Notes under the pieces: model-generated | What the model was told of the DNA's origin: nothing | What the model saw: the letters and a program-made list of their open reading frames with translations, nothing else | The model's database searches: none | Shown: positions 1-64,000 of the stretch, piece by piece | Numbering within the stretch: position 1 is the stretch's first letter | Layout: every line of letters begins with the position of its first letter | Assembly (NCBI GenBank): GCA_937981955.1 | Contig: CALJNA010000019.1 | Coordinates: 1 to 64,000, forward strand | Length of the DNA stretch: 64,000 bases | Origin: an uncultured Granulosicoccaceae bacterium | GTDB lineage: Bacteria; Pseudomonadota; Gammaproteobacteria; Granulosicoccales; Granulosicoccaceae | Direction of reading: 5' to 3' | Translations under genes and position numbers: made by a program

Positions 1-251
1 GGGCAACGCAAACGTATCCAACGCCACCTTATCCATCGACCCATAATCTGGGTACTCTGCGCATGAGCGAAAAGCCTTCGGACGGTGTGGTCAACGGATT
101 CGGGCAAAGCCATGACATTGATAATTTGTTTGTGTCGGACGGAAGTCAGTTCACCACCGGTGGTGCTGAGAATCCTACATTGACCATTGTGTCGTTGGCA
201 ATCAGGCAGGCTGAGTACATTGCTAAGCAAATGAATGAAAAAGCAATTTGA
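1..251 (+). CDS. GMC family oxidoreductase, C-terminal fragment
   Basis: The reading frame is open from the window edge (first full codon at base 3), so the gene starts upstream; about 82 residues are visible. They match the C-terminal substrate/FAD domain of glucose-methanol-choline oxidoreductases: an HNLGTLRM segment holding the conserved histidine, then DNLFVSDGSQF and a closing NPTLTIVSLAIRQAEYIA helix. Members are flavoenzymes that oxidise alcohols or sugars. The substrate cannot be read from this fragment. A rho-independent terminator follows the stop codon directly, so this is the last gene of its transcript. The ATG at 63 is internal and not the start. Confidence 0.9.
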   Translation, partial: ATQTYPTPPYPSTHNLGTLRMSEKPSDGVVNGFGQSHDIDNLFVSDGSQFTTGGAENPTLTIVSLAIRQAEYIAKQMNEKAI

Positions 252-259
252 ACCAATTT

Positions 260-291
260 GAGCAGACGGTTGACCGTCTGCTCTTTCTATT
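260..291 (+). terminator. Intrinsic terminator after the GMC oxidoreductase
   Basis: A 10-bp perfect stem (GAGCAGACGG / CCGTCTGCTC) with a TTGA loop begins 9 nt after the stop codon and is followed by a T-rich run (TTTCTATT). Confidence 0.85.
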
Positions 292-445
292 CGCTGTCAA
301 ACTCAATGTAAAAAGCGAACTGCGAGTTATAAAAGCATTTTGATTCTGCCGGGTTCTCCGAACAAAGCTTGGTCAATAGTCGCTGGATAAGCATGGCGCT
401 CCCACAAATTGATTTTCCAAACTGAGTACATTCAACGGGCGAGTT

Positions 446-1246
446 CTAATTGGTGGTAAATAAAAACTCACTAACAATTTTAAGGAATGCGTCCGGGTTC
501 TCCCAGTGTACCGAATGTGCTGCATCATTTATCACGTGCAATGAGACTGCGGGAAAATTTGCATAGCTGTTTTGCAGATCAGCCGGTGAAAACATTCTGT
601 CGTTCGCTCCAGTGAGCGCCAATGCCTTGAACGGCAATGTATCTGGTAATGCAATTGGTTCAAGATAGCTTGGCAATGACAGGCACTGTTGTTGGAAAGA
701 CGTTGCATCTTGCTTGAACGGATAGTGCATTGAGGTGTTGACTGCATCATCGACTTGAGATTGATCTGCAAAAAAACGTGGGCTGAACAGAAACTGAAAC
801 AGTAGTCGGAACCAGTCGGCTTCGTTGTCTTCTGTTCGTAAGCGTGCAAGTGTATTAAATAAATCGATACGAGTTGGGTCTACGGTTAGTGGAGCGGATG
901 CTGCAACCAGCGCGTTAATACGCTCCGGTGCTTGCGCGGCGACCGCCCACGCTGTCAGAGCGCCCATAGAATGACCGACAAGCGAGACCTTGTCGATTTT
1001 CAACGTGTCCAGTAGCTCGATAACATCATTGACCAGTAACTGCCGCGAGGTTTCAACGGGCATTGGTTTCGTACGCCCGGTACAGCGATTGTCCATTCTA
1101 ATGATGTCGCCGTGTTTTGCTAACCCCTGCACTACGGGGTGCCAACTTGCGCTGTCGCTGGCCATACCGGCAAGCAACAGTACAGGTTGACCCTGACCGG
1201 TCCGTTCTATGTGCAGGTCGATTTCAGAGTTTGTTAGGTATGGCAT
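446..1246 (-). CDS. Alpha/beta hydrolase fold protein
   Basis: A 266-residue soluble protein with the alpha/beta hydrolase layout. The nucleophile elbow is GHSMG near residue 93, the acid is probably the Asp in TGANDRMF, and the catalytic His lies in DAAHSVHWENPDAF near the C-terminus. The oxyanion region LLLAGMASDSASWHPV is near residue 25. Length and motifs are typical of small esterases and lactonases of the BioH / enol-lactonase type; the substrate cannot be assigned. No signal peptide, so it is probably cytoplasmic. It stands alone on the minus strand, with no clear Shine-Dalgarno before the chosen ATG. Confidence 0.85.
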   Translation of the reverse strand: MPYLTNSEIDLHIERTGQGQPVLLLAGMASDSASWHPVVQGLAKHGDIIRMDNRCTGRTKPMPVETSRQLLVNDVIELLDTLKIDKVSLVGHSMGALTAWAVAAQAPERINALVAASAPLTVDPTRIDLFNTLARLRTEDNEADWFRLLFQFLFSPRFFADQSQVDDAVNTSMHYPFKQDATSFQQQCLSLPSYLEPIALPDTLPFKALALTGANDRMFSPADLQNSYANFPAVSLHVINDAAHSVHWENPDAFLKIVSEFLFTTN

Positions 1247-1364
1247 AGCGCGTAGCTTTTACACGCAGATGAGCAAGTGTGCAAGTCGAACGTTTAGCAA
1301 GGTGATGTGCCTTGCTGGCTTGCGACTCGCAGCTATTGGAAACGTACTTCGGGAAAAGCCTTGT

Positions 1365-1838
1365 CTATTGGTTTCTAACAACCCTGACCGGATAAAAGCT
1401 GACTCCGCTGGTGTCTAGCGAAGGTGCGCCGGGGTAGCCACGTTTGGCTGCCAGGTTATACCAGCGCACGGCATCGCTTAAAGCATCATTGGCAGCGGCG
1501 GGTGCGAAGGTCAGCATTTGTGCTTCGCTGGCGAAGTCTGCACCCAATGCTATCTGGGCGAGTCTTTCTCCCTTGTCGGCTTTATTTTTCAGTTGCTGCC
1601 GGTTTTGTTTTGCCAATTCGCGCTGTTCCTGCTTAACCTGCTTTTTCAGCTCGTTGTTATCGAGCCGCGCGGTGGACGGTCGTTTTTCATCGATCACACC
1701 ACTCTGGCCCAGACGATCATCCGCGACAGCCATACCTGAGGTTAGCAGTAAAGCATGCAAAATAATGCAGTGCATCATCAGTTTTAAAGTGCGTCTGGCC
1801 AACATCGTCATTTTTATTATTTTTCTGGACATCCGCAT
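1365..1838 (-). CDS. Small secreted protein with a Sel1-like segment
   Basis: 157 residues. The N-terminus is basic, then hydrophobic (MMHCIILHALLLTSGMAVA), and reads as a signal peptide ending before DDRLGQ. The middle is charged and probably helical (QEQRELAKQNRQQLKNKADK). The C-terminal part contains DAVRWYNLAAKRGYPGAP, which resembles one Sel1/TPR-like repeat. Family assignment is tentative. Several in-frame ATG codons (1838, 1811, 1805) could be the start; none has an obvious ribosome binding site. It is divergent from the 723-residue gene beginning at 1992. Confidence 0.6.
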   Translation of the reverse strand: MRMSRKIIKMTMLARRTLKLMMHCIILHALLLTSGMAVADDRLGQSGVIDEKRPSTARLDNNELKKQVKQEQRELAKQNRQQLKNKADKGERLAQIALGADFASEAQMLTFAPAAANDALSDAVRWYNLAAKRGYPGAPSLDTSGVSFYPVRVVRNQ

Positions 1839-1991
1839 AGTTTAATCGGTTCTGTCCATTATTTAGCGTGCGCCCGCGCGCTATCAACATTACTTTTTGT
1901 GAAGTAGTGCGTAAATTTGTACGGAAATTGCATTTTACGTGGTTATTAGCGCTCGCCAGAGACGAGCAAATAACTTCATGAGAAAAGCGCA

Positions 1992-4163
1992 ATGTTGGAA
2001 AGAATTCTAGCCTGGTGTGGAAACGTATTATTAGCCAGTGTTTTGGTGATTTTATCATCACAAAACGCGGTGTTTGCTCAGGACGAGACCGTCCCGAACG
2101 GTGGTGATGAGCCTGGTCGAATTTTGGTGCCGCTAACCGGTACGGCAACCGCTAAAACGGTTGATGGATTGCAGGTATTGCCGGCGTCATTCGACACCGG
2201 TGTTGTGCAAATTGGTGAATTCAAAGTGCAGGGCATCACCTTAAAACACAACGGTACGGCTGATGCGCCGGCAATAAAAATTGATTCGGCTTCTTTGTTT
2301 GGTAAAAGTGTGGATGAGTACGAAACCGACTTCGTTGGCTTTGTCACTCTCTATCCTGGCGATACTGTCAATTTTGAAGTCAAATTTACCCCGACTGTAC
2401 CGGGAACAAAATCAGCCGGTCTTCGACTCGACATTGAAGGTTCAACCGCTCCACATGTACTGCTGTTTAATGGTTGGTCCCGATACCCGCTCACCAGTGA
2501 TTTGGGTGTCAACACGGATAAAGTGACGTTTGGTCAGATTATCCAGGGCGGTAACTCGAACAAAAAATTTACATTAACGAATCTTGGTGAAACGGATGCA
2601 CCAGTTATTAATGTATCCGGTGTGCAACTCAGTGGCGATACGCCGCAAGCATTTAATGTGAATTTTAATCCGGTACAGCTCACGCCCGGGCAGTCTGTTG
2701 ATGTTCAGATCACAATGAGCGGTGCGAATCTTGGCTTCAAGGCGGCTGATGTGCTGATAACTCACGATGGTAACAACGCAGCAGTGGAAACAAAGTTTGA
2801 AGGCAGTGTTGTAGTGCCGCAGAATGTACCGGTCAATTTCAGCAAAAGCACATTGGCTAATGCAAATCTTGAGCGGGCAACATCTTTGCAATTTGGCCCT
2901 GACGGGAAGCTCTATGTGGCGGAAATGGATGGTGCCATCAAGGTCTTTGCTGTTGTACGGAACGGCAAAAACAACTACGCAGCCAATTTACTCGAAACAA
3001 TCAACAGCATTAAAAACGTACCCAATCACAATGATGATGGCTCACCTAACAATGGGTTGAAAAAGCGTTTGTTAACCGGTTTGTTTGTCACTGGTACTGC
3101 CGGCGCGCCGGTGATTTATGCCGCGTCCAGCGATCCGAGGCAGGCTGCCGGACCATCGGGTACGGACGCAAATCTGGATACGAATTCGGGTATTTTGCAT
3201 CGCCTGACCAAAAATGGTGGCGGATGGAATAAGCAAGATCTCGTTCGCGGTTTGCCTCGTTCTGAGGAAAACCATGTTGCCAATGGTTTGCTTATGTATG
3301 GCAATAAAATTCTTTTGAACACAGGTGGGCATACCAACATGGGAGCACCATCGAACAACTTTGCTGAACTGCCCGAGTATGCGTTAAGCAGTGCCATTCT
3401 GGAAATCAATGTTAACGCTATTGGTAACGGCACTTACGACTTGCCAACACTCGATGATGAAGATCGTGCTGGTGTAAACGATAATAATGACCCCTTCGGT
3501 GGCAACGACGGTAAAAATCAGGCCAAACTAACAGCGAACGGACCGGTTGAGTTGTTTGCCACTGGCTTTAGAAATATTTTTGATATAACGCTAACTGAAT
3601 CCGGCAAAATCTACGTTTTTGATAATGGTCCGAATCCGGGTTGGGGTGGTACACCTAAAGCGAATTGTTCGAATGGATTGAATGAAGGAGGCGCGCATCA
3701 TTGGGATACCTTGCATCTGGTAACCAAGAACTTCTATGCAGGCCATCCAAACCCAACACGTGGCAGCAAGAATAACAAGTTCAATAATTCCAACCCTCAA
3801 TCACCGATTGAAGTTGCAGCGCGACCCGAAGAATGTAATTACAAACATAACCAGGCTGGTAATGATGGCGGGTTGACGACTATTCAGGCTTCATCCAATG
3901 GTCTGGATGAATATACTGCGAGCAACTTTCTTGGCTCAATGCAAGGTGATCTGCTGGTCGCAAGTTTTAATAAATCGATTTATCGACTCGAGCTCAACGG
4001 AGCCGGCACCGCTGTAACATCGAAATCTCAGTTGGTTACCGGGCTGGGTTCTGTGCCACTGGATTTGACCGTGCGTGGAGATAACGAGAGTTTTCCAGGC
4101 ACTATCTGGGTTGCTGACAATCTTGCCAACACCATCACAGTTCTGGAACCTTCAGACTACTAG
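1992..4163 (+). CDS. Secreted protein with two Ig-like (choice-of-anchor D) domains and a quinoprotein-like beta-propeller
   Basis: 723 residues with an N-terminal signal peptide (hydrophobic stretch ending NAVFAQDE). Residues about 55-275 hold two successive Ig-like repeats of the ASH / choice-of-anchor D kind, each with an LTP/LYPG turn followed by VxFxxxF-type strands. Residues about 285-720 form a six-bladed propeller of the soluble glucose/sorbosone dehydrogenase type: ATSLQFGPDGKLYVAEMDG opens it, FATGFRNIFDITLTESGKIY lies in the middle, and GTIWVADNLANTITVL closes it. Such proteins often bind PQQ and oxidise sugars in the periplasm; I cannot confirm the PQQ ligands. The next gene encodes a five-haem cytochrome that could accept electrons (inference). 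Confidence 0.75.
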   Translation: MLERILAWCGNVLLASVLVILSSQNAVFAQDETVPNGGDEPGRILVPLTGTATAKTVDGLQVLPASFDTGVVQIGEFKVQGITLKHNGTADAPAIKIDSASLFGKSVDEYETDFVGFVTLYPGDTVNFEVKFTPTVPGTKSAGLRLDIEGSTAPHVLLFNGWSRYPLTSDLGVNTDKVTFGQIIQGGNSNKKFTLTNLGETDAPVINVSGVQLSGDTPQAFNVNFNPVQLTPGQSVDVQITMSGANLGFKAADVLITHDGNNAAVETKFEGSVVVPQNVPVNFSKSTLANANLERATSLQFGPDGKLYVAEMDGAIKVFAVVRNGKNNYAANLLETINSIKNVPNHNDDGSPNNGLKKRLLTGLFVTGTAGAPVIYAASSDPRQAAGPSGTDANLDTNSGILHRLTKNGGGWNKQDLVRGLPRSEENHVANGLLMYGNKILLNTGGHTNMGAPSNNFAELPEYALSSAILEINVNAIGNGTYDLPTLDDEDRAGVNDNNDPFGGNDGKNQAKLTANGPVELFATGFRNIFDITLTESGKIYVFDNGPNPGWGGTPKANCSNGLNEGGAHHWDTLHLVTKNFYAGHPNPTRGSKNNKFNNSNPQSPIEVAARPEECNYKHNQAGNDGGLTTIQASSNGLDEYTASNFLGSMQGDLLVASFNKSIYRLELNGAGTAVTSKSQLVTGLGSVPLDLTVRGDNESFPGTIWVADNLANTITVLEPSDY

Positions 4164-4251
4164 CTTCAACAGTTTGGCTCTGGGTCCTGCATTTGTAGCG
4201 CCCGGAGTTAAACCTTCCCGTCTTTCAAGCCGCTAATCCAGACCATATAAC

Positions 4252-4276
4252 CCGAAAAATCATTGGCATTTTTCGG
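4252..4276. other. Perfect 9-bp hairpin in the spacer, possible terminator
   Basis: CCGAAAAAT and ATTTTTCGG flank a 7-nt loop in the spacer between the propeller protein and the cytochrome. A TTTTT run follows 6 nt later on the plus strand. The stem is A/T-rich, so the terminator call is tentative. Confidence 0.45.
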
Positions 4277-4342
4277 TACTCATTTTTGCTAATCCCGGTT
4301 AATGCCGGCGGTGATGGTTGCATGCAAAGCGGTAGGTTATTC

Positions 4343-6205
4343 ATGAAAGGAAGAGCACGGCGCGTGGAGTCCGGTTTGCCCGGTTGCAGCGTTGGTCAAT
4401 CAAACGTAAAGAGGCGACCAACTTACTCTCTTCTGGCTCTGGCGTTTGCCGGTGTTGTCCTTAGCGCTTGCGGTGGCAGTAGCGGTGGTGGCTCTACGCC
4501 GATCACCACAGTTGATGTGCTTCCTGTTTTGCGCGGTCTTAAGCCGGATTTGCCGCAGGCAGATGCTGCGTTCGAAAGTAATCACTACTCCGGTAACGCT
4601 GTGTGTTCCGCTTGTCACGATGATCAGGCAACCGGCGATGCTGCGACAATGACGATACAAGATGAGTCAGGTTTGCGGGACGTATCCATTGGCAAGGCCT
4701 GGCAAACCAGTGTTATGGCGAATTCGACCCGCGATCCATACTGGCATGCGGTGGTGGCATCGGAACTCCACAACTATCCAAATCTTGCTGATGAAATAAA
4801 CGACACCTGTACACGCTGCCACGCACCAATGGCGAATGATCTGGCAAAGAAGGAAAATCTGCCTTTGCAGGTATTTGATAGCGGTTCGGTAGAAGAAGGG
4901 AATTTCGTCCAGGGCATCTACAGTATGGACAGCACGAACGAGCTGTTTAACCATGCAATGGATGGTGTGAGCTGTTCCTTGTGCCATCAAATTGCCGATG
5001 ACGGTAATCTGGGTACCGATCAAGGTATGTCAGGTGGTTGGGTGGTTAACGAGTTTCCAGAAGAGAATTTTCAGGATCGCCCGGCCTATGGACAATACGC
5101 TGACCCTGATCAAGGGTACATGCGGCAACAGTCTGGCTACACCCCAGTGTATGGTGCGCATATCAGTTCGTCTGAAACTTGCGGGAGCTGCCATAACCTG
5201 AAAACTGAACCGGTGGACGAAAACGGGCAACCGGTTCCCGGTATCAGTCATTTTGCTGAGCAAATGGTTTACACCGAGTGGGAAAACAGTGCTTTTGATG
5301 ACGGTGGTGCGCAAGCTCAGTCTTGTCAGGGTTGTCACATGCCTAAAATCGATCAGCCGGTCTTACTGGCAAGCGCAGGCGCAACCCAGGCCCGTAACGA
5401 TTTTGCGGAGCATACGTTTCTTGGTGCAAACACGGTTATGCAGGATATGTTGAAAAACTTCAGCGCAGAACTTGGTGTCAGTGAAGACATCACAGCTGCT
5501 GACTTCGATGAATCCATTGCGCGCAATCGTGAATTTCTAAAAACATCTGCCAGCATTGAACTGCAAAATACTTCGCTGGCCGACAACAAGCTGAACATGG
5601 ATGTCAAGATCACCAATCTAACGGGCCACAAGTTGCCCAGCGGATACCACACACGCCGCGCCTATTTGCATGTGCTTGTCATTGATGCTGACGGCAAAGT
5701 GGTTTATGAAAACGGAGCGATTCGCCCCGATGGCAGTATTGCCGGGGTATCAGAAGATGCGAACCCTGATAGCTACGAGATTCACTACGACAAAATAACG
5801 TCGCCAACACAGGTCCAGGTGTATCAGGGAATCACCGGTGATGCGGATGGCAATCAAACCCATTCACTGTTGGCAGCAACACAGTTTCTTAAAGACAACC
5901 GATTGACTCCGGCTGGCTTTAACAAAAACAACGTACCAGCTGATGTGGCGGTCAAGGGCGCAGCAGCGACGGACGACGATTTTAATAATGGTAGCGATAC
6001 CGTCAGCTATGAAATGGCTGTTAGCGGCACTGCGCCGTATACCACTCTGGTTGAGCTGCGTTACCAGCCGTTCTCCTTTGGCTCGCTGATGACCCTTTTC
6101 GCAGAGTCAGATAAAGTAGACCAGGTGGATATGTTTCGAACCATTTACGATTCGACCACTCTACGTGATGAAGTCATCGCAACTTCTGTGGTAACCGTTC
6201 AGTAA
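4343..6205 (+). CDS. Pentahaem c-type cytochrome lipoprotein
   Basis: 620 residues from the chosen ATG at 4343; upstream in-frame ATGs at 4286 and 4322 would place a long non-signal extension before the export signal. A hydrophobic segment ends in a lipobox (VVLSACGG, Cys43), so the mature protein is a lipid-anchored envelope protein. Five CXXCH haem motifs are visible with first cysteines near residues 88, 156, 211, 280 and 328, an arrangement like cytochrome c554-type multihaem proteins. The remaining 290 residues hold no haem motif and look beta-rich (YEIHYDKITSPTQVQVYQG). Role: probably extracytoplasmic electron transfer; its partner may be the preceding quinoprotein-like protein. No maturation genes are nearby. 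Confidence 0.85.
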   Translation: MKGRARRVESGLPGCSVGQSNVKRRPTYSLLALAFAGVVLSACGGSSGGGSTPITTVDVLPVLRGLKPDLPQADAAFESNHYSGNAVCSACHDDQATGDAATMTIQDESGLRDVSIGKAWQTSVMANSTRDPYWHAVVASELHNYPNLADEINDTCTRCHAPMANDLAKKENLPLQVFDSGSVEEGNFVQGIYSMDSTNELFNHAMDGVSCSLCHQIADDGNLGTDQGMSGGWVVNEFPEENFQDRPAYGQYADPDQGYMRQQSGYTPVYGAHISSSETCGSCHNLKTEPVDENGQPVPGISHFAEQMVYTEWENSAFDDGGAQAQSCQGCHMPKIDQPVLLASAGATQARNDFAEHTFLGANTVMQDMLKNFSAELGVSEDITAADFDESIARNREFLKTSASIELQNTSLADNKLNMDVKITNLTGHKLPSGYHTRRAYLHVLVIDADGKVVYENGAIRPDGSIAGVSEDANPDSYEIHYDKITSPTQVQVYQGITGDADGNQTHSLLAATQFLKDNRLTPAGFNKNNVPADVAVKGAAATDDDFNNGSDTVSYEMAVSGTAPYTTLVELRYQPFSFGSLMTLFAESDKVDQVDMFRTIYDSTTLRDEVIATSVVTVQ

Positions 6206-6359
6206 TTCAAAGCGCTAAACCTGTTGCCAGCGTCAGATAAAACGTTACGCGGAAGATACAGATAAACCGGTAGCATCCGCTATACTTGGCGATAGCTAAA
6301 ATTTGCAGCAAAGGTTGGCCGCGCTGCGGTACCTCTGCACAGGTCAGGAGCGCACAACT

Positions 6360-6953
6360 ATGTCCATTTTCAAGTTTCTAACGGGTCGCCTTGCGGCCGC
6401 ACCTCGAACGGTGCTGCTCATGCTTGCATTGCTGCTGCCAGGCGTTGCTGCTGCCCAGCAGGTTGCCGGTCTTGAGTACCGCATCGGACCAGAAGATGTG
6501 TTGCATATTTCGGTATGGAAAGAAAAAGACCTCGATCGAAAAGTACTCGTCAGACCCGATGGAGGCATTTCGTTTCCGTTGGTCGGAGATATCCAGGTCT
6601 CAGGCAGAACACCGCTGGAAGTGCAGGATGAAATTCGCTCCAGACTGCAACGGTATGTTCCCGATGCCGAAGTAACCGTCTCGGTTGATAAAATTTCCGG
6701 ATACACAGTGTTTGTATTGGGTGAAGTCAATAACCCCGGTCAGTTCACTCTGGGTCGTTACGTTGATGTTGTTCAGGCCCTCACACTCGCTGGAGGTACA
6801 ACACCTTATGCGAGCGAGCGAAACATGCAAATTTTGCGTCGACAAGACGGTAGAGAAGTCACCTACGGTTTCGATTTCCGCGATATAAAGCGCGGTCGAA
6901 AACTGGAGCAGAACATCATTTTGCAAAGTGGTGATGTTGTCGTCGTTCCATAG
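6360..6953 (+). CDS. Polysaccharide export protein, Wza-like (Poly_export and SLBB domains)
   Basis: 197 residues. The start at 6360 has a good AGGAG 7-8 nt upstream (TCAGGAGCGCACAACT) and leads into a signal peptide ending GVAAAQQ. Residues about 38-115 are the polysaccharide export domain (YRIGPEDVLHISVWKEKDL, VRPDGGISFPLVGDI) and about 120-195 the SLBB domain (YTVFVLGEVNNPGQFTLG, LQSGDVVVVP). This family forms the periplasmic and outer-membrane channel for capsule or exopolysaccharide. It lacks the long C-terminal helix of E. coli Wza, as do many short homologues. It opens a polysaccharide block continuing to 9837. No tyrosine autokinase or flippase gene is in this block. Confidence 0.9.
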   Translation: MSIFKFLTGRLAAAPRTVLLMLALLLPGVAAAQQVAGLEYRIGPEDVLHISVWKEKDLDRKVLVRPDGGISFPLVGDIQVSGRTPLEVQDEIRSRLQRYVPDAEVTVSVDKISGYTVFVLGEVNNPGQFTLGRYVDVVQALTLAGGTTPYASERNMQILRRQDGREVTYGFDFRDIKRGRKLEQNIILQSGDVVVVP

Positions 6954-7013
6954 GCTAATTCGTTTATAGCATTGCGCACTTGAATCCATAGTCCAACCGT
7001 CAGAGCATTGCTT

Positions 7014-8486
7014 ATGCATTTGCATCGACCCTGCGTTCGTCTAGTCGCACTTGTGGCCATATCACTGCCTGTGTTTGTCAGTGCCGATGTTTGGGTTTTC
7101 GAACCTTCGGCCGCAATCGATCAGCGCTTTGATGATAATTACACGATAGACCCCGACATACCAGACCAGGTTAGTGCAACCCGATTGGTCGGCACGCTTG
7201 GGCTGAGCCGTGAAGCACCCGCTGCTAAATTCACCGGGCTTCTCAGGGTTGACGGACTGATTACTCAAAGTGATTCAAACAGCGATGAACTGAGTTCGAA
7301 TCAGGTCATTTTTCTGAATTCGGAATTCACGCGAGCACGTTCAAAGTACGGTATTGGTCTTAACCTGAAACGCGATACACCCAGTCGTGATATCGCTGCC
7401 GACATCACCGATATCTCTTCTGTGGCCGCCGATACCGGCGCCAGTGTGACTCAGGATAGCAATGTGGCACGGCTGCGTTTGCTACTGACGCCGAACTGGA
7501 CGTATAACCTGACGCGTCGTACCACGCTTGAAACCAGCTTGACTTATACACAGGTTGATCATGAACTTCCAAGCGCTCAGGAAGCGCTGCTAACCAGGTG
7601 GTCGCTGACAGCACAACCCGGTGAAGTGCCCCCGGACCCGATTACGATTGACGACACCGGATTTTTCACCGTACTCGACGAGTTGGATGACTTCAAAGAA
7701 ACGGCAGTGAATGTTGGCTTGAAGCATCAGCTGACGCCAATCTCGACCGTGTCTTTTTTTGCCGGCTTTAGCGATTACACGGCGATGACCGAACCAGACC
7801 CGATCGTTCGGGTTCCTTTTGAAGAACTCATCCCGGATAGTGAGATTCAGGACATTCGGCGAAACCCCAAGCGCGAAAGCCGCTCGAAGACATCGACTTT
7901 TCGTTTGGGCTATGACCGGGCTTTCACACCGACATTGAACATTGGATTCCAGGTTGGTGTTTATGCCAATGAAACTGACGACACCGACGTGCTCAGAGAA
8001 ACCGACTCCACTATCTTTGATGAAGATCCGGGCCAGTTTCAAGCAGCGCTGGATGGTCGGGTCTCTAAGTCCAGTGGCTACCTTGCGAACATAACAGCAA
8101 CAAAACTCACCGGTATCACACGATACAGTTTTAAATTCGGTGTGGATGTTTTGCCAAGCGATGTTGGTTCGCAGGTTGAATCGCTCGAAGCGATCGGAGA
8201 TCTGTATCGCGAGATGGGTCCGCTGCTGGATTTTTCATTCCGGGTTCGTGCTTATGAGCCGGATGCATTGAACGCCGTAGGCGATAATGAGTTCGCTCGT
8301 CGATTCCTGAGCATGGAACCAAAACTTATCTGGCGTTTCTCTCGTGCCTGGACAGCTGCATCATCCATTCGATATCGCCGTCAGAAAAGTCAGACTGCGA
8401 CGCGTTCCGGTGAAAGCAATGCACTGCTGTTCTCGCTCAAATACACACCGCCATCGGCGATTCGAGACGCTGAGCTGGCGAAATAA
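7014..8486 (+). CDS. Outer-membrane beta-barrel protein of the polysaccharide block
   Basis: 490 residues from the ATG at 7014 (an in-frame TTG lies 6 nt earlier). A signal peptide ends at VFVSADVWVFEP. The rest alternates polar and hydrophobic residues in barrel-like strands with acidic turns (TSTFRLGYDRAFTPTLNIGF, SSGYLANITATKLTGITRYS). It is reminiscent of barrels encoded beside exopolysaccharide exporters, including PEP-CTERM-associated ones, but I see no PEP-CTERM gene here. It lies 54 nt after the Wza-like gene, so the two probably act together in polymer secretion. The C-terminus ends RDAELAK rather than in an aromatic residue, slightly atypical for a barrel recognised by the BAM machinery. 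Confidence 0.7.
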   Translation: MHLHRPCVRLVALVAISLPVFVSADVWVFEPSAAIDQRFDDNYTIDPDIPDQVSATRLVGTLGLSREAPAAKFTGLLRVDGLITQSDSNSDELSSNQVIFLNSEFTRARSKYGIGLNLKRDTPSRDIAADITDISSVAADTGASVTQDSNVARLRLLLTPNWTYNLTRRTTLETSLTYTQVDHELPSAQEALLTRWSLTAQPGEVPPDPITIDDTGFFTVLDELDDFKETAVNVGLKHQLTPISTVSFFAGFSDYTAMTEPDPIVRVPFEELIPDSEIQDIRRNPKRESRSKTSTFRLGYDRAFTPTLNIGFQVGVYANETDDTDVLRETDSTIFDEDPGQFQAALDGRVSKSSGYLANITATKLTGITRYSFKFGVDVLPSDVGSQVESLEAIGDLYREMGPLLDFSFRVRAYEPDALNAVGDNEFARRFLSMEPKLIWRFSRAWTAASSIRYRRQKSQTATRSGESNALLFSLKYTPPSAIRDAELAK

Positions 8487-8525
8487 CATGCTCATATACG
8501 TCGGCCAGGGCTGGTAAATCAACTC

Positions 8526-9299
8526 ATGCAAGCCGTTATCCTTGCTGGCGGGTTAGGTACTCGACTGGCCGAAGAAACTTCATTGCGCCCGAAACCAATG
8601 GTAGAGATTGGTGGCCGTCCAATGCTTTGGCACATCATGAAGATCTATTCTGCTCACGGCATAAACGATTTTGTCGTGTGTTGTGGATACCGTGGTGATG
8701 TTATTAAAGAGTATTTTGCCAATTACCTGTTGCACACAGCTGATGTCACGATAGATTTACGCAAAAACTCTGTCGATGTACATCACACCAACGCAGAAGA
8801 CTGGAAAGTGACGCTGGTAGACACGGGGGCCGAAACGGGTACTGGTGGCAGGTTACGACGTGTTCAGCCCTATTTGAATAATGAAACGTTCGCATTTACC
8901 TACGGCGATGGTGTCGCGAACATAGATATAACCAAACAGCTTGCCTTCCATCGAAAGCAGGGCACGCTGGCGACGCTTACTGCTGTGCAACCGCCAGGTC
9001 GATTCGGTGCATTCAAACTCTCGGAAGGAACGGGGCATATCACAAGCTTTCGTGAAAAGCCGGTAGGCGATGGTGCCTGGATAAACGGTGGATACTTCTT
9101 GCTCGAACCTGCTGCAATTGATTACGTAACGGATGATGCGCAGTTTTGGGAACAAACGCCGTTAGAGAAACTGGCTGAGGGTCGGCAGCTGTCTGCGTAT
9201 AAACATCACGGATTCTGGCACGCTATGGATACCCTTCGCGACAAACAGGTACTGCAATCGATGTGGGATGAGGGCAAGGCGCCGTGGAAAATCTGGTAA
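8526..9299 (+). CDS. rfbF: Glucose-1-phosphate cytidylyltransferase
   Basis: 257 residues, the usual length of RfbF. It catalyses CTP + glucose-1-phosphate to CDP-glucose, the first step to CDP-3,6-dideoxyhexoses and related sugars. The nucleotidyltransferase signature AVILAGGLGTRLAEETSLRP opens the protein and KPMVEIGGRPMLWHIMKIYS follows. FTYGDGVANIDI carries the metal-binding Asp, and PPGRFGAFKL and FREKPVGDGAWINGGYF are typical of the cytidylyl subgroup. It lies 39 nt after the barrel gene. The expected partner rfbG (CDP-glucose 4,6-dehydratase) is not in the window. Confidence 0.93.
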   Translation: MQAVILAGGLGTRLAEETSLRPKPMVEIGGRPMLWHIMKIYSAHGINDFVVCCGYRGDVIKEYFANYLLHTADVTIDLRKNSVDVHHTNAEDWKVTLVDTGAETGTGGRLRRVQPYLNNETFAFTYGDGVANIDITKQLAFHRKQGTLATLTAVQPPGRFGAFKLSEGTGHITSFREKPVGDGAWINGGYFLLEPAAIDYVTDDAQFWEQTPLEKLAEGRQLSAYKHHGFWHAMDTLRDKQVLQSMWDEGKAPWKIW

Positions 9300-9306
9300 C
9301 AATACG

Positions 9307-9837
9307 ATGAAATTCTTACCCACACCGTTGAACGATGCTTTTATTATCGAACCTGAATTGCGTGAAGATGATCGTGGCTTTTTTGCCAGGGTTTTGTGTG
9401 TTGACGAATTTTCTGAACACGGTTTGTGCACACAATGGAAGCAGGCGAACATTGCGTTTAACAAATTTCGGGGCATCACTCGAGGTATGCATTATCAGCA
9501 TGAACCCAATTCTGAAGTGAAATTGGTCAGGTGCACTCGCGGTGCAGTATTCGATGCCATTATCGATATGCGCCCCGAATCACCCACCTATCAGAAATGG
9601 TTTGGCGCGGAGCTGAGTGAATCAAATCAGAAAATGTTGTACGTGCCCACAGGTTTTGCGCACGGTTATCAAGTGTTGCAAGATAATTCTGAGTTGCATT
9701 ACATGGTATCGGCACTGTACGCACCCGAATCAGAAGACGGTGTGCGTTGGAACGACCCGAAAGTGGCTATCGACTGGCCAATAACCGACGATGTTCAACT
9801 CTCGGAAAAAGACGAGCAGTGGTCACTGCTCGTCTGA
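9307..9837 (+). CDS. rfbC: dTDP-4-dehydrorhamnose 3,5-epimerase family protein
   Basis: 176 residues from the ATG at 9307, 7 nt after the rfbF stop; an upstream in-frame start would overlap rfbF. It is a cupin epimerase: FIIEPELREDDRGFFARVLC, WKQANIAFNKFRGITRGMHY with the catalytic His, GAVFDAIIDMRPESPTY, and VPTGFAHGYQVL with the second conserved His. Family members epimerise dTDP-4-keto-6-deoxyglucose. Next to rfbF and without rfbABD, the true substrate could be a CDP-linked 4-keto sugar. The last 15 bp overlap the convergent gene, and the 3' end contains that gene's terminator hairpin. Confidence 0.88.
   Translation: MKFLPTPLNDAFIIEPELREDDRGFFARVLCVDEFSEHGLCTQWKQANIAFNKFRGITRGMHYQHEPNSEVKLVRCTRGAVFDAIIDMRPESPTYQKWFGAELSESNQKMLYVPTGFAHGYQVLQDNSELHYMVSALYAPESEDGVRWNDPKVAIDWPITDDVQLSEKDEQWSLLV
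9806..9834 (-). terminator. Intrinsic terminator of the TfpX/TfpZ-like gene, inside the end of rfbC
   Basis: GACGAGCAGT and ACTGCTCGTC form a perfect 10-bp stem around a GGTC loop (9811-9834). On the minus strand it is followed at once by TTTTT (complement of 9806-9810), a classic terminator. The minus-strand stop codon (9823-9825) lies in the loop region. On the plus strand no T-run follows, so it points only to the minus gene. Confidence 0.8.
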
Positions 9838-10710
9838 TTCGGCCAGAGTTGCTTTGCCTTCATCTTCAATGTCAGGCGACTTGGTGTCTGAACCTTCAAG
9901 CTCAGCCGTTTTTTGTTCGTTTAGTTCATTCCAGTCTATTGGTACAAAGTCCAGAATACTCTGTTCACTCTGACTGAAAATCACCAGGCCTTTAGCGTAT
10001 CGGGCTTTGAAATGATGAATCTCAATATCTTCTTTGTTGAAGCCGCCTTTTTCAACTGCAGCGTCGATATGGACGTCCGCTCCAATTGACTCCAGGTTTT
10101 CCCTGGTGACAGCGCGTTCACTCAAAATTTTCGCATGCTCCGGCCCTCGCTTAACGAATTGATCAATTCGCTCATGTGGTTCAGGGTAACCATTTAGTAG
10201 TTCATGCACATATTGATTGAATTCTCCCGGACCAGGTTCAGGCGTTAGCACCATTGCGGGTTTTCGGTCGTCGAGATCGAATATGTTTTGTGCTTGCACA
10301 TTTTTATTGTGTAGTTCAATTTTGGCATTCTCTACCGCGCTGGCGGAAAGGGTTGTAAAGTTTCTGTCTGCGTAGACAACTGCCACAACGCGTTGCTGGT
10401 GTGTTGCGTAAAAACCGTAGGCCAGAGCCGCTATCTGAAAGGCTGCAATTAATGACATATCCATAACCAACTTCGGCTTGCCCGGCTTGTACAGCAGTAG
10501 CGTCAGTGCAGGTCCGAGAACCAGATCGACCAGGGCGACTAATTTCAGGCCTTGCCAACCGCCATCAAGAAAAAACAGTTCACCGGGAAACCACCACAGA
10601 AACATCACCGCAACCAGTGATGAAAAAATCAGAATGCTGAGCATCAGATGGATGGAGAATGCCTGACCTTTCGAAAGGCTTGTCCATCGTCTGGAAGTGG
10701 TAGCCGACAT
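9823..10710 (-). CDS. TfpX/TfpZ-like type IV pilin accessory protein
   Basis: 295 residues from the ATG at 10710, preceded by TTGGAGCAACGCA (GGAG); an upstream in-frame ATG at 10767 lacks support. The N-terminal half has about three membrane helices (AFSIHLMLSILIFSSLVAVM, LKLVALVDLVLGPALTLLLY, DMSLIAAFQIAALAYGFYA) and then a soluble domain (VVAVVYADRNFTTLSASAVE). Pattern and length match TfpX/TfpZ proteins, which help assemble or modulate type IV pilin subunits at the inner membrane. No pilin gene is adjacent, so it is an orphan here. The C-terminus is very acidic. It converges on and overlaps rfbC. Confidence 0.75.
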   Translation of the reverse strand: MSATTSRRWTSLSKGQAFSIHLMLSILIFSSLVAVMFLWWFPGELFFLDGGWQGLKLVALVDLVLGPALTLLLYKPGKPKLVMDMSLIAAFQIAALAYGFYATHQQRVVAVVYADRNFTTLSASAVENAKIELHNKNVQAQNIFDLDDRKPAMVLTPEPGPGEFNQYVHELLNGYPEPHERIDQFVKRGPEHAKILSERAVTRENLESIGADVHIDAAVEKGGFNKEDIEIHHFKARYAKGLVIFSQSEQSILDFVPIDWNELNEQKTAELEGSDTKSPDIEDEGKATLAESDEQ

Positions 10711-10919
10711 TGCGTTGCTCCAAGCCAAAAACAGTACTATTGGGAAGCAATCGATGGGCCAGAACAAGACAAAAAACGAGTGCGGAAGGGGCTGGACTGG
10801 TGGGTGTTCTGGAGAAATTGTGACGTTTTTAGCAACCTTATCGTTTAGTGTGCGACGAGGCTGCTAACCGTCGAGCAGCAATGCACTGATGGGTGCGGCA
10901 GTGGTAATGCTCCACTGCG

Positions 10920-11825
10920 TCAGCTTTGCTGTAGAAACAAAAACTCCATCAGCGCTTTTTGGGCATGCAGGCGATTGCCGGCTTCATCCCAAACCACACT
11001 TTGATCGCCATCGATCACTTCACTTTGAACTTCTTCGCCGCGATGTGCTGGCAGGCAATGCATGAAGAGCGCATCGTCTTTCGCCAGTGCCATGCGTTCT
11101 GTGGTGACGCAGTAATCACCAAATGCAACGGTTCGTTTATTCGCTTCAGACTCTTGTCCCATACTTGACCAGACATCGGTAACCACAAGGTCTGCGCCTT
11201 CCACGGCTTCGTCGGGTGACTGCATCAAGCTGATATTTGAGCCAGCATTTTCGAGCACTGCCTCGTTGGGTTTATATCCAACAGGTGTGGCTATGCGTAA
11301 TTGAAAGTCGAGTAGCTTTGCAGTATTAGCAAACGAGTTACACACATTATTACCATCGCCAATCCACGCAACCGTTTTTCCTTGTATGTCGCCGCGATGA
11401 TCGAAGTAGGTTTGCATGTCGGCCAGAAGCTGACAGGGGTGATACAAGTCAGTTAAACCATTAATGACCGGAACCGTGGCCGCATCGCAGAATCGCAGCA
11501 AATCATCGTGCGAGTAAGTACGAACCATGACCATGTCAACCATTTGCGACAATACCCGAGCAGTGTCTTCCAATGGCTCGCCACGACCAAGTTGTGTATC
11601 GTTTGGTGAGAGATACATTGCATGACCGCCGAGTTGCGCCATGCCTGCTTCAAACGATACCCGTGTTCGTGTCGAAGACTTCTCGAATATCATGGCCAGT
11701 GTTTTACGCGGAAACAAAGCTTCTGTTTCACCGCGTTCAAACTGAGCTCTGAATTCACTGCCGCGTTTGAGTATGGCGCGGAATTCATCACCGGTTAAAT
11801 CTGCGACTGTTAAAAAATGCCTCAT
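10920..11825 (-). CDS. argF: Ornithine carbamoyltransferase
   Basis: 301 residues. It makes citrulline from ornithine and carbamoyl phosphate in arginine biosynthesis. The carbamoyl-phosphate-binding SSTRTR is near residue 50, HPCQ near 128, and the ornithine-binding MHCLPAHRGEEV near 260; Asp and Ser of VVTDVWSSMGQE are also present. It follows argD with a 4-bp ATGA overlap, so the two are translationally coupled. The protein is about 30 residues shorter than E. coli ArgF, in line with the short bacterial/archaeal form. Confidence 0.95.
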   Translation of the reverse strand: MRHFLTVADLTGDEFRAILKRGSEFRAQFERGETEALFPRKTLAMIFEKSSTRTRVSFEAGMAQLGGHAMYLSPNDTQLGRGEPLEDTARVLSQMVDMVMVRTYSHDDLLRFCDAATVPVINGLTDLYHPCQLLADMQTYFDHRGDIQGKTVAWIGDGNNVCNSFANTAKLLDFQLRIATPVGYKPNEAVLENAGSNISLMQSPDEAVEGADLVVTDVWSSMGQESEANKRTVAFGDYCVTTERMALAKDDALFMHCLPAHRGEEVQSEVIDGDQSVVWDEAGNRLHAQKALMEFLFLQQS

Positions 11826-13042
11826 GCGTTGGCGTTCGCTTGGCTGCTTTGTTCTTCAGCCGTTTTTTGCTGTTGCTCAGTGAACTTGACGATCAGTTCG
11901 CTGACCGTGTTGACTATATCGTCAGCCTGATCATCGCTAAGCACCAAAGGAGGTAATAAACGCACCACATTGCCAGCTGCAACGTTAATCAATAAGCCAG
12001 CATCAAGAGCCTGCTGAACAAGTTCTCCACACTGCTCTTCAAGCTCCACACCGATCATCAAGCCTTTCCCACGCACTTCAACCACGCCTTGACGATTATG
12101 CAAACGATTATGCAGACCTGTTTGAATTCGTTCTCCAAGCTGTGCTGCACGATTGATCAGATCGTTTTGTTCAATTTGTTCGATTACGGTGAGTCCGGCC
12201 CGGCAGGCTAACGGGTTACCGCCAAAGGTTGTGCCATGGCTGCCAGGTTGAATCAGTTCGGCAGCATTACCGCGTGCCAGACATGCACCAATTGGTACAC
12301 CGTTTCCGAGTGCTTTTGCCACCGCCATAACATCGGGTTGGATATCGGTGTGCTGATGTGCAAACCATTCGCCTGTTCTGCCCATGCCGGATTGAATTTC
12401 ATCAAGCATCATCAGCCAGTCATGTTGATCGCAGAGCGCGCGCACGGAACTCAGGTAGTCTTCAGCAGGTACGTTGATGCCACCTTCACCCTGAACCGGT
12501 TCAATCATCACGGCAACAATATCGTTTCGCTCGGCCGCCAGCTTGTTAATCGCATTTATGTCGTTATAAGGCACAACCACAAACCCAGGAGTTAACTGAC
12601 CAAACCCCTGTTGGATTTTCTTGTTGCCGGTAGCGGCTATGGTGGCTAACGTGCGCCCGTGAAAAGCGGTGTCGGTAACAATAATGATAGGTGCTTCAAT
12701 ATTCTTTGCGTTGCCGTGAAGGCGGGCGATTTTAATGCACGCCTCGTTTGCTTCAGCGCCTGAATTACAAAAGAACGCTTTGTCCATTCCAGCCACCTTG
12801 CACAAGCGTGCACCCAGGGCTTCCTGCAATGGCTCGCGATAAAGATTGGAGATGTGCAAGAGGGAGTTGACCTGTTCGCTCAGTGCGCTCGCCATGGCTT
12901 TGTTGGCGTGGCCCAACCCGCAAACGGCAATGCCTGACAGCGCATCCAGATACTCGCGACCCTGATCGTCCCAAAGCTTGACACCTTCGCCTCGCACGAT
13001 GCTCACGGGCAATCTGCCGTAGGCAGACATTAAATGCTCCAT
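11822..13042 (-). CDS. argD: Acetylornithine aminotransferase (class III PLP transaminase)
   Basis: 406 residues from the ATG at 13042 (MEHLMSAYGRLPVSIVRGEG); longer in-frame starts up to 13198 would add a non-conserved extension. Family signatures: FCNSGAEANEACIKIARLHG (PLP phosphate contact), FHGRTLATIAATGNKK, MLDEIQSGMGRTG with the PLP-ring Asp, AVAKALGNGVPIGA with the Schiff-base Lys, and HGTTFGGNPLACRAGL. It converts N-acetylglutamate semialdehyde to N-acetylornithine in the arginine pathway and may also serve lysine synthesis (DapC). The stop overlaps the argF start. It is divergent from the superoxide dismutase gene. The charged C-terminal tail is longer than usual. Confidence 0.94.
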   Translation of the reverse strand: MEHLMSAYGRLPVSIVRGEGVKLWDDQGREYLDALSGIAVCGLGHANKAMASALSEQVNSLLHISNLYREPLQEALGARLCKVAGMDKAFFCNSGAEANEACIKIARLHGNAKNIEAPIIIVTDTAFHGRTLATIAATGNKKIQQGFGQLTPGFVVVPYNDINAINKLAAERNDIVAVMIEPVQGEGGINVPAEDYLSSVRALCDQHDWLMMLDEIQSGMGRTGEWFAHQHTDIQPDVMAVAKALGNGVPIGACLARGNAAELIQPGSHGTTFGGNPLACRAGLTVIEQIEQNDLINRAAQLGERIQTGLHNRLHNRQGVVEVRGKGLMIGVELEEQCGELVQQALDAGLLINVAAGNVVRLLPPLVLSDDQADDIVNTVSELIVKFTEQQQKTAEEQSSQANANA

Positions 13043-13265
13043 CACCGAATCCTGAAATTCTTGAAAACGAACCTCCGATGGTATTACAAGGTGGGTACAA
13101 CGCCAACCCAAGTGGGGCTTTGGTGGACGAATTAGCCCAATATTTACGTGAATAAGTGTTGGGCACGCTTGCCAACAGTGAATACGGGGTGAGAACATAC
13201 ACAGGTGGACGCTTGGCGATTATGTGGCCGGGCGGCAATTTAACCCAATTTCTACCGGAGTAGAC

Positions 13266-13874
13266 ATGGCTTTCGAATTTCCTGATTTACCTTACGATTT
13301 CACCGCTCTGGAGCCCCACGTGGACGCCATGACCATGGAAATCCACTACGATCGGCACCACCGAACCTATTTTAATAACTTCACTGGCGCTGTGGCTGAC
13401 ACGCCAAATGCTGACAAATCGCTCGAAGAAGTCATGGCGGGTGTTGATGCCAGCGCATCGCCGGCTATCCGTAATAACGGCGGCGGGTACTACAATCACA
13501 TTTTGTACTGGAACTCTATGTGTGACGGTGGCAGTGCACCTAGCGCTGATCTGAGCAAGGCTATCGATGCCGAATTCGGTTCCATGGATAAACTCAAAGA
13601 GCAACTGAAGCAGGCTGGTATTACCCGCTTTGGTTCTGGATTCGCCTGGCTGATCGTCAAAGACGGCAAACTGGCAGTTACATCCACACCAAATCAGGAT
13701 AATCCTTTGATGCCAGTTGCGGACATGCAGGGCACACCTATTCTGGCGCTCGATGTATGGGAGCATGCATACTATCTGAAGTACCAGAACAAGCGCCCGG
13801 ACTACATCGACGGCTGGCTGGAAGTGGTTGACTGGGCGAAAACGTCAGAGCGTTTCGCAGCGCAAACGGCGTAA
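13266..13874 (+). CDS. Superoxide dismutase, Fe/Mn family, Mn-type signature
   Basis: 202 residues; the start at 13266 has GGAG 8 nt upstream. It dismutates superoxide in the cytoplasm. Metal ligands are His in HYDRHHRTYFNN, His in GGYYNHILYW, and Asp and His in LDVWEHAYYLKY. The second-shell pattern is that of Mn enzymes: Gly before YYNH where Fe enzymes carry Gln, and Gln in NQDNPL. The local order sod, grxD and rnt resembles the enterobacterial sodB neighbourhood although the protein looks SodA-like. Metal use needs biochemistry. Confidence 0.93.
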   Translation: MAFEFPDLPYDFTALEPHVDAMTMEIHYDRHHRTYFNNFTGAVADTPNADKSLEEVMAGVDASASPAIRNNGGGYYNHILYWNSMCDGGSAPSADLSKAIDAEFGSMDKLKEQLKQAGITRFGSGFAWLIVKDGKLAVTSTPNQDNPLMPVADMQGTPILALDVWEHAYYLKYQNKRPDYIDGWLEVVDWAKTSERFAAQTA

Positions 13875-14096
13875 AACAAAGCCTTTAGAAAGTACTTATC
13901 GTTTGTTGCGGTCAGCGTCATGGCAGGCCGCACAAACACCTCGTGATACAAGCCTCACATCGACACGCCTGCGCCCACACAAGGTCACAAGGCGAGTACA
14001 ATCAACCCAGAGCAGCTTGAATAAACAGGGTGTGAACCTTATGTTCAGGCGATAGGGGCGGGCGCCCCGGACACACAAAAAATGTTGGAGATTGTC

Positions 14097-14426
14097 ATGT
14101 CAGAAGCACCTAGCGATCCGGTAGAACGTATTAACGATCAAATTCAGAACAACCCGGTTATTCTTTATATGAAGGGCACTCCACAAATGCCCATGTGTGG
14201 CTTTTCAGCGCGTACGGTTGAAGTGTTGAAGAACTGCAATAAGGAATTCGCGTATGTAAACATCATTGCTGATGTCGGCGTGCATGAGAACCTGCCCAAG
14301 GTGTCCGACTGGCCTACTTTTCCGCAACTCTTCATTAAAGGTGAGTTGGTCGGAGGTTGCGACATTACGTGTGAGCTGGCAGAAAGTGGTGAATTGCAAA
14401 AGATGGTAGACAGCGCGACCAGCTGA
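14097..14426 (+). CDS. grxD: Monothiol glutaredoxin, Grx4 type
   Basis: 109 residues from the ATG at 14097; TTGGAG lies 8 nt upstream, which decides against the ATG at 14082. The CGFS active site follows KGTPQMPM, and GGCDITCELAESGEL is the glutathione-binding end. CGFS glutaredoxins hold a bridging [2Fe-2S] cluster with glutathione and deliver it to client proteins, usually with BolA. Next to superoxide dismutase and convergent with rnt. Confidence 0.95.
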   Translation: MSEAPSDPVERINDQIQNNPVILYMKGTPQMPMCGFSARTVEVLKNCNKEFAYVNIIADVGVHENLPKVSDWPTFPQLFIKGELVGGCDITCELAESGELQKMVDSATS

Positions 14427-14440
14427 TTGCCGGCGAGCAT

Positions 14441-14470
14441 CAATTCAGAAACTAAAACACTGCTGAATTG
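14441..14470. other. Hairpin in the grxD / rnt convergent spacer
   Basis: CAATTCAG and CTGAATTG are a perfect 8-bp inverted repeat around a 14-nt loop, 15 nt after the grxD stop. A T-run (TTTTT) appears 8 nt downstream on the plus strand, so weak termination is possible. Confidence 0.4.
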
Positions 14471-14480
14471 AAGAACGATT

Positions 14481-14505
14481 TTTGCACCATTAACTCTGGT
14501 GCAAA
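14481..14505. other. 9-bp hairpin with the rnt stop codon in its loop
   Basis: TTTGCACCA and TGGTGCAAA form a perfect 9-bp stem; the 7-nt loop TTAACTC contains the minus-strand stop codon (14490-14492). No T-run follows on either strand, so it may protect mRNA 3' ends or aid rho-dependent termination rather than terminate by itself. Confidence 0.5.
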
Positions 14506-15113
14506 CCCTCCCATTGATTGACCACCATACAGAATAGCTCTGCGGTTTTACGCGTATCGTAAACTGCAGAGTGTGCTTCACCCGTATCCCATTCGATGCC
14601 CGCGGCGGCAGCTGCACGAGCTAACACGGTTTGGCCGTAGGCCAAGCCACACAAGGACACGGTATCCAGGCAGCTGAATGGATGAAACGGGTTTCGCTTT
14701 ACGGCCGCTCTATCAGCGGCTTTGTTCACAAACTTCAAATCGAAAAAAGCGTTGTGACCAACCAGTATCGCGCGGTTACAGCCGGCGTCCTGCACAGCCT
14801 GACGGATAGGGGTAAAAATATATCGCAGTGCTTCGCGTTCGGCGCGAGCGGCGCGCAGCGGGTTGTCCGGATCGATGCCGTTGATCTCCATCGATTTGGG
14901 CTCAAGGTTGGCACCTTCAAACGGATGAACATGCGTGCTGTAACTGTCGGTACAGACCAGTTTGCCAGATTCATCAAAATCCACCAGTACAGCGGCAATT
15001 TCCAGTAAGGCATCGGTTTCTTCGTTGAATCCTCCCGTTTCAACATCAATGACCACCGGCAGGTAACCCCGGAAGCGATCTTTCATTTCGTTTTTTTGTC
15101 CGGGCTGATACAT
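14490..15113 (-). CDS. rnt: Ribonuclease T (DEDDh 3'-5' exoribonuclease)
   Basis: 207 residues. RNase T trims the 3' ends of tRNA, 5S and 23S rRNA. The DEDDh residues are visible: Asp and Glu in VVIDVETGGF, Asp in GHNAFFDLKFV, and His and Asp in EAHSAVYDTRKTAELF. SMEINGIDPDNPLR and NPFHPFSCLDTVSLCGLAYG are diagnostic of RNase T rather than DNA polymerase III epsilon. Convergent with grxD. Confidence 0.95.
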   Translation of the reverse strand: MYQPGQKNEMKDRFRGYLPVVIDVETGGFNEETDALLEIAAVLVDFDESGKLVCTDSYSTHVHPFEGANLEPKSMEINGIDPDNPLRAARAEREALRYIFTPIRQAVQDAGCNRAILVGHNAFFDLKFVNKAADRAAVKRNPFHPFSCLDTVSLCGLAYGQTVLARAAAAAGIEWDTGEAHSAVYDTRKTAELFCMVVNQWEGLHQS

Positions 15114-15212
15114 GGTATTCGGTTAATCTTTTTGTTACGGCAACCAACGCGAATCATACACGTCGATAACTTTGATACCATCAACCGACATACATCCGTT
15201 CACTGATATCGC

Positions 15213-15764
15213 GTGGTAGCACTGTTACAGCACTATTTCAATATTGCCTTTCTAATGGGCAAGCCGCAGGATCTGCCTGCGGGTGAAAAGCAGCTGTACA
15301 CGGCGATTTCACTGAATTTCGTCACCTACGTGCTTGCGCTGGTCAGTTTTACCGGCGTTGGTGGTGCGATGCTGCACGCGGCAATCGATCTTGCCTGTAC
15401 CGGGCTGTTTTTGTACCTTGGTCTGATGTTCGTCGGTCGGTTGCCCCGATTCGAGCAGGCATACGGTGCCATTTGCGGTGCGGGTGCGGTGTTGAATCTG
15501 GCTGCCATTCCTCTGCTGCAGCTGACAACAGTACCTGAGGGTGGTACTCCAGGCAGCCTGGCGATTTTTTCTCGTTTTTTATTGCTGGTATGGAGCTTGT
15601 CGCTGGTTGGTCATGTGCTAAGGCATACGTTTGCCATTCGAATGTTCTCAAGCATTGTCATCGCCGTTCTGTACTATTTGCTAATCACTACCCTGTTATC
15701 GTGGATTTTTCCAGGCGATGTGTCGTCCGATCAGCTCTCCTCATTGGTCAATATAGCAAGTTGA
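15213..15764 (+). CDS. Integral membrane protein of unknown function
   Basis: 183 residues with about five predicted membrane helices (SLNFVTYVLALVSFTGVGGA, AIDLACTGLFLYLGLMFVG, AIFSRFLLLVWSLSLVGHVL, MFSSIVIAVLYYLLITTLLS among them). The first codon is GTG at 15213; an ATG at 15255 would remove 14 residues. No motif fixes a function; the pattern is loosely like YIP1-type membrane proteins. It stands between rnt (divergent) and the kinase gene. Confidence 0.65.
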   Translation: MVALLQHYFNIAFLMGKPQDLPAGEKQLYTAISLNFVTYVLALVSFTGVGGAMLHAAIDLACTGLFLYLGLMFVGRLPRFEQAYGAICGAGAVLNLAAIPLLQLTTVPEGGTPGSLAIFSRFLLLVWSLSLVGHVLRHTFAIRMFSSIVIAVLYYLLITTLLSWIFPGDVSSDQLSSLVNIAS

Positions 15765-15861
15765 GCTTTATCGGTCAGCGCTTACGTGTCAATTATTTGA
15801 ATTGAAGTGCGCTGAATTATAACGTCAGCTGATTCAAGCGCTTGTGACGTTTTTGTTGCAA

Positions 15862-15891
15862 GACGTCTGGGAATGGGATGTCTGGGAATGG
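15862..15891 (+). repeat. 15-bp tandem duplication over the kinase start
   Basis: GACGTCTGGGAATGG and GATGTCTGGGAATGG lie head to tail with one mismatch. The second copy contains the ATG at 15878 and provides a GGGA-like site before a second possible start at 15893. Confidence 0.7.
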
Positions 15892-17419
15892 TATGATCAC
15901 GAGAACGCTGAAATCAAGATTCCCAGAACCCACACGCATGGATGTACCCTTTTCATCCGATAAAACTGCAACGCAAGCATCAGGCGCAAATGCCAAGTCT
16001 GTTGCTGGCAGCGGGCGTGTGGTTTCGGGCAACAATCGGCGCCCGCAGCCTGTGAAAAACGCAAGCTCGACACCCGGTGAATCAGGAAGCAGCGCCAAAC
16101 CCAGCGTCAAGCCTCTCGAAATCGTTGTACCGGATGAAATCGGCCGCTATACCATTGGTGGAAAAATCGGTTCGGGTACCTGCGGTGTTGTTCACCTTGC
16201 ACTCGATAACGTACTTCGTCGCGAAGTTGCCGTGAAGCTGTCACCGATTGGCGAGGCACATGTGTCAACAGGGAAGGTGCCGGGTGCCCAACGAGCCTAT
16301 CAAACTGAAATTGTTGCAGCAGGGCGACTAAGTCATCCCAATATCGTCACGGTCTACGACGCTGGCCAATACGAAGATCTGAACTACCTGGTAATGGAAG
16401 CCGTAGACGGTGTTTCGTTAAAACAGTACGGGAAAGGGCAGGCGCCATTACCGATTCATCGTGCGCTTGAAGTCATCGTTGAATGCTGTAAAGCGCTTGA
16501 CTACTCGCATTCACAAGACATTATTCATCGTGATATCAAGCCTGCCAATATCATGTTGGCCGACGACGGGTCGGTTAAGCTACTCGACTTTGGCATTGCT
16601 GTGGGGTTATCCGGTGAAGCCGGATTAAGTAAGCAAGGTCCGACGCTTGGTACACCGAATTACATGTCGCCAGAACAGATACTTGGAAAAGATCTTGGCC
16701 CTTCGAGCGACTTCTATTCACTGGCAACGGTTCTGTTCGAGTTACTGACCAGTCGCCAGTTATTTAAAGCACAAAAGGTCAAAGACCTGTTTCGCACTGT
16801 TGTCCACCAAGTTGCCCCTCGTTTAAGTGATGTCAAACCGGAGCTTCCCGCGGAGCTGTCTGATGTGTTGGCCAAAGCCTTAGAGAAAAAACCGGAACAG
16901 CGATATCAATCCGGTCAGGATATGGCAGTAGCGCTCACGCCTTTTATCGAGCGATTCAAAATTGTTGAAGAACGCCCGCTTGCGCAGCAAAAATTTATCA
17001 AACAACTGCAGAAGCAGCACTTTTTCAACACGTTTTCAGAAGTGGAAATTGCGCAGCTTCTGGAGCTTGTTAAAGTCAAAACATTCACACCAAACGACCT
17101 GCTGATTGACGCCGGGGACGTTGAGCGTCGCTTGTTTGTGATCACACACGGTGTTGTAAAAGTCAGTGAGAACGATGATTTGGTGCGCGTTTGTACTGAA
17201 GGCGACTGTATTGGAGAGCTAGGCTTTATCCATGGTGCGCCTGAGACCAAGAAAATGCAGGCTTTAACCGACGTAAATGTGCTTGAGGTGTCAGCCGATT
17301 CACTTAGCGAGCTGCCGCCGAAAGTGCACCTGCATTATTATCGAGTCATTTCTGATGTGCTGGTTGCCAGGCTGGCAACCGACGGTAATTTACAGCTTGA
17401 TATCCACCTTCAGGTTTGA
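15878..17419 (+). CDS. Serine/threonine protein kinase with C-terminal cyclic-nucleotide-binding domain
   Basis: 513 residues (ATG 15878; ATG 15893 is an alternative). Residues 1-80 are Ser/Pro/basic-rich linker. About 88-350 is a Hanks-type kinase: glycine loop IGSGTCGVVHLA, catalytic Lys in REVAVKLS, HRDIKPANIML, DFGIAV, and activation-segment end GTPNYMSPEQI. About 375-500 is a cNMP-binding (CRP/PKA regulatory) domain: DLLIDAGDVERRLFVITHG and GDCIGELGFIHGAPETKKMQ, where the phosphate-cassette Arg is not evident. No transmembrane helix. Kinase activity might be gated by a nucleotide or other ligand in cis (inference). Phosphatase and targets are not visible nearby. Confidence 0.9.
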   Translation: MSGNGMITRTLKSRFPEPTRMDVPFSSDKTATQASGANAKSVAGSGRVVSGNNRRPQPVKNASSTPGESGSSAKPSVKPLEIVVPDEIGRYTIGGKIGSGTCGVVHLALDNVLRREVAVKLSPIGEAHVSTGKVPGAQRAYQTEIVAAGRLSHPNIVTVYDAGQYEDLNYLVMEAVDGVSLKQYGKGQAPLPIHRALEVIVECCKALDYSHSQDIIHRDIKPANIMLADDGSVKLLDFGIAVGLSGEAGLSKQGPTLGTPNYMSPEQILGKDLGPSSDFYSLATVLFELLTSRQLFKAQKVKDLFRTVVHQVAPRLSDVKPELPAELSDVLAKALEKKPEQRYQSGQDMAVALTPFIERFKIVEERPLAQQKFIKQLQKQHFFNTFSEVEIAQLLELVKVKTFTPNDLLIDAGDVERRLFVITHGVVKVSENDDLVRVCTEGDCIGELGFIHGAPETKKMQALTDVNVLEVSADSLSELPPKVHLHYYRVISDVLVARLATDGNLQLDIHLQV

Positions 17420-17434
17420 AGACGCGCAACTGTT

Positions 17435-17455
17435 ATCCATTCCAGATGAATGGAT
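17435..17455. other. 8-bp hairpin between convergent kinase and galE genes
   Basis: ATCCATTC and GAATGGAT flank a 5-nt loop, 16 nt after each gene's stop. No T-run follows on either strand; it could be a weak bidirectional 3'-end structure. Confidence 0.45.
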
Positions 17456-17470
17456 GCAGCATTAGCGGAG

Positions 17471-18487
17471 CTAGCTTTCCCCTGTCTGGTTATGGCTTCG
17501 TGCCATTAACGTCTTTTCCCAGCTTAATGAAGTTTCAACGATTTTATCCAAATCGTCGAATTGTGGTTTCCAATCGAGCGTGCTGTGAATTTTGTCAACC
17601 GCCGCAATAAGTGATGGCGGATCACCGGCACGGCGTGGTTTTTCGACCACTTTAATCGGAGAGCCGTGTACACGGTTAACGGCATCGATAACCTGGCGCA
17701 CACTGAAACCATGTCCGTAGCCGCAATTCATTAGTGTTGATTCTCCACCTTCACGTAAGTAGTCCAGTGCACTCAGGTGAGCACTTGCCAGATCGGATAC
17801 GTGTATGTAGTCGCGCACACCGGTGCCGTCCGGGGTTGGGTAGTCGGTACCAAATACATAAAGTTGATCGCGTTTGCCCAGCGCCACTTCTGCTGCCACT
17901 TTAATCAGCAGTGTTGCTTCCTTTGTGGATTGCCCGATTCGTCCGTCAGGATCTGAACCTGCAACATTGAAGTAACGCAGTATCACGTGCTTTAACGCTG
18001 ATGCTTTACTTAGGTCGCTGAGCATGGCTTCTGACATAAGCTTGGACATGCCGTATGCGTTTATTGGAGCCGTTGGCAGGTTTTCGGTACACGCTTCACC
18101 GTCATTTTCTGGAACGCCGTAGGTGGCGGCCGTGGATGAGAAGATGAAGTTATTTACATTGTTGTCCTGGCAGGCCTGTAACAGGTTACGTGTGCTGCAG
18201 GTATTGTTGGCATAATATTTTAGCGGGTTTTCGACACTCTCCGGTACTATGGTGTGAGCAGCGAAATGAATCACCGTATCGATGTCATGTTGTTGTATCA
18301 ACTTTCCAACTAAGTCCATATCGCCAGTCTTGCCAACGACTAATTCGCCGAAAAGCACAGCCTCTTCGTTGCCGGTTGAAAGATCGTCCAGTACAACGAT
18401 TTTCTCATCGCGCTCGCCCAGTAATTTGACCACGTGGCTGCCAATGTAGCCAGCACCGCCTGTGACCAGGATGGTTTTGTGTGACAT
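17471..18487 (-). CDS. galE: UDP-glucose 4-epimerase
   Basis: 338 residues, the standard GalE length. It interconverts UDP-glucose and UDP-galactose with bound NAD. The Rossmann motif TGGAGYIGSH is at residue 8, the catalytic SSTAATYG and YGMSK (Tyr-x-x-x-Lys) are at about 120-150, and RYFNVAGSDPDGRIG and PTPDGTGVRDYIHVSDLASA are typical of GalE. It probably supplies UDP-galactose for envelope polysaccharide. It stands alone, facing the kinase gene tail to tail. Confidence 0.94.
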   Translation of the reverse strand: MSHKTILVTGGAGYIGSHVVKLLGERDEKIVVLDDLSTGNEEAVLFGELVVGKTGDMDLVGKLIQQHDIDTVIHFAAHTIVPESVENPLKYYANNTCSTRNLLQACQDNNVNNFIFSSTAATYGVPENDGEACTENLPTAPINAYGMSKLMSEAMLSDLSKASALKHVILRYFNVAGSDPDGRIGQSTKEATLLIKVAAEVALGKRDQLYVFGTDYPTPDGTGVRDYIHVSDLASAHLSALDYLREGGESTLMNCGYGHGFSVRQVIDAVNRVHGSPIKVVEKPRRAGDPPSLIAAVDKIHSTLDWKPQFDDLDKIVETSLSWEKTLMARSHNQTGES

Positions 18488-18557
18488 GGTTGATAATCTC
18501 TGCTTAAAAAGTTAATGCAATAGTGTCGGTCTACTTTAGTTCGCCAGTGCAGACGAG

Positions 18558-19313
18558 CTAAAGGACATCGTCAGATTCAATACTCTTTTGTAGTTTGATC
18601 GCGCGTGATTGACGCTTTCGCAAGGTTATATTCAGGAATTCCACCGCAAGGGAGAATGCCATAGCAAAATAGATATAGCCTTTTGGAATGTGTACATCGA
18701 ATCCGTCCGCAATCAGAGTCATACCGACAAGAATCAGAAACGACAAGGCCAGCATTTTAACCGTAGGATTTTCGTCAACGAAATCGGCAATACTTTTCGA
18801 TGCGAACAACATTACGGCAACAGCAGTCACAATGGCAATGACCATAATAGATACCTGGTCAACCAAACCTACTGCGGTGATCACGGAGTCGAGTGAGAAC
18901 ACCACATCCAGAATGGCAATCTGAATTAACACTGAGAAAAAACTGGGTGCAGCCTTTGCTGTGTGTTCATGCTCTTCAATTTCAAGACTTGCGTGTATCT
19001 CGCGCGTGGATTTGGTCAGCAGGAATAAGCCGCCAATAATCAAAATGAAATCGCGGCCAGACAAGTCCTGACCAAAAATGGATAACCAGGTGTTTTCCAG
19101 TCGCATAACCCAGGTAATGGAGAACAGTAGCGCCAGCCGCGTAATCATGGCCAATGCCAGACCAATTACCCGTCCTGTGTCTCGTTGTGACTCAGGCAGT
19201 CGGCCAACCAGAATTGATATAAAAATGATGTTATCGATGCCCAGCACAATTTCAAGCGTGGTCAACGTTGCCAAAGCCACCCAGGCTTCCGGACTTGCCA
19301 GCCAGTCAAACAA
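18558..19313 (-). CDS. TerC family integral membrane protein
   Basis: 251 residues with about seven membrane helices. Signature acidic membrane motifs TLEIVLGIDNIIFISI and AILDVVFSLDSVITAVGLVD identify the TerC family, linked to tellurite resistance, manganese export (MntX-like) and envelope stress. The C-terminal tail is basic. It is not in an operon with the TelA cassette 7 kb away, though both belong to the broad Ter/Tel stress repertoire. Divergent from the nuclease gene at 19458. Confidence 0.9.
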   Translation of the reverse strand: MFDWLASPEAWVALATLTTLEIVLGIDNIIFISILVGRLPESQRDTGRVIGLALAMITRLALLFSITWVMRLENTWLSIFGQDLSGRDFILIIGGLFLLTKSTREIHASLEIEEHEHTAKAAPSFFSVLIQIAILDVVFSLDSVITAVGLVDQVSIMVIAIVTAVAVMLFASKSIADFVDENPTVKMLALSFLILVGMTLIADGFDVHIPKGYIYFAMAFSLAVEFLNITLRKRQSRAIKLQKSIESDDVL

Positions 19314-19457
19314 TGTTGTATCTCCGAAAAAAGCGTTGGTCGGTATAATGCCGGTTAACAGGTCGACAGGTTGTTATGCCCTGTAAATTTCACGTTGTCG
19401 AGCAGCATGGAAGTGTAACATTCTGCTACCCCTTTCCATTAAGAAACAGGCGTTTTC

Positions 19458-22121
19458 ATGAGCGATACCTGGTGTACAGATGTTGAGCAAGGCGCTGTGT
19501 TGCTGACGGTTAACCGACGTCTGTCTCGTCATTACGTATATCTACATAGTCAGGCGCAACTGGCGGCAAAACGTCAGTGGTGGGAAACACCTGGAATCTT
19601 GCCGCTATCGAATTGGCTGGTGAGCTTGCACGAACACTGTGTTGCCAATGGTTCATCGAACGTGTCGTTACTACCGGACATTGCTTCACAGCGTATTTGG
19701 CAGCAGGTCGTGGCTGCAGATGATGCATCATCGGTACTACTGGATTCTGATCTTGCGGCAGATAATGCGCAACGAGCCTGGGCTGTTGCAAATGCCTGGC
19801 ATTGTCCGGGAGTAAGTATCGGTGATGGAAGCGCGAGTGAGGATCAGCTGGCCTACGCTCGCTGGCGTAATGCTTATATGAAGCATTGCAATAGCCACAA
19901 TTGCATCGACTCCGCAACGCTTGCAAAACACATTGTGGAGATGCTCAAGCAAGACCCTGCTTTGTTACAGCTCCCGAAAAAAATATTGCTTGCAGGCTTT
20001 TTGTCAATACCCGCGCAATGGCAGAACCTGTTCACTGCACTTGAAGAGAACAAGGTCGTCATTGAATTCATAAAGCCGCACAAGCAGGCGATAAAAAAAC
20101 GAGTGGTGCATGCCGATGACGATGTTGCGCTGACTGCTATCGCTACTGAAATTCGCTCCGTGTTACATAACAACCCATCGCTACAAATCGGTGTGATTGT
20201 GCACGACTTGCAGCAAAGACGAGCACAGGTTTTGCGTGCCTTTGACGGCGCGTTTTTTCCGACATTGAGTCCGGCTGAAATTAATGCGATTGGTCGGCCC
20301 TACGATTTGTCAATGGGGCTGCCGCTGAACGAACAGAGCCTGGTGCGGACTGCTTTGCTGTTTTTAAAATTGCTAACCAATGGTGTTACCGACACAGAAT
20401 TAACGGCCCTTTTATTAAGCCCATACCTGCCCGGTACTGAATCCGACAAACGGGCACGTGAGGAGCTTGACAGGCAGTGTCGTTATAAGAGACTGCGGCG
20501 AGTCAGTTTCTATGATTTTATCGGTTTGTTAAATAAAGGCGATGCTTTACGGAGATCATTGCAGAAAATCTCCAAACTGAAGTGGGAGAAAACCAACATG
20601 GCCGCCGTTTGGGCAGAGCATTTTGGTAAGGCATTGCGTGATCTTGGCTGGCCTGGAAAATCTATTGACAGTGAAGAATTTCAAACGGTTGAAGCCTGGA
20701 CTAATTGCCTTGATGATTTTCAGCTGCTTGATGACGGTGAAGCTCTTACGCAACAGCGCGCGTTGCAACTATTGAATGCACTGTGTCGTTCGAGGGTTTT
20801 TCAAGTTCAAACGGCAAATACCCCGATTCAAATTATGGGGCGACTTGAGAGTCATGGTTTGTCGTTCAACAAGCTTTGGGTTACTGGTTTGGACTCTGAA
20901 CAGTGGCCACCGGTTTCCTCGCCCACATCGTTTATACCGATCAAGCAACAACAGGCGGCGGGTGTGCCGGATGCATCTCCTGCACAACGGCTGGCTATGG
21001 CCTGTCAGGAAATCGATCTTTGGTCAGAATCAAGTGATGAGTTGCTTTTGTGCCACGCCCAGACGCGTAACGGTCATGAGCTGCATCCAGCATCCATTAT
21101 TACGGACGTAGAAGCGATTGGTCAGAATGCGGACGCTGTTGCCGGCAACCTGCTAACAGCTGCGCGTGTTCATGACAGTAGTACCTTGGAAGCCATTGAA
21201 GACACTCATGGCCCGGCTCTGGAACCAGGCGTGCACGTTAAAGGTGGTACGCGCCTGCTCGAAAATCAGGCACGTTGCCCGTTCAAAGCCTTTGCGCTGC
21301 ATCGCTTACGCATCAAAAAACTGGAAGAAGCCGGTATCGGGCTCGATCCAAGACAGCATGGCAATCTGTTTCACTTTGCCATGGAATTCTTCTGGGAAGA
21401 GGTTCTAACTTACGAGAAATTGAACGCATTAAGTGATGAAGAGCAACGTATATTGGTGGCGTCAGTCATTGAGCGCTCAATGAAAGAAAATAATATTGAA
21501 CCCGGCTTACAAGGGCTGCAAAGTCGATACCTGAATCGTCTTATCAACAACTGGTTAAATGGTGTGGAAAGAAAGCGTGATCCGTTTGAAGTCGTTGATC
21601 TGGAACGCGAGCACGAAATAGAAATCAGCAATTTCACCATCTCGGTAAAAGTAGATCGTATCGATAAACTGGAATCCGGCCAGACGGTTGTGATCGATTA
21701 TAAAACCGGCCAAAGCAATGCCATAAAAACCTGGGGTGAGCCGCGTATCGAAAATCCTCAACTGCCGTTATATGCCGGCACCGATGAAAACGTTGAAGGT
21801 ATTTGCTTCGCGCAGGTTTTTCCGCACCAGAATAAATTTATTGGAACGACCTCAGAAGATAACATTGTGGGCAATTTGGCCGCACCACAAAATCATCGTT
21901 CCTTAAAACATTCATTAGTAAGCTGGGAGCATGCAAAAGAGCACTGGGCTGAGTCGTTGAATATGCTCGGTGATGAGGTCAGCAATGGCCTGGCAACGAT
22001 TACGCCGCTCACTGATGCCTGTCGTTATTGTGAATTGCCTGCCTTGTGCCGTGTAAGCCAACCAGATGCCGAGTCTGAAGAAGAAGCTGATCATGCACCA
22101 GACACGCGAGAACACGCATGA
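19458..22121 (+). CDS. AddB-like PD-(D/E)XK nuclease with Fe-S staple, DNA repair
   Basis: 887 residues. The N-terminal two-thirds resembles an inactivated helicase (no Walker A). The C-terminal third is a RecB-family nuclease: HGNLFHFAMEFFWEE near residue 635, then VDRIDKLESG and VVIDYKTGQ (catalytic Asp, Lys) near 730-750. Cys near 604 (ARCPFKAF) and CRYCELPALC near 854-863 match the four-cysteine iron-sulfur staple of AddB-type nucleases. It is coupled by a 4-bp overlap to the helicase-nuclease gene that follows. Together they probably process DNA ends for recombination, standing in for RecBCD. Confidence 0.85.
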   Translation: MSDTWCTDVEQGAVLLTVNRRLSRHYVYLHSQAQLAAKRQWWETPGILPLSNWLVSLHEHCVANGSSNVSLLPDIASQRIWQQVVAADDASSVLLDSDLAADNAQRAWAVANAWHCPGVSIGDGSASEDQLAYARWRNAYMKHCNSHNCIDSATLAKHIVEMLKQDPALLQLPKKILLAGFLSIPAQWQNLFTALEENKVVIEFIKPHKQAIKKRVVHADDDVALTAIATEIRSVLHNNPSLQIGVIVHDLQQRRAQVLRAFDGAFFPTLSPAEINAIGRPYDLSMGLPLNEQSLVRTALLFLKLLTNGVTDTELTALLLSPYLPGTESDKRAREELDRQCRYKRLRRVSFYDFIGLLNKGDALRRSLQKISKLKWEKTNMAAVWAEHFGKALRDLGWPGKSIDSEEFQTVEAWTNCLDDFQLLDDGEALTQQRALQLLNALCRSRVFQVQTANTPIQIMGRLESHGLSFNKLWVTGLDSEQWPPVSSPTSFIPIKQQQAAGVPDASPAQRLAMACQEIDLWSESSDELLLCHAQTRNGHELHPASIITDVEAIGQNADAVAGNLLTAARVHDSSTLEAIEDTHGPALEPGVHVKGGTRLLENQARCPFKAFALHRLRIKKLEEAGIGLDPRQHGNLFHFAMEFFWEEVLTYEKLNALSDEEQRILVASVIERSMKENNIEPGLQGLQSRYLNRLINNWLNGVERKRDPFEVVDLEREHEIEISNFTISVKVDRIDKLESGQTVVIDYKTGQSNAIKTWGEPRIENPQLPLYAGTDENVEGICFAQVFPHQNKFIGTTSEDNIVGNLAAPQNHRSLKHSLVSWEHAKEHWAESLNMLGDEVSNGLATITPLTDACRYCELPALCRVSQPDAESEEEADHAPDTREHA

Positions 22122-25100
22122 GTACCACTGATCAAATCGTGCAACCTGGCGCACCTGCCGATGCACAAGTGCGTCTCGAAGCCTTAGACCCATCACGCTC
22201 GTTTATCGTGCAAGCGCCGGCCGGTTCAGGTAAGACTGAACTACTAACGAGGCGGGTGTTGAAGCTGTTAACGCTGGTCGATGAACCCGAAGAGGTTCTG
22301 GCGATCACGTTTACGCGCAAAGCAGCCAGCGAAATGCGTGCTCGCGTGGTTGAAACTCTGCATCGTGCAGCTTCTGACCAGGTGCCAGCGAATGACTATG
22401 AGCGTGAAGGTCTGGAGCTTGCGCGACAGGTGTTGAAACGCGATACCGATCGGGACTGGCAGCTACTGCAGAACGCACAGCGACTAAACCTTAAAACGGT
22501 CGATGCCTTATGCACCACGCTTGCGCACCGGTTGCCGTTTTTATCAACGCTTGGCGGACCGGCGGGTGTCGTTGAAGATGCCCGGCCTTTGTATCGTCAA
22601 GCGGCGGAGCGCATGCTTGATCATCACGCTGAAGAGCTGGATCTGTTGCTATTGCAGATGGGTAACCGCCATGAGCATGTGCAGTCCTTGCTGGCCGATC
22701 TGTTGGCAAACCGTGATCAATGGGGTGGGTATGTTGTCAGCGGCACATCGCTCGACGAGCTTCGCGAATATCTTGAAAGCCTGCTTCAGAATTTGATTGA
22801 AAGTCGGTTGCAAGATCTGGACGACGCCGTTCCTGTGGCTGTAAAAGACAAAATGGTCAAGCTACTGTCGCAAATGGGGCCGGTTCATCACGTCATGATG
22901 AGCGCAGTCGAAAACCAAGCAGGCGTTGCAACGGCAGAGCGCCTAACTGCGCTGGATTCATCTTTGGCTGGTTCTATTGATGATTTACCCGCATGGTCTG
23001 CCATTGTTGGTGCGTTAATGACTAGCTCTCCACCCCCGAGCTTGCGCAAGCCCGGTGGATTGAACAAGAAATGCGGATTCCCAACCGCGAAAGCTGATGC
23101 GGAGCTGCTTGATCTCTCGGTGGCAGAGTTAAAAGCGCGCAAGGCCGCGATGGCTGACTTGCTGGAAGATCTTGGACAGTTGCCCGGTATTGTCGAGTTA
23201 CTTGATGAAGTGCGTTACCTGCCATTGGGTCAATACGAAGAAAAAGACTGGGCTTTATTGTCTCAGCTGTTGACCATGCTGCCTCAATTGCTAGCCGAGC
23301 TATCAGTCGTGTTTGCTGAGCATCGACAGGTAGATTTTGTTGAATTAACACTGCGAGCAAACACCGCGCTGGGTACTGAAGATGCACCTACTGATCTTGC
23401 GCTGGCGCTCGATATGACGATAAAGCACATATTGGTTGATGAATTTCAGGACACATCAAGAACACAGTTTGAATTGTATAAGTTATTGGTTGCGGGTTGG
23501 CAAAACGACGATGGCAGAACATTTTTTGCCGTTGGCGATCCGATGCAGTCGATTTATCGCTTCCGTGAAGGTGATGTAACGCTGTTTTCGTTTGCACGTG
23601 AGCAGGGTATTGGTGAAGTCAAATTGAATCCGTTGACACTGAGCGTTAATTTTCGTGCAGCGCCTGATGTTGTTGACTGGGTGAACGAAACGTTTGAAAC
23701 CATTTTTCCCACTGAGGCTGATGACATCACCGGAGCAGTTCCGTATTCGCCATCGATCGCGCATTTAAATACTAACGGTGCTGTCAACGTTCATCCATTT
23801 ATAGATAGTCATGTTGATCAGGAGGCAGCGCATGTCGCCATGTTGGCGCATGACGCGATAAACTCCAATGAACAATCAGAACAGAGAAGCGTTGCTATTC
23901 TGCTTCGTTCCCGTTCTCAGGCGGCACCGATATTCGCAGCCCTTCAGGCCCGAGGTGTTGCTTATCAATCGGTCGAACTGGAATTGCTGGGTGACAGGCA
24001 TGTTGTTCGGGATCTTCAATCGCTGGCTCTCGCCTTGCGTTACCCGCATGACCGGCTGCACTGGCTGGCCATACTCAGAGCACCGTGGTGCGGATTGAAT
24101 CTCAGCGATTTACACACGCTCATGGACGGTGCTGACCATGAAACCGTGTTCGATTTAATGCAAAGCGATGAGCGTGTGCAACGGCTCAGTGACGAAGGTC
24201 GAGCCAGGCTTGCAAATCTGTTGCGTATTTTGTCCCCGGCTGTACAACGGGCGTCGCGTGGTGAGCTTATGCCATGGGTGGAGTCATGCTGGTTGCAGCT
24301 CGGTGGTCCGATTATTTGCAAGGACAGCGTTGATCTCGATGCCGCTGAACGGTGTATTGCACAGCTAAGAACTCTGGAACAAGCTGGTCGTCTGTGGCAG
24401 CCCAGCGTGTTGTATTCCAGTATGGAATCTTTGTATGCAGCACCGAGCGACGGTGATGCATCCGTTCAAGTCATGACCTTGCATAAATCGAAAGGGCTTG
24501 AATTCGATACGGTTATACTGCCCGCACTCGACCGGAAGCCAAGAGGTGATCAGCAAAAAGTACTGAACTGGTTTCAGGCAGGAAGTGATGCCGACCAGCG
24601 ATTATTATTGGCTCCGATATCTGAGCGAGGTCTGGCTGCCAAAGACGTCGACCCGATCAATGGTTTGGTACGACGTGCCGGACGCGCATGTGATGAGCAA
24701 GAAAAATTACGACTTCTGTATGTTGCATGCACGCGTGCAAAACAACAACTGCACTTGCTTGCGCGACTTAAAACCAATCGCGATGATGAGCTAAGCGCGC
24801 CGGAGAAGCGTTCATTGTTGCAGCCACTGTGGCCGCTATTTGAAAGTGCTGCGAACAGCTTGTTATTTGAAGCAGACGCAGTGCCCGAGTCCAGTGACGG
24901 TGCTGAACATCACCGTGAGTCTGATCTTCCGACAACGACCACGCCGCCGTTACTTGAACGGGTGCCTTTAACTTGGGAATTGCCACAATTTGACGTGTAT
25001 CAATGGCCGGAAGAAGTTGTGCGTGAAGATGTAACGCCAGAGGAAGTTGAGTTTACCTGGGCTGGAACACTTGCCAGAGATATTGGTACGGTCGTACACG

Positions 25101-25672
25101 ATCAGCTTCAGTTGTTATCACAACAAGATGAGCAATCAAGAACATCCACTCTATCCACGCTTGAAAAACGTGTGCGTTTGCAACTGCAGAACATGGGTGC
25201 ATCGAAAGGACAAATGGAAAATGCCGTGGAGCAAATCCTTAGAGCAGTAAATGCTACCCTGTCAGACGAGCGTGGTTTGTGGATTTTGAACCCTGACCAC
25301 AGTGAAGCAAAGTCTGAGTGGGATTTGTCAGCACCTGTAGACGGTATCGTAAAGCGCATGATCATTGATCGCACGTTTGTCGATGCCGATGGCACTCGAT
25401 GGATTATTGACTACAAAACCGGTGATCATAAAGGCGGTGATCTTGACGCATTTCTGGATAACGAACAGGAGCGTTACGCTGGTCAGTTACAGCGGTATAT
25501 CGATGTCGTGAGTCGGATGGAAAATCGGCCCGTGAAAGCAGCGCTTTATTTTCCATTGTTGAAAGGTTGGCGAGAATTCGATCCGCAAGACTCCGGCAAT
25601 CCTGCATCAGGAAATTCAACTAACGCTAAGCAGAGCGAACCATTGCCGCCCCAACAAACCGAATTGTTCTAA
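22118..25672 (+). CDS. AddA-like UvrD-family helicase with C-terminal nuclease domain
   Basis: 1184 residues. Superfamily 1 helicase motifs in order: QAPAGSGKTELLTRRVLKLL (Walker A, about 33), AITFTRKAASEMRARV (Ia), ILVDEFQDTSRTQFEL (II, about 437), FAVGDPMQSIYRFREGD (III), VMTLHKSKGLEFDTVILPAL (V, about 788) and LLYVACTRAKQQLHLL (VI). The C-terminus has a RecB-type nuclease: IGTVVHDQL, VDGIVKRMIIDRTF and WIIDYKTGDH (about 1090). It should unwind and degrade broken DNA ends with the preceding protein. Start ATG overlaps the previous stop. Confidence 0.92.
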   Translation: MSTTDQIVQPGAPADAQVRLEALDPSRSFIVQAPAGSGKTELLTRRVLKLLTLVDEPEEVLAITFTRKAASEMRARVVETLHRAASDQVPANDYEREGLELARQVLKRDTDRDWQLLQNAQRLNLKTVDALCTTLAHRLPFLSTLGGPAGVVEDARPLYRQAAERMLDHHAEELDLLLLQMGNRHEHVQSLLADLLANRDQWGGYVVSGTSLDELREYLESLLQNLIESRLQDLDDAVPVAVKDKMVKLLSQMGPVHHVMMSAVENQAGVATAERLTALDSSLAGSIDDLPAWSAIVGALMTSSPPPSLRKPGGLNKKCGFPTAKADAELLDLSVAELKARKAAMADLLEDLGQLPGIVELLDEVRYLPLGQYEEKDWALLSQLLTMLPQLLAELSVVFAEHRQVDFVELTLRANTALGTEDAPTDLALALDMTIKHILVDEFQDTSRTQFELYKLLVAGWQNDDGRTFFAVGDPMQSIYRFREGDVTLFSFAREQGIGEVKLNPLTLSVNFRAAPDVVDWVNETFETIFPTEADDITGAVPYSPSIAHLNTNGAVNVHPFIDSHVDQEAAHVAMLAHDAINSNEQSEQRSVAILLRSRSQAAPIFAALQARGVAYQSVELELLGDRHVVRDLQSLALALRYPHDRLHWLAILRAPWCGLNLSDLHTLMDGADHETVFDLMQSDERVQRLSDEGRARLANLLRILSPAVQRASRGELMPWVESCWLQLGGPIICKDSVDLDAAERCIAQLRTLEQAGRLWQPSVLYSSMESLYAAPSDGDASVQVMTLHKSKGLEFDTVILPALDRKPRGDQQKVLNWFQAGSDADQRLLLAPISERGLAAKDVDPINGLVRRAGRACDEQEKLRLLYVACTRAKQQLHLLARLKTNRDDELSAPEKRSLLQPLWPLFESAANSLLFEADAVPESSDGAEHHRESDLPTTTTPPLLERVPLTWELPQFDVYQWPEEVVREDVTPEEVEFTWAGTLARDIGTVVHDQLQLLSQQDEQSRTSTLSTLEKRVRLQLQNMGASKGQMENAVEQILRAVNATLSDERGLWILNPDHSEAKSEWDLSAPVDGIVKRMIIDRTFVDADGTRWIIDYKTGDHKGGDLDAFLDNEQERYAGQLQRYIDVVSRMENRPVKAALYFPLLKGWREFDPQDSGNPASGNSTNAKQSEPLPPQQTELF

Positions 25673-25691
25673 GGTTCAGGAGCACATAATC

Positions 25692-26360
25692 ATGAAAGCA
25701 GAAAAGTGGCACGCTAACTGGCGCGACGGCCGATTGGGTTTTCACCAGAAAAAGGTTAACTCTCGTCTCGAGCAGTTTTGGCCAGCATTCGAATTGCCAT
25801 CAGATGCAAGCGTATTAGTCCCATTGTGTGGTAAGTCACTCGATATGCTGTATCTGCATCAGGCCGGTCATCGCGTCATTGGTGTCGAGCTAAGCGAGAT
25901 TGCCGGGGAAGCATTCTTTTCTGAGAACCAGCTGGCTTTTGAGAAGCGCGATACAGGGAATTTACAGGAGTTCACGGGTGTGGGCGATGCCGCTGGTATA
26001 CGGTTGTTAATTGGAGATCTGTTTGCTCTGGAAGCCAGTCAAACCGGACCTCTCACGGCTTTTTACGATCGTGCATCGCTGATTGCTTTACCCGCCGAAA
26101 TGCGACAGCGGTACATCGCTAAACTGTCATCTTTGCTGCCTGCCGGAGCCACTGGGCTCTTGATCAGCCTTATTTACGACCCATCTAAGATGAATGGGCC
26201 GCCGTTTTCAGTCAGTGATGATGAGGTGCGGGCATTGTTTAACGCTGATTTTACAGTGCAGCAAATTGACAGCTCTAGTGGTCCGGAACGATTGGGTAAC
26301 CTTGCAGACCGTGGTTTGGATACTATGGAGGAGCGGGTTTACCGTATTACGCGAGTATGA
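25692..26360 (+). CDS. tpm: Thiopurine S-methyltransferase
   Basis: 222 residues; AGGAG lies 11 nt before the ATG. It is a SAM-dependent methyltransferase: WHANWRDGRLGFHQKKVNS is the family hallmark, VLVPLCGKSLDMLYLHQAGH the SAM-binding loop, VIGVELSEIAGEAFF motif II, FYDRASLIALPAEMRQRY the later conserved block. In bacteria Tpm methylates thiopurines, and selenium or tellurium compounds, giving volatile products. That fits the TelA/XpaC cassette downstream, which is associated with tellurite or toxic-anion resistance in some bacteria (inference). Confidence 0.95.
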   Translation: MKAEKWHANWRDGRLGFHQKKVNSRLEQFWPAFELPSDASVLVPLCGKSLDMLYLHQAGHRVIGVELSEIAGEAFFSENQLAFEKRDTGNLQEFTGVGDAAGIRLLIGDLFALEASQTGPLTAFYDRASLIALPAEMRQRYIAKLSSLLPAGATGLLISLIYDPSKMNGPPFSVSDDEVRALFNADFTVQQIDSSSGPERLGNLADRGLDTMEERVYRITRV

Positions 26361-26397
26361 GCTTTTCGACCTGAACAATAAATGGATGGAATTTACG

Positions 26398-26490
26398 ATG
26401 CCAAAATCACTTCAACGTATAATCGGGTTTGTTATTTTGTTGGCCACGGTTGGACTGTTATCGTGCCAGGCACTATTAAACGTGAGCTGA
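26398..26490 (+). CDS. Tiny predicted lipoprotein (30 residues)
   Basis: ATG at 26398, stop at 26488-26490. MPKSLQRI is followed by a hydrophobic stretch and a lipobox, VGLLSCQALLNVS: cleavage would leave an eight-residue lipopeptide. GGATGGA lies upstream at a workable distance. The stop is one base before the next ATG (TGA-T-ATG), the same junction as between telA and the SPFH gene, which argues for real translation and coupling. The overall look is entericidin-like in size, but no family can be named. Confidence 0.6.
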   Translation: MPKSLQRIIGFVILLATVGLLSCQALLNVS

Positions 26491-26491
26491 T

Positions 26492-27340
26492 ATGGCCGCT
26501 GTAAGACGTATAAACTCGGACAAACCTAAAAAGTTTCAATGGCGTGGCTGGTTGTTGTACCTGCTGCCTTTGCCGCTGTTGCCGGCAACCGTAGTTGCAC
26601 TGGCCAGTGGTCATACGGGTGCAGCGCTGGCCAGAGCAGCAGGGTTTGCACTCGCCATGCTGGCAGCAACACTAATCAGAAAAGGTATCCGGCTGGAAGC
26701 GGAAGGAAAACTTCGCCGTTTCAAGCGCCGCGCCAGCACGGTTCCGTATCGCCTGATCGGATCAGCTGTGCTGTCTGTTGCCATATTCATCGTTGCCTAT
26801 TGGGGCATTTTCAGCGACTACGGATTGTTCGACAGTATTCTGTTCGCACTGGCAGTCATGTTGGGTTGCTATCTCTATTATGATTTTGATCCCGCGCGAA
26901 ACGATCCTGAAATTGCGGCCGTTGGTATCACCACTGAGGAGCTTATTGAGCTACTCGACGAGGCCGAAGAACGTATCAGTGCTATTGAACAAGCCAGCAA
27001 GTCAATAAAGAATGTTGAGTTCAAGGATCGTTTACGCCGAATTGTCAGAGAGGCTCGCGCCATTCTCGATACAATAGAAGAAGATCCAACCGATGCACGT
27101 CGCGCCAGAAAATTTCTGAAGGTCTATCTTGACGGTGCGAAGCAAGTCACCGAAGGCTACGCCAAAGCCCATCGAAACGATGCAAATCCGGTGCTCGAAG
27201 ATAATTTTCGTCGGGTACTAACCACCATAGAAACCGTGATTGCAACACAGCAGGAAAAGCTCAGGGAAAACAACGTAAGCGAGCTTGATGTCAATATCGA
27301 AGTGTTGCAAATGCAAATTGAGAAAGAGGGCGTAGCCTGA
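26492..27340 (+). CDS. XpaC-like protein (5-bromo-4-chloroindolyl phosphate hydrolysis family)
   Basis: 282 residues. The N-terminal third has four hydrophobic segments (LLYLLPLPLLPATVVALA, AGFALAMLAATLI, LIGSAVLSVAIFIVAYWGIF, DSILFALAVMLGCYLYYDF). The C-terminal two-thirds is a soluble helical domain (ITTEELIELLDEAEERISAI, RKFLKVYLDGAKQVTEGYAK), as in XpaC proteins. Despite the family name, no hydrolase activity is established. XpaC typically precedes TelA, as here, in membrane-associated stress cassettes. Confidence 0.85.
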   Translation: MAAVRRINSDKPKKFQWRGWLLYLLPLPLLPATVVALASGHTGAALARAAGFALAMLAATLIRKGIRLEAEGKLRRFKRRASTVPYRLIGSAVLSVAIFIVAYWGIFSDYGLFDSILFALAVMLGCYLYYDFDPARNDPEIAAVGITTEELIELLDEAEERISAIEQASKSIKNVEFKDRLRRIVREARAILDTIEEDPTDARRARKFLKVYLDGAKQVTEGYAKAHRNDANPVLEDNFRRVLTTIETVIATQQEKLRENNVSELDVNIEVLQMQIEKEGVA

Positions 27341-27374
27341 TAGGGCTTGCCTGATCAAACAAAAGGAGACAACA

Positions 27375-28541
27375 ATGTCAGATACACGTGTTGACGTAGC
27401 AGAGCAAGTCGACCTGCTGCCCGGAACCGAGCTGTTACCAGACGTTAAGTACGAAATGGTGACCTATGAAGAGAGCAAACCCGATGAAAAGGCGCGGGTC
27501 GATCGTTTGATGGATGAGATCGATCTAAGCGACAGTAACTCGGTTATCTTCTTTGGCAGCAAGGCGCAGCAGGAACTCACGTCCATATCTGACAACATGC
27601 TCGAAGGTGTACGTAACAAAGACCTCGGCTCGGCTGGCGAATCACTGAATAACATGGTTACAGTGTTGCGCGGGTTTAAAGTTGAAGATTACGACCCTAA
27701 CGATCGTCCGGGTTTTTTCACCCGATTGTTCCGTAAGCTGTTTGGTGGTGTGACACCAGTGGCCAAATTCATCCAGCAATACGAAGGTGTTCGAAAGCAA
27801 GTCGATACTGTCACCGATGACCTTGAAGGGCACAAAACTCAGTTGTTACGCGATATCACCTCTCTCGATAAGCTCTATGACGCGAATCTTGATTACTTCC
27901 ATAATCTTGAATTTTATATTCTTGCTGGCGAGCGCAAGTTGAAGTACATCGATGAAACGATGGTACCCGCAGCCGAGAGAGCAGCGGAAAATTCAGACGA
28001 GGTGCTTGCAGCACAGGAGCTTCGAGATATACGAAGTGGTCGTGACGATCTTGAACGCCGCATCCACGATCTTAAGCTCACCAGGCAAGTTGCCATGCAG
28101 GGCTTGCCTAGCATCCGGCTTATTCAGGAAAACGATAAAGGCCTGGTTAACAAAATTAACTCTACATTGGTTAACACGGTTCCTCTGTGGCGGCAACAGC
28201 TTGCTCAAGCGGTCACCATATTTCGTTCTGCTCAAGCTGCCAAAAGCGTTCAGGCAGCAAGTGATTTGACAAACGATCTGTTAGAGAAAAACGCTGAGAA
28301 CCTGCGAACAGCTAACCGAACAGTACGTGAAGAGCTTGAGCGGGGCGTGTTCGATGTTAACGCGGTAAGAAAGGCAAACGAAAACCTGATTGCAACAGTG
28401 GAAGAGAGTTTGCAGATTGCCGATGAAGGTAAGCGTCGACGCGCTGAGGCGGAGAAAGCACTGGTGGAAATGGAAACCGAACTGAAGTCAACTCTGAAAG
28501 CTGCCTCTGCCAAAGCATCCAGCAACATAGCAGGAGCCTGA
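27375..28541 (+). CDS. telA: Toxic anion resistance protein TelA family
   Basis: 388 residues; strong AAAGGAG 8 nt before the ATG. All-helical with long coiled-coil stretches (VTDDLEGHKTQLLRDITSLD, LRDIRSGRDDLERRIHDLKL) and the family core DAQ-like segments QQLAQAVTIFRSAQAAKSVQ and LKLTRQVAMQGLPSIRLIQE. TelA proteins are linked to tellurite, bacteriocin and envelope-stress resistance by an unknown mechanism. Cytoplasmic or membrane-peripheral; no helix spans the membrane. It lies between XpaC and the SPFH protein in one tight transcription unit. Confidence 0.92.
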   Translation: MSDTRVDVAEQVDLLPGTELLPDVKYEMVTYEESKPDEKARVDRLMDEIDLSDSNSVIFFGSKAQQELTSISDNMLEGVRNKDLGSAGESLNNMVTVLRGFKVEDYDPNDRPGFFTRLFRKLFGGVTPVAKFIQQYEGVRKQVDTVTDDLEGHKTQLLRDITSLDKLYDANLDYFHNLEFYILAGERKLKYIDETMVPAAERAAENSDEVLAAQELRDIRSGRDDLERRIHDLKLTRQVAMQGLPSIRLIQENDKGLVNKINSTLVNTVPLWRQQLAQAVTIFRSAQAAKSVQAASDLTNDLLEKNAENLRTANRTVREELERGVFDVNAVRKANENLIATVEESLQIADEGKRRRAEAEKALVEMETELKSTLKAASAKASSNIAGA

Positions 28542-28542
28542 T

Positions 28543-29637
28543 ATGGGTTTGTTCAGCAGATTATTTCATGAGCTGGTTGATGTCATCGAATGGACCGATG
28601 ACACCAGCGACACTATGGTCTATCGCTTCGAGCGATACGGCAACGAGATAAAGTACGGTGCCAAACTGATCGTTCGTGAATCGCAATACGCCGTGTTTGT
28701 AAACGAAGGCGAAGTTGCAGATGTACTTGGTCCTGGAACGTACGAGCTTGAAACCAAGAACTTGCCGCTACTGACGTCCTTGCAAAATTGGCATCATGGT
28801 TTTGAAAGTCCTTTTAAAGCCGAAGTGTATTTTTGCAATGCCAGACGATTCACTGATCTGAAGTGGGGGACCAAACAACCGCTAATGCTGCGTGATGCGG
28901 AATTCGGTGGTTTGCGCATTCGCGCGTTCGGCACCTACGGTGTAAGAATTGTTGATTCATTGAAATTCATCCGTGAAATTGTCGGTACTGAAGGTGTTTT
29001 CACCACCGATGAAATCAGTAACCAGTTGCGAAACCTGATCACATCGCGCTTCGCCACTATTATTGGTTCGGCCGGGATTCCTGTACTTGATATGGCTGGT
29101 AATTATGATCAGTTGGGAGACTATTTGACCCGACGAATCGCACCTGAATTCGGTGAGTACGGCTTAGAACTCACGCGCATTCTGGTGGAAAACATTTCTC
29201 TGCCGCCTGCTGTGTCTGAAGCACTGGATAAACGCACCAGCATGGGCATGACCGGTAACCTTGATCGATACCTGCAGTATCAAACGGGTGTTGCGATGGA
29301 AGAAGCTGCGCAAAACCCAGGTGGTGGTGCGTCCGATGGTATTGGTATGGGTGTTGGTCTGGCAATGGCTAATCGCATGAGTGACAGTGTAGGCAGAGGC
29401 GCTGCGCCACCGCCGCTACCGCAGCCAGTAGAATTTCATGTGGCAGATGCAGGTCAGGCCGCTGGGCCATTTTCGGTGGCGGAACTGAAATTGCGTGTCT
29501 CTAATGGAACCCTGACACCGGCAACTCTGGTGTGGTCGCCAGATATGAGCGAATGGAAGCCTGCAAATTCTGTAGAAGGGCTTGCAGCACTTTTTGATAA
29601 CGATGCGGTCAAACCTCCGCCACTGCCAGCGAGTTAG
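28543..29637 (+). CDS. SPFH-domain (YdjI-like) protein with C-terminal GYF_2 domain
   Basis: 364 residues, one base after the telA stop (TGA-T-ATG). Residues about 25-240 are an SPFH / virion-core-like domain (GAKLIVRESQYAVFVNEGEV, GPGTYELETKNLPLLTSLQN, YGLELTRILVENISLPPAVS). A Gly/Met-rich linker and PPPLPQPVEF lead to a GYF_2 domain at about 305-360 (AAGPFSVAELKLRVSNGTL, ATLVWSPDMSEWKPA), then another proline tail PPPLPAS. The family resembles Bacillus YdjI. SPFH proteins scaffold membrane microdomains; GYF domains bind proline-rich peptides, and the protein's own PPPLP motifs are possible ligands (inference). Confidence 0.88.
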   Translation: MGLFSRLFHELVDVIEWTDDTSDTMVYRFERYGNEIKYGAKLIVRESQYAVFVNEGEVADVLGPGTYELETKNLPLLTSLQNWHHGFESPFKAEVYFCNARRFTDLKWGTKQPLMLRDAEFGGLRIRAFGTYGVRIVDSLKFIREIVGTEGVFTTDEISNQLRNLITSRFATIIGSAGIPVLDMAGNYDQLGDYLTRRIAPEFGEYGLELTRILVENISLPPAVSEALDKRTSMGMTGNLDRYLQYQTGVAMEEAAQNPGGGASDGIGMGVGLAMANRMSDSVGRGAAPPPLPQPVEFHVADAGQAAGPFSVAELKLRVSNGTLTPATLVWSPDMSEWKPANSVEGLAALFDNDAVKPPPLPAS

Positions 29638-29649
29638 TAACGCAATTTA

Positions 29650-30942
29650 ATGAAACCCGAGTTTGACGAATCTGCGTTTTCAGTCGGAGAAGCAACCACA
29701 CGCGCTCTGACTGAAACCAGGTTTCCCTGTCAACAATGCGGAGCCATGCTTCGCTATTCGATTGGCACACACTCCCTTGAATGTGAGTATTGCGGACACC
29801 TTAACCGGATTGTCGACAAGCATGTTCAGATTGAAGAACTGGATTTCCATGCAGCTCTGAGGCGCCTGCAAACCTCGCGGCACGTACCTCCGGAAACCAA
29901 TATTATTCATTGCCCGAACTGCGCTGCGCAATTTGCGCTTGATGCGCATATCCATTCGGGTGAATGTCCGTTTTGTTCTACCACGGTAGTCACGTCAACC
30001 AGCAAGGCCAAACCAATTAAGCCGCGTGGTCTGCTGCCGTTCAAAATAAATGCCCAACAGGCAAAGCAGTCCTACACCAAGTGGCTGGGTAACTTGTGGT
30101 TTGCACCAGGTGAACTAAAAAAATTCGCTCGTGACGATACACCTTTGAATGGTGTCTATATCCCTTACTGGACTTACGATAGCGATACAGTCACTGCCTA
30201 TGAAGGAGAACGCGGTGATGTCTATTATGTCACGCGCGTGGTCACGGCAACGGTGAACGGTCGTCGTGTGCGGCGTCGACAACAGGTGCCGAAAATTCGC
30301 TGGACGCGTATTAGTGGTCGAACCTCGAGACATTTTGATGACGTGCTTGTCGGTGCTACCAAAACGCTGCCGCGTAAAATCACCGACTGGCTTGAGCCCT
30401 GGGATTTGGAAAACCTGGTGCCCTATACCGAAGAATATTTAAGCGGGTTCAGCAGCGAGGTTTATCAGGTTGAACTCGATCAGGGCTTTAACCATGCCCA
30501 GAGTAATATGGACCGTATCATCCGCCACGATGTTAATAGTGCCATTGGCGGTGATCAGCAACGCATACATCGATTGCAGACGCATCACAGTGATACGACT
30601 TTCAAGCATGTTCTGCTGCCCTTATGGAGTGCAGCGTTTCAGTATCGCGGTAAAACATTTAGATTTGTAGTCAATGGACGTACTGGCAAAGTTCGTGGCG
30701 AAAGACCTTACAGTGCATTCAAGATTGCCCTCGCGGCGTTGGCAGGCGGTGCTGTTCTCATCGGTTTTATCACCGTCGCAGCTTCCCAAAGTGATGGATT
30801 CAGACAATTTGACAATGGCATCACTGGCAGAGTAAATATTGATTGGGGAAGTGAACCAGCACCGTCGCGCTGGCCGGAAATTCCGTTCGGCAATCAACGC
30901 CAAATCGGGTTTCCAGAACTTCCCGATAATTTACGGTTCTAA
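29650..30942 (+). CDS. Double zinc-ribbon membrane-anchored protein (YdjG-like)
   Basis: 430 residues. Two four-cysteine ribbons: Cys27/30/45/48 (CQQCGAML, CEYCGH) and Cys88/91/106/109 (CPNCAAQF, CPFCST). A beta-rich region with IPYWTYDSDTVTAYEGERGD follows. A single membrane helix lies at about 356-380 (AFKIALAALAGGAVLIGFIT), then a short extracytoplasmic tail. Often annotated as TFIIB-type zinc ribbon or 'primosomal protein N-prime-like', but no helicase motif is present. It probably partners the SPFH protein, as the YdjG/YdjI pair does in Bacillus (family knowledge). Confidence 0.85.
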   Translation: MKPEFDESAFSVGEATTRALTETRFPCQQCGAMLRYSIGTHSLECEYCGHLNRIVDKHVQIEELDFHAALRRLQTSRHVPPETNIIHCPNCAAQFALDAHIHSGECPFCSTTVVTSTSKAKPIKPRGLLPFKINAQQAKQSYTKWLGNLWFAPGELKKFARDDTPLNGVYIPYWTYDSDTVTAYEGERGDVYYVTRVVTATVNGRRVRRRQQVPKIRWTRISGRTSRHFDDVLVGATKTLPRKITDWLEPWDLENLVPYTEEYLSGFSSEVYQVELDQGFNHAQSNMDRIIRHDVNSAIGGDQQRIHRLQTHHSDTTFKHVLLPLWSAAFQYRGKTFRFVVNGRTGKVRGERPYSAFKIALAALAGGAVLIGFITVAASQSDGFRQFDNGITGRVNIDWGSEPAPSRWPEIPFGNQRQIGFPELPDNLRF

Positions 30943-31037
30943 GCACCTAGGTTAGGCACAGACCTTGTACCGAACCTGATACGTTTCGCGCATTGACACG
31001 TATCAATGCAGATAATCAATTCTTTGGGGTTTTGCTG

Positions 31038-32864
31038 ATGATTCAATCAGGTATTAGTAGACAAGTCCGCCAAGTGTGTGGCGCCATCCTGTTGGCGTTT
31101 CCGTTCGCTGCGACCATGGCGGGTGAGCAAATGCATGGGCATTCCATGTACGGTGACTTGAAATACGGCCCGGATTTTGAGCATTTTGAGTACGCTGACC
31201 CCGAAGCGCCCAGTGGTGGTACTTTGGTCAGCTGGGCTCGCGGTAGTTATGACAACACCAATCCATTCATTCTGAAGGGTGTTGCTGCTGCTGGTTCGAG
31301 CATGATCTACGACACCTTAACAGTCAGCTCGCTTGACGAACCATTCTCGCAATATGGGCTATTGGCCGAGAGCATTGAAGAGGCCGATGACAAGCGCTGG
31401 GTCATTTTTCGTCTTCGTCAATCAGCGCGCTGGCACGATGGCGTTGCTTTAACAGCAGATGATGTTGTCTGGACTTTCGATACGCTAAAAGAAAAAGGAC
31501 ATCCAAGATACAAGAGTTACTACGCTGCCGTTGCCAAAGCCGAAGCGCTTGATTCTCACACCGTAAAATTTTCGTTTAGCGAAGGTAACAACCGAGAGTT
31601 GCCCTTGATTATTGGGCAGTTGCAAATTCTACCTAAGCACTTCTGGGAAGATCGAGACTTTAACAAGACCACACTTGATCCATTACTGGGTAGTGGTCCC
31701 TATAAAATGGCTGAAATTGATGCCGGCCGTTCGATCAGCTATGAACGTGTTGACGACTACTGGGCAAAAGATCTGCCGGTAAAAGCCGGCCATCATAACT
31801 TTGCGGTTCAACGCTACGATTATTATCGTGACACAACGGTTGCGTTTGAAGCATTCAAGTCTGGTGACATCGACTTCAGATTGGAGAATATATCCAAGAA
31901 CTGGAAAACCGCTTACGAATTTCCTGCTATCAAAGATGGTCGCGTGGTTAAAGAAGAGTTGGAAGACAGCAGTACTGCGCCAATGCAGGCTTTTATTTTG
32001 AACAATCGCCTGGACAAGTTTTCCGATATGCGTGTTCGCCGGGCATTGGGTTACGCGTTTGATTTTGAATGGATGAACAAGAATTTATTCTACGATGCAT
32101 ACTCTCGCACGCAGAGCTATTTCCAAAATTCCGAATTTATGGCCACAGGATTGCCTGAAGGCGATGAGCTGGCACTACTGGAACCTTTTCGGGATCAACT
32201 ACCGGCATCGGTTTTCGAAGAACCGTACTCGCTACCCGTAAACGATGGTTCCGGCAACCTTCGGAAGCAGTACCGCGAAGCAATAAAGCTATTCAAGGAA
32301 GCGGGCTGGGAAATCAAAGATCAGAAACTCACCAATGTGGAAACCGGTGAAACCATGCAGATAGATCTGCTGCTGGTCAGTCCGACATTTGAGAAAATCG
32401 CCTTACCGTACAAGAAAGCGCTGGAACGACTGGGCGTTGAAATGAGTGTTCGGGTTGTTGATTCTGCACAATACGAGAAACGAATTGAAGATTCTGATTT
32501 CGATATGGTTATTTCGGGTTGGGTGCAGTCGCCGTCACCTGGTAATGAGCAGGTTGAATACTGGGGTTCGTCGACGGCGAACGAGCCGGGATCAAGAAAC
32601 TATGCAGGTATCTCGAATCCGGTTGTTGATGAATTGATAAAGCTCATTATTGCTGCGCCTGATCGAGCATCTCTGATTAGCGCAACAAAAGCACTGGACA
32701 GAGTGCTATTACACCATCACTACGTTATTCCTCAGTACTTTGGTGGAACGTATCGTCTGGCTTATTGGGATAAATTCGAACGTCCGGAAATATTGCCAAC
32801 CAAATCGTTGACTCTCGACACATGGTGGATTGATGTGGACAAAGAAGCGGCGCTGAAGAAATAG
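31038..32864 (+). CDS. yejA: Extracellular solute-binding protein family 5, YejA-like
   Basis: 608 residues from the ATG at 31038; a TTG 45 nt upstream would bury the signal peptide, which ends near TMAGEQMHG. Peptide-binding SBP features: HSMYGDLKYGPDFEHFEYAD, WARGSYDNTNPFILKGV, FRLRQSARWHDGVALTADDV and DRVLLHHHYVIPQYFGG. The YejA branch binds microcin C-like and other oligopeptides in the periplasm and feeds YejBEF. First gene of yejABEF. Confidence 0.94.
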   Translation: MIQSGISRQVRQVCGAILLAFPFAATMAGEQMHGHSMYGDLKYGPDFEHFEYADPEAPSGGTLVSWARGSYDNTNPFILKGVAAAGSSMIYDTLTVSSLDEPFSQYGLLAESIEEADDKRWVIFRLRQSARWHDGVALTADDVVWTFDTLKEKGHPRYKSYYAAVAKAEALDSHTVKFSFSEGNNRELPLIIGQLQILPKHFWEDRDFNKTTLDPLLGSGPYKMAEIDAGRSISYERVDDYWAKDLPVKAGHHNFAVQRYDYYRDTTVAFEAFKSGDIDFRLENISKNWKTAYEFPAIKDGRVVKEELEDSSTAPMQAFILNNRLDKFSDMRVRRALGYAFDFEWMNKNLFYDAYSRTQSYFQNSEFMATGLPEGDELALLEPFRDQLPASVFEEPYSLPVNDGSGNLRKQYREAIKLFKEAGWEIKDQKLTNVETGETMQIDLLLVSPTFEKIALPYKKALERLGVEMSVRVVDSAQYEKRIEDSDFDMVISGWVQSPSPGNEQVEYWGSSTANEPGSRNYAGISNPVVDELIKLIIAAPDRASLISATKALDRVLLHHHYVIPQYFGGTYRLAYWDKFERPEILPTKSLTLDTWWIDVDKEAALKK

Positions 32865-32905
32865 ATCGTGAATAGCTGATCAGCTGAAAACCGGATAACT
32901 TAAAC

Positions 32906-34018
32906 ATGCTTGCCTATATCGGCAGACGGCTATTACTCGTCGTTCCTACGCTGCTTGGCATCATGATCATCAATTTCGTGATCGTCCAAGCCGCTCCGGG
33001 TGGCCCTGTGGAGCAGATGCTTGCGCAGGTTAAGGGCACAGCAGTTGATGCAACTGCAAGAATTTCTGGTGACGGTGGTGATGCGGTAGCGTCGTCTCAG
33101 GAATCAGCGCAGGGCAATTCACAAGGTCCGAGCAGTGAATATCGTGGTTCACGAGGGTTGGAACCAGAGCTCATCCGCGATATTGAAAAACTGTACGGAT
33201 TCGATAAACCACCGTTTGAGCGCTTTTTAAAAATGATGGGCGACTATGTTCGCTTTGATTTTGGTGACAGCTTTTTTCGTGATCAGAGTGTGGTGAGTCT
33301 GGTGCTGGAGAAAATGCCGGTGTCCATATCCCTGGGTTTATGGACCACCATACTCGTTTATCTGATATCTATTCCCCTTGGTATCAAAAAGGCGGTGCGT
33401 GATGGCAGCAGTTTTGATGTGTGGACCAGCGCAGTTGTCATTATTGGCTACGCCATTCCGGGTTTTCTTTTTGCCATATTGCTGGTTGTGCTTTTCGCAG
33501 GAGGTAGTTTCCTCGACTGGTTTCCGCTTCGAGGACTGGTGTCGGAGAATTTTGATAGCCTGTCCTGGTGGCAGAAAATTACCGATTACCTGTGGCACAT
33601 GACTTTACCTGTCATAGCAATGGTTGTTGGTGGCTTTGCCAGTTTAACCATGCTGACCAAGAATTCGTTTCTTGATGAGATCAACAAGCAATATGTGCTA
33701 ACAGCCAAGGCCAAAGGGCTGGCTGAAAATCAGGTGTTGTACGGGCATGTCTTTCGAAACGCGATGTTGATCGTCGTGGCGGGTTTTCCCAGCGCATTTG
33801 TCGGCATTCTGTTTACCGGTTCCTTACTAATCGAGGTTATTTTCTCCCTTGACGGGCTTGGATTGCTGAGCTTTGAAGCTGCGATCAATCGCGATTATCC
33901 AGTTATGTTCGGTACCTTGTTCTTCTTTACTCTGCTGGGCTTGCTGATGAATATCATTGGCGACATCATGTATATGCTGATTGACCCTCGCATCGATTTT
34001 GAGCGACAGGCGAATTAG
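32906..34018 (+). CDS. yejB: Microcin C-type peptide ABC transporter permease YejB
   Basis: 370 residues. First helix [20 protein letters not shown], followed by a periplasmic loop with a Gly/Ser/Gln-rich stretch and the YejB-typical [19 protein letters not shown]. Five more helices include the EAA-loop region [20 protein letters not shown], which contacts the ATPase. It forms the inner-membrane pore with YejE. 41 nt after yejA. Confidence 0.94.
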
Positions 34019-34022
34019 CAAT

Positions 34023-35048
34023 ATGAGTTTGTCACCCATATCTAAGCGACGCTGGCAGAGTTTTAAGGCCAACAGACGCGGCTGGTGGTCGTTGTGGATT
34101 TTTAGCTTCATTTTCATTCTGTCCATGTTCGCTGAGTTTATTGCCAACGATAAACCGCTGGTTGTCAGCTACAAGGAACAGTTGTACTACCCGGTATTCA
34201 AAGATTACGCAGAAACCACCTTTGGTGGTGATTTTGAAACGGCAACCGAATACCGTGATCCGTTTGTTGCGGAACTCATCGAAGCCGAAGGGTGGATGTT
34301 ATGGGCGCCCATTCGCTACAGCCATGACACAGTAAACTATGATTTGAAAGTCCCAGCACCGGCTCCGCCATCAAGCGACAATTATCTGGGTACCGATGAT
34401 CAGGGGCGCGATGTGCTGTCGCGAGTTATCTACGGATTCAGAGTATCGGTTCTGTTTGGTCTGACACTGACATTCTTCAGCACCATCATTGGTGTTGCTG
34501 TGGGTGCGGTTCAGGGGTATCTGGGTGGTTGGGTCGATCTGATTGGTCAGCGGTTTATGGAAATCTGGTCCGGATTACCCATGCTTTATCTGTTGATTAT
34601 CATGGCCAGCATTGTAGAACCGAATTTCTGGTGGCTGCTGGGCATCATGCTGATGTTTAGCTGGATGTCGCTGGTTGGTGTGGTGCGCGCAGAGGTGTTG
34701 CGTGCGCGTAACCTCGATTATGTGAAGGCGGCTAAGGCGCTTGGCGTGAATCGATGGCTTATTTTGTTACGTCATGTGTTGCCGAATGCCATGGTTGCCA
34801 CGTTGACGTTTTTGCCGTTTATTTTAAACAGCTCAATAACCACATTAACCTCACTCGATTTTCTTGGCTTTGGTTTGCCACCGGGTTCTGCATCGCTCGG
34901 AGAACTGCTGGCTCAAGGAAAACAAAACATGCAAGCACCATGGCTGGGTATCAGTGCTTTTCTTGTGCTGGCAATTATGCTCAGCCTGTTGATATTTATT
35001 GGTGAGGCTGTCCGAGATGCTTTCGACCCCAGGAAGGCACACTTGTGA
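34023..35048 (+). CDS. yejE: Microcin C-type peptide ABC transporter permease YejE
   Basis: 341 residues from the ATG at 34023, 4 nt after yejB. Begins SLSPISKRRWQSFKANRRGW, then a helix and a periplasmic loop containing APIRYSHDTVNYDL. The family hallmark LGTDDQGRDVLSRVIYGFRV precedes the core helices; the EAA loop is ARNLDYVKAAKALGVNRWLI. OppC-like. Its stop overlaps the yejF GTG start. Confidence 0.94.
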   Translation: MSLSPISKRRWQSFKANRRGWWSLWIFSFIFILSMFAEFIANDKPLVVSYKEQLYYPVFKDYAETTFGGDFETATEYRDPFVAELIEAEGWMLWAPIRYSHDTVNYDLKVPAPAPPSSDNYLGTDDQGRDVLSRVIYGFRVSVLFGLTLTFFSTIIGVAVGAVQGYLGGWVDLIGQRFMEIWSGLPMLYLLIIMASIVEPNFWWLLGIMLMFSWMSLVGVVRAEVLRARNLDYVKAAKALGVNRWLILLRHVLPNAMVATLTFLPFILNSSITTLTSLDFLGFGLPPGSASLGELLAQGKQNMQAPWLGISAFLVLAIMLSLLIFIGEAVRDAFDPRKAHL

Positions 35049-36676
35049 TAGAGCCAATGGGAAAAACTGAAGACACTCAGCCTTTACTGGTTGTTGATGA
35101 TCTTAGTGTTGCGTTTCAAATGCAGGCACTCAAGAAAACGGTAGTGCATAACGTATCGTTTGATTTGTATGCTGGTGAGACGCTGGCGCTGGTTGGTGAG
35201 AGCGGGTCGGGTAAGTCGGTCACCGCATTGTCTGTCCTGCAGTTACTGAACCCTGCGCAAGTGAGCTATCCCTCAGGGAGCATTCTGTTCAAAGGCGAGG
35301 AGCTAATCGGTGCTGATAAATACACATTGAAAAGAGTGCGTGGTGATCGTATCGGTATGATTTTTCAGGAACCCATGACCTCGCTTAATCCACTGCATAC
35401 AGTGGAAAAGCAGATTAATGAAGTGCTGTTGCTGCACAAAGGGCTGGATAAAGATGCGGCACATGAACGCACACTTGAATTGCTGAATCTGGTTGGTCTT
35501 GATCAGGTCAGTGAGCGGCTGCAGGCTTATCCTCATCAACTCAGTGGTGGTCAGCGGCAGCGGGTAATGATCGCGATGGCGCTGGCAAATGAACCCGATA
35601 TCCTGATCGCAGATGAACCAACCACGGCGTTGGATGTAACGGTGCAGGCGCAAATACTTACTCTATTGGCCGAATTACAACAAAGACTCGGATTAGCAGT
35701 GCTGTTAATTACTCACGATTTAACGGTTGTGCGCAATGTTGCACACCGAGTGTGTGTTATGCGTGATGGCGTTATTCACGAAACCGGCGATACTCAATCT
35801 GTATTCGATTCACCTCAACATGCCTATACTCGTGAGCTGCTTGAAGCCGAACCTTCGGGAGGTGCACCGGTTGTTGACTCGCATGGAAAGATCATTATTG
35901 AAGCGCAAGATCTTAAGGTATGGTTTCCGATCAAGCGTGGGTTTTTTCGTCGTACCGTTGGTCATGTCAAAGCTGTTGATGGTGTGTCTTTAAAACTAGA
36001 AGTGGGTGAAACCCTGGGCGTGGTTGGCGAGAGTGGGTCAGGTAAAACTACATTAGCGCAAGCACTGCTTCGTTTAATTCCTTCGGAAGGTGTGATCAAT
36101 TTCGACGGCCAAAAAATCAGTGGCTTGAACGGAAAAGAGCTCAAACCGCTTCGTCAAAACATGCAGGTGGTGTTTCAGGACCCGTATGGCAGTCTCAGCC
36201 CCAGAATGTCAGTGGGTTCGATCATTCTTGAAGGCTTGCATGCGCACGGATTGAGCGAAGGGGATGATGCTGATCATGCTAAAGCTGCTGGTGTGCTTGA
36301 ACAGGTTGGGCTGGAGAGCGATGCGATTAATCGGTATCCACATGAATTTTCTGGTGGTCAAAGACAGCGCATTGCGGTTGCCCGAGCAATGATTTTGCAG
36401 CCAAAGTTACTAATGCTTGACGAGCCTACATCTGCACTGGATCGGGCAGTACAAGTGCAAATGATTGAGTTACTGCGAGAACTGCAGGTTCAGCACGGGT
36501 TATCGTATCTGTTTATCAGTCATGACTTGAAAGTCGTTAAAGCCATGGCCAATCGCATCATTGTGATGAAAAGTGGTAAGTGTGTCGAAACCGGCGATGC
36601 ACAGGCTGTTTTTGATGATCCTCAACATCCTTACACGCGTGAGCTACTCACCGCAGCCTACACCACCAAAGCCTGA
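35045..36676 (+). CDS. yejF: Peptide ABC transporter double ATPase YejF
   Basis: 543 residues; GTG at 35045 overlaps the yejE stop (an ATG at 35057 is the alternative). It has two ABC domains. First: Walker [10 protein letters not shown], signature [10 protein letters not shown], Walker [14 protein letters not shown]. Second: [32 protein letters not shown]. It drives peptide uptake by YejBE. It ends the yej operon; the next gene starts 147 nt on. Confidence 0.94.
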
Positions 36677-36823
36677 ACTGGTTGGTACAAATCCCACGAT
36701 TCCTTGCCCTGAACCGGGCTGTTTCGGAACTTCCCATTGCTATCGAGATCTGAGCTCCTAGCGGCTATACTGGGCGCGACGGGCAAGTGCCCGAGTGTAC
36801 GCAACTTACGAATATCAGATCTA

Positions 36824-38074
36824 ATGACGAATATCAGCTTCAACCAATTTAAAACCTATTTCAGGTACTTCTTCGTACTTGTAACACTTGTGCTTATAGC
36901 AGCGAAAGGCCCGTTTGCGGTAGCCGACACGTCGGCGCAGGAATCAGCTCTTGAGCTTGTTTGGGATGAGCAACTGCAACGCGCAAAAGGCCAGACAGTC
37001 TTTTTCAACGCGTGGGGTGGTGGAGATCGAATAAACCAGTACATCGAGTGGGCAGCGAAACGAATTCAGGAAGACTACGGCGTAACACTTGAGCATGTCA
37101 AAGTTGGTGACATCGCTGAGGTGGTCGGGCAAATCGAAGCCGCAAAAGCAGTTGGCCGTGATACCGATGGGAATGTCGATCTGATGTGGGTCAATGGTGA
37201 AAACTTTGCGGCTATGAAGCGCAACGATCTTATATGGGGTGCGTTCGCTAACCGTCTGCCCAATGCGACACTGGTGCAAGATTCACCATCGATAAAAATG
37301 GATTTCTCGGTGCCTGTTGAAGGGCTCGAATCACCGTGGGGAGGCGCGCAGTTGGTGTTCTTTCACGACTCTACATTGTTATCTGAACCACCGAAGTCAG
37401 CCGGTGCGCTACTGGCCTTTGTCAAGGACGGTGGTCGCTTTGCCTATCCAGCACCGCCTGCGTTTCATGGCACCACTATGGTTAAACAGTTTCTGTATGA
37501 GTTAACAGATCAACCCGATGCACTTGCCAAACCGGTTAATGAAGCGGACTTTGAAGCGGTTACTGCGCCTCTATGGACATACCTTGACGAACTTCACCCC
37601 GGTCTGTGGGGTCGTGGCAAGAGTTGGCCGGACAGTGATGAGAAAACGCGACAATTGCTTGATGATGGTGAGCTTGACATCGCGTTGTCATTCAATCCCA
37701 ATGAAGCCAGCGCTGCTGTTAAAGATGGCCAGCTTCCAGACTCAGTCAGAACGTTTGCATTTGAAAATGGAACAATCGGTAATACCCACTTTGTCACCAT
37801 ACCGTACAACGCGAAGGCCAAAGAAGGGGCTATGGTCGTTGCAAACTTCTTTCTCTCTGCTGAAGCACAGGCGCGTAAGGCTGATCCGGAAGTCTGGGGT
37901 GATCCGAGCGTGCTAGATGTGCAAAAGCTTGACGACGCAGATAAGCTTGCGTTCGATTCAATCGATTTGGGTCCATGGGTTTTACCAGCTGATGCGAGGA
38001 AAACATTGCCTGAGCCGCACGCTTCCTGGGCTGGTGCATTGGAAGAGGCGTGGTTAAAGCGTTACGGTAACTAA
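36824..38074 (+). CDS. ynjB: ABC transporter substrate-binding protein, YnjB-like
   Basis: 416 residues from the ATG at 36824 (upstream in-frame ATG at 36737 is less likely). Signal peptide ends GPFAVADTSAQ. Type II SBP fold with YnjB hallmarks: VFFNAWGGGDRINQYIEWAA, DLMWVNGENFAAMKRNDLIW and PGLWGRGKSWPDSDEKTRQL. Substrate is not established in the family. Opens the ynjBCD-F unit. A TATACT sequence and a CGGGC-AAGT-GCCCG hairpin (36780-36793) precede it. Confidence 0.92.
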   Translation: MTNISFNQFKTYFRYFFVLVTLVLIAAKGPFAVADTSAQESALELVWDEQLQRAKGQTVFFNAWGGGDRINQYIEWAAKRIQEDYGVTLEHVKVGDIAEVVGQIEAAKAVGRDTDGNVDLMWVNGENFAAMKRNDLIWGAFANRLPNATLVQDSPSIKMDFSVPVEGLESPWGGAQLVFFHDSTLLSEPPKSAGALLAFVKDGGRFAYPAPPAFHGTTMVKQFLYELTDQPDALAKPVNEADFEAVTAPLWTYLDELHPGLWGRGKSWPDSDEKTRQLLDDGELDIALSFNPNEASAAVKDGQLPDSVRTFAFENGTIGNTHFVTIPYNAKAKEGAMVVANFFLSAEAQARKADPEVWGDPSVLDVQKLDDADKLAFDSIDLGPWVLPADARKTLPEPHASWAGALEEAWLKRYGN

Positions 38075-38113
38075 TTGCGCGCAGATTGAATACCGCGGAA
38101 TGGATACAACAGC

Positions 38114-39769
38114 ATGACACGGCTTCTTGGTTGTGTCATTGCCGTTCTTTTTTCACTGCCACTGCTGGTTGGATTAGCTGGCAGTGTGGTGCCGGCGATT
38201 GGTTTACTGCCAGAATTGGCACCAGGAAACGGATTCGCCCGGCTGTTCGATGATCCACGTTTCCAGCCATCAGTTCTACTGTCACTTAAAACCGGTTTAC
38301 TTGCCACAGCACTGACTCTGCTAATCACGTTGTTAACGCTGGTGTGCGCGCATGGTACGCGACTATGGCGATGGCTTATGGCTTTTTTGCCACCGCTATT
38401 GGCAGTACCACATGCAGCGATGGCTGTTGGTTTGGTTTTTCTTATATCGCCCAGTGGCTGGCTTGTTCGTTTGGTGACTCCAGGAATCACCGGTTTGGAA
38501 CGGCCACCACTTGCGTGGGTAGTGCCAGACAGTGGCGGTTGGTCGTTGATTTTAGGATTGGTCGTTAAAGAAGTGCCATTCCTCTTACTTGCCGCTGCAG
38601 CTCAGTTGTCCACGATAAATGTTGAATCTTCTTTACGAATTGGCAGAACGCTGGGATATTCACCCTCACGTTGCTGGAGTCGCCTGATACTCCCACAGCT
38701 ATATGCACGTATCCGATTAACGCTGCTGATTATTTTGGTGTTTAATGTCAGCGTTGTCGATATGGCGATTCTATTGGGGCCGGGGAATCCGCCAACGTTT
38801 GCTGTTTTCCTGTTATCGCTGGTCAATGAACCCGGTTTACGTGCAGCGGCTTCAGCTGGCGCTCTATTACTTGCTGCTGGCGCTATCACGTTAATAGTGT
38901 TGGTGTTGATCATAGAGAAACTGATAGCAACACTCGCAGCATATCGGCGTGAAAGTGGGCACCGAGGAAAAGCGTTAGGTACCTTGCGACGAGTTGGTCA
39001 GGTCGTTGTGGCATCTCTACTTATGCTGAGTGTCAGTGCCATGCTTATGTTACTTCTTTGGAGTGTTGCCCGGCGTTGGCGATTCCCGAATGCGCTACCG
39101 ACACAATGGACCGCTGAAAACTGGTTGTCTCGATCTGATCTGGTTCTGAATCCTCTTCTATGTACTTTAAGCTTCGCACTGTTTGTTGTTGTGTTTGCCA
39201 CTGGTTCAGCCATTGCCTGGCTGGAGTCTGAACGCGCAGGCAAGATGCCAAGGCTTGACTGGCTGTGGTACATACCACTACTGATTCCTCAAGTTACCTT
39301 GCTGTTTGGCTGGCAGGCGATGGCTTTGTTGTTAAGAGTTGACGGACAATGGCTTACGGTTGCTTACGCACACTGGGTCTATGCTCTACCATATGTCGTA
39401 TTGATACTCGCTGTTGCCTGGCGAGAATTTGACCCAAACTGGAACAGTGCAGCTGCAGTGCTGGGTGCTGGTTACTGGAAAATTCTTTTCAGGGTGCGTT
39501 TACCATTACTGGCAAAACCGGTGGCGCAAGCCGCGGCAGTTGCGCTGGCTGTGAGTGTTGCACAGTATTTGCCAACGCTTTTGTTAGGCGCAGGTCGTCA
39601 TCAGACACTGGCGATTGAACTGGTTACAAGCTTTGGTGGCGTAGACCGCCGCGTTATCGCAACGCTTGCAGCCCTGCAGAGTTTGTTACCTTTGATAGCC
39701 TTTGTTGCCGCTTTGGGTATACCGTCGTTAAGACAATCGGCAAAGCAGGAATCACATGCAGTCGCTTAA
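38114..39769 (+). CDS. ynjC: ABC transporter fused permease, YnjC-like
   Basis: 551 residues, two permease units in one chain with about 12 helices. EAA-like loops: SSLRIGRTLGYSPSRCWSRL in the first half and NSAAAVLGAGYWKILFRVRL in the second. Typical of the YnjC family, similar to thiamine and iron permeases of the CysTW type. Its 3' end overlaps ynjD by 14 bp. Confidence 0.93.
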   Translation: MTRLLGCVIAVLFSLPLLVGLAGSVVPAIGLLPELAPGNGFARLFDDPRFQPSVLLSLKTGLLATALTLLITLLTLVCAHGTRLWRWLMAFLPPLLAVPHAAMAVGLVFLISPSGWLVRLVTPGITGLERPPLAWVVPDSGGWSLILGLVVKEVPFLLLAAAAQLSTINVESSLRIGRTLGYSPSRCWSRLILPQLYARIRLTLLIILVFNVSVVDMAILLGPGNPPTFAVFLLSLVNEPGLRAAASAGALLLAAGAITLIVLVLIIEKLIATLAAYRRESGHRGKALGTLRRVGQVVVASLLMLSVSAMLMLLLWSVARRWRFPNALPTQWTAENWLSRSDLVLNPLLCTLSFALFVVVFATGSAIAWLESERAGKMPRLDWLWYIPLLIPQVTLLFGWQAMALLLRVDGQWLTVAYAHWVYALPYVVLILAVAWREFDPNWNSAAAVLGAGYWKILFRVRLPLLAKPVAQAAAVALAVSVAQYLPTLLLGAGRHQTLAIELVTSFGGVDRRVIATLAALQSLLPLIAFVAALGIPSLRQSAKQESHAVA

Positions 39770-40430
39770 AGTCTCTGATCTGACATTGCAGTTGCCTGAT
39801 GGCACAGTGCTTTGCGACGCTCTGTCGTTTGAAATAGCACCGGGAGCGGTGTTGGCTCTGATGGGGCCGAGTGGCAGTGGCAAGTCATCAATACTGAGTT
39901 GGATAACGGGTACATTGGATACTCGAATTCGAGCCAGTGGCGATGTCTGGTTGGGCGACACGACACTAACAAACTTGCCGGTTGAAAGAAGGTGTCTTGG
40001 TCTGATGCTGCAACAGGACTATTTATTCCCACACATGAGTGTTTCCGAGAACCTGAAATTTGGTTTACGTGGTGGCACCAGACGCGAACGCAGCGAAAAG
40101 GTCCGTGCAAGTCTGGATAGCGCCGGCTTGAGTGGTATGGAACACAGGCACCCGACAACACTAAGTGGTGGTCAGAGAGCGCGCGTGAGCTTGCTTCGTA
40201 CTTTGTTGTCTAATCCACACGCATTGCTATTGGATGAACCGTTCTCGCGACTTGATGTCAATCTTCGGTCGACTATAAGGGAATTTACCTGGGAGTCTGC
40301 ATCGACGCTGCCAACCTTGCTGGTGACCCACGATATCGATGATGTACCCGCACACGCTAAAACGTTGAGCTTGTATGAAAATCAAAACGAGCACCCTGAA
40401 AACGTAGGTCCGGTGCGCGGGCATGCTTGA
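39756..40430 (+). CDS. ynjD: ABC transporter ATP-binding protein, YnjD-like
   Basis: 224 residues. Walker A MGPSGSGKSSIL, Q-loop MLQQDYLFPHMSVSENL, signature LSGGQRARVSLLR, Walker B ALLLDEPFSRLDV and switch His in LLVTHDIDDV. Overlaps ynjC at its start and ynjF at its end (8 bp), so the subunits are probably made in step. Confidence 0.93.
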   Translation: MQSLKVSDLTLQLPDGTVLCDALSFEIAPGAVLALMGPSGSGKSSILSWITGTLDTRIRASGDVWLGDTTLTNLPVERRCLGLMLQQDYLFPHMSVSENLKFGLRGGTRRERSEKVRASLDSAGLSGMEHRHPTTLSGGQRARVSLLRTLLSNPHALLLDEPFSRLDVNLRSTIREFTWESASTLPTLLVTHDIDDVPAHAKTLSLYENQNEHPENVGPVRGHA

Positions 40431-41043
40431 TAAGTATGTAGTTCCAGTCATTAAACCTGCGCTGGCTAAAGTAGCGGTTGCATGCCAAAACAGAGGCTGG
40501 ACTGCAGATCAGGTGACGGTGGTCGGGTTTTTCATCGGTTTACTAAGTGTTGCAGCACTTGCGCTGGGGGCACCACTACTGGCTTTGGTGTTTCTGTTAC
40601 TGAATCGTCTTGCTGATGGTATCGATGGAGAGTTAGCACGCCAGCAGACCCCGACCGATGCCGGTGGATTTCTCGACATATCGCTGGATTTTATTTTCTA
40701 TGCGTTGTTTCCTTTGGGCTTTGCAATTGCAGACCCTGCCAGCAACGCATTACCTGCTGCAGTACTGATTGCAAGCTTTGTGGGTACCGGGGCCAGTTTC
40801 CTTGCATTCTCATCCATGGCAGCTAAGCATAATGTTCAGCATCCGGATTTTGACTACAAAGGTTTGTATTACCTCAACGGTTTGGCAGAAGGGACAGAGA
40901 CGGTGCTGTTTTTTGTAGTGATGTGTTTGCTGCCCGATTACTTTGTTACTCTGGCCTGGGCATTTGCCTTTATCTGTGCAGTAACGGCGCTGAACAGAGT
41001 GTGGTTTGGCTACTTGACAATACGCCGACAAGAAAACGAATAA
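40423..41043 (+). CDS. ynjF: CDP-alcohol phosphatidyltransferase family protein, YnjF-like
   Basis: 206 residues with about five membrane helices. The CDP-alcohol signature D-G-x2-A-R-x8-G-x3-D-x3-D appears as DGIDGELARQQTPTDAGGFL followed by DISLDF. NRGWTADQVTVVGF sits before the first helix. The enzyme should join a CDP-activated lipid or alcohol to a second alcohol in the inner membrane; the real substrate of YnjF is unknown. Linkage to ynjBCD is also seen in E. coli. The stop (TAATG) overlaps the dehydratase start. Confidence 0.9.
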   Translation: MLDKYVVPVIKPALAKVAVACQNRGWTADQVTVVGFFIGLLSVAALALGAPLLALVFLLLNRLADGIDGELARQQTPTDAGGFLDISLDFIFYALFPLGFAIADPASNALPAAVLIASFVGTGASFLAFSSMAAKHNVQHPDFDYKGLYYLNGLAEGTETVLFFVVMCLLPDYFVTLAWAFAFICAVTALNRVWFGYLTIRRQENE

Positions 41044-42008
41044 TGACGACGGTAAACACACCCGACTTATCCACTATTAAAACGGTAGCCAATGCACTGC
41101 GCGAACGCATCGTTCAAACTCCGACAGTTCGCTATGCTGGTCCACCTATCAGTGGACTGGAAAGCTCGCAAATATTCATCAAACTTGAGCTGTTGCAACA
41201 TGCCGGCAGTTTCAAGGCCCGTGGCGCATTGAACACAATAATGAACATGACAGATACTGCGTCCGGTGTGACAGCCTTCTCTGCGGGTAATCATGCGATA
41301 GCTGTTTCATTTGCAGCCAGTCAGTCGGGTGTATCGGCAAAGGTCGTTATGCCCAAAACAGCGAATCCTTTTCGAGTTGAGCGTTGCAAATACTGGGGTG
41401 CAGAAATTAAGTTCGGCGAAACGATAGGTGACCTGATGTCTATTGTCGATGATTTGCAAACATCTGAAGGACGGGTTCTGATTCATCCGTTTGAAGGTGT
41501 TCATACGGTGGAAGGTACGGCAACCGTTGGGCTGGAATTGTGTAACGATGTTGCTTCACTTGATGCTGTGATCGTTCCAGTCGGTGGTGGAGGGCTCATA
41601 TCCGGTATTGCCAGTGCAGTTAAACAGATGCAACCATCGTGTCAGGTCATAGGCGTAGAACCGGTTGAAGCAAAAGGCATGGCAGACAGTATTCAAGGTG
41701 GAGCGCCGTTGGCAAGTGTCAAAGTCAATTCTATTGCAGACAGTCTGAGCGCACCAATGCATTTGCCAATGACGTTTTCACTGGTTCAGCAGCACGTCGA
41801 TACCATGGTTCAAGTAAGTGATGATGAACTGCGTGATGCTATGAAGTTTATGTTTGCAGAACTTAAACTTGCCGTAGAGCCCGCTTGCGCTTCGGCATTG
41901 GCTGCTTTAAGAGGGCCTTTAAGAAAAAGTATGGCATGTAAACGAATCGGGCTTATTGCATGCGGTAGCAATATGGATTTGGCGACGTACAACCGTTTGC
42001 TTGCATGA
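41043..42008 (+). CDS. PLP-dependent threonine/serine dehydratase-like protein
   Basis: 321 residues from the ATG overlapping the ynjF stop. Fold-type II PLP enzyme: KLELLQHAGSFKARGALNTI with the Schiff-base Lys, SAGNHAIAVSFAASQSGV, VIVPVGGGGLISGIASAV (PLP phosphate loop) and LIACGSNMDLATYN at the end. Length suits catabolic threonine dehydratase or serine racemase; no C-terminal ACT domain, so it is not the biosynthetic IlvA. ATGA overlap with the next small gene. Confidence 0.9.
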   Translation: MTTVNTPDLSTIKTVANALRERIVQTPTVRYAGPPISGLESSQIFIKLELLQHAGSFKARGALNTIMNMTDTASGVTAFSAGNHAIAVSFAASQSGVSAKVVMPKTANPFRVERCKYWGAEIKFGETIGDLMSIVDDLQTSEGRVLIHPFEGVHTVEGTATVGLELCNDVASLDAVIVPVGGGGLISGIASAVKQMQPSCQVIGVEPVEAKGMADSIQGGAPLASVKVNSIADSLSAPMHLPMTFSLVQQHVDTMVQVSDDELRDAMKFMFAELKLAVEPACASALAALRGPLRKSMACKRIGLIACGSNMDLATYNRLLA

Positions 42009-42304
42009 AAACGCATCATATAAAAGGACGTGCAGGTCGAACGCTTGAGTTCACCGGCGATTGCGTTGCGAATGTGGACGCGCTGAATCACGACGACTCG
42101 GTTCGCTGCACCATGCGCTTGTATATAACCTCAACAGATTACGTATGTCACCGCATTGATCGACCGGAAACGATAGATGAGCGATTCAGTTTTGAACGGT
42201 GTGAAAATACTTTGACGGTGTATCAATTTTTTGGCACTGAACCCTTGGCAAATTACCTGTACGGTATAGCAGGTTTGGCTGTTCCCGGATTACGTCATCA
42301 TTAG
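42005..42304 (+). CDS. Small protein of unknown function, coupled to the dehydratase
   Basis: 99 residues, no recognised family. The start overlaps the dehydratase stop by 4 bp. The sequence is soluble and beta-rich with three Cys (GDCVANVDAL, SVRCTMRLYI, SFERCENTLTVYQFFG) and a hydrophobic C-terminal segment ANYLYGIAGLAVPGLRHH. Tight coupling to ynjF and the dehydratase suggests a role in that pathway. Confidence 0.6.
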   Translation: MKTHHIKGRAGRTLEFTGDCVANVDALNHDDSVRCTMRLYITSTDYVCHRIDRPETIDERFSFERCENTLTVYQFFGTEPLANYLYGIAGLAVPGLRHH

Positions 42305-42332
42305 CGACGCAAATTTTTTTTGAAAAAAGTTT

Positions 42333-42372
42333 CTGAGCAAATGGTAAGTATTCATGTAACCGGTTTGCTCAG
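42333..42372. other. Perfect 9-bp inverted repeat with a 22-nt loop
   Basis: CTGAGCAAA and TTTGCTCAG pair exactly in the 262-bp spacer after the ynj-linked operon. Directly upstream is an A/T-rich block (TTTTTTTTGAAAAAA). It may be a 3'-end or regulatory structure; no T-run follows. Confidence 0.45.
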
Positions 42373-42507
42373 GCGTGAAATAACTGATCTTTATGGTCAG
42401 GATATACGTAGAAACACCAGTATCTGCGCCGAATAATGCTGAAAACTGGATTGTCAATTAGATATTTAGTTAAGTAATCAGGCTGCAGTGTCAAGAATAT
42501 ATCGGTA

Positions 42508-42536
42508 TTGAATTGTTACAAATCTGAAGGTATATT
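42508..42536 (+). promoter_or_regulatory. Sigma-70-type promoter for the 103-residue membrane protein
   Basis: TTGAAT (-35) and TATATT (-10) are separated by 17 bp; the predicted start of transcription lies about 24 nt before the ATG at 42567. Confidence 0.6.
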
Positions 42537-42566
42537 CAGTCTTACTACTACAAAAAGAGCGAAGCA

Positions 42567-42878
42567 ATGAATCCATATCAAGTTATGGGGATCATCGTGG
42601 GCTGTACGATGGTGTTCGCGGGGGTTGTAACGGTGCTGACCATGCAGGGTGTACCACTACTGCTAGCGTTTCTCGGAGTTTACCTGCTAGCAGTCTGGGT
42701 CATGGTGGGCATGCAGCGAAAAGCACGAGAGCTTTACGATGGCAATGAACATACCGCCCAACGACGCTACGACCGCGAGTCCACTGAGCGACGAGTTCGC
42801 ATCAACGATCTCAGCATCAACGAACTTAGAGAGGAAAGCGGGGATGAAGTGCTAAACAGTGGTCAACTTCACGCTTAG
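42567..42878 (+). CDS. Small membrane protein of unknown function
   Basis: 103 residues: two hydrophobic helices (VMGIIVGCTMVFAGVVTVLT and LLLAFLGVYLLAVWVMVGM), then a charged cytoplasmic tail rich in Arg/Glu (ARELYDGNEHTAQRRYDRES). A promoter lies close upstream and a possible terminator follows, so it is a monocistronic gene. No family recognised. Confidence 0.65.
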   Translation: MNPYQVMGIIVGCTMVFAGVVTVLTMQGVPLLLAFLGVYLLAVWVMVGMQRKARELYDGNEHTAQRRYDRESTERRVRINDLSINELREESGDEVLNSGQLHA

Positions 42879-42880
42879 AA

Positions 42881-42920
42881 GATAACGAACTAACTTTAGT
42901 GTCGGTTATTCAGGTTTTTT
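42881..42920 (+). terminator. Possible terminator after the 103-residue membrane protein
   Basis: GATAAC pairs with GTTATT around an inner ACTAA/TTAGT stem, with an internal loop, and TTTTTT follows at 42915. The stem is A/T-rich and interrupted. Confidence 0.4.
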
Positions 42921-42981
42921 GTCGAGCCAAGCTTTGCAGGACATAGTATCGCGCGGCTAACGCGTACCGCAAAATAGAATC

Positions 42982-43010
42982 AAAAGAGTCAGCCGGCATA
43001 GGCCGACTGA
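42982..43010 (-). terminator. Probable terminator of the coiled-coil membrane protein gene
   Basis: On the minus strand TCAGTCGGC and GCCGGCTGA pair (one mismatch in 9 bp) around CTAT, followed by CTCTTTTG. It lies 16 nt after the stop codon at 43027. Confidence 0.6.
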
Positions 43011-43026
43011 TTCCCTTTACCAACTT

Positions 43027-44424
43027 TTATCCGCGAGACTTAGCGACTTTCTTAACCAGTCGTGTGCTCAGCTTGTTGTCTACACTTCTTGAAACTTCTT
43101 CCAATGTTCTTCGAGCCTGTAATTGCTTCTCGTGCAAGATAAGTTGCTTGGCCATTGAATCAACTTGCTCTTTAGTACGAGCTTTTTCTTTTTCCAATGC
43201 CTTAATCAGGCTGCTGATGGTTTTTTGTTTGTTATCCAGTTCCTCTTCAGCGTCGTGCAGTTGAGTTTCCAGGCGGGTACGAATCTCCATTGCCTGACGA
43301 GCGAAGGTGGTTGCCTTGTTTGCCGTGCTCAAAGCACGAGCTCGGGCTTCTATACTTTCGCGACTGTCTTTAGTTGCTTTGAGAGTATCCTGACGAAGCA
43401 GTACTACTTCGTTTTCAAGCGCCGCACATTTGTCTGCTTCTCGTTCCGCTCGAGCTTCTGCTGCGGCAGTACGTTTGGTTTTTTCGGCGAGTTCCTTTTC
43501 CAGTTCAGCCAAAGCTCTGGCTTTTTCAGATTCGTAGTTGCGCGACTCCGAGTCAAGCTCTGCGAGACCTTTGCGGGTAATTCGCAGGTGATTCTCCAGC
43601 TCTTTTCTAAGCCGTGTTTCCTCTTCTAAAGCTTCGCTTAGTCGCTTCGCTTCCAGTAAATTGCTCGCGTGGTCTGCTGTTTCTTGAGCCAGCGCTTCGG
43701 TGCTAGTGGTGGAATGTATTTCCAGAGCCTCAGCATTGGCCGCCTGATCCGTATCTGTTTCAGCAACAACTTGTGTAATCTCATGTTGGCTCAGTGGTTG
43801 AGCATCAATCTCGTACAGACCGGAATCCAACGATCCAAGTTCTGTTTCCTCACTAACAAGAATGGGTTCGTCAATGCTGAGTGGATCTATCTCAAATAGC
43901 TGAGTTTCGTCGTGTTCAGCGAAAGACCCAGACATTTCATCGCTGTCTGACCAGATAACGGTTCGTTCATCAATATCAACAATGCTTGTTGGCTCTAACT
44001 GCAGTGTTTCATCCAATTCCGCAGTCGCATCTGAGTCCAGCGCCAGCGTGGCGTCGTATTCTGCAGCTTCGGCAAACTCGATCTGATCTTCTTTGCGTTG
44101 ATCGAATTCAGCGTCAATTTGACGGTTAATTTTTGTCCGGTACCACAGGTAGCAAATGATACCCGGCAGCATCGCTGCGCCAAGAATCCATGCACCTGGT
44201 GTCAGTAAACTGAACACATCATTAAGGTTCATCTGGTAGGCCAGATGCAAGCCGTAGGACATGATGATTGCAACCGTAACACCAGTCCACAAGCCCAGAA
44301 ACCAGGAAGGACGTTGCGCCAGTGCCCGAGGTCGCATGAACGGGATGTAGCGGCCTGAAATACCGACAAAAAGTGTGTAACCGAGTAGTATCGGCAGACA
44401 GTACTTAAAGATGATGAGAGCCAT
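43027..44424 (-). CDS. Membrane protein with acidic linker and long coiled coil
   Basis: 465 residues from the ATG at 44424, which starts directly with a helix (MALIIFKYCLPILLGYTLFV); in-frame ATGs at 44496 and 44538 would add soluble residues. Three N-terminal helices (also FLGLWTGVTVAIIMSYGLHL, LLTPGAWILGAAMLPGIICY) are followed by a strongly acidic region at about 110-255 and a continuous Glu/Lys/Arg/Ala coiled coil from about 265 (ETRLRKELENHLRITRKGLA, EEELDNKQKTISSLIKALEK). No enzyme motif. It may act as a membrane-tethered spacer or scaffold. Confidence 0.7.
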   Translation of the reverse strand: MALIIFKYCLPILLGYTLFVGISGRYIPFMRPRALAQRPSWFLGLWTGVTVAIIMSYGLHLAYQMNLNDVFSLLTPGAWILGAAMLPGIICYLWYRTKINRQIDAEFDQRKEDQIEFAEAAEYDATLALDSDATAELDETLQLEPTSIVDIDERTVIWSDSDEMSGSFAEHDETQLFEIDPLSIDEPILVSEETELGSLDSGLYEIDAQPLSQHEITQVVAETDTDQAANAEALEIHSTTSTEALAQETADHASNLLEAKRLSEALEEETRLRKELENHLRITRKGLAELDSESRNYESEKARALAELEKELAEKTKRTAAAEARAEREADKCAALENEVVLLRQDTLKATKDSRESIEARARALSTANKATTFARQAMEIRTRLETQLHDAEEELDNKQKTISSLIKALEKEKARTKEQVDSMAKQLILHEKQLQARRTLEEVSRSVDNKLSTRLVKKVAKSRG

Positions 44425-44561
44425 TTTCTTTACCAGTTTTTTTCTTGATAGTGCGAACTGGTTTGCAAAAACCGCGCCTTTGTCTGAAAACGCCATGAAA
44501 AGTGAGAATGTGTGCGGATTCCTATAAACTATTCGCATCACTGAGGTATTGAGGAGACGAC

Positions 44562-45125
44562 ATGCTGTCGTTCTACAGATCAGGCCTGTTAGCGCTGACA
44601 CTGGTGAGCGGCTTTATGGCGGACGTAGAAGCCCAAGTTCAGCGCAGTTCACACCAGGCATGGGTCTCGGATGTGGCGATAGAAAGATTGCAAGATAAAT
44701 CGGTGCTTACTGAGTACTTTGGCGAAAGTGCGTCGAATGAGAACACGGATGTTATTGTCAGAGTCGGTTTCATTCCCCGATTCGGGTGTGCACCACTCAT
44801 TACATTCAAGTTCGACAATAGTTCCGCTCGGAGCCTGTTTCCGACCAGCAATCTTTCCGAAATTGATTCACTATCCGTATCAATAGACGGAGCGAACCTG
44901 TCTTTCCCCTCTCTGCTCGATGAGGACGGCAATGTCCACTCTATTTATATGAACGCAAGTTTGCAGCGCCGCATAACGGCCAGACTGAGAGTCGAGGTGG
45001 GTAATAGCTTGTTGCTGAGAACTGGCAGCTCGCGAAATCTGTCATTTTCGCTGTTGGGGTCGCGAGATGCGATCAGCATAGCTCATCAGAATTGTCGGCG
45101 ACACGACCCTTCACAACAGCAGTAG
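44562..45125 (+). CDS. Secreted protein of unknown function
   Basis: 187 residues. GAGGAG lies 6 nt before the ATG. A signal peptide ends near MADVEAQVQ. The mature part looks beta-rich (NTDVIVRVGFIPRFGCAPLI, SLSVSIDGANLSFPSLL) and has two Cys (GFIPRFGCAP, AHQNCRRHD) that could form a disulfide. No family recognised. It is divergent from the coiled-coil gene. Confidence 0.65.
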   Translation: MLSFYRSGLLALTLVSGFMADVEAQVQRSSHQAWVSDVAIERLQDKSVLTEYFGESASNENTDVIVRVGFIPRFGCAPLITFKFDNSSARSLFPTSNLSEIDSLSVSIDGANLSFPSLLDEDGNVHSIYMNASLQRRITARLRVEVGNSLLLRTGSSRNLSFSLLGSRDAISIAHQNCRRHDPSQQQ

Positions 45126-45131
45126 CTCGGT

Positions 45132-45168
45132 GCACAAGCACTCTGCACAAGCTCTCTGTGCAAGCGCG
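45132..45168. repeat. 13-bp imperfect tandem repeat, about three copies
   Basis: GCACAAGCACTCT, GCACAAGCTCTCT and a partial GTGCAAGCGCG follow head to tail in the spacer between two convergent genes. Confidence 0.65.
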
Positions 45169-45188
45169 GCCGCATAACTCACTTATTG

Positions 45189-45479
45189 TTAAAGCTCGAT
45201 CGTGTTCTGCTCAGGCGCAAATTCGATTGCGCGTTTGTCCCACTGGTGGGTATTCACTGGCGCAGATTTCGTTACGCTTGGGTTTTCCATAACCGCTGCA
45301 ATAGCGTCATATTGCAAATGTACTCGGCGGTAGTGGCCGCGCCATTTGTCATTGCTCATGATCGCTTGCAGGTCATCTTCATCGGCCAGTTCTTCGGGCC
45401 TCATCTCTTCGACAGATTGCTTGATGGTGCTCGAAGATGTCAGCCTGTCGATACCTAGTACTTCGTAGTAATTTCTCAT
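45189..45479 (-). CDS. J-like domain protein without HPD motif
   Basis: 96 residues. It opens MRNYYEVLGIDRLTSSSTIK like helix I-II of a DnaJ J-domain, but the HPD tripeptide that stimulates DnaK is absent; the region reads MRPEELADEDDLQ instead. A later helix (RRVHLQYDAIAAVMENPSV) could be helix III. It is coupled by an ATGA overlap to the preceding gene, whose product ends in a J-domain with intact HPD. It may act as a decoy or partner J-protein, as in mitochondrial Pam16/Pam18 (analogy, inference). Confidence 0.6.
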   Translation of the reverse strand: MRNYYEVLGIDRLTSSSTIKQSVEEMRPEELADEDDLQAIMSNDKWRGHYRRVHLQYDAIAAVMENPSVTKSAPVNTHQWDKRAIEFAPEQNTIEL

Positions 45480-47902
45480 ACCGATACTCCGAGTAATTTG
45501 TCTCTGGCCTGTTCAAATGTGATGAAGCGTTGCTCTGCCAATGCACGCTCACGTTCGCCAAGTGCGGTAAATCGGTCAGGGTGGCAACGCCTTGCGGCGC
45601 GGCGGAACGCGTTAATGACTTGTGATTCATCGAAATCCGGGAGTAAACCCAAACGCGCAATCATCTGGTCCCGTTCAGGTCGAGATGCCATTGCTCTTGA
45701 ATTCCAGCGTTGAATCGTTTGCTGGTCCTGTTTGTCCCACCAGGCTTGTTTGTCCGGGCGAGGCATTGGTGGAAGCGTGTGTCCGTAGGCTGCCTCAAAC
45801 CGGCTCTCGAGCTGGTCTTTGCCAATGTTGAATGCATCGGATAGAAAACGCAGCAAAGTATTCTGCACAGGAGTAACGCTGTTTTCAGTAATGAGCAACG
45901 CCATAATCAAACTCAAAGATTGATCAAGTTGCGTTTGCGAGGCGTTGGTTCTTAGCCAGCCGATCACATCTGAGAATGCAAAGACATCCTGTTTCAGCAC
46001 CCAACGTTTGATTTGGTCGTGTTTGTTCAGGTCGTTGGCCGTGAAAAGGCGCTTTTTTAAATCTGGTTCATAACGCTCGTCGCCATAGGCAACCCAGTAA
46101 ATAAGAAATTCAATGCACAATTCCATATGATCAGATTCAGGCTGCTGTGTAAGCCAGTGACCAAATGCAGATTGCCAGGCAATGTTCGATTGTCGTCGCC
46201 CCCGACTCTGATCAGCTGAAACGCCGTTTGTTGCTGATTGCCGCATTGCCTGCTCAATGGGCGATTCTGAGGGGTGCGATTCTGGGGAGGGCGATTCTGG
46301 GGGTGTCTGCTCAAGTGGTTTGACTCGCGCGACTGGTTGTTCAGATTTCATCGCAATACGGGTCACGGCATCATGTTCAGAGTCGATGTCGTGCTGGTCT
46401 GCACCGGTTTGTGTCGGCATGACGTTTTGGTTTGCCGCGTCGCTCGGGGATGCGTTTGACAACGCCTGCGGTGTTGGATGCTCGTGAAGTGCCGGCTGGT
46501 CATTTTGAATGGCGTTCTCCGGGTCGCCAAATAACTCTGCAGCTTCGCGCTCATGTCGCAGTTTTCGGGTGTGCATACCCGGCTCGATTCGATCGGTTAG
46601 TGCGGTGTTATGAATGGATTGCTCAACCGGTTGTTTGGTTCGGCGAACCAGTGAGAATATTCCCAGCAGCAGAGCAGGTAGCGCAAGTACACCTGCAATA
46701 ATTAGCCAGCCCAGACTGTCAAGCGATGCAAGCGAATCAAGAAACTTCTGCCACAGCTCGCTGAGTCTGGGCATGATTTCACTGCCTGTACTGGCTTTAG
46801 GTGAATCAGCATTTGTCGTCGTTGATGCTGGCTCCTCAATGTCAATGCCTTGTGCCTCTGCTCTTTGCTGTTGCTTAACTGCTTCAACCAAGCCGGGTTT
46901 CGAGATGACACGGGGTTGTACGTTATTAAGTGCCGTGGGGGTAGACGCCAGGGTTGTAGTGGTGTCAGGGTTGTCTCCGGTTGCATCTCGAAGCGTGTTT
47001 TTCGCAACAACACTCGGCTGATCCAGTGCAATCGGTGCGTTGGTTTTACTCGCTGCTTGTGGATTGATGTTACGCGGTAAAGCCATAACCGCAGGTGTAG
47101 AGGTTTCACTTTTGGCGCTATCACTTTGAGCAATTGGTTCAGGCTTTTGAGAAGGCGCTGTTTGTTCTGTGGCAATTTTAGTTTCAGCAATTTTCGCGAC
47201 AGTTTCATTCACCAAAGATTTTCTTGCTGGAACTTCGGAAGTTCGAACCACTTGCGTTGCCGTACCCACAGAAACAAAGTTTGGCGCCACTCCAGCGATG
47301 GATTCGAATTCCACCACAATACACTGTCGATATTCAGCAGCGGTGGTCGCATTGGCCGAGCACCGCAGTTGCAATGCGTTTTTCTTCAGCATGTTCAATT
47401 TGCTGGTGTCTGCAGCAGGTACTGCAGTCAGGCTTTGCACTTGTGTGTTCAAACATTGTCGATAGCTGGCAGCACCTTGCTTTGACTGCGCATCGAAACA
47501 AGTTTGTTGCACCATGTAAAGTTCATCTTCGCTGACGTTGTCGAACACCGGAGCGCTGATATTTTTCAGTTCGCTAATTTGCTCGTTAACGCAATTCTGA
47601 TAGGCCGTAGAGGATTGACCGCCGGCCTTTGCACACGCTTGCTGCACGGCGTATTTGTCATCGAATGAGAGTTTTGCCAATTCGTTTGACTGCCCACTTG
47701 TGCGTAAATCGAGTTCGGCCTGAACACAATTGCGGTAAGCGCCGGCCCCTTCGCGAAACTGTACTGGAAGGCAAATCCGACTGATTTCGTCTTGAGACTC
47801 CTGCGGCAGGGAATCAAGTGATAGCGATTGCGCAGTCACTGATGATGCGGCCAATAGCAGCAAACCAGAGAGAAGTGATCGCATGAAGTGCAGTTGTTGC
47901 AT
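45476..47902 (-). CDS. Single-pass membrane J-domain protein with extracytoplasmic Cys repeats
   Basis: 808 residues. Signal peptide or N-terminal anchor MRSLLSGLLLLAASSVTAQS. Residues about 40-205 contain four repeats, each with two Cys 13-15 apart and a Y-[RQ]-x-C ending: Cys44/59, 90/104, 135/150, 181/194. A Thr/Ser/Pro-rich linker leads to a membrane helix at about 398-419 (LGWLIIAGVLALPALLLGIF). The cytoplasmic part ends in a J-domain with HPD at 774-776 (ARRCHPDRFTALG), preceded by a Pro/Glu/Ser pentapeptide repeat and a helical domain. It should recruit DnaK to the membrane; the Cys repeats may sense or bind something in the periplasm (inference). Confidence 0.8.
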   Translation of the reverse strand: MQQLHFMRSLLSGLLLLAASSVTAQSLSLDSLPQESQDEISRICLPVQFREGAGAYRNCVQAELDLRTSGQSNELAKLSFDDKYAVQQACAKAGGQSSTAYQNCVNEQISELKNISAPVFDNVSEDELYMVQQTCFDAQSKQGAASYRQCLNTQVQSLTAVPAADTSKLNMLKKNALQLRCSANATTAAEYRQCIVVEFESIAGVAPNFVSVGTATQVVRTSEVPARKSLVNETVAKIAETKIATEQTAPSQKPEPIAQSDSAKSETSTPAVMALPRNINPQAASKTNAPIALDQPSVVAKNTLRDATGDNPDTTTTLASTPTALNNVQPRVISKPGLVEAVKQQQRAEAQGIDIEEPASTTTNADSPKASTGSEIMPRLSELWQKFLDSLASLDSLGWLIIAGVLALPALLLGIFSLVRRTKQPVEQSIHNTALTDRIEPGMHTRKLRHEREAAELFGDPENAIQNDQPALHEHPTPQALSNASPSDAANQNVMPTQTGADQHDIDSEHDAVTRIAMKSEQPVARVKPLEQTPPESPSPESHPSESPIEQAMRQSATNGVSADQSRGRRQSNIAWQSAFGHWLTQQPESDHMELCIEFLIYWVAYGDERYEPDLKKRLFTANDLNKHDQIKRWVLKQDVFAFSDVIGWLRTNASQTQLDQSLSLIMALLITENSVTPVQNTLLRFLSDAFNIGKDQLESRFEAAYGHTLPPMPRPDKQAWWDKQDQQTIQRWNSRAMASRPERDQMIARLGLLPDFDESQVINAFRRAARRCHPDRFTALGERERALAEQRFITFEQARDKLLGVSV
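46261..46305. repeat. 15-bp tandem repeat (three copies) inside the J-protein gene
   Basis: GCGATTCTG recurs at 46261, 46276 and 46291. On the minus strand it encodes a Pro/Glu/Ser pentapeptide repeat (PPESPSPESHPSES) in the linker. Confidence 0.7.
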
Positions 47903-48280
47903 GTGCTTGTTTAACCGTCCGGAATTGGTTGGGTGTATATAGTGTGTAATTTTAGCCTTAACAGCCTTTGATAACTAGATGTATATGAACTGTCACAAGG
48001 TATTACACGTCTGTTTTGTGGCGTTATCTACGTCTTTGGCCGTCACACGGCTGTAAATCTTTCGATATGGCCCGTATTGCCGCTTGAACAGGTGCACACT
48101 GCAAGGCGTCAAATTTTGCGTTAATTGGCAAAATTCCTGTGAGACCGGTTCGCCAGCGGTCTTTTTTTACCCGCCTGGCGCCAGCTTCGCTGACGTCCAT
48201 ACCTCCTTCGCAAACCACCCATAAACGTTTATCGTGCGTAAGATACGGTAGTTGGACGATCAAATGTTTTTCGGTGGTAT
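47903..48280. other. 378-bp spacer without a convincing gene
   Basis: This is the divergent region between the J-domain protein and the YceI lipoprotein. A 79-codon minus-strand frame (48024-48263) exists but starts with TTG and has no ribosome binding site. The 47930-47990 stretch is A/T-rich (TGTATATAGTGTGTAATTTT) and probably holds the promoter of the J-protein operon. No strong hairpin was found. Confidence 0.5.
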
Positions 48281-48931
48281 ATGAGATTCAACAGAGTGAA
48301 ATCGGCAAGTATCGTGGGTAAACGAATCGTTTTGGCCTTTCTGGTGATCAGCTGCTTCCTGGTCTCCGCATGTGCATCCCTTGTGCGCCCAAACTATTCC
48401 ACCACGCTCAGTGAGTTACGGTCCGGTGAATACACACTTGATACCGAGCATGCCTACATCATATTCAAAATTGGCCATCTGGGTTTGTCCACGATAGTTG
48501 GCAGATTCAACGTGGTGACCGGAACATTGGATTTTGATCCGGAAAATATTGAGTCAATGGTGCTGCAAGGCATCATTGAAGCGGACAGTATCGATGTCAA
48601 CAATGCGGAGCTTGAAGATACATTGCTTGAAAAGGCGTGGTTCGATGCACAGACTTTTCCGCAAATATCCTTCGCAAGCACGTCAGTCACCCGAGATGAC
48701 AGTGATGGCTTGTTGGTAACCGGTGAGTTGCAGATGCGTGGAATCAGCCGGGAAATTGTGTTGAAAACAAAATTCAACGGCGGAGCGGATAACTTTCTAA
48801 CGGGGAAATACACCCTGGGTTTTACCGCAAATACACAAATAAATCGTTCGGATTTTGGTATGGATGCGTTCGCGGCCCTGGTTGCCGACGAGGTTGAGGT
48901 TGAACTGTACGGTGAGTTTCAAAGGAACTAG
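48281..48931 (+). CDS. YceI family lipoprotein
   Basis: 216 residues. A lipobox (LVSACAS) marks a lipid-anchored precursor. The rest is a YceI lipocalin-like barrel: YTLDTEHAYIIFKIGHLGLS, GRFNVVTGTLDFDPENIES, WFDAQTFPQISFASTSVTRD, LQMRGISREIVLKTKF and NRSDFGMDAF. YceI-type barrels bind polyisoprenoids or other hydrophobic molecules in the periplasm. Lipidation is less common in the family. The site-2 protease gene starts 5 nt later, suggesting one operon. Confidence 0.9.
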   Translation: MRFNRVKSASIVGKRIVLAFLVISCFLVSACASLVRPNYSTTLSELRSGEYTLDTEHAYIIFKIGHLGLSTIVGRFNVVTGTLDFDPENIESMVLQGIIEADSIDVNNAELEDTLLEKAWFDAQTFPQISFASTSVTRDDSDGLLVTGELQMRGISREIVLKTKFNGGADNFLTGKYTLGFTANTQINRSDFGMDAFAALVADEVEVELYGEFQRN

Positions 48932-48935
48932 GTAA

Positions 48936-49580
48936 ATGGTAATCGGACTTTTACAAAGTGGTGACTTCGTTACCTTTGGCATGCTGCTGGTCGCATTGAT
49001 ACTGTCATTGTCACTGCACGAGTTTGGTCATGCGTGGGCTGCGAAAATGTATGGTGATGACACCGCCCAGCGCCTGGGTCGACTGACTGTCAATCCTATC
49101 GCGCATATTGACCCAATTGGTCTGCTTATGGTCATTATGGTTGGCGTGGGATACGCAAAACCGGTACCGTTCAATCCGGCGAACTTCAGTTCCGTGTGGG
49201 GCAGGGCTGGCGTTGCCATTGCTGGTCCGGTCGCCAATTTAATCATTGCTTTTGTTGCGCTGAACCTGTTTATTTTCGGCGCAGAGGCCGGGTGGGGATT
49301 CTTTCAAGCAGAAACAGGCAGGCAATTTTTTACCATTCTCATTATGGTGAATCTGTTTTTGATGTTGTTCAATCTGATTCCTTTGGGCGTACTCGACGGG
49401 CACCACATACTGCCCTATTTTTTGCCTAAAGCGGTGGCTCAGCAGTATCGAAGTCTGAATGCGCAATATGGTATGTATGCATTAATCGGCATTCTATTGC
49501 TGACCGTGGTTGGTGTGCCCGTGCTTGCGCCTTTGCACACGGCAAGCCGATGGCTTATCGGAATAATGAGTATTGTGTAA
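48936..49580 (+). CDS. Site-2 protease family zinc metalloprotease (M50)
   Basis: 214 residues, about five membrane helices. The zinc-binding HEFGH is at residues 28-32 inside the first helix, and the third ligand Asp in PLGVLDGHHILPYF at about 151. It is the short, PDZ-free M50B type seen beside rhomboids and metabolic genes. It would cleave single-pass membrane proteins within the bilayer; the target is unknown. Coupled to the YceI lipoprotein. Confidence 0.9.
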   Translation: MVIGLLQSGDFVTFGMLLVALILSLSLHEFGHAWAAKMYGDDTAQRLGRLTVNPIAHIDPIGLLMVIMVGVGYAKPVPFNPANFSSVWGRAGVAIAGPVANLIIAFVALNLFIFGAEAGWGFFQAETGRQFFTILIMVNLFLMLFNLIPLGVLDGHHILPYFLPKAVAQQYRSLNAQYGMYALIGILLLTVVGVPVLAPLHTASRWLIGIMSIV

Positions 49581-49632
49581 TAGCGTATGCAGTGAATACG
49601 CGATTTTATAAATAACCAAACTGATACGAATA

Positions 49633-50424
49633 ATGCTAATTCTATTGTCTCCAGCAAAAACACTGGATTTCGAAACTGCACCTCGCACCACTCAGGTATC
49701 CACGCCTGCGTTTTTGGAGGAATCTGAAAAACTGGTTAGCACGCTAAAGAAGTACAAGCCGAACAAGCTTGGTCAATTAATGAGTATCAGCGATTCTCTT
49801 GCAGAGTTGAACGCAGAACGCTTTAAGGATTGGCAAACTCCATTTCCGAAAGGCGTTGCAAGACCGGCGATTCAGGCTTTTCGCGGTGATGTCTATCTTG
49901 GTCTTGATGCAGACACCATGAAAATGGCAGATATAAAACGAGCGCAGAAACACATACGAATTTTGTCCGGCCTGTATGGTGTGTTGAAGCCTCTGGATAT
50001 GATGCTGCCGTACCGGCTTGAAATGGGTACATCGCTGAAGACACGAAGAGGAAAAAATTTATATGAGTTCTGGGGTTCGCGAATCACTGCGAGCCTGAAC
50101 GCAGAGTTGGAGACTTTTGATAAGCCACTGGTTGTTAATCTGGCATCGAATGAGTACTTCAAAGCCGTGAAAAAGAAAGAAATTGCAGCGCCGCTGATCG
50201 AGCCGGTTTTTAAAGATGAAAAAGAGGCAGGCTACAAAGTTATCGGTTTTTTCGCCAAAAAAGCGCGTGGTGCGATGGCTCGCTACCTGGTTGAAAATAA
50301 ATGCAAAACCGAAAAGGAGCTCATTTCATTCACCGGGCTTGGCTACAAGTTCAGTAAGGCTGAATCTTCAGAAGGGCGCCCGGTATTTCTGCGAACGGCG
50401 AAAGCGGCGCAACGCCATGCGTGA
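49633..50424 (+). CDS. yaaA: Peroxide stress protein YaaA (DUF328/UPF0246)
   Basis: 263 residues (E. coli YaaA 258). Starts MLILLSPAKTLDFETAP, then LMSISDSLAELNAERFKDW, AFRGDVYLGLDADTM, HIRILSGLYGVLKPLDMMLP and GFFAKKARGAMARYLVEN. YaaA limits intracellular iron and oxidative DNA damage under peroxide stress. It fits the local oxidative-stress theme with sod and grxD elsewhere. Confidence 0.94.
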   Translation: MLILLSPAKTLDFETAPRTTQVSTPAFLEESEKLVSTLKKYKPNKLGQLMSISDSLAELNAERFKDWQTPFPKGVARPAIQAFRGDVYLGLDADTMKMADIKRAQKHIRILSGLYGVLKPLDMMLPYRLEMGTSLKTRRGKNLYEFWGSRITASLNAELETFDKPLVVNLASNEYFKAVKKKEIAAPLIEPVFKDEKEAGYKVIGFFAKKARGAMARYLVENKCKTEKELISFTGLGYKFSKAESSEGRPVFLRTAKAAQRHA

Positions 50425-50524
50425 TTGGTACTGAACTTCAGCCAGAATAATAATAGCGCCTAATAGTGCGAATAATGTCATAAACGGATTAGCGTCCGGA
50501 CTTCGCAGTTCTTGAGGAATACTC

Positions 50525-51250
50525 ATGTTTCCCATACACGATGAAAATCCGATTCGGATTATTCCCTATGTCACCTACACGTTTATGGCGTGTTGTATTG
50601 GTGCGTTTCTTTGGCAGATCACGCAAACACCGCAGATGCAAAATGCCATTGTGTACGCGCTTGGTGTTATTCCAGCGGTGTTATTTGGTGGCTTTGAACT
50701 CGATCCGGAACTTGTCTGGGTGCCAACAAGCGCGACCGTATTTTCGTCGATGTTTTTGCATGGTGGCTGGATGCACCTGATTGGAAACATGTTGTATCTG
50801 TGGGTCTTTGGAAACAACATAGAAGCATCGATGGGGCATCTTCGCTTTATTGTGTTTTACGCCTTGTGTGGCATTGCAGCGGTATTGGCACAAGCGCTGC
50901 CTGATACAGGTTCTCAAATACCAATGATTGGTGCCAGTGGCGCCATATCGGGTGTGCTCGGTGCGTATATGTTGTTATACCCGATGGCCCGGGTCACAGT
51001 GGTCATACCAATTTTTATCATACTTCATCGTGTAAAAATTCCAGCGCTACTGGTATTGGGCGTGTGGTTTTTAATGCAGTTGTACAGCTCTATAACAACC
51101 AGTTCAGAGGGTGGTGGTGTTGCCTTCGGTGCACATATCGGTGGGTTTATTGCGGGTATGGTGCTTATTCCGATTTTTAAGTATCGCGAATTACCGCTGC
51201 AAATTCCGTTTGTACATTTTAATCCGCTAAGTCAATTCATGAAGAAGTAG
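50525..51250 (+). CDS. Rhomboid family intramembrane serine protease
   Basis: 241 residues with six or seven membrane helices. The catalytic Ser is in GASGAISGVLGAYMLL and the His in GVAFGAHIGGFIAGM; HGGWMHLIGNMLYLWVFGNN has the conserved HxxxN oxyanion residues. GAYMLLYPMARVTVVIPIF resembles Synechocystis-type rhomboids. It lies beside the site-2 protease and a YaaA gene, so two intramembrane proteases are encoded within 2.4 kb. Confidence 0.93.
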   Translation: MFPIHDENPIRIIPYVTYTFMACCIGAFLWQITQTPQMQNAIVYALGVIPAVLFGGFELDPELVWVPTSATVFSSMFLHGGWMHLIGNMLYLWVFGNNIEASMGHLRFIVFYALCGIAAVLAQALPDTGSQIPMIGASGAISGVLGAYMLLYPMARVTVVIPIFIILHRVKIPALLVLGVWFLMQLYSSITTSSEGGGVAFGAHIGGFIAGMVLIPIFKYRELPLQIPFVHFNPLSQFMKK

Positions 51251-51259
51251 TCAATACGA

Positions 51260-51290
51260 TTGACGCCCGCCGCCTATCGGCGGACGTCAA
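51260..51290. terminator. Long GC-rich hairpin between convergent rhomboid and amtB
   Basis: TTGACGCCCGCCG and CGGCGGACGTCAA pair over 13 bp with one mismatch around a CCTAT loop. It lies 9 nt after the rhomboid stop and 15 nt from the amtB stop, so it can serve both genes. No T-run follows on either strand. Confidence 0.65.
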
Positions 51291-51305
51291 CCTGCACAAC
51301 TATAC

Positions 51306-52550
51306 TTAGCCCTTGGTGAATTCCGGGTAAGCCTCGATACCGCACTCGGAGATATCTACGCCTTCGTACTCTTCTTCTTCAGATACTCGAATGCCAAACA
51401 ACACCTTGATCAAACCCCAAAGCACGAAACTGGTAACAAAAGTCCAGCCAAAAATCAGTGCGATCGCTGTGGCTTGCACACCAAAGCTGGCGTCTGAATT
51501 AGTCAGTGGCACCACCATGACGCCTAGAATGCCGACAACACCGTGAACCGAGATGGCACCTACAGGGTCATCAATTTTCATTCTATCCAGAGCGATAATT
51601 GATATAACCACCAGGATGCCTCCGGCTGCACCAATCAGAGTTGCAACCATTGGTGACGGCGCTAATGGTTCGGCGGTGATAGCAACCAGGCCGGCAAGCG
51701 CTCCGTTCAGTGCCATTGTCAAATCAGCCTTGCTCCATATTAGTCGCACGGTAAGCAATGCTGCGATCACGCCGCCAGCTGCTGCCATATTGGTGTTAAC
51801 GAATATGGCTGCTACCGCATTGGCATCGTCGAAACTGGCAAGCTTAAGTTGTGAGCCGCCGTTGAAACCGAACCATCCAAGCCAAAGTACGAAAGTGCCC
51901 AGTGTTGCCAGTGGCATGTTCGCACCGGGAATCGGGTTTACTGCACCGTTTGCACCGTATTTGCCTTTGCGAGCTCCGAGCAGTATCACACCGGCAAAAG
52001 CTGCAACTGCACCGCACAAGTGAACAACACCAGAACCTGCAAAGTCTTGAAATCCCAGCTGGTCCAGATAGCCACCACCCCATTTCCAGTAGCCCTGGAC
52101 AGGATAAATCACCGCGGTGAAAACAACCGCGAACAGTAAAAATGACCAAAGTTTCATTCGCTCAGCAACTGCACCTGAAACAATTGACATTGCTGTGGCA
52201 ACAAACACGACCTGGAAAAAGAAATCGGAACGTGCTGCGTAGTAAGGTGCATCGTCGCCAGTCATGGCATCGGCTGTATTCTCCGCGCCTAGCAACCAAC
52301 TCAGATTTGGTAGAAAGGCGCTGATGACGTTGTCACCGGGGTACATCAGGTTGTAACCAACCAGCATGTACATGATGCACGCAGTAGCAAACAGTGAGAT
52401 ATTTTTAGTCAAAATCTCTGCTGTGTTTTTCGCTCGTACCATACCGGCTTCCAGCATGGCAAATCCTGCTGCCATCCACATGACTAGCGCACCTGCAACC
52501 AGAAAATAGAAAGTATCGAGTGCGTAACTCAATTCGTTTAAGGGTTCCAT
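51306..52550 (-). CDS. amtB: Ammonium transporter
   Basis: 414 residues with about 11 helices. Amt signatures: DTFYFLVAGALVMWMAAGFA, FQDFAGSGVVHLCGAVAAFA (first pore His), LGTFVLWLGWFGFNGGS and GAISVHGVVGILGVMVVPL (second pore His). GAGGA lies before the ATG. It is downstream of glnK on the same strand; GlnK gates AmtB. The C-terminal tail EEYEGVDISECGIEAYPEF is the conserved GlnK-interacting region. Confidence 0.96.
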   Translation of the reverse strand: MEPLNELSYALDTFYFLVAGALVMWMAAGFAMLEAGMVRAKNTAEILTKNISLFATACIMYMLVGYNLMYPGDNVISAFLPNLSWLLGAENTADAMTGDDAPYYAARSDFFFQVVFVATAMSIVSGAVAERMKLWSFLLFAVVFTAVIYPVQGYWKWGGGYLDQLGFQDFAGSGVVHLCGAVAAFAGVILLGARKGKYGANGAVNPIPGANMPLATLGTFVLWLGWFGFNGGSQLKLASFDDANAVAAIFVNTNMAAAGGVIAALLTVRLIWSKADLTMALNGALAGLVAITAEPLAPSPMVATLIGAAGGILVVISIIALDRMKIDDPVGAISVHGVVGILGVMVVPLTNSDASFGVQATAIALIFGWTFVTSFVLWGLIKVLFGIRVSEEEEYEGVDISECGIEAYPEFTKG

Positions 52551-52653
52551 TAGTTTTCCTCAGTCTTCTTAGAAATTTAATTTGTGTGTGTTCAGATCTA
52601 AATCTGTGCAGGCTCTAAACCGACTTCAGACGTAAACCTTGCTATCTGTTGAA

Positions 52654-52992
<339 letters not shown>

Positions 52993-53030
52993 TTAACGTA
53001 TCCTTTGATTGGTGGCTATGCCATTCAAAG

Positions 53031-53047
53031 GCGCACCGTCTGTGCCA
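53031..53047 (-). promoter_or_regulatory. Sigma-54 (-24/-12) promoter of glnK-amtB
   Basis: On the minus strand TGGCACAGACGGTGCGC has GG and GC at the exact 10-nt spacing of the -24/-12 consensus (TGGCAC...TGC). Transcription would begin about 28 nt before the glnK ATG. This is the expected NtrC/RpoN control of nitrogen uptake genes. Confidence 0.75.
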
Positions 53048-53124
53048 GTTGAAATTTGCTATTTAAATCATATGCTTAGATGTTCGGAGAGCCTTGTGGC
53101 ACGATCGTAACGCACTACAATGGG

Positions 53125-53148
53125 GGTGCATGTTTCGTAAAATGCACC
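53125..53148. promoter_or_regulatory. 24-bp dyad upstream of glnK, possible activator site
   Basis: GGTGCAT and ATGCACC flank 10 bp. It lies about 80-100 bp upstream of the sigma-54 promoter, where NtrC-type activators bind. The arms point in the opposite order to the usual NtrC site (TGCAC..GTGCA), so identity is uncertain. It also precedes ubiK. Confidence 0.4.
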
Positions 53149-53220
53149 TGAACAGTGCGTAAACAGAGCGCCCTCGGATAGTGCGATATAGTGTTTAACA
53201 TGAACGTAATGGAAAAAAGA

Positions 53221-53466
53221 ATGATAGACGCAAGAGTGTTTGACGAGATAGCCGAGTCGCTTGGCAAACTGCTGCCACCGGGTGTGGCGGACATGAAAAA
53301 TGATTTTGAACGCAATGCCAAGTCGGCTGTGCAAAGTGCTTTAGGAAACCTGGATCTGGTTACACGTGAAGAATTTGATGTGCAGGCCGAAGTGCTTAAA
53401 AGAACGCGTGCGAAGCTTGAAGCACTTGAAGCACGGGTCGCTGCTTTGGAATCTGAACAGTCATAA
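53221..53466 (+). CDS. ubiK: Ubiquinone biosynthesis accessory factor UbiK
   Basis: 81 residues from the ATG at 53221, which gives the family start MIDARVFDEIAESLGKLLP; upstream ATGs at 53200 and 53209 would extend it. LGNLDLVTREEFDVQAEVLK and a C-terminal coiled coil (RAKLEALEARVAALESEQS) match UbiK (YqiC). It helps the aerobic Ubi complex bind lipids via UbiJ. Confidence 0.9.
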   Translation: MIDARVFDEIAESLGKLLPPGVADMKNDFERNAKSAVQSALGNLDLVTREEFDVQAEVLKRTRAKLEALEARVAALESEQS

Positions 53467-53587
53467 CGATGCTTGAGAATTTCCTATCAAAAAAATGATT
53501 CAAACAGCACACGAATCGAGATTGCCCGTATCAGTTTAGCGCGTTACTCTTAAACGCTTAAATAAACACGCGAACAAGGATGTTCAT

Positions 53588-55096
53588 ATGTCATACGCAA
53601 CCGTGCGCTCCTGCACGCTATCCGGTATATCAGCCCTGCCAGTTACCGTAGAAATACACATTAGTGGTGGCTTGCCTGGTATGTCGATTGTTGGTTTGCC
53701 TCAGTCTGCTGTGCGCGAAAGTAAAGATAGAGTCAAAGCGGCGATCGTGCATGCTGGTTTGAAATACCCAATGGTAAAAATTGTGGTGAATCTGGCGCCA
53801 GCTGATCTACCCAAACAAGGAGGTCGATTCGATTTACCCATTGCGCTTGGTGTGCTGGTTGCCACTGGACAACTACCGGAAGATTCGCTGGATAACATGG
53901 TTGTTGTGGGCGAGCTCGGTTTGACTGGTTATATAAGAGCTGTGTCGGGTGCGTTACCGACAGCACTGGCTTTCAGTCAACACAGTTGTGGCTTACTGAT
54001 GCCGCTGGCAAATTATTCTGAAGCATCGCGTAGCCCACGAACAAAACTTTTTCTTGCAGGGGATCTTGGCTTACTGGTTCGCCAGCTGAAAAAGAAACAG
54101 TTAAAAGCCATGCAGCCGAGCACGGCTGCAGTAACTAAACGCTCGACACGCGAAGAAGATGTGTTGGATATGTCCGATGTACGTGGCCAAACGCATGCCC
54201 GTCGTGCTTTGGAAATTGCTGCTGCCGGTGCGCACAATTTATTGATGGTTGGACCACCGGGTACCGGTAAATCCATGCTAGCCAGTCGAATGCCGAGTAT
54301 TCAACCTTCAATGACCACGAAAGAGTCAATGGAAACAGCATCAATACAGTCGATCAGTCATGGCGGGTTTAATGATGACGACTGGGGGCATCGACCCTTT
54401 AGATCACCTCATCACACAGCATCGGGTGTGGCTTTGGTGGGCGGTGGTGCAAAGCCAATGCCCGGAGAAATCTCACTGGCGCACAACGGTGTGTTGTTTC
54501 TAGATGAATTAAGTGAATTTCCGCGTGCTGTATTGGATGTCTTAAGAGAGCCAATGGAAACAGGGCGCATAAACATATCGCGAGCGGCTAAACAATGTGA
54601 GTTTCCAGCACAGTTTCAGTTGGTCGCTGCAATGAACGCTTGTCCTTGTGGTTATCTGGGCGACCCGGATATCCAGTGTCGCTGCACACCGGACCAAATT
54701 GCCCGGTACGCCATGCGTGTGTCGGGGCCGTTCCTCGATCGGATCGATTTGCATATAAAGGTGCAGCGCATCCCGCACGATATTCTGCAAGCAGACGGTG
54801 AGGCTGAATCAAGTCAGATAATACGTAATCGCGTCTCGCGCGCCAGAGTAAAACAAATAAAACGACAAGGCGGTATTAATCGTTTATTGCATGGCAAGGC
54901 GCTGAAAGAACACGCAGAGCTTGATAAGGAGTCAAGGCAGCTGTTAAACGATGCCGCTGAAAGACTGGTTCTGTCCTTGCGAGCAGTGCATAGGGTCATG
55001 CGCGTTGCGCGAACTATTTGCGACCTTGAAGGTGAGGACCAGATAGAACAGAAGCATGTGCTGGAGGCTTTGAGTTATCGGCGGGTTGATGATTAG
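53588..55096 (+). CDS. comM: YifB/ComM family AAA+ ATPase (Mg-chelatase-like)
   Basis: 502 residues; AAGGA before ATG. N-terminal Lon-protease-like fold segment (SCTLSGISALPVTVEIHISG, GLPGMSIVGLPQSAVRESKD). The AAA+ core has Walker A VGPPGTGKSMLASRMPSIQP, LFLDELSEFPRAVLDVLREP (Walker B), and the zinc-like CPCGYLGDPDIQCRCTPDQI. ComM is a branch-migrating helicase that promotes integration of DNA in natural transformation. No other competence genes are nearby. Confidence 0.94.
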   Translation: MSYATVRSCTLSGISALPVTVEIHISGGLPGMSIVGLPQSAVRESKDRVKAAIVHAGLKYPMVKIVVNLAPADLPKQGGRFDLPIALGVLVATGQLPEDSLDNMVVVGELGLTGYIRAVSGALPTALAFSQHSCGLLMPLANYSEASRSPRTKLFLAGDLGLLVRQLKKKQLKAMQPSTAAVTKRSTREEDVLDMSDVRGQTHARRALEIAAAGAHNLLMVGPPGTGKSMLASRMPSIQPSMTTKESMETASIQSISHGGFNDDDWGHRPFRSPHHTASGVALVGGGAKPMPGEISLAHNGVLFLDELSEFPRAVLDVLREPMETGRINISRAAKQCEFPAQFQLVAAMNACPCGYLGDPDIQCRCTPDQIARYAMRVSGPFLDRIDLHIKVQRIPHDILQADGEAESSQIIRNRVSRARVKQIKRQGGINRLLHGKALKEHAELDKESRQLLNDAAERLVLSLRAVHRVMRVARTICDLEGEDQIEQKHVLEALSYRRVDD

Positions 55097-55227
55097 CCGT
55101 TTGGGGTGAGTGCAACGCCAACTTCGCCCAATTTCTGGCACACCTACCCGAAAGCATAAGTTTCGTTGATCCATATAATAGCGCTGCATTAAAATTCACT
55201 TGCATGATCTTCAATATTAAGCCACGA

Positions 55228-55253
55228 TTGATCATCAACCGTTGATCATTAAC
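55228..55253 (+). repeat. 14-bp direct repeat TTGATCATYAAC before the DUF3015 gene
   Basis: TTGATCATCAAC and TTGATCATTAAC occur 14 bp apart, ending 14 nt before the ATG. The core TGATCA is itself palindromic, so this could be an operator or a 5'-UTR element. Confidence 0.5.
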
Positions 55254-55267
55254 TAAAGGAATTAACC

Positions 55268-55750
55268 ATGAAAAAAACAATCGCTGGTGTACTTCTTCTC
55301 GGATTTAGCAGCACAACATTTGCTGTCGCCCCAGGTGGTCCCGGTTGTGGTTGGGGCAACATGCTATTGGAAGGCAAGTCTGGTCTTGCCATGCACATGT
55401 TTGCGGGTACAACGAATGGAACGTGGGGAAATGCCACCTTTGGTATGACTTTCGGCACCAATGGTTGCAGTGTTGACGGGGCTCTCACCTATGGCGGTAA
55501 CAGCCTGGTGTGGTTTGACGGTGTGCTTGACGAGTACTCTACTGACGTTGCGATGGGCCATGGTGAAGCGCTCGGCGCGGTTGCGGTCATGATTGGTGTT
55601 GAGCCAGCAGATCGAGCTCATTTCGGCGAAGTTATGCACGACAACTTTGAAGTTCTGTTCCCTACAACAGAAACAACAGCGCAAGAAGTGCTGAACACCA
55701 TGATCGTGGTAATGGCTAATGACGAAACCTTGAAAAAGTACGTTGGCTAA
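55268..55750 (+). CDS. DUF3015 family secreted protein
   Basis: 160 residues; AAAGGA lies 6 nt before ATG. Signal peptide ends TTFAVAPGG. DUF3015 features are GPGCGWGNMLLEGKSGLAM, FGMTFGTNGCSVDGALTY and DVAMGHGEALGAVAVMIGV near the middle, and ETLKKYVG at the end. Function is unknown; two Cys suggest a disulfide. An intrinsic terminator overlaps the stop codon, so it is transcribed alone. Confidence 0.9.
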   Translation: MKKTIAGVLLLGFSSTTFAVAPGGPGCGWGNMLLEGKSGLAMHMFAGTTNGTWGNATFGMTFGTNGCSVDGALTYGGNSLVWFDGVLDEYSTDVAMGHGEALGAVAVMIGVEPADRAHFGEVMHDNFEVLFPTTETTAQEVLNTMIVVMANDETLKKYVG

Positions 55751-55767
55751 TAGCCGACAGATTTTTT
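55742..55767 (+). terminator. Intrinsic terminator overlapping the DUF3015 stop codon
   Basis: GTTGGC and GCCGAC pair (one G-U) around a TAATA loop that holds the stop codon TAA, followed by AGATTTTTTG. Confidence 0.7.
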
Positions 55768-55892
55768 GAAAACATCACCGATATCAGTCGCTGGCTTCCC
55801 AGCGTCTGATTCGGTGAACGATTCACCCTCCAAGCGGTAGTGCCGGTTAAAACCTAGCGGAACTGCCAGCAACCACTCAAAAATAACGAGCA

Positions 55893-57764
55893 GTGCGGTA
55901 CATTACTTTCTGCGTTGTCCTCTTTTGCAATTTGATGCCATCTGTTGTCGTGGCGTCGAACGAATCATCTCTAATCGATAAAGCGCTTGGCCTGGAATTG
56001 CATCAAAGCAGAACCTGGCACCAGTTACTGCACGTTGAATCATCCACACGCTCTCCAACCGGTATTGAAAGTCAGGTAGACGACGTTCGGTATTTTTTAG
56101 CCGAGAATGGCAAGACGGATGTACAGGCGGAGCTGTTGGCCTCAATCGATGCGCTGCTTGTTAATCCGGACGCAATTGTAAATGATGATCACCCTCGCTG
56201 CCGATTCGTAGCGCGTGAAGTATGGTTGCGATCTGAACTCGGGCTTCCAGCCAGTGAGGTTCCATCTGAATGTGCGTTGTATCATCAGTGGAGGGGTGTC
56301 ATTGGCTCGCATTCGATGTCGCTCGTCTTTCCCGCTTCTTATTTAAACAGCCCTTCGTCCATGTTTGGACATACGCTGCTTCGGCTCGACCCGGAAAATA
56401 TTGAAGAGGGTTCGCCGTGGTTGAGCTGGTCATTAAATTTTGCTGCAGACACCGGGTCGGAAAATTTTTCAGCTGGCTATGCGTTGAAGGGTATTGCCGG
56501 AGGCTATGCCGGGAAGTTCAACACAATTCCTTATTTTAAAAAGTTGCAGGAATACGGCGCTATAGAAAACCGGGACATCTGGGAATACAAACTCGATTTT
56601 AATGAGCAGGAACTGGCGCGCATGCTTGAACATGTCTGGGAGCTGCGTGATATTAACTTTGACTATTACTTTTTTCGACAAAATTGTTCCTATCGCTTGC
56701 TCGAGCTTATGGACTACGCTCGACCCAGCCTGAACCTGGCCAGCCAATTTCGGTTAACAACCATACCAGCCGATACGGTAAAAGCGGTGGTCCGCGCAGA
56801 CATCGTCAGTGACACACATTATCGCGCGTCTTTAGGAACAGGGATTCAGTCGCGTTATCAATCCATTCCTCGTCACCTAAGAACATGGGTTGAACAAATC
56901 TCAACCGATGCGGAAAGTGCATCGAAATCTGAATTTACCGAGCTTGATGTTGATATGCAGGCCAACATTGTCAGGGTGGCCAATGATTTAATTACGTATC
57001 GTTCGCGCCTTGGTGGCAGATCAAAAGCCATGGCACAAAGAAGATTGAGTTTGCTGAAGTTAATGAGTCAGTATTCAATCGATGAGAGCACTATTCCAAT
57101 ACCTGAACCGCCGGAAATAGGCCACGACACGCGAACCGTTACCGTGGGTGGCGGGCGAAGTGAAAAACAGGACTACACTGAGCTTGGCTTTCGTTGGAGT
57201 TATCACGATCTTCTGGACCGTAACAACGGGTATTTAAAAGGTGCGGGCATCGTGCTCAGTGACATTAAGTTAAGACGATATGAAGAAGGCGAAACTCAGC
57301 TGCAATCGTTTGGTCTGGTGGAACTGCAGTCCATCAGTGATCGGGCTTTGATTTTCAATTCTTTGTCGTGGAACTTTTCCGCAGGCCTTGTGCGAGATGC
57401 AGCTCGATTAAACAATCGCTTGTCAGTAAAGCTGACAGGCTCAGTGGGTAAGTCAACCGAGCTGGTTCGCAATACCATTGGATACGCGCTGGTTGAAGCG
57501 TCTGTTGCACAATACAATAGAATTGAAAACAATTTTGTTGATGGTGGGTTGCGTCTGGGTGTACTGAATTACTTTCGAGGTGCCGCCGCGCAGCTGGAGC
57601 TCAAGGTGGAAAGCCGTCACGACGAGTCGATGCGCGTTTCTACATGGCTTAACTACAATGTGCCGTTAGCCAGGAATCATGCACTTAGATTTTCCTACTC
57701 CCGGAACACGCAGAGCGCTAACACGATTCAGTCGGGCATGGCACAATACCGGTTCTACTACTAG
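55893..57764 (+). CDS. DUF4105 (Lnb N-terminal periplasmic domain) protein with C-terminal barrel-like region
   Basis: 623 residues; GTG start at 55893. Signal peptide ends SVVVASNES. Residues about 130-290 are the DUF4105 domain, with SHSMSLVFPASYLNSPSSMF, GHTLLRLDPENIEEG, a conserved His, and the catalytic-type FRQNCSYRLLELMDYARPS. The C-terminal 200 residues look like outer-membrane strands (YTELGFRWSYHDLLDRNNGY, LALRFSYSRN-type ends) and finish MAQYRFYY with a terminal aromatic. In Lnb proteins this domain carries out lipoprotein acyl transfer; here an outer-membrane location seems likely (inference). Confidence 0.8.
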   Translation: MRYITFCVVLFCNLMPSVVVASNESSLIDKALGLELHQSRTWHQLLHVESSTRSPTGIESQVDDVRYFLAENGKTDVQAELLASIDALLVNPDAIVNDDHPRCRFVAREVWLRSELGLPASEVPSECALYHQWRGVIGSHSMSLVFPASYLNSPSSMFGHTLLRLDPENIEEGSPWLSWSLNFAADTGSENFSAGYALKGIAGGYAGKFNTIPYFKKLQEYGAIENRDIWEYKLDFNEQELARMLEHVWELRDINFDYYFFRQNCSYRLLELMDYARPSLNLASQFRLTTIPADTVKAVVRADIVSDTHYRASLGTGIQSRYQSIPRHLRTWVEQISTDAESASKSEFTELDVDMQANIVRVANDLITYRSRLGGRSKAMAQRRLSLLKLMSQYSIDESTIPIPEPPEIGHDTRTVTVGGGRSEKQDYTELGFRWSYHDLLDRNNGYLKGAGIVLSDIKLRRYEEGETQLQSFGLVELQSISDRALIFNSLSWNFSAGLVRDAARLNNRLSVKLTGSVGKSTELVRNTIGYALVEASVAQYNRIENNFVDGGLRLGVLNYFRGAAAQLELKVESRHDESMRVSTWLNYNVPLARNHALRFSYSRNTQSANTIQSGMAQYRFYY

Positions 57765-57787
57765 CGCTGGTCTTGCGCGGAAGGTAA

Positions 57788-57821
57788 ATCCATGAGCAGA
57801 GTGCATCCATGAGCAGGGTAA
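57788..57821 (+). repeat. 17-bp imperfect tandem duplication upstream of the quinoprotein-like gene
   Basis: ATCCATGAGCAGAGTGC and ATCCATGAGCAGGGTAA lie head to tail, followed by a third ACCATGAG. Each copy carries an ATG opening a very short frame ending just before or at the GTG start at 57840. Confidence 0.6.
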
Positions 57822-57839
57822 AACCATGAGAAATTCGAA

Positions 57840-59141
57840 GTGAGTAATGCGAATTTGTTCTCGCGCATTGTCGCGATGATCGGTGCTGCTGCGATACTAA
57901 TGCGGCGTTGGGGTAAGGATACCGAAGAGCCGGTGCTGGGTAGTGAGCCGGTCATTCCGGAGGCTCAGGCACAGAAAATTCCAACCTTGAAGATGCCAAC
58001 CGCGAAAGGCTGGGATGATGGTCAGAAACCAACCGCTGCGCCCGGTCTGCAGGTAAACCTTTTTGCCGGTGATCTGATTCACCCGCGCTGGGTTTATGTT
58101 TTGCCTAATAACGATGTACTCGTAGCAGAAGCACTGCCGGACACCGGCCCTGTGCGCTCGGCTTTTGATTACGCCATTGTCAGTACGATGAAACGTGCCG
58201 CGGCGCTCGGTGAATCAGCTAACCGGATTACGCTATTTCGCGATACCAACTCTGACGGTGTTGGCGATCATCGAACGACGTTTCTGGAAAATCAGAACAA
58301 GCCGTTTGGCATGGCGCTGGTTGATAAAACCTTCTATGTTGGCAACACAGATGGTGTTGTAGCGTTTAACTATAACGATGGCGATACAACAATAACCGGT
58401 GAAGGTAAAAAGCTGGTTGATTTTAAACCCGGTGGGCATTGGACACGCAGTTTGATTGCGAGCCCGGATGGCAAGAAGCTTTACGCTGGTGTCGGTTCGA
58501 ACACGAATATTGCCGATAATGGTATTGAAGAAGAGGAGGGTCGGGCGGCCATCCATGAGCTTGACCTGGATTCAGGCACATCGAGAATTTTTGCGTCCGG
58601 TTTGAGAAATGCGGTAGGCGTGGCCTGGGAGCCCAACACCGGGGTTCTCTGGACCGTGGTTAACGAAAGAGACGGGCTGGGAGATGAAGTTCCCCCCGAT
58701 TATCTGACGTCGGTCCAGGATGGTGGTTTTTACGGCTGGCCTTACTGCTATTGGCATCAAACCGTTGATGATCGTGTGCCACAGGATCCAGCCATGGTCG
58801 CCAAAGCCATAGCTCCCGATTATGCGCTCGGTGGTCACACAGCCTCGCTTGGGCTGTGCTGGATGCCAGCCGGCACTCTGCCCGGATTCGACACCGATGG
58901 TATGGTGATCGGTCAGCACGGTTCATGGAATCGAAGTAACCTCAGTGGTTACAAAGTGGTATTTGTCCCGTTTGCCGAAGGTCAGCCGTCCGGGCGTCCT
59001 CGCGATATTCTTACCGGTTTCCTGGCACCCGATGAAAAGGTCTCTTACGGCCGTCCGGTGGGTGTGTGCATGGGCCCCGATAACTGTCTGCTGGTGGCAG
59101 ATGACGTGGGTAATGTTGTGTGGCGAGTCACCGGTGCATAA
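57840..59141 (+). CDS. PQQ-dependent sugar dehydrogenase-like (sorbosone dehydrogenase) beta-propeller
   Basis: 433 residues; GTG start. One N-terminal hydrophobic segment (LFSRIVAMIGAAAILM) probably anchors it or is a signal. Propeller blades: LIHPRWVYVLPNNDVLVAEA, ITLFRDTNSDGVGDHRTTFL, GHWTRSLIASPDGKKLYAGV, FASGLRNAVGVAWEPNTGVL and NERDGLGDEVPPDYLTSVQD. SYGRPVGVCMGPDNCLLVAD closes it. The GHW..R and Arg/Asn-Glu motifs are typical of soluble PQQ dehydrogenases. It likely oxidises sugars in the periplasm. No PQQ synthesis gene is in the window. Confidence 0.88.
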   Translation: MSNANLFSRIVAMIGAAAILMRRWGKDTEEPVLGSEPVIPEAQAQKIPTLKMPTAKGWDDGQKPTAAPGLQVNLFAGDLIHPRWVYVLPNNDVLVAEALPDTGPVRSAFDYAIVSTMKRAAALGESANRITLFRDTNSDGVGDHRTTFLENQNKPFGMALVDKTFYVGNTDGVVAFNYNDGDTTITGEGKKLVDFKPGGHWTRSLIASPDGKKLYAGVGSNTNIADNGIEEEEGRAAIHELDLDSGTSRIFASGLRNAVGVAWEPNTGVLWTVVNERDGLGDEVPPDYLTSVQDGGFYGWPYCYWHQTVDDRVPQDPAMVAKAIAPDYALGGHTASLGLCWMPAGTLPGFDTDGMVIGQHGSWNRSNLSGYKVVFVPFAEGQPSGRPRDILTGFLAPDEKVSYGRPVGVCMGPDNCLLVADDVGNVVWRVTGA

Positions 59142-59186
59142 ACGGTATTGATCAATTCTACGCAGCTTGTAGAAAATTCACACATT

Positions 59187-59208
59187 AATGCTTGATTAAT
59201 CAGGCATT
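59187..59208. promoter_or_regulatory. 22-bp palindrome upstream of the O-antigen ligase-like gene
   Basis: AATGC-T-TGATTAATCA-G-GCATT is symmetric apart from one base pair. It sits 97 nt before the gene and looks like a dimeric regulator operator or a weak terminator for the preceding gene. Confidence 0.45.
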
Positions 59209-59304
59209 ATTCCGATGTATGTTTCATTGAGCACCGTCGCCGCGCATTAGCTATGATTAACCGATGCCTAGTCGTTTTTCCAATAACCTGAGCTCCGTGT
59301 TGCA

Positions 59305-61290
59305 GTGCGCGTAGCGACTTATACACAGCCCATATCAGCGCCACGCGGCTCTGTGGCCGCGTTGTTCGTCCTGGTGTTGACGGTATTGCTTGGCTCGAGC
59401 GCTTTGCATACGCTTATGACGCATTTTGCCCCGCAGCTGCATAGCGTTATTGCGTTACTTTGGATAATGACGTATCTGGCAGCCTTTATGGGGCTGATGT
59501 TCAGTCATGGTATCAACTGGATTTCATGGCTTTCCCGTTATCGAATACTGTTGGTGATATTGCTTCTGGGTACAACTGTATCCGTGTCATGGTCGCTCGA
59601 TGCTGCTGTATCAGCTGAACGTGTCGTACATCTGCTGGGTTGTTCTGTACTGGCCATTTATCTTGGTTTTATGATTCCACTGCTAACAACGCTGCGGATT
59701 ACTGCCGTTGTTATGGCCGTCATCATGCTTGCCAGTCTTGCGGCGGCGATGCTTATGCCATCAGTTGGTATGCAAGAGTATGAGGGGTCGATCGTCTGGA
59801 GCGGCATACTGAACTCGAAGAATGCGCTTGGATTCTGGGCTGCTATTGCCGTGTTGTTATATGTCACACTGATCGCTTCAACCCAGAGCATGTTTCTAAG
59901 GCTGCTCTGTTTTGGCATGGCCATCGTGTCGCTTTATATATTAATCAAGAGTGATTCGGCAACGTCACTGCTTGCCCTGCTGGTCGGCGGATCATTATCT
60001 TTGTATTTGTATATTGCATTCAGATTTCAGCTTGGTTTTATCCGCATGGTTGTGCTGGCAATTTTGTTTGGTGGTCTTCTGGGATTCGCCATGACAAACA
60101 TTGATACGGCCGGAATTGTTGGTCGTTCAGGTGATTTAACCGGTCGTGGCGAAGTGTGGCGACAAACCTGGAAGCTGATCATGGAACAACCATTAACGGG
60201 TTATGGTTATGGTTCAATCTGGTTTCCCAACGACGCAACGCTTTGGATACAGCAAAGCCTGACAGACTTTACCTGGGTGGTGTATCACGCTCACAACGGG
60301 TTCCTGCAGGTTGCCTCTGAAATTGGCTTGCCTTTGTCGTGTATTGCCTTATTAATGGTTGCGCAACAACTCATCGAAATTTTCTATTGTCAGTACGAAC
60401 GGCAGCAAGTGGGTGTGTTGTTCGTTCTGGCGTTTGTCGTTGCATACCTTCTGAGTAATTTTTCGGAAGCCCGGTTTCTGGTTAACCGCGAGCTGTACTG
60501 GATATTTTTTCTGGCATTGCCAATAAGCATGTTGCGCCAGATAAATCTGGTCTCTGTAGATGAAGTGGGAGAAGATGACGGCTTGTATCCTGCTAGTGGA
60601 GCAGCTGCAAACGGTTACGCATATGTGCCACCTGACAAGCCGTGGCTCCGACCGATAGCGCAAAAGGAAGCTGCGGCTATTGGCAGCGCCACAGCTGCAT
60701 ATGGTAGTGCGACTCAAGCCGATGTTCGGCTCAGTGTTGATCATGAACCGTTAGTCGATTCGACTGAACCTGACAATCGGCAACTGCCGCACCTGACTCT
60801 GGGTGACAATACTGATATTGACCTTGGTGCGGAAAATATTTCTCGCGTTGGAAATGGCCTGAGTGAGAGCAATAATCCTGAAGCAGCGTTCGACTTAGGT
60901 GAAATGGATTTAACTGAAAGTGGTGATGCCACGCTGGACACATCTTACGTTGACAGAACCGGGCTCGACGATTCATTTAGTGACACTGCTTTGGGTGAGC
61001 ATACCGACATTGATGACGGCGATGTTCTCGACACGACCATGGTCGAGGATTATAGCGCCCTTGATGCTCACCTTGATCATCACCCCGATGACTACACGGG
61101 TTCGGCCAACGATGATGAGGTGATTCGTCCCTACGAAGAGTATCGCGATGATTCAGTATTGAATTTTGAAGAATCAGCTGATGAGTACTCCGTTGATGAC
61201 ACCGGTATAGAATCAGACCGGTACGACAAAAAAATCAATGAAGATGATGACGATGAGTGGGTGGATATTTCACTAGGTGATAACAAATAA
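59305..61290 (+). CDS. O-antigen ligase/polymerase-type (Wzy/WaaL) membrane protein with long acidic C-terminal tail
   Basis: 661 residues; GTG start. About 11 helices span the first 412 residues. The Wzy_C signature is ILNSKNALGFWAAIAVLLYV and LTGRGEVWRQTWKLIMEQPL followed by GYGYGSIWFP, and HAHNGFLQVASEIGLPLSCI with the conserved His in the periplasmic loop. The final 249 residues are a soluble, Asp/Glu-rich, low-complexity tail ending NEDDDDEWVDISLGDNK, unlike usual ligases. It joins or polymerises sugar chains at the periplasmic face. Tail role unknown. Confidence 0.85.
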   Translation: MRVATYTQPISAPRGSVAALFVLVLTVLLGSSALHTLMTHFAPQLHSVIALLWIMTYLAAFMGLMFSHGINWISWLSRYRILLVILLLGTTVSVSWSLDAAVSAERVVHLLGCSVLAIYLGFMIPLLTTLRITAVVMAVIMLASLAAAMLMPSVGMQEYEGSIVWSGILNSKNALGFWAAIAVLLYVTLIASTQSMFLRLLCFGMAIVSLYILIKSDSATSLLALLVGGSLSLYLYIAFRFQLGFIRMVVLAILFGGLLGFAMTNIDTAGIVGRSGDLTGRGEVWRQTWKLIMEQPLTGYGYGSIWFPNDATLWIQQSLTDFTWVVYHAHNGFLQVASEIGLPLSCIALLMVAQQLIEIFYCQYERQQVGVLFVLAFVVAYLLSNFSEARFLVNRELYWIFFLALPISMLRQINLVSVDEVGEDDGLYPASGAAANGYAYVPPDKPWLRPIAQKEAAAIGSATAAYGSATQADVRLSVDHEPLVDSTEPDNRQLPHLTLGDNTDIDLGAENISRVGNGLSESNNPEAAFDLGEMDLTESGDATLDTSYVDRTGLDDSFSDTALGEHTDIDDGDVLDTTMVEDYSALDAHLDHHPDDYTGSANDDEVIRPYEEYRDDSVLNFEESADEYSVDDTGIESDRYDKKINEDDDDEWVDISLGDNK

Positions 61291-61317
61291 GAACGTTTAG
61301 TACCTGCCGCGCCGTTT

Positions 61318-61360
61318 CACTACTCAATCATTGCACGACTCAATCACTTCACTAATCAAC
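61318..61360. repeat. 16-bp imperfect tandem repeat, about 2.5 copies
   Basis: CACTACTCAATCATTG, CACGACTCAATCACTT and a partial CACTAATCAAC follow each other between the convergent ligase-like and metallophosphoesterase genes; the last copy runs into the 3' end of the latter. Confidence 0.65.
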
Positions 61361-62407
61361 TGCCTCGGTGTGAAGATCGATAACGGTCATCTCGTTTCGT
61401 GTGCCCAATCTGAATATCGGTCCCCAGGTGCCGGTGCCGGTAGAAACAAACAGCGAACAGTTTTCCTTTGTAAATAGACCTGCCATTTGTGGATACTGTC
61501 GTTTTACGAGTAAACCAAACGGAAACATTTGTCCGGCATGAGTATGTCCGGATAGCGTTAAGTTAATACGTTTCTGTATTGCTGCATGCCAGCCATCCGG
61601 TCGATGGTACAAAAGCACAGAAAATAGATTCGGATCTGGTTGTAATCGTGCAAGCAGTTCAGGCAGCGCATCAGGTTTGTCTCTATCGTCAACGCCGATC
61701 AGTTGAACTCCGTTGGTGATAAAAATTTCGTCACGCAGTATGGTTACGCCGTGCGCGGCAATCGCATCCAATGCCACATCAAGATCGACGTAGCGTTCAT
61801 GGTTACCAATACACATGTAGCTTGGGCATTGAATATCCGCAAGTGCGATTAAATCTGTTTCTGTCACCGATGACGCATCGAGCAGATCTCCTGTTATGAC
61901 AACCATGTCCGGATTGTGCGCATTCACTGTATTGACCACTTTTCTCAGGTAATTACCTGAGCGAGAACCCACATGTACGTCACTGATTTGTACCATGCGA
62001 AGCGACGCATCGAGTTCTGCTGCGTGAATGCGCAGATGTCGAGTGGTAATTGAATGTGCCTGCCACAATGCAACGGCGGATAACACCGGCCAGGCAAACA
62101 GCACAACCAGACCAATACTTTGTGGATTAGCTCGGAAGGTAAAAAAGCTTGCAATAACAACCAGCAGCAACAGCACTGTGCCAATACCCAGAACCTGCAT
62201 CCAGCACCAGCGCAAAGTCATGTTGTGGCTGCTGTTTAGCGTGTACCAAAAAGAATAGAAAGCCAGTGGGCTGAGTAGGGCGGCAATAAGCAGACTCATC
62301 CACACAGGCTTTGCCAATAACCAGGCTGCCAATGTGAATATCGGCGCCAGAACGGCAATGAATAAAGCCAGAGTGCCTATAAGACGAAAGGCAAGGTTTC
62401 GATTCAT
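61352..62407 (-). CDS. Membrane-anchored metallophosphoesterase
   Basis: 351 residues. Four N-terminal helices are followed by a calcineurin-like phosphoesterase domain: VQISDVHVGSRSGN, VITGDLLDAS, CIGNHERYVDLDVALD and LSGHTHAGQMFPFGL carry the two-metal site. Resembles YaeI/UDP-diacylglucosamine-type membrane phosphoesterases; substrate unknown. Last gene of a minus-strand operon; 31 nt after the Nudix gene. Confidence 0.9.
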   Translation of the reverse strand: MNRNLAFRLIGTLALFIAVLAPIFTLAAWLLAKPVWMSLLIAALLSPLAFYSFWYTLNSSHNMTLRWCWMQVLGIGTVLLLLVVIASFFTFRANPQSIGLVVLFAWPVLSAVALWQAHSITTRHLRIHAAELDASLRMVQISDVHVGSRSGNYLRKVVNTVNAHNPDMVVITGDLLDASSVTETDLIALADIQCPSYMCIGNHERYVDLDVALDAIAAHGVTILRDEIFITNGVQLIGVDDRDKPDALPELLARLQPDPNLFSVLLYHRPDGWHAAIQKRINLTLSGHTHAGQMFPFGLLVKRQYPQMAGLFTKENCSLFVSTGTGTWGPIFRLGTRNEMTVIDLHTEAVD

Positions 62408-62438
62408 GTTGAATAATCTATACCGACGTAACTTGAAC

Positions 62439-63005
62439 TTATATTTTCAGTTTTTTTCTATCGATCAAAATCTGGATTTTCATCAGGCAGGCCATTGCAA
62501 GACAATCTGTGATTCGCCCATCCATCACCATGTCTATGGCAGTTGTTAGCGGAACTTTGCGTATTTGCAAAATTTCGGTGTCATCCGGTTCGGATTCACC
62601 AAAGCTTAGATCCTGTGCAACAAAACCAACAGCGTATTCATCGGTGACGGAGTTTGATGTGTGAAGTTCGAGCAGTTGCGTCCATTTAGACGCAACAATG
62701 CCAGTTTCTTCGCGCAGCTCCCGCTTCGCTACGCTTAGATTGTCTTCCGTTGCTGAGCCGCCGCCCTCGGGTATTTCCCAAGTGTACTGATCTAATGTGT
62801 ACCGATATTGTCCAACCAGCCAGGTGTTACCTTCGTGATCAATGGGTACAACGGCGACCGCACTGTTTTTAAAGTGGACCAGCCCGTAAATTCCTGCAAC
62901 GCCGGTTGGTGCAGTGACCTCTCGATGAGATACCGTTATCCACGGGTTGTCATACACTTCCTCTATCGAGTGCGTTTTCCACGGATTGTCTTCCGACTTA
63001 CTCAT
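62439..63005 (-). CDS. Nudix hydrolase, ADP-ribose pyrophosphatase type
   Basis: 188 residues. The Nudix box matches the G-x5-E-x7-R-E-x2-E-E-x-G-I pattern exactly (GGGSATEDNLSVAKRELREE, then TGI). The N-terminal ITVSHREVTAPTGVAGIYGL and VVPIDHEGNTWLVGQYRYTL are typical of ADP-ribose or nucleoside-sugar pyrophosphatases. It lies between the lipoprotein and metallophosphoesterase genes in one transcription unit. Confidence 0.92.
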   Translation of the reverse strand: MSKSEDNPWKTHSIEEVYDNPWITVSHREVTAPTGVAGIYGLVHFKNSAVAVVPIDHEGNTWLVGQYRYTLDQYTWEIPEGGGSATEDNLSVAKRELREETGIVASKWTQLLELHTSNSVTDEYAVGFVAQDLSFGESEPDDTEILQIRKVPLTTAIDMVMDGRITDCLAMACLMKIQILIDRKKLKI

Positions 63006-63034
63006 AGGCGAAAACCAGGACAGGCTGGCTGCAT

Positions 63035-63517
63035 TTATTTCTGCAATTCCTGCAGGGTTTTGGCACCTTCGATGGCTGCGTCTTTGGCCTGATTGGCCAT
63101 TTCTGTTGCTTTCTCAGCGGCCTGTCCGGCAAGTTCGGTTGATCGCTCAACCGTATTTTTATACGTTCCTGCCAGCAGTTCTTTGGATGCGGCAGTGCCA
63201 GCTGTTAGTAGCACTTTTCTGTCAACTTTTTGGTTGTTCCAGACAACGTCCGACGGGGCGGTTTCGACATCACCATTTCCGCTTTTTGGGTACATGCAGT
63301 TCAGTGTGCCAGCCTGGCCGCTGGAATTGGTGTACGCAACCTTTACCGTGACACGTCTGTCTGTACCATCACTACTGTCGCTGTCCCAGCTGGATATGCT
63401 GTTCGATGTCAATTGTTGAGCAACTGCCTGGCACATGGCCAGCTGGGGATTATCCGTGTTGGTGCATGCACTTAAACAGATGACTACGGTACTAATTGAA
63501 AACAAACTTTTACGCAT
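63035..63517 (-). CDS. Predicted lipoprotein of unknown function
   Basis: 160 residues; AAGGA before ATG. Lipobox ICLSACTN. The mature part has an early segment with two Cys (LAMCQAVAQQL, LNCMYPKSG) and a beta-like region, then an Ala/Glu/Lys-rich helix (STELAGQAAEKATEMANQAK). First gene of the lipoprotein-Nudix-phosphoesterase operon. No family recognised. Confidence 0.75.
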   Translation of the reverse strand: MRKSLFSISTVVICLSACTNTDNPQLAMCQAVAQQLTSNSISSWDSDSSDGTDRRVTVKVAYTNSSGQAGTLNCMYPKSGNGDVETAPSDVVWNNQKVDRKVLLTAGTAASKELLAGTYKNTVERSTELAGQAAEKATEMANQAKDAAIEGAKTLQELQK

Positions 63518-63546
63518 CGAGGTTCCTTAAGAGTTAGTTCGCACGC

Positions 63547-63576
63547 ACTATACTGGCGCGCCACTCGGCTTGTCCA
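63547..63576 (-). promoter_or_regulatory. Sigma-70-type promoter for the lipoprotein-Nudix-phosphoesterase operon
   Basis: On the minus strand TGGACA (-35) and TATAGT (-10) are 18 bp apart, the -10 lying 30 nt before the ATG at 63517. Confidence 0.6.
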
Positions 63577-63747
63577 TGTCAATCACTTGCGATATCGCCA
63601 TGTTGTGTGTCTGTGTGTAAATAATTGCTGACGGTGTCAGACCAAATCAATTGAACTGCTGCATTACTCAGGTTGTGGCAGATTTGCCTGTTGACTCAAG
63701 GTTGCCCCTGCGAGGTTGATCATGCGCAGCTGCCCACTCGAGGTTGC

Positions 63748-64000
63748 TTAGTGAGGTCTGAACCACATTGCCAAGATCACCACCATTAAAAGTGAGGCAC
63801 CCATGAAAATATTTATACGCCGCTGAATGTGGTGAGGCAGCGACATTTTCTTCAGCCCTATACCGGCTGCAAGCCAGAGCAGGTGAATTGGAATCCACAC
63901 AGCATTAATCAACACGAATTTCCAGAAAATCTCCATTCCCGCTGAAAATCCTGCAAATGGAAATCCGGTGAAGAGAGTTGTGTTGACCACATACGCTTTG
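63748..64000 (-). CDS. LysE/RhtB-like exporter, C-terminal fragment
   Basis: The frame runs open to the window edge, so the start lies outside; about 83 residues are visible. Two helices (WKFVLINAVWIPIHLLWLAA and INIFMGASLLMVVILAMWF) flank a basic loop LKKMSLPHHIQRR, the pattern of the last part of LysE-family amino-acid exporters. GTG at 63990 is not the start. Assignment rests on a short fragment. Confidence 0.6.
   Translation of the reverse strand, partial: KAYVVNTTLFTGFPFAGFSAGMEIFWKFVLINAVWIPIHLLWLAAGIGLKKMSLPHHIQRRINIFMGASLLMVVILAMWFRPH

Follow-up and report, generated by a model that had tools for sequence, protein, structure and literature searches.

Two overlapping genes of an uncultured Granulosicoccaceae bacterium encode a large TerB-J protein and a small J-like protein whose HPD loop has been lost; such genes stand together in 91/91 loci of two gammaproteobacterial families (28 in Granulosicoccaceae and 63 in a second family, f171). 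We think it somewhat probable that the products are subunits of an inner-membrane-associated J/J-like module, which in Granulosicoccaceae would serve partly as an Hsp70-independent scaffold. The first-pass annotation of this DNA had asked whether the two genes ever co-occur in relatives; at these loci they always do. The window (the whole stretch of DNA analysed, 64,000 nucleotides) carries the pair on its minus strand, with the following features.

45476..47902, minus strand: large partner, 808 aa (ORF; orthologues in 28 loci)
47303..47797, minus strand: Cys-pair repeats (C...Q..GaaaYrxC), four copies in the periplasmic part of the large partner (from Cys positions and repeat counts)
46643..46711, minus strand: single TM helix of the large partner, about residues 398-420 (hydropathy maximum 2.62)
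45698..46168, minus strand: TerB-like helical domain of the large partner, about residues 579-735 (PF05099, AF2, hhalign)
45491..45670, minus strand: C-terminal J-domain of the large partner, helices I-III (PF00226, HscB/DnaJ matches, VIA-align)
45575-45583, minus strand: HPD of the large partner, residues 774-776
45189..45479, minus strand: small partner, 96 aa, J-like, HPD loop deleted (profiles, AF2, fold matches)

Domain organization of the large partner

From its N-terminus, the large ORF encodes a signal peptide, Cys-pair repeats and a TM helix; after an acidic linker come a TerB-like domain and a J-domain, the latter being the module that activates the Hsp70 chaperone. The layout first assigned to the 808-residue protein, namely a periplasmic part, one TM helix and, at the C-terminus, a J-domain containing HPD, is confirmed; the TerB-like domain ahead of the J-domain had been missed. 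The hydropathy profile contains a single strong TM helix, near residue 401. Cys pairs are located at residues 44/59, 90/104, 135/150 and 181/194, the number of repeats ranges from 0 to 4 across relatives, and no confident Pfam family matched these repeats.

The conserved C-terminus comprises the 230 residues beyond the acidic linker and is modelled confidently by AF2 (pLDDT 93.3). TerB (PF05099) was detected in 8/27 orthologues, with a best E of 9.8e-5. The J-domain stops past helix III; PF00226 scored 18.9 bits on the full protein and 21.1 bits (E = 3.4e-4) on the 230-aa C-terminus, both under the curated Pfam cut-off of 27.8 bits, and the J part matched HscB/DnaJ and, by VIA-align, the structures of J-domains. 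Foldseek searches with the TerB-J model returned mostly unrelated helical bundles, the consistent matches coming from the J part only. Among named relatives, the closest are Granulosicoccaceae assembled from metagenomes. In three Granulosicoccus genomes the assembly splits the large gene, the contigs (L076, L078, L081) opening within its AEAAEAAEA-coding repeat.

The small partner is a J-like protein without HPD

The downstream 96-residue ORF overlaps the large one, as first described, by 4 nt (ATGA). The small protein had been said to begin like a J-domain, and the likeness extends beyond its start. Pfam DnaJ, applied to the protein alone, gave a weak 15.5 bits over helix I, below the 27.8-bit cut-off, so the HMM check proposed at first pass finds secure J homology only through family profiles and not through the single-sequence score. 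A profile of 27 orthologues matched solved J-domains from helix I through helix IV, leaving the HPD loop as a gap (E = 5.4e-6), and its best PDB matches were nearly all J-proteins. Alignment with bacterial DnaJ/CbpA J-domains by hhalign reached 97.3% probability over 58 columns; 20 column-shuffled profiles reached 0.9% at most. In that alignment 12-13 residues are missing at the HPD loop; overall, the deleted stretch that includes the loop measures 12-14 residues. Structure prediction, which could have returned a non-J fold, yielded a J-like one (AF2, pLDDT 83.7) that matched almost exclusively J-domains, with a best Z of 5.9, a middling value, taken alone, for a small helical fold. Chance likeness confined to helix I was considered and is ruled out by the profile searches and shuffles.

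HPD occurs in none of the 91 small proteins (28 from Granulosicoccaceae, one of them cut by a contig end, and 63 from f171), extending what had been reported for the 96-residue protein, and for this reason we class the small partner as J-like rather than as a J-domain protein. Its C-terminal motif DTHxWdkRlvEF is nearly invariant. Judged from profiles and predicted fold, the small partner is a true relative of DnaJ/CbpA J-domains that has lost the HPD loop.

Constant pairing and variable HPD in Granulosicoccaceae

The pair was found in 28 genomes of the order, from genera g1, g2 and g3, with the genes adjacent and their order constant in 28/28. The 4-nt overlap is identical in 27 of these 28 loci, suggesting coupled translation. 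Three same-genus genomes (G009, G010, G022) yielded no pair and were dismissed as counter-evidence to strict pairing, since the neighbouring yaaA is missing there too, so that this stretch was probably not assembled. Genera g4, g5 and g6 do not carry the pair; yaaA is present in the genomes that were checked. An ORF artefact, or a pair limited to one genome, is ruled out by the 91 loci and by purifying selection: close HPD-less relatives have, in both genes, dN of 0.01-0.13 against dS of 0.5-1.4.

The large partner keeps HPD in 8/27 Granulosicoccaceae orthologues and has lost it in 19/27, with NPE, NPA, HPE, RAE, EAS, RPE, DPE, QPE and others in its place. A tree built without the J region requires at least three changes of HPD state; because J-domains generally have HPD, several losses are the likeliest history. 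Helix II of a J-domain is a contact site for DnaK, and its mean net charge is about +2.9 in HPD-bearing members against +0.5 in HPD-less ones, a drop that would be expected if contact with DnaK were lost in the latter. Loss of HPD in 19/27, together with purifying selection, indicates that Hsp70 stimulation is not maintained by selection in most Granulosicoccaceae. DnaK stimulation is thus not the conserved role in this family, and regulating DnaK cannot be the general role of the small protein.

A second family carries the pair with its membrane anchor exchanged

A class-wide search of 369 genomes (about one or two per family) matched one genome, G397, in which a TerB-J gene lies directly upstream of a gene for a 143-aa HPD-less J-like protein. 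Within its family f171, which may be Halomonadaceae, the small gene is present in 63/121 genomes, and in 63/63 of these it is immediately preceded by the TerB-J gene in the same orientation.

L101:687-2208; L150-L180, L210-L241: f171 TerB-J and HPD-less J-like pairs, with a C-terminal TM helix on the small protein

In f171 every large protein (63/63) has HPD and no small protein (0/63) does. Judged by HPD, the pairing of an active with an inactive J-protein, proposed at first pass, therefore holds throughout f171 and fails for the 19/27 Granulosicoccaceae pairs whose large partner has lost HPD. Between families, hhalign aligned the small proteins at 97.8% (85 columns); the HPD loop is deleted alike in both, and a W..F C-terminal motif is common to them. 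The large proteins aligned at 98.9% over TerB and J. By profile comparison, both partners are homologous between the two families. In the class sample, a combined profile scored the two families at 88-104 bits against at most about 34 bits for ordinary DnaJ/CbpA J-domains. No relative of either family's small protein was found in plasmid records. In G397, a gene resembling a mechanosensitive channel adjoins the pair.

The predicted membrane anchor differs between the families. A TM helix is found at the C-terminus of the small protein in 61/63 f171 members, and the large f171 proteins have no clear TM helix, only a moderately hydrophobic TerB core helix. The anchor is thus swapped, lying on the large partner in Granulosicoccaceae and on the small partner in f171, and we infer from the predicted helices that the pair is always held at the membrane by one of its members. 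Of the indirect arguments for placing both proteins in one complex, this movement of the anchor between partners is the strongest.

Conserved neighbours and other J-proteins

Two further genes accompany the pair in the window.

43027..44433, minus strand: C1, 468 aa from its likely start, with N-terminal hydrophobic segments and a C-terminal coiled coil
44562..45125, plus strand: C2, 187 aa, putatively secreted, with two invariant Cys, convergent with the small gene

C1 is present in 27 genomes of the order and in 0/20 order genomes without the pair, C2 has profile matches in 24 Granulosicoccaceae loci and is syntenic with the pair, and C1, C2 and the J pair form a syntenic block in Granulosicoccaceae. 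No Pfam family fits C1 or C2 convincingly, and a tblastn search of two longer f171 regions detected neither of them. Their co-occurrence with the pair, which partly reflects shared ancestry, supports a common pathway without proving it.

The same genome separately encodes a DjlA-like protein of 283 aa. On its contig C82 are two more HPD-bearing J-proteins, L003 (ORF 1180-1848, minus strand) and L004 (ORF 1075-1704, minus strand), about 2 kb apart, each with a hydrophobic segment past the J-domain; they adjoin what appear to be genes for making and exporting exopolysaccharide.

Relation to known J-protein systems

In the mitochondrial import motor, a membrane-tied J-protein, Pam18/Tim14, has an HPD-less J-like partner, Pam16/Tim16, which binds and restrains it, lowering Pam18-induced ATPase stimulation (PMC2695266). 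The pair described here differs in having a TerB domain, other genetic surroundings, a bacterial inner membrane in place of a eukaryotic organelle, and a small partner in which the HPD-loop region is deleted. The resemblance to Pam18/Pam16 drawn at first pass stands as an analogy, since no Pam16 chain is listed among the small-protein profile matches to solved structures and 12-14 residues are deleted; we treat the mitochondrial system as analogous rather than assign the pair to it. Trypanosoma brucei offers a further parallel: Pam18 and Pam16 are there both J-like and repurposed, Pam18 is also without HPD, and the pair probably works independently of Hsp70 (PMC11349236).

DjlA, with the order TM-TerB-J, acts with DnaK on inner-membrane signalling, its TM helix being important for induction (PMC11709261). 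Facing the cytoplasm, it has a TerB-like domain and after it, at the C-terminus, a J-domain, the arrangement predicted for the large partner (PMC11709261). The N-terminus of DjlA is short, whereas about 395 residues precede the TM helix here; the f171 large protein lacks a clear TM helix; and the present proteins have a constant J-like partner and have often lost HPD. The NCBIfam DjlA equivalog model NF006948 gave 16.9 bits against a cut-off of 162. By model score and predicted topology, the large partner is not DjlA.

In chloroplasts, ARC6 and CJD1 are two membrane proteins that both carry J-like domains, which are reported to interact in yeast two-hybrid; they differ from the present pair in the domains flanking the J folds and in their plant setting, and a functional link was not found there (PMC3196505). 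AtcJ of the Shewanella atcJABC operon resembles the small partner as a dedicated short J-protein encoded with proteins of unknown function. AtcJ, however, has HPD, which the short protein here lacks, and it binds AtcC via its C-terminal tail (PMC6715715). The NCBIfam AtcJ equivalog NF050028 matched the large partner weakly (17.3 bits; cut-off 150). No bacterial J/J-like gene pair of such form was found described in the literature searched (a limited library), in line with the first-pass remark that none was known. J/J-like pairs have been described from mitochondria and chloroplasts, and the present pair would be their bacterial counterpart.

Proposed role and alternative explanations

The module's first role may have been to direct DnaK at the inner membrane. 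The TerB-J protein would be the Hsp70-facing subunit: its TerB domain would probably recognise the client or the location, at which DnaK would be stimulated by the J-domain wherever HPD is intact, as it is in the window. Having lost the HPD loop, the small protein would be unable to stimulate Hsp70; most likely it binds its TerB-J partner and then positions, stabilises or restrains it, and in f171 it would also anchor that partner. In Granulosicoccaceae the module would have been extended by a periplasmic part rich in Cys and by two conserved envelope neighbours; most lineages of this family would have dropped HPD, leaving the scaffold role alone. Physical contact, DnaK regulation and sensing by the pair are in this scheme predictions drawn from sequence.

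If the small protein were instead a Pam16-type inhibitor, mainly antagonising DnaK stimulation by its partner, the lowered ATPase stimulation of Pam18 (PMC2695266) would be the precedent, and HPD-bearing partners to act on exist in 63/63 f171 loci and 8/27 Granulosicoccaceae. We consider this unlikely, because the small gene is retained beside 19 HPD-less partners, where no inhibition is needed, with purifying selection in the pairs tested, and because its HPD-loop region is deleted, not substituted. Adjacency of the two genes could also mean a shared pathway without contact, with the small protein serving as an adaptor for another partner, such as C1, and merely co-expressed with TerB-J. Such an arrangement would fit the distribution of C1 (27 order genomes, and 0/20 of those without the pair) and the synteny of C2. 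It appears quite unlikely to us, since 63/63 f171 loci pair the TerB-J gene with the small one and neither C1 nor C2 turned up in the two longer regions searched there, and since transfer of the anchor between partners is easiest to understand with a shared complex.

We regard as very improbable an ordinary DjlA-type co-chaperone followed by an incidental trailing gene. The order of a TerB-like and a C-terminal J-domain is that of DjlA (PMC11709261), and the large protein does match the NCBIfam DjlA model weakly. That score, however, falls short of the cut-off, the genome encodes its 283-aa DjlA-like protein separately, the large partner has either a big periplasmic part or no TM helix, HPD is lost in 19/27 orthologues, and the trailing small gene is never absent. 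The reading we favour is a membrane-associated J/J-like module with a partly Hsp70-independent scaffold role in Granulosicoccaceae. Tentatively, and with less confidence, we suggest that these pairs make up a family of bacterial membrane modules, each an obligate J/J-like pair; Hsp70 stimulation would have disappeared from it, probably on more than one occasion, with both proteins retained, so that a co-chaperone became an Hsp70-independent membrane scaffold, in parallel with trypanosome Pam18/Pam16.

With the pair constant across two families, one HPD-bearing throughout and the other mostly without HPD, the role of a J-fold without Hsp70 can be compared in natural homologues, and the exchange of the membrane anchor between partners provides a simple, testable hint that the two proteins form a complex.
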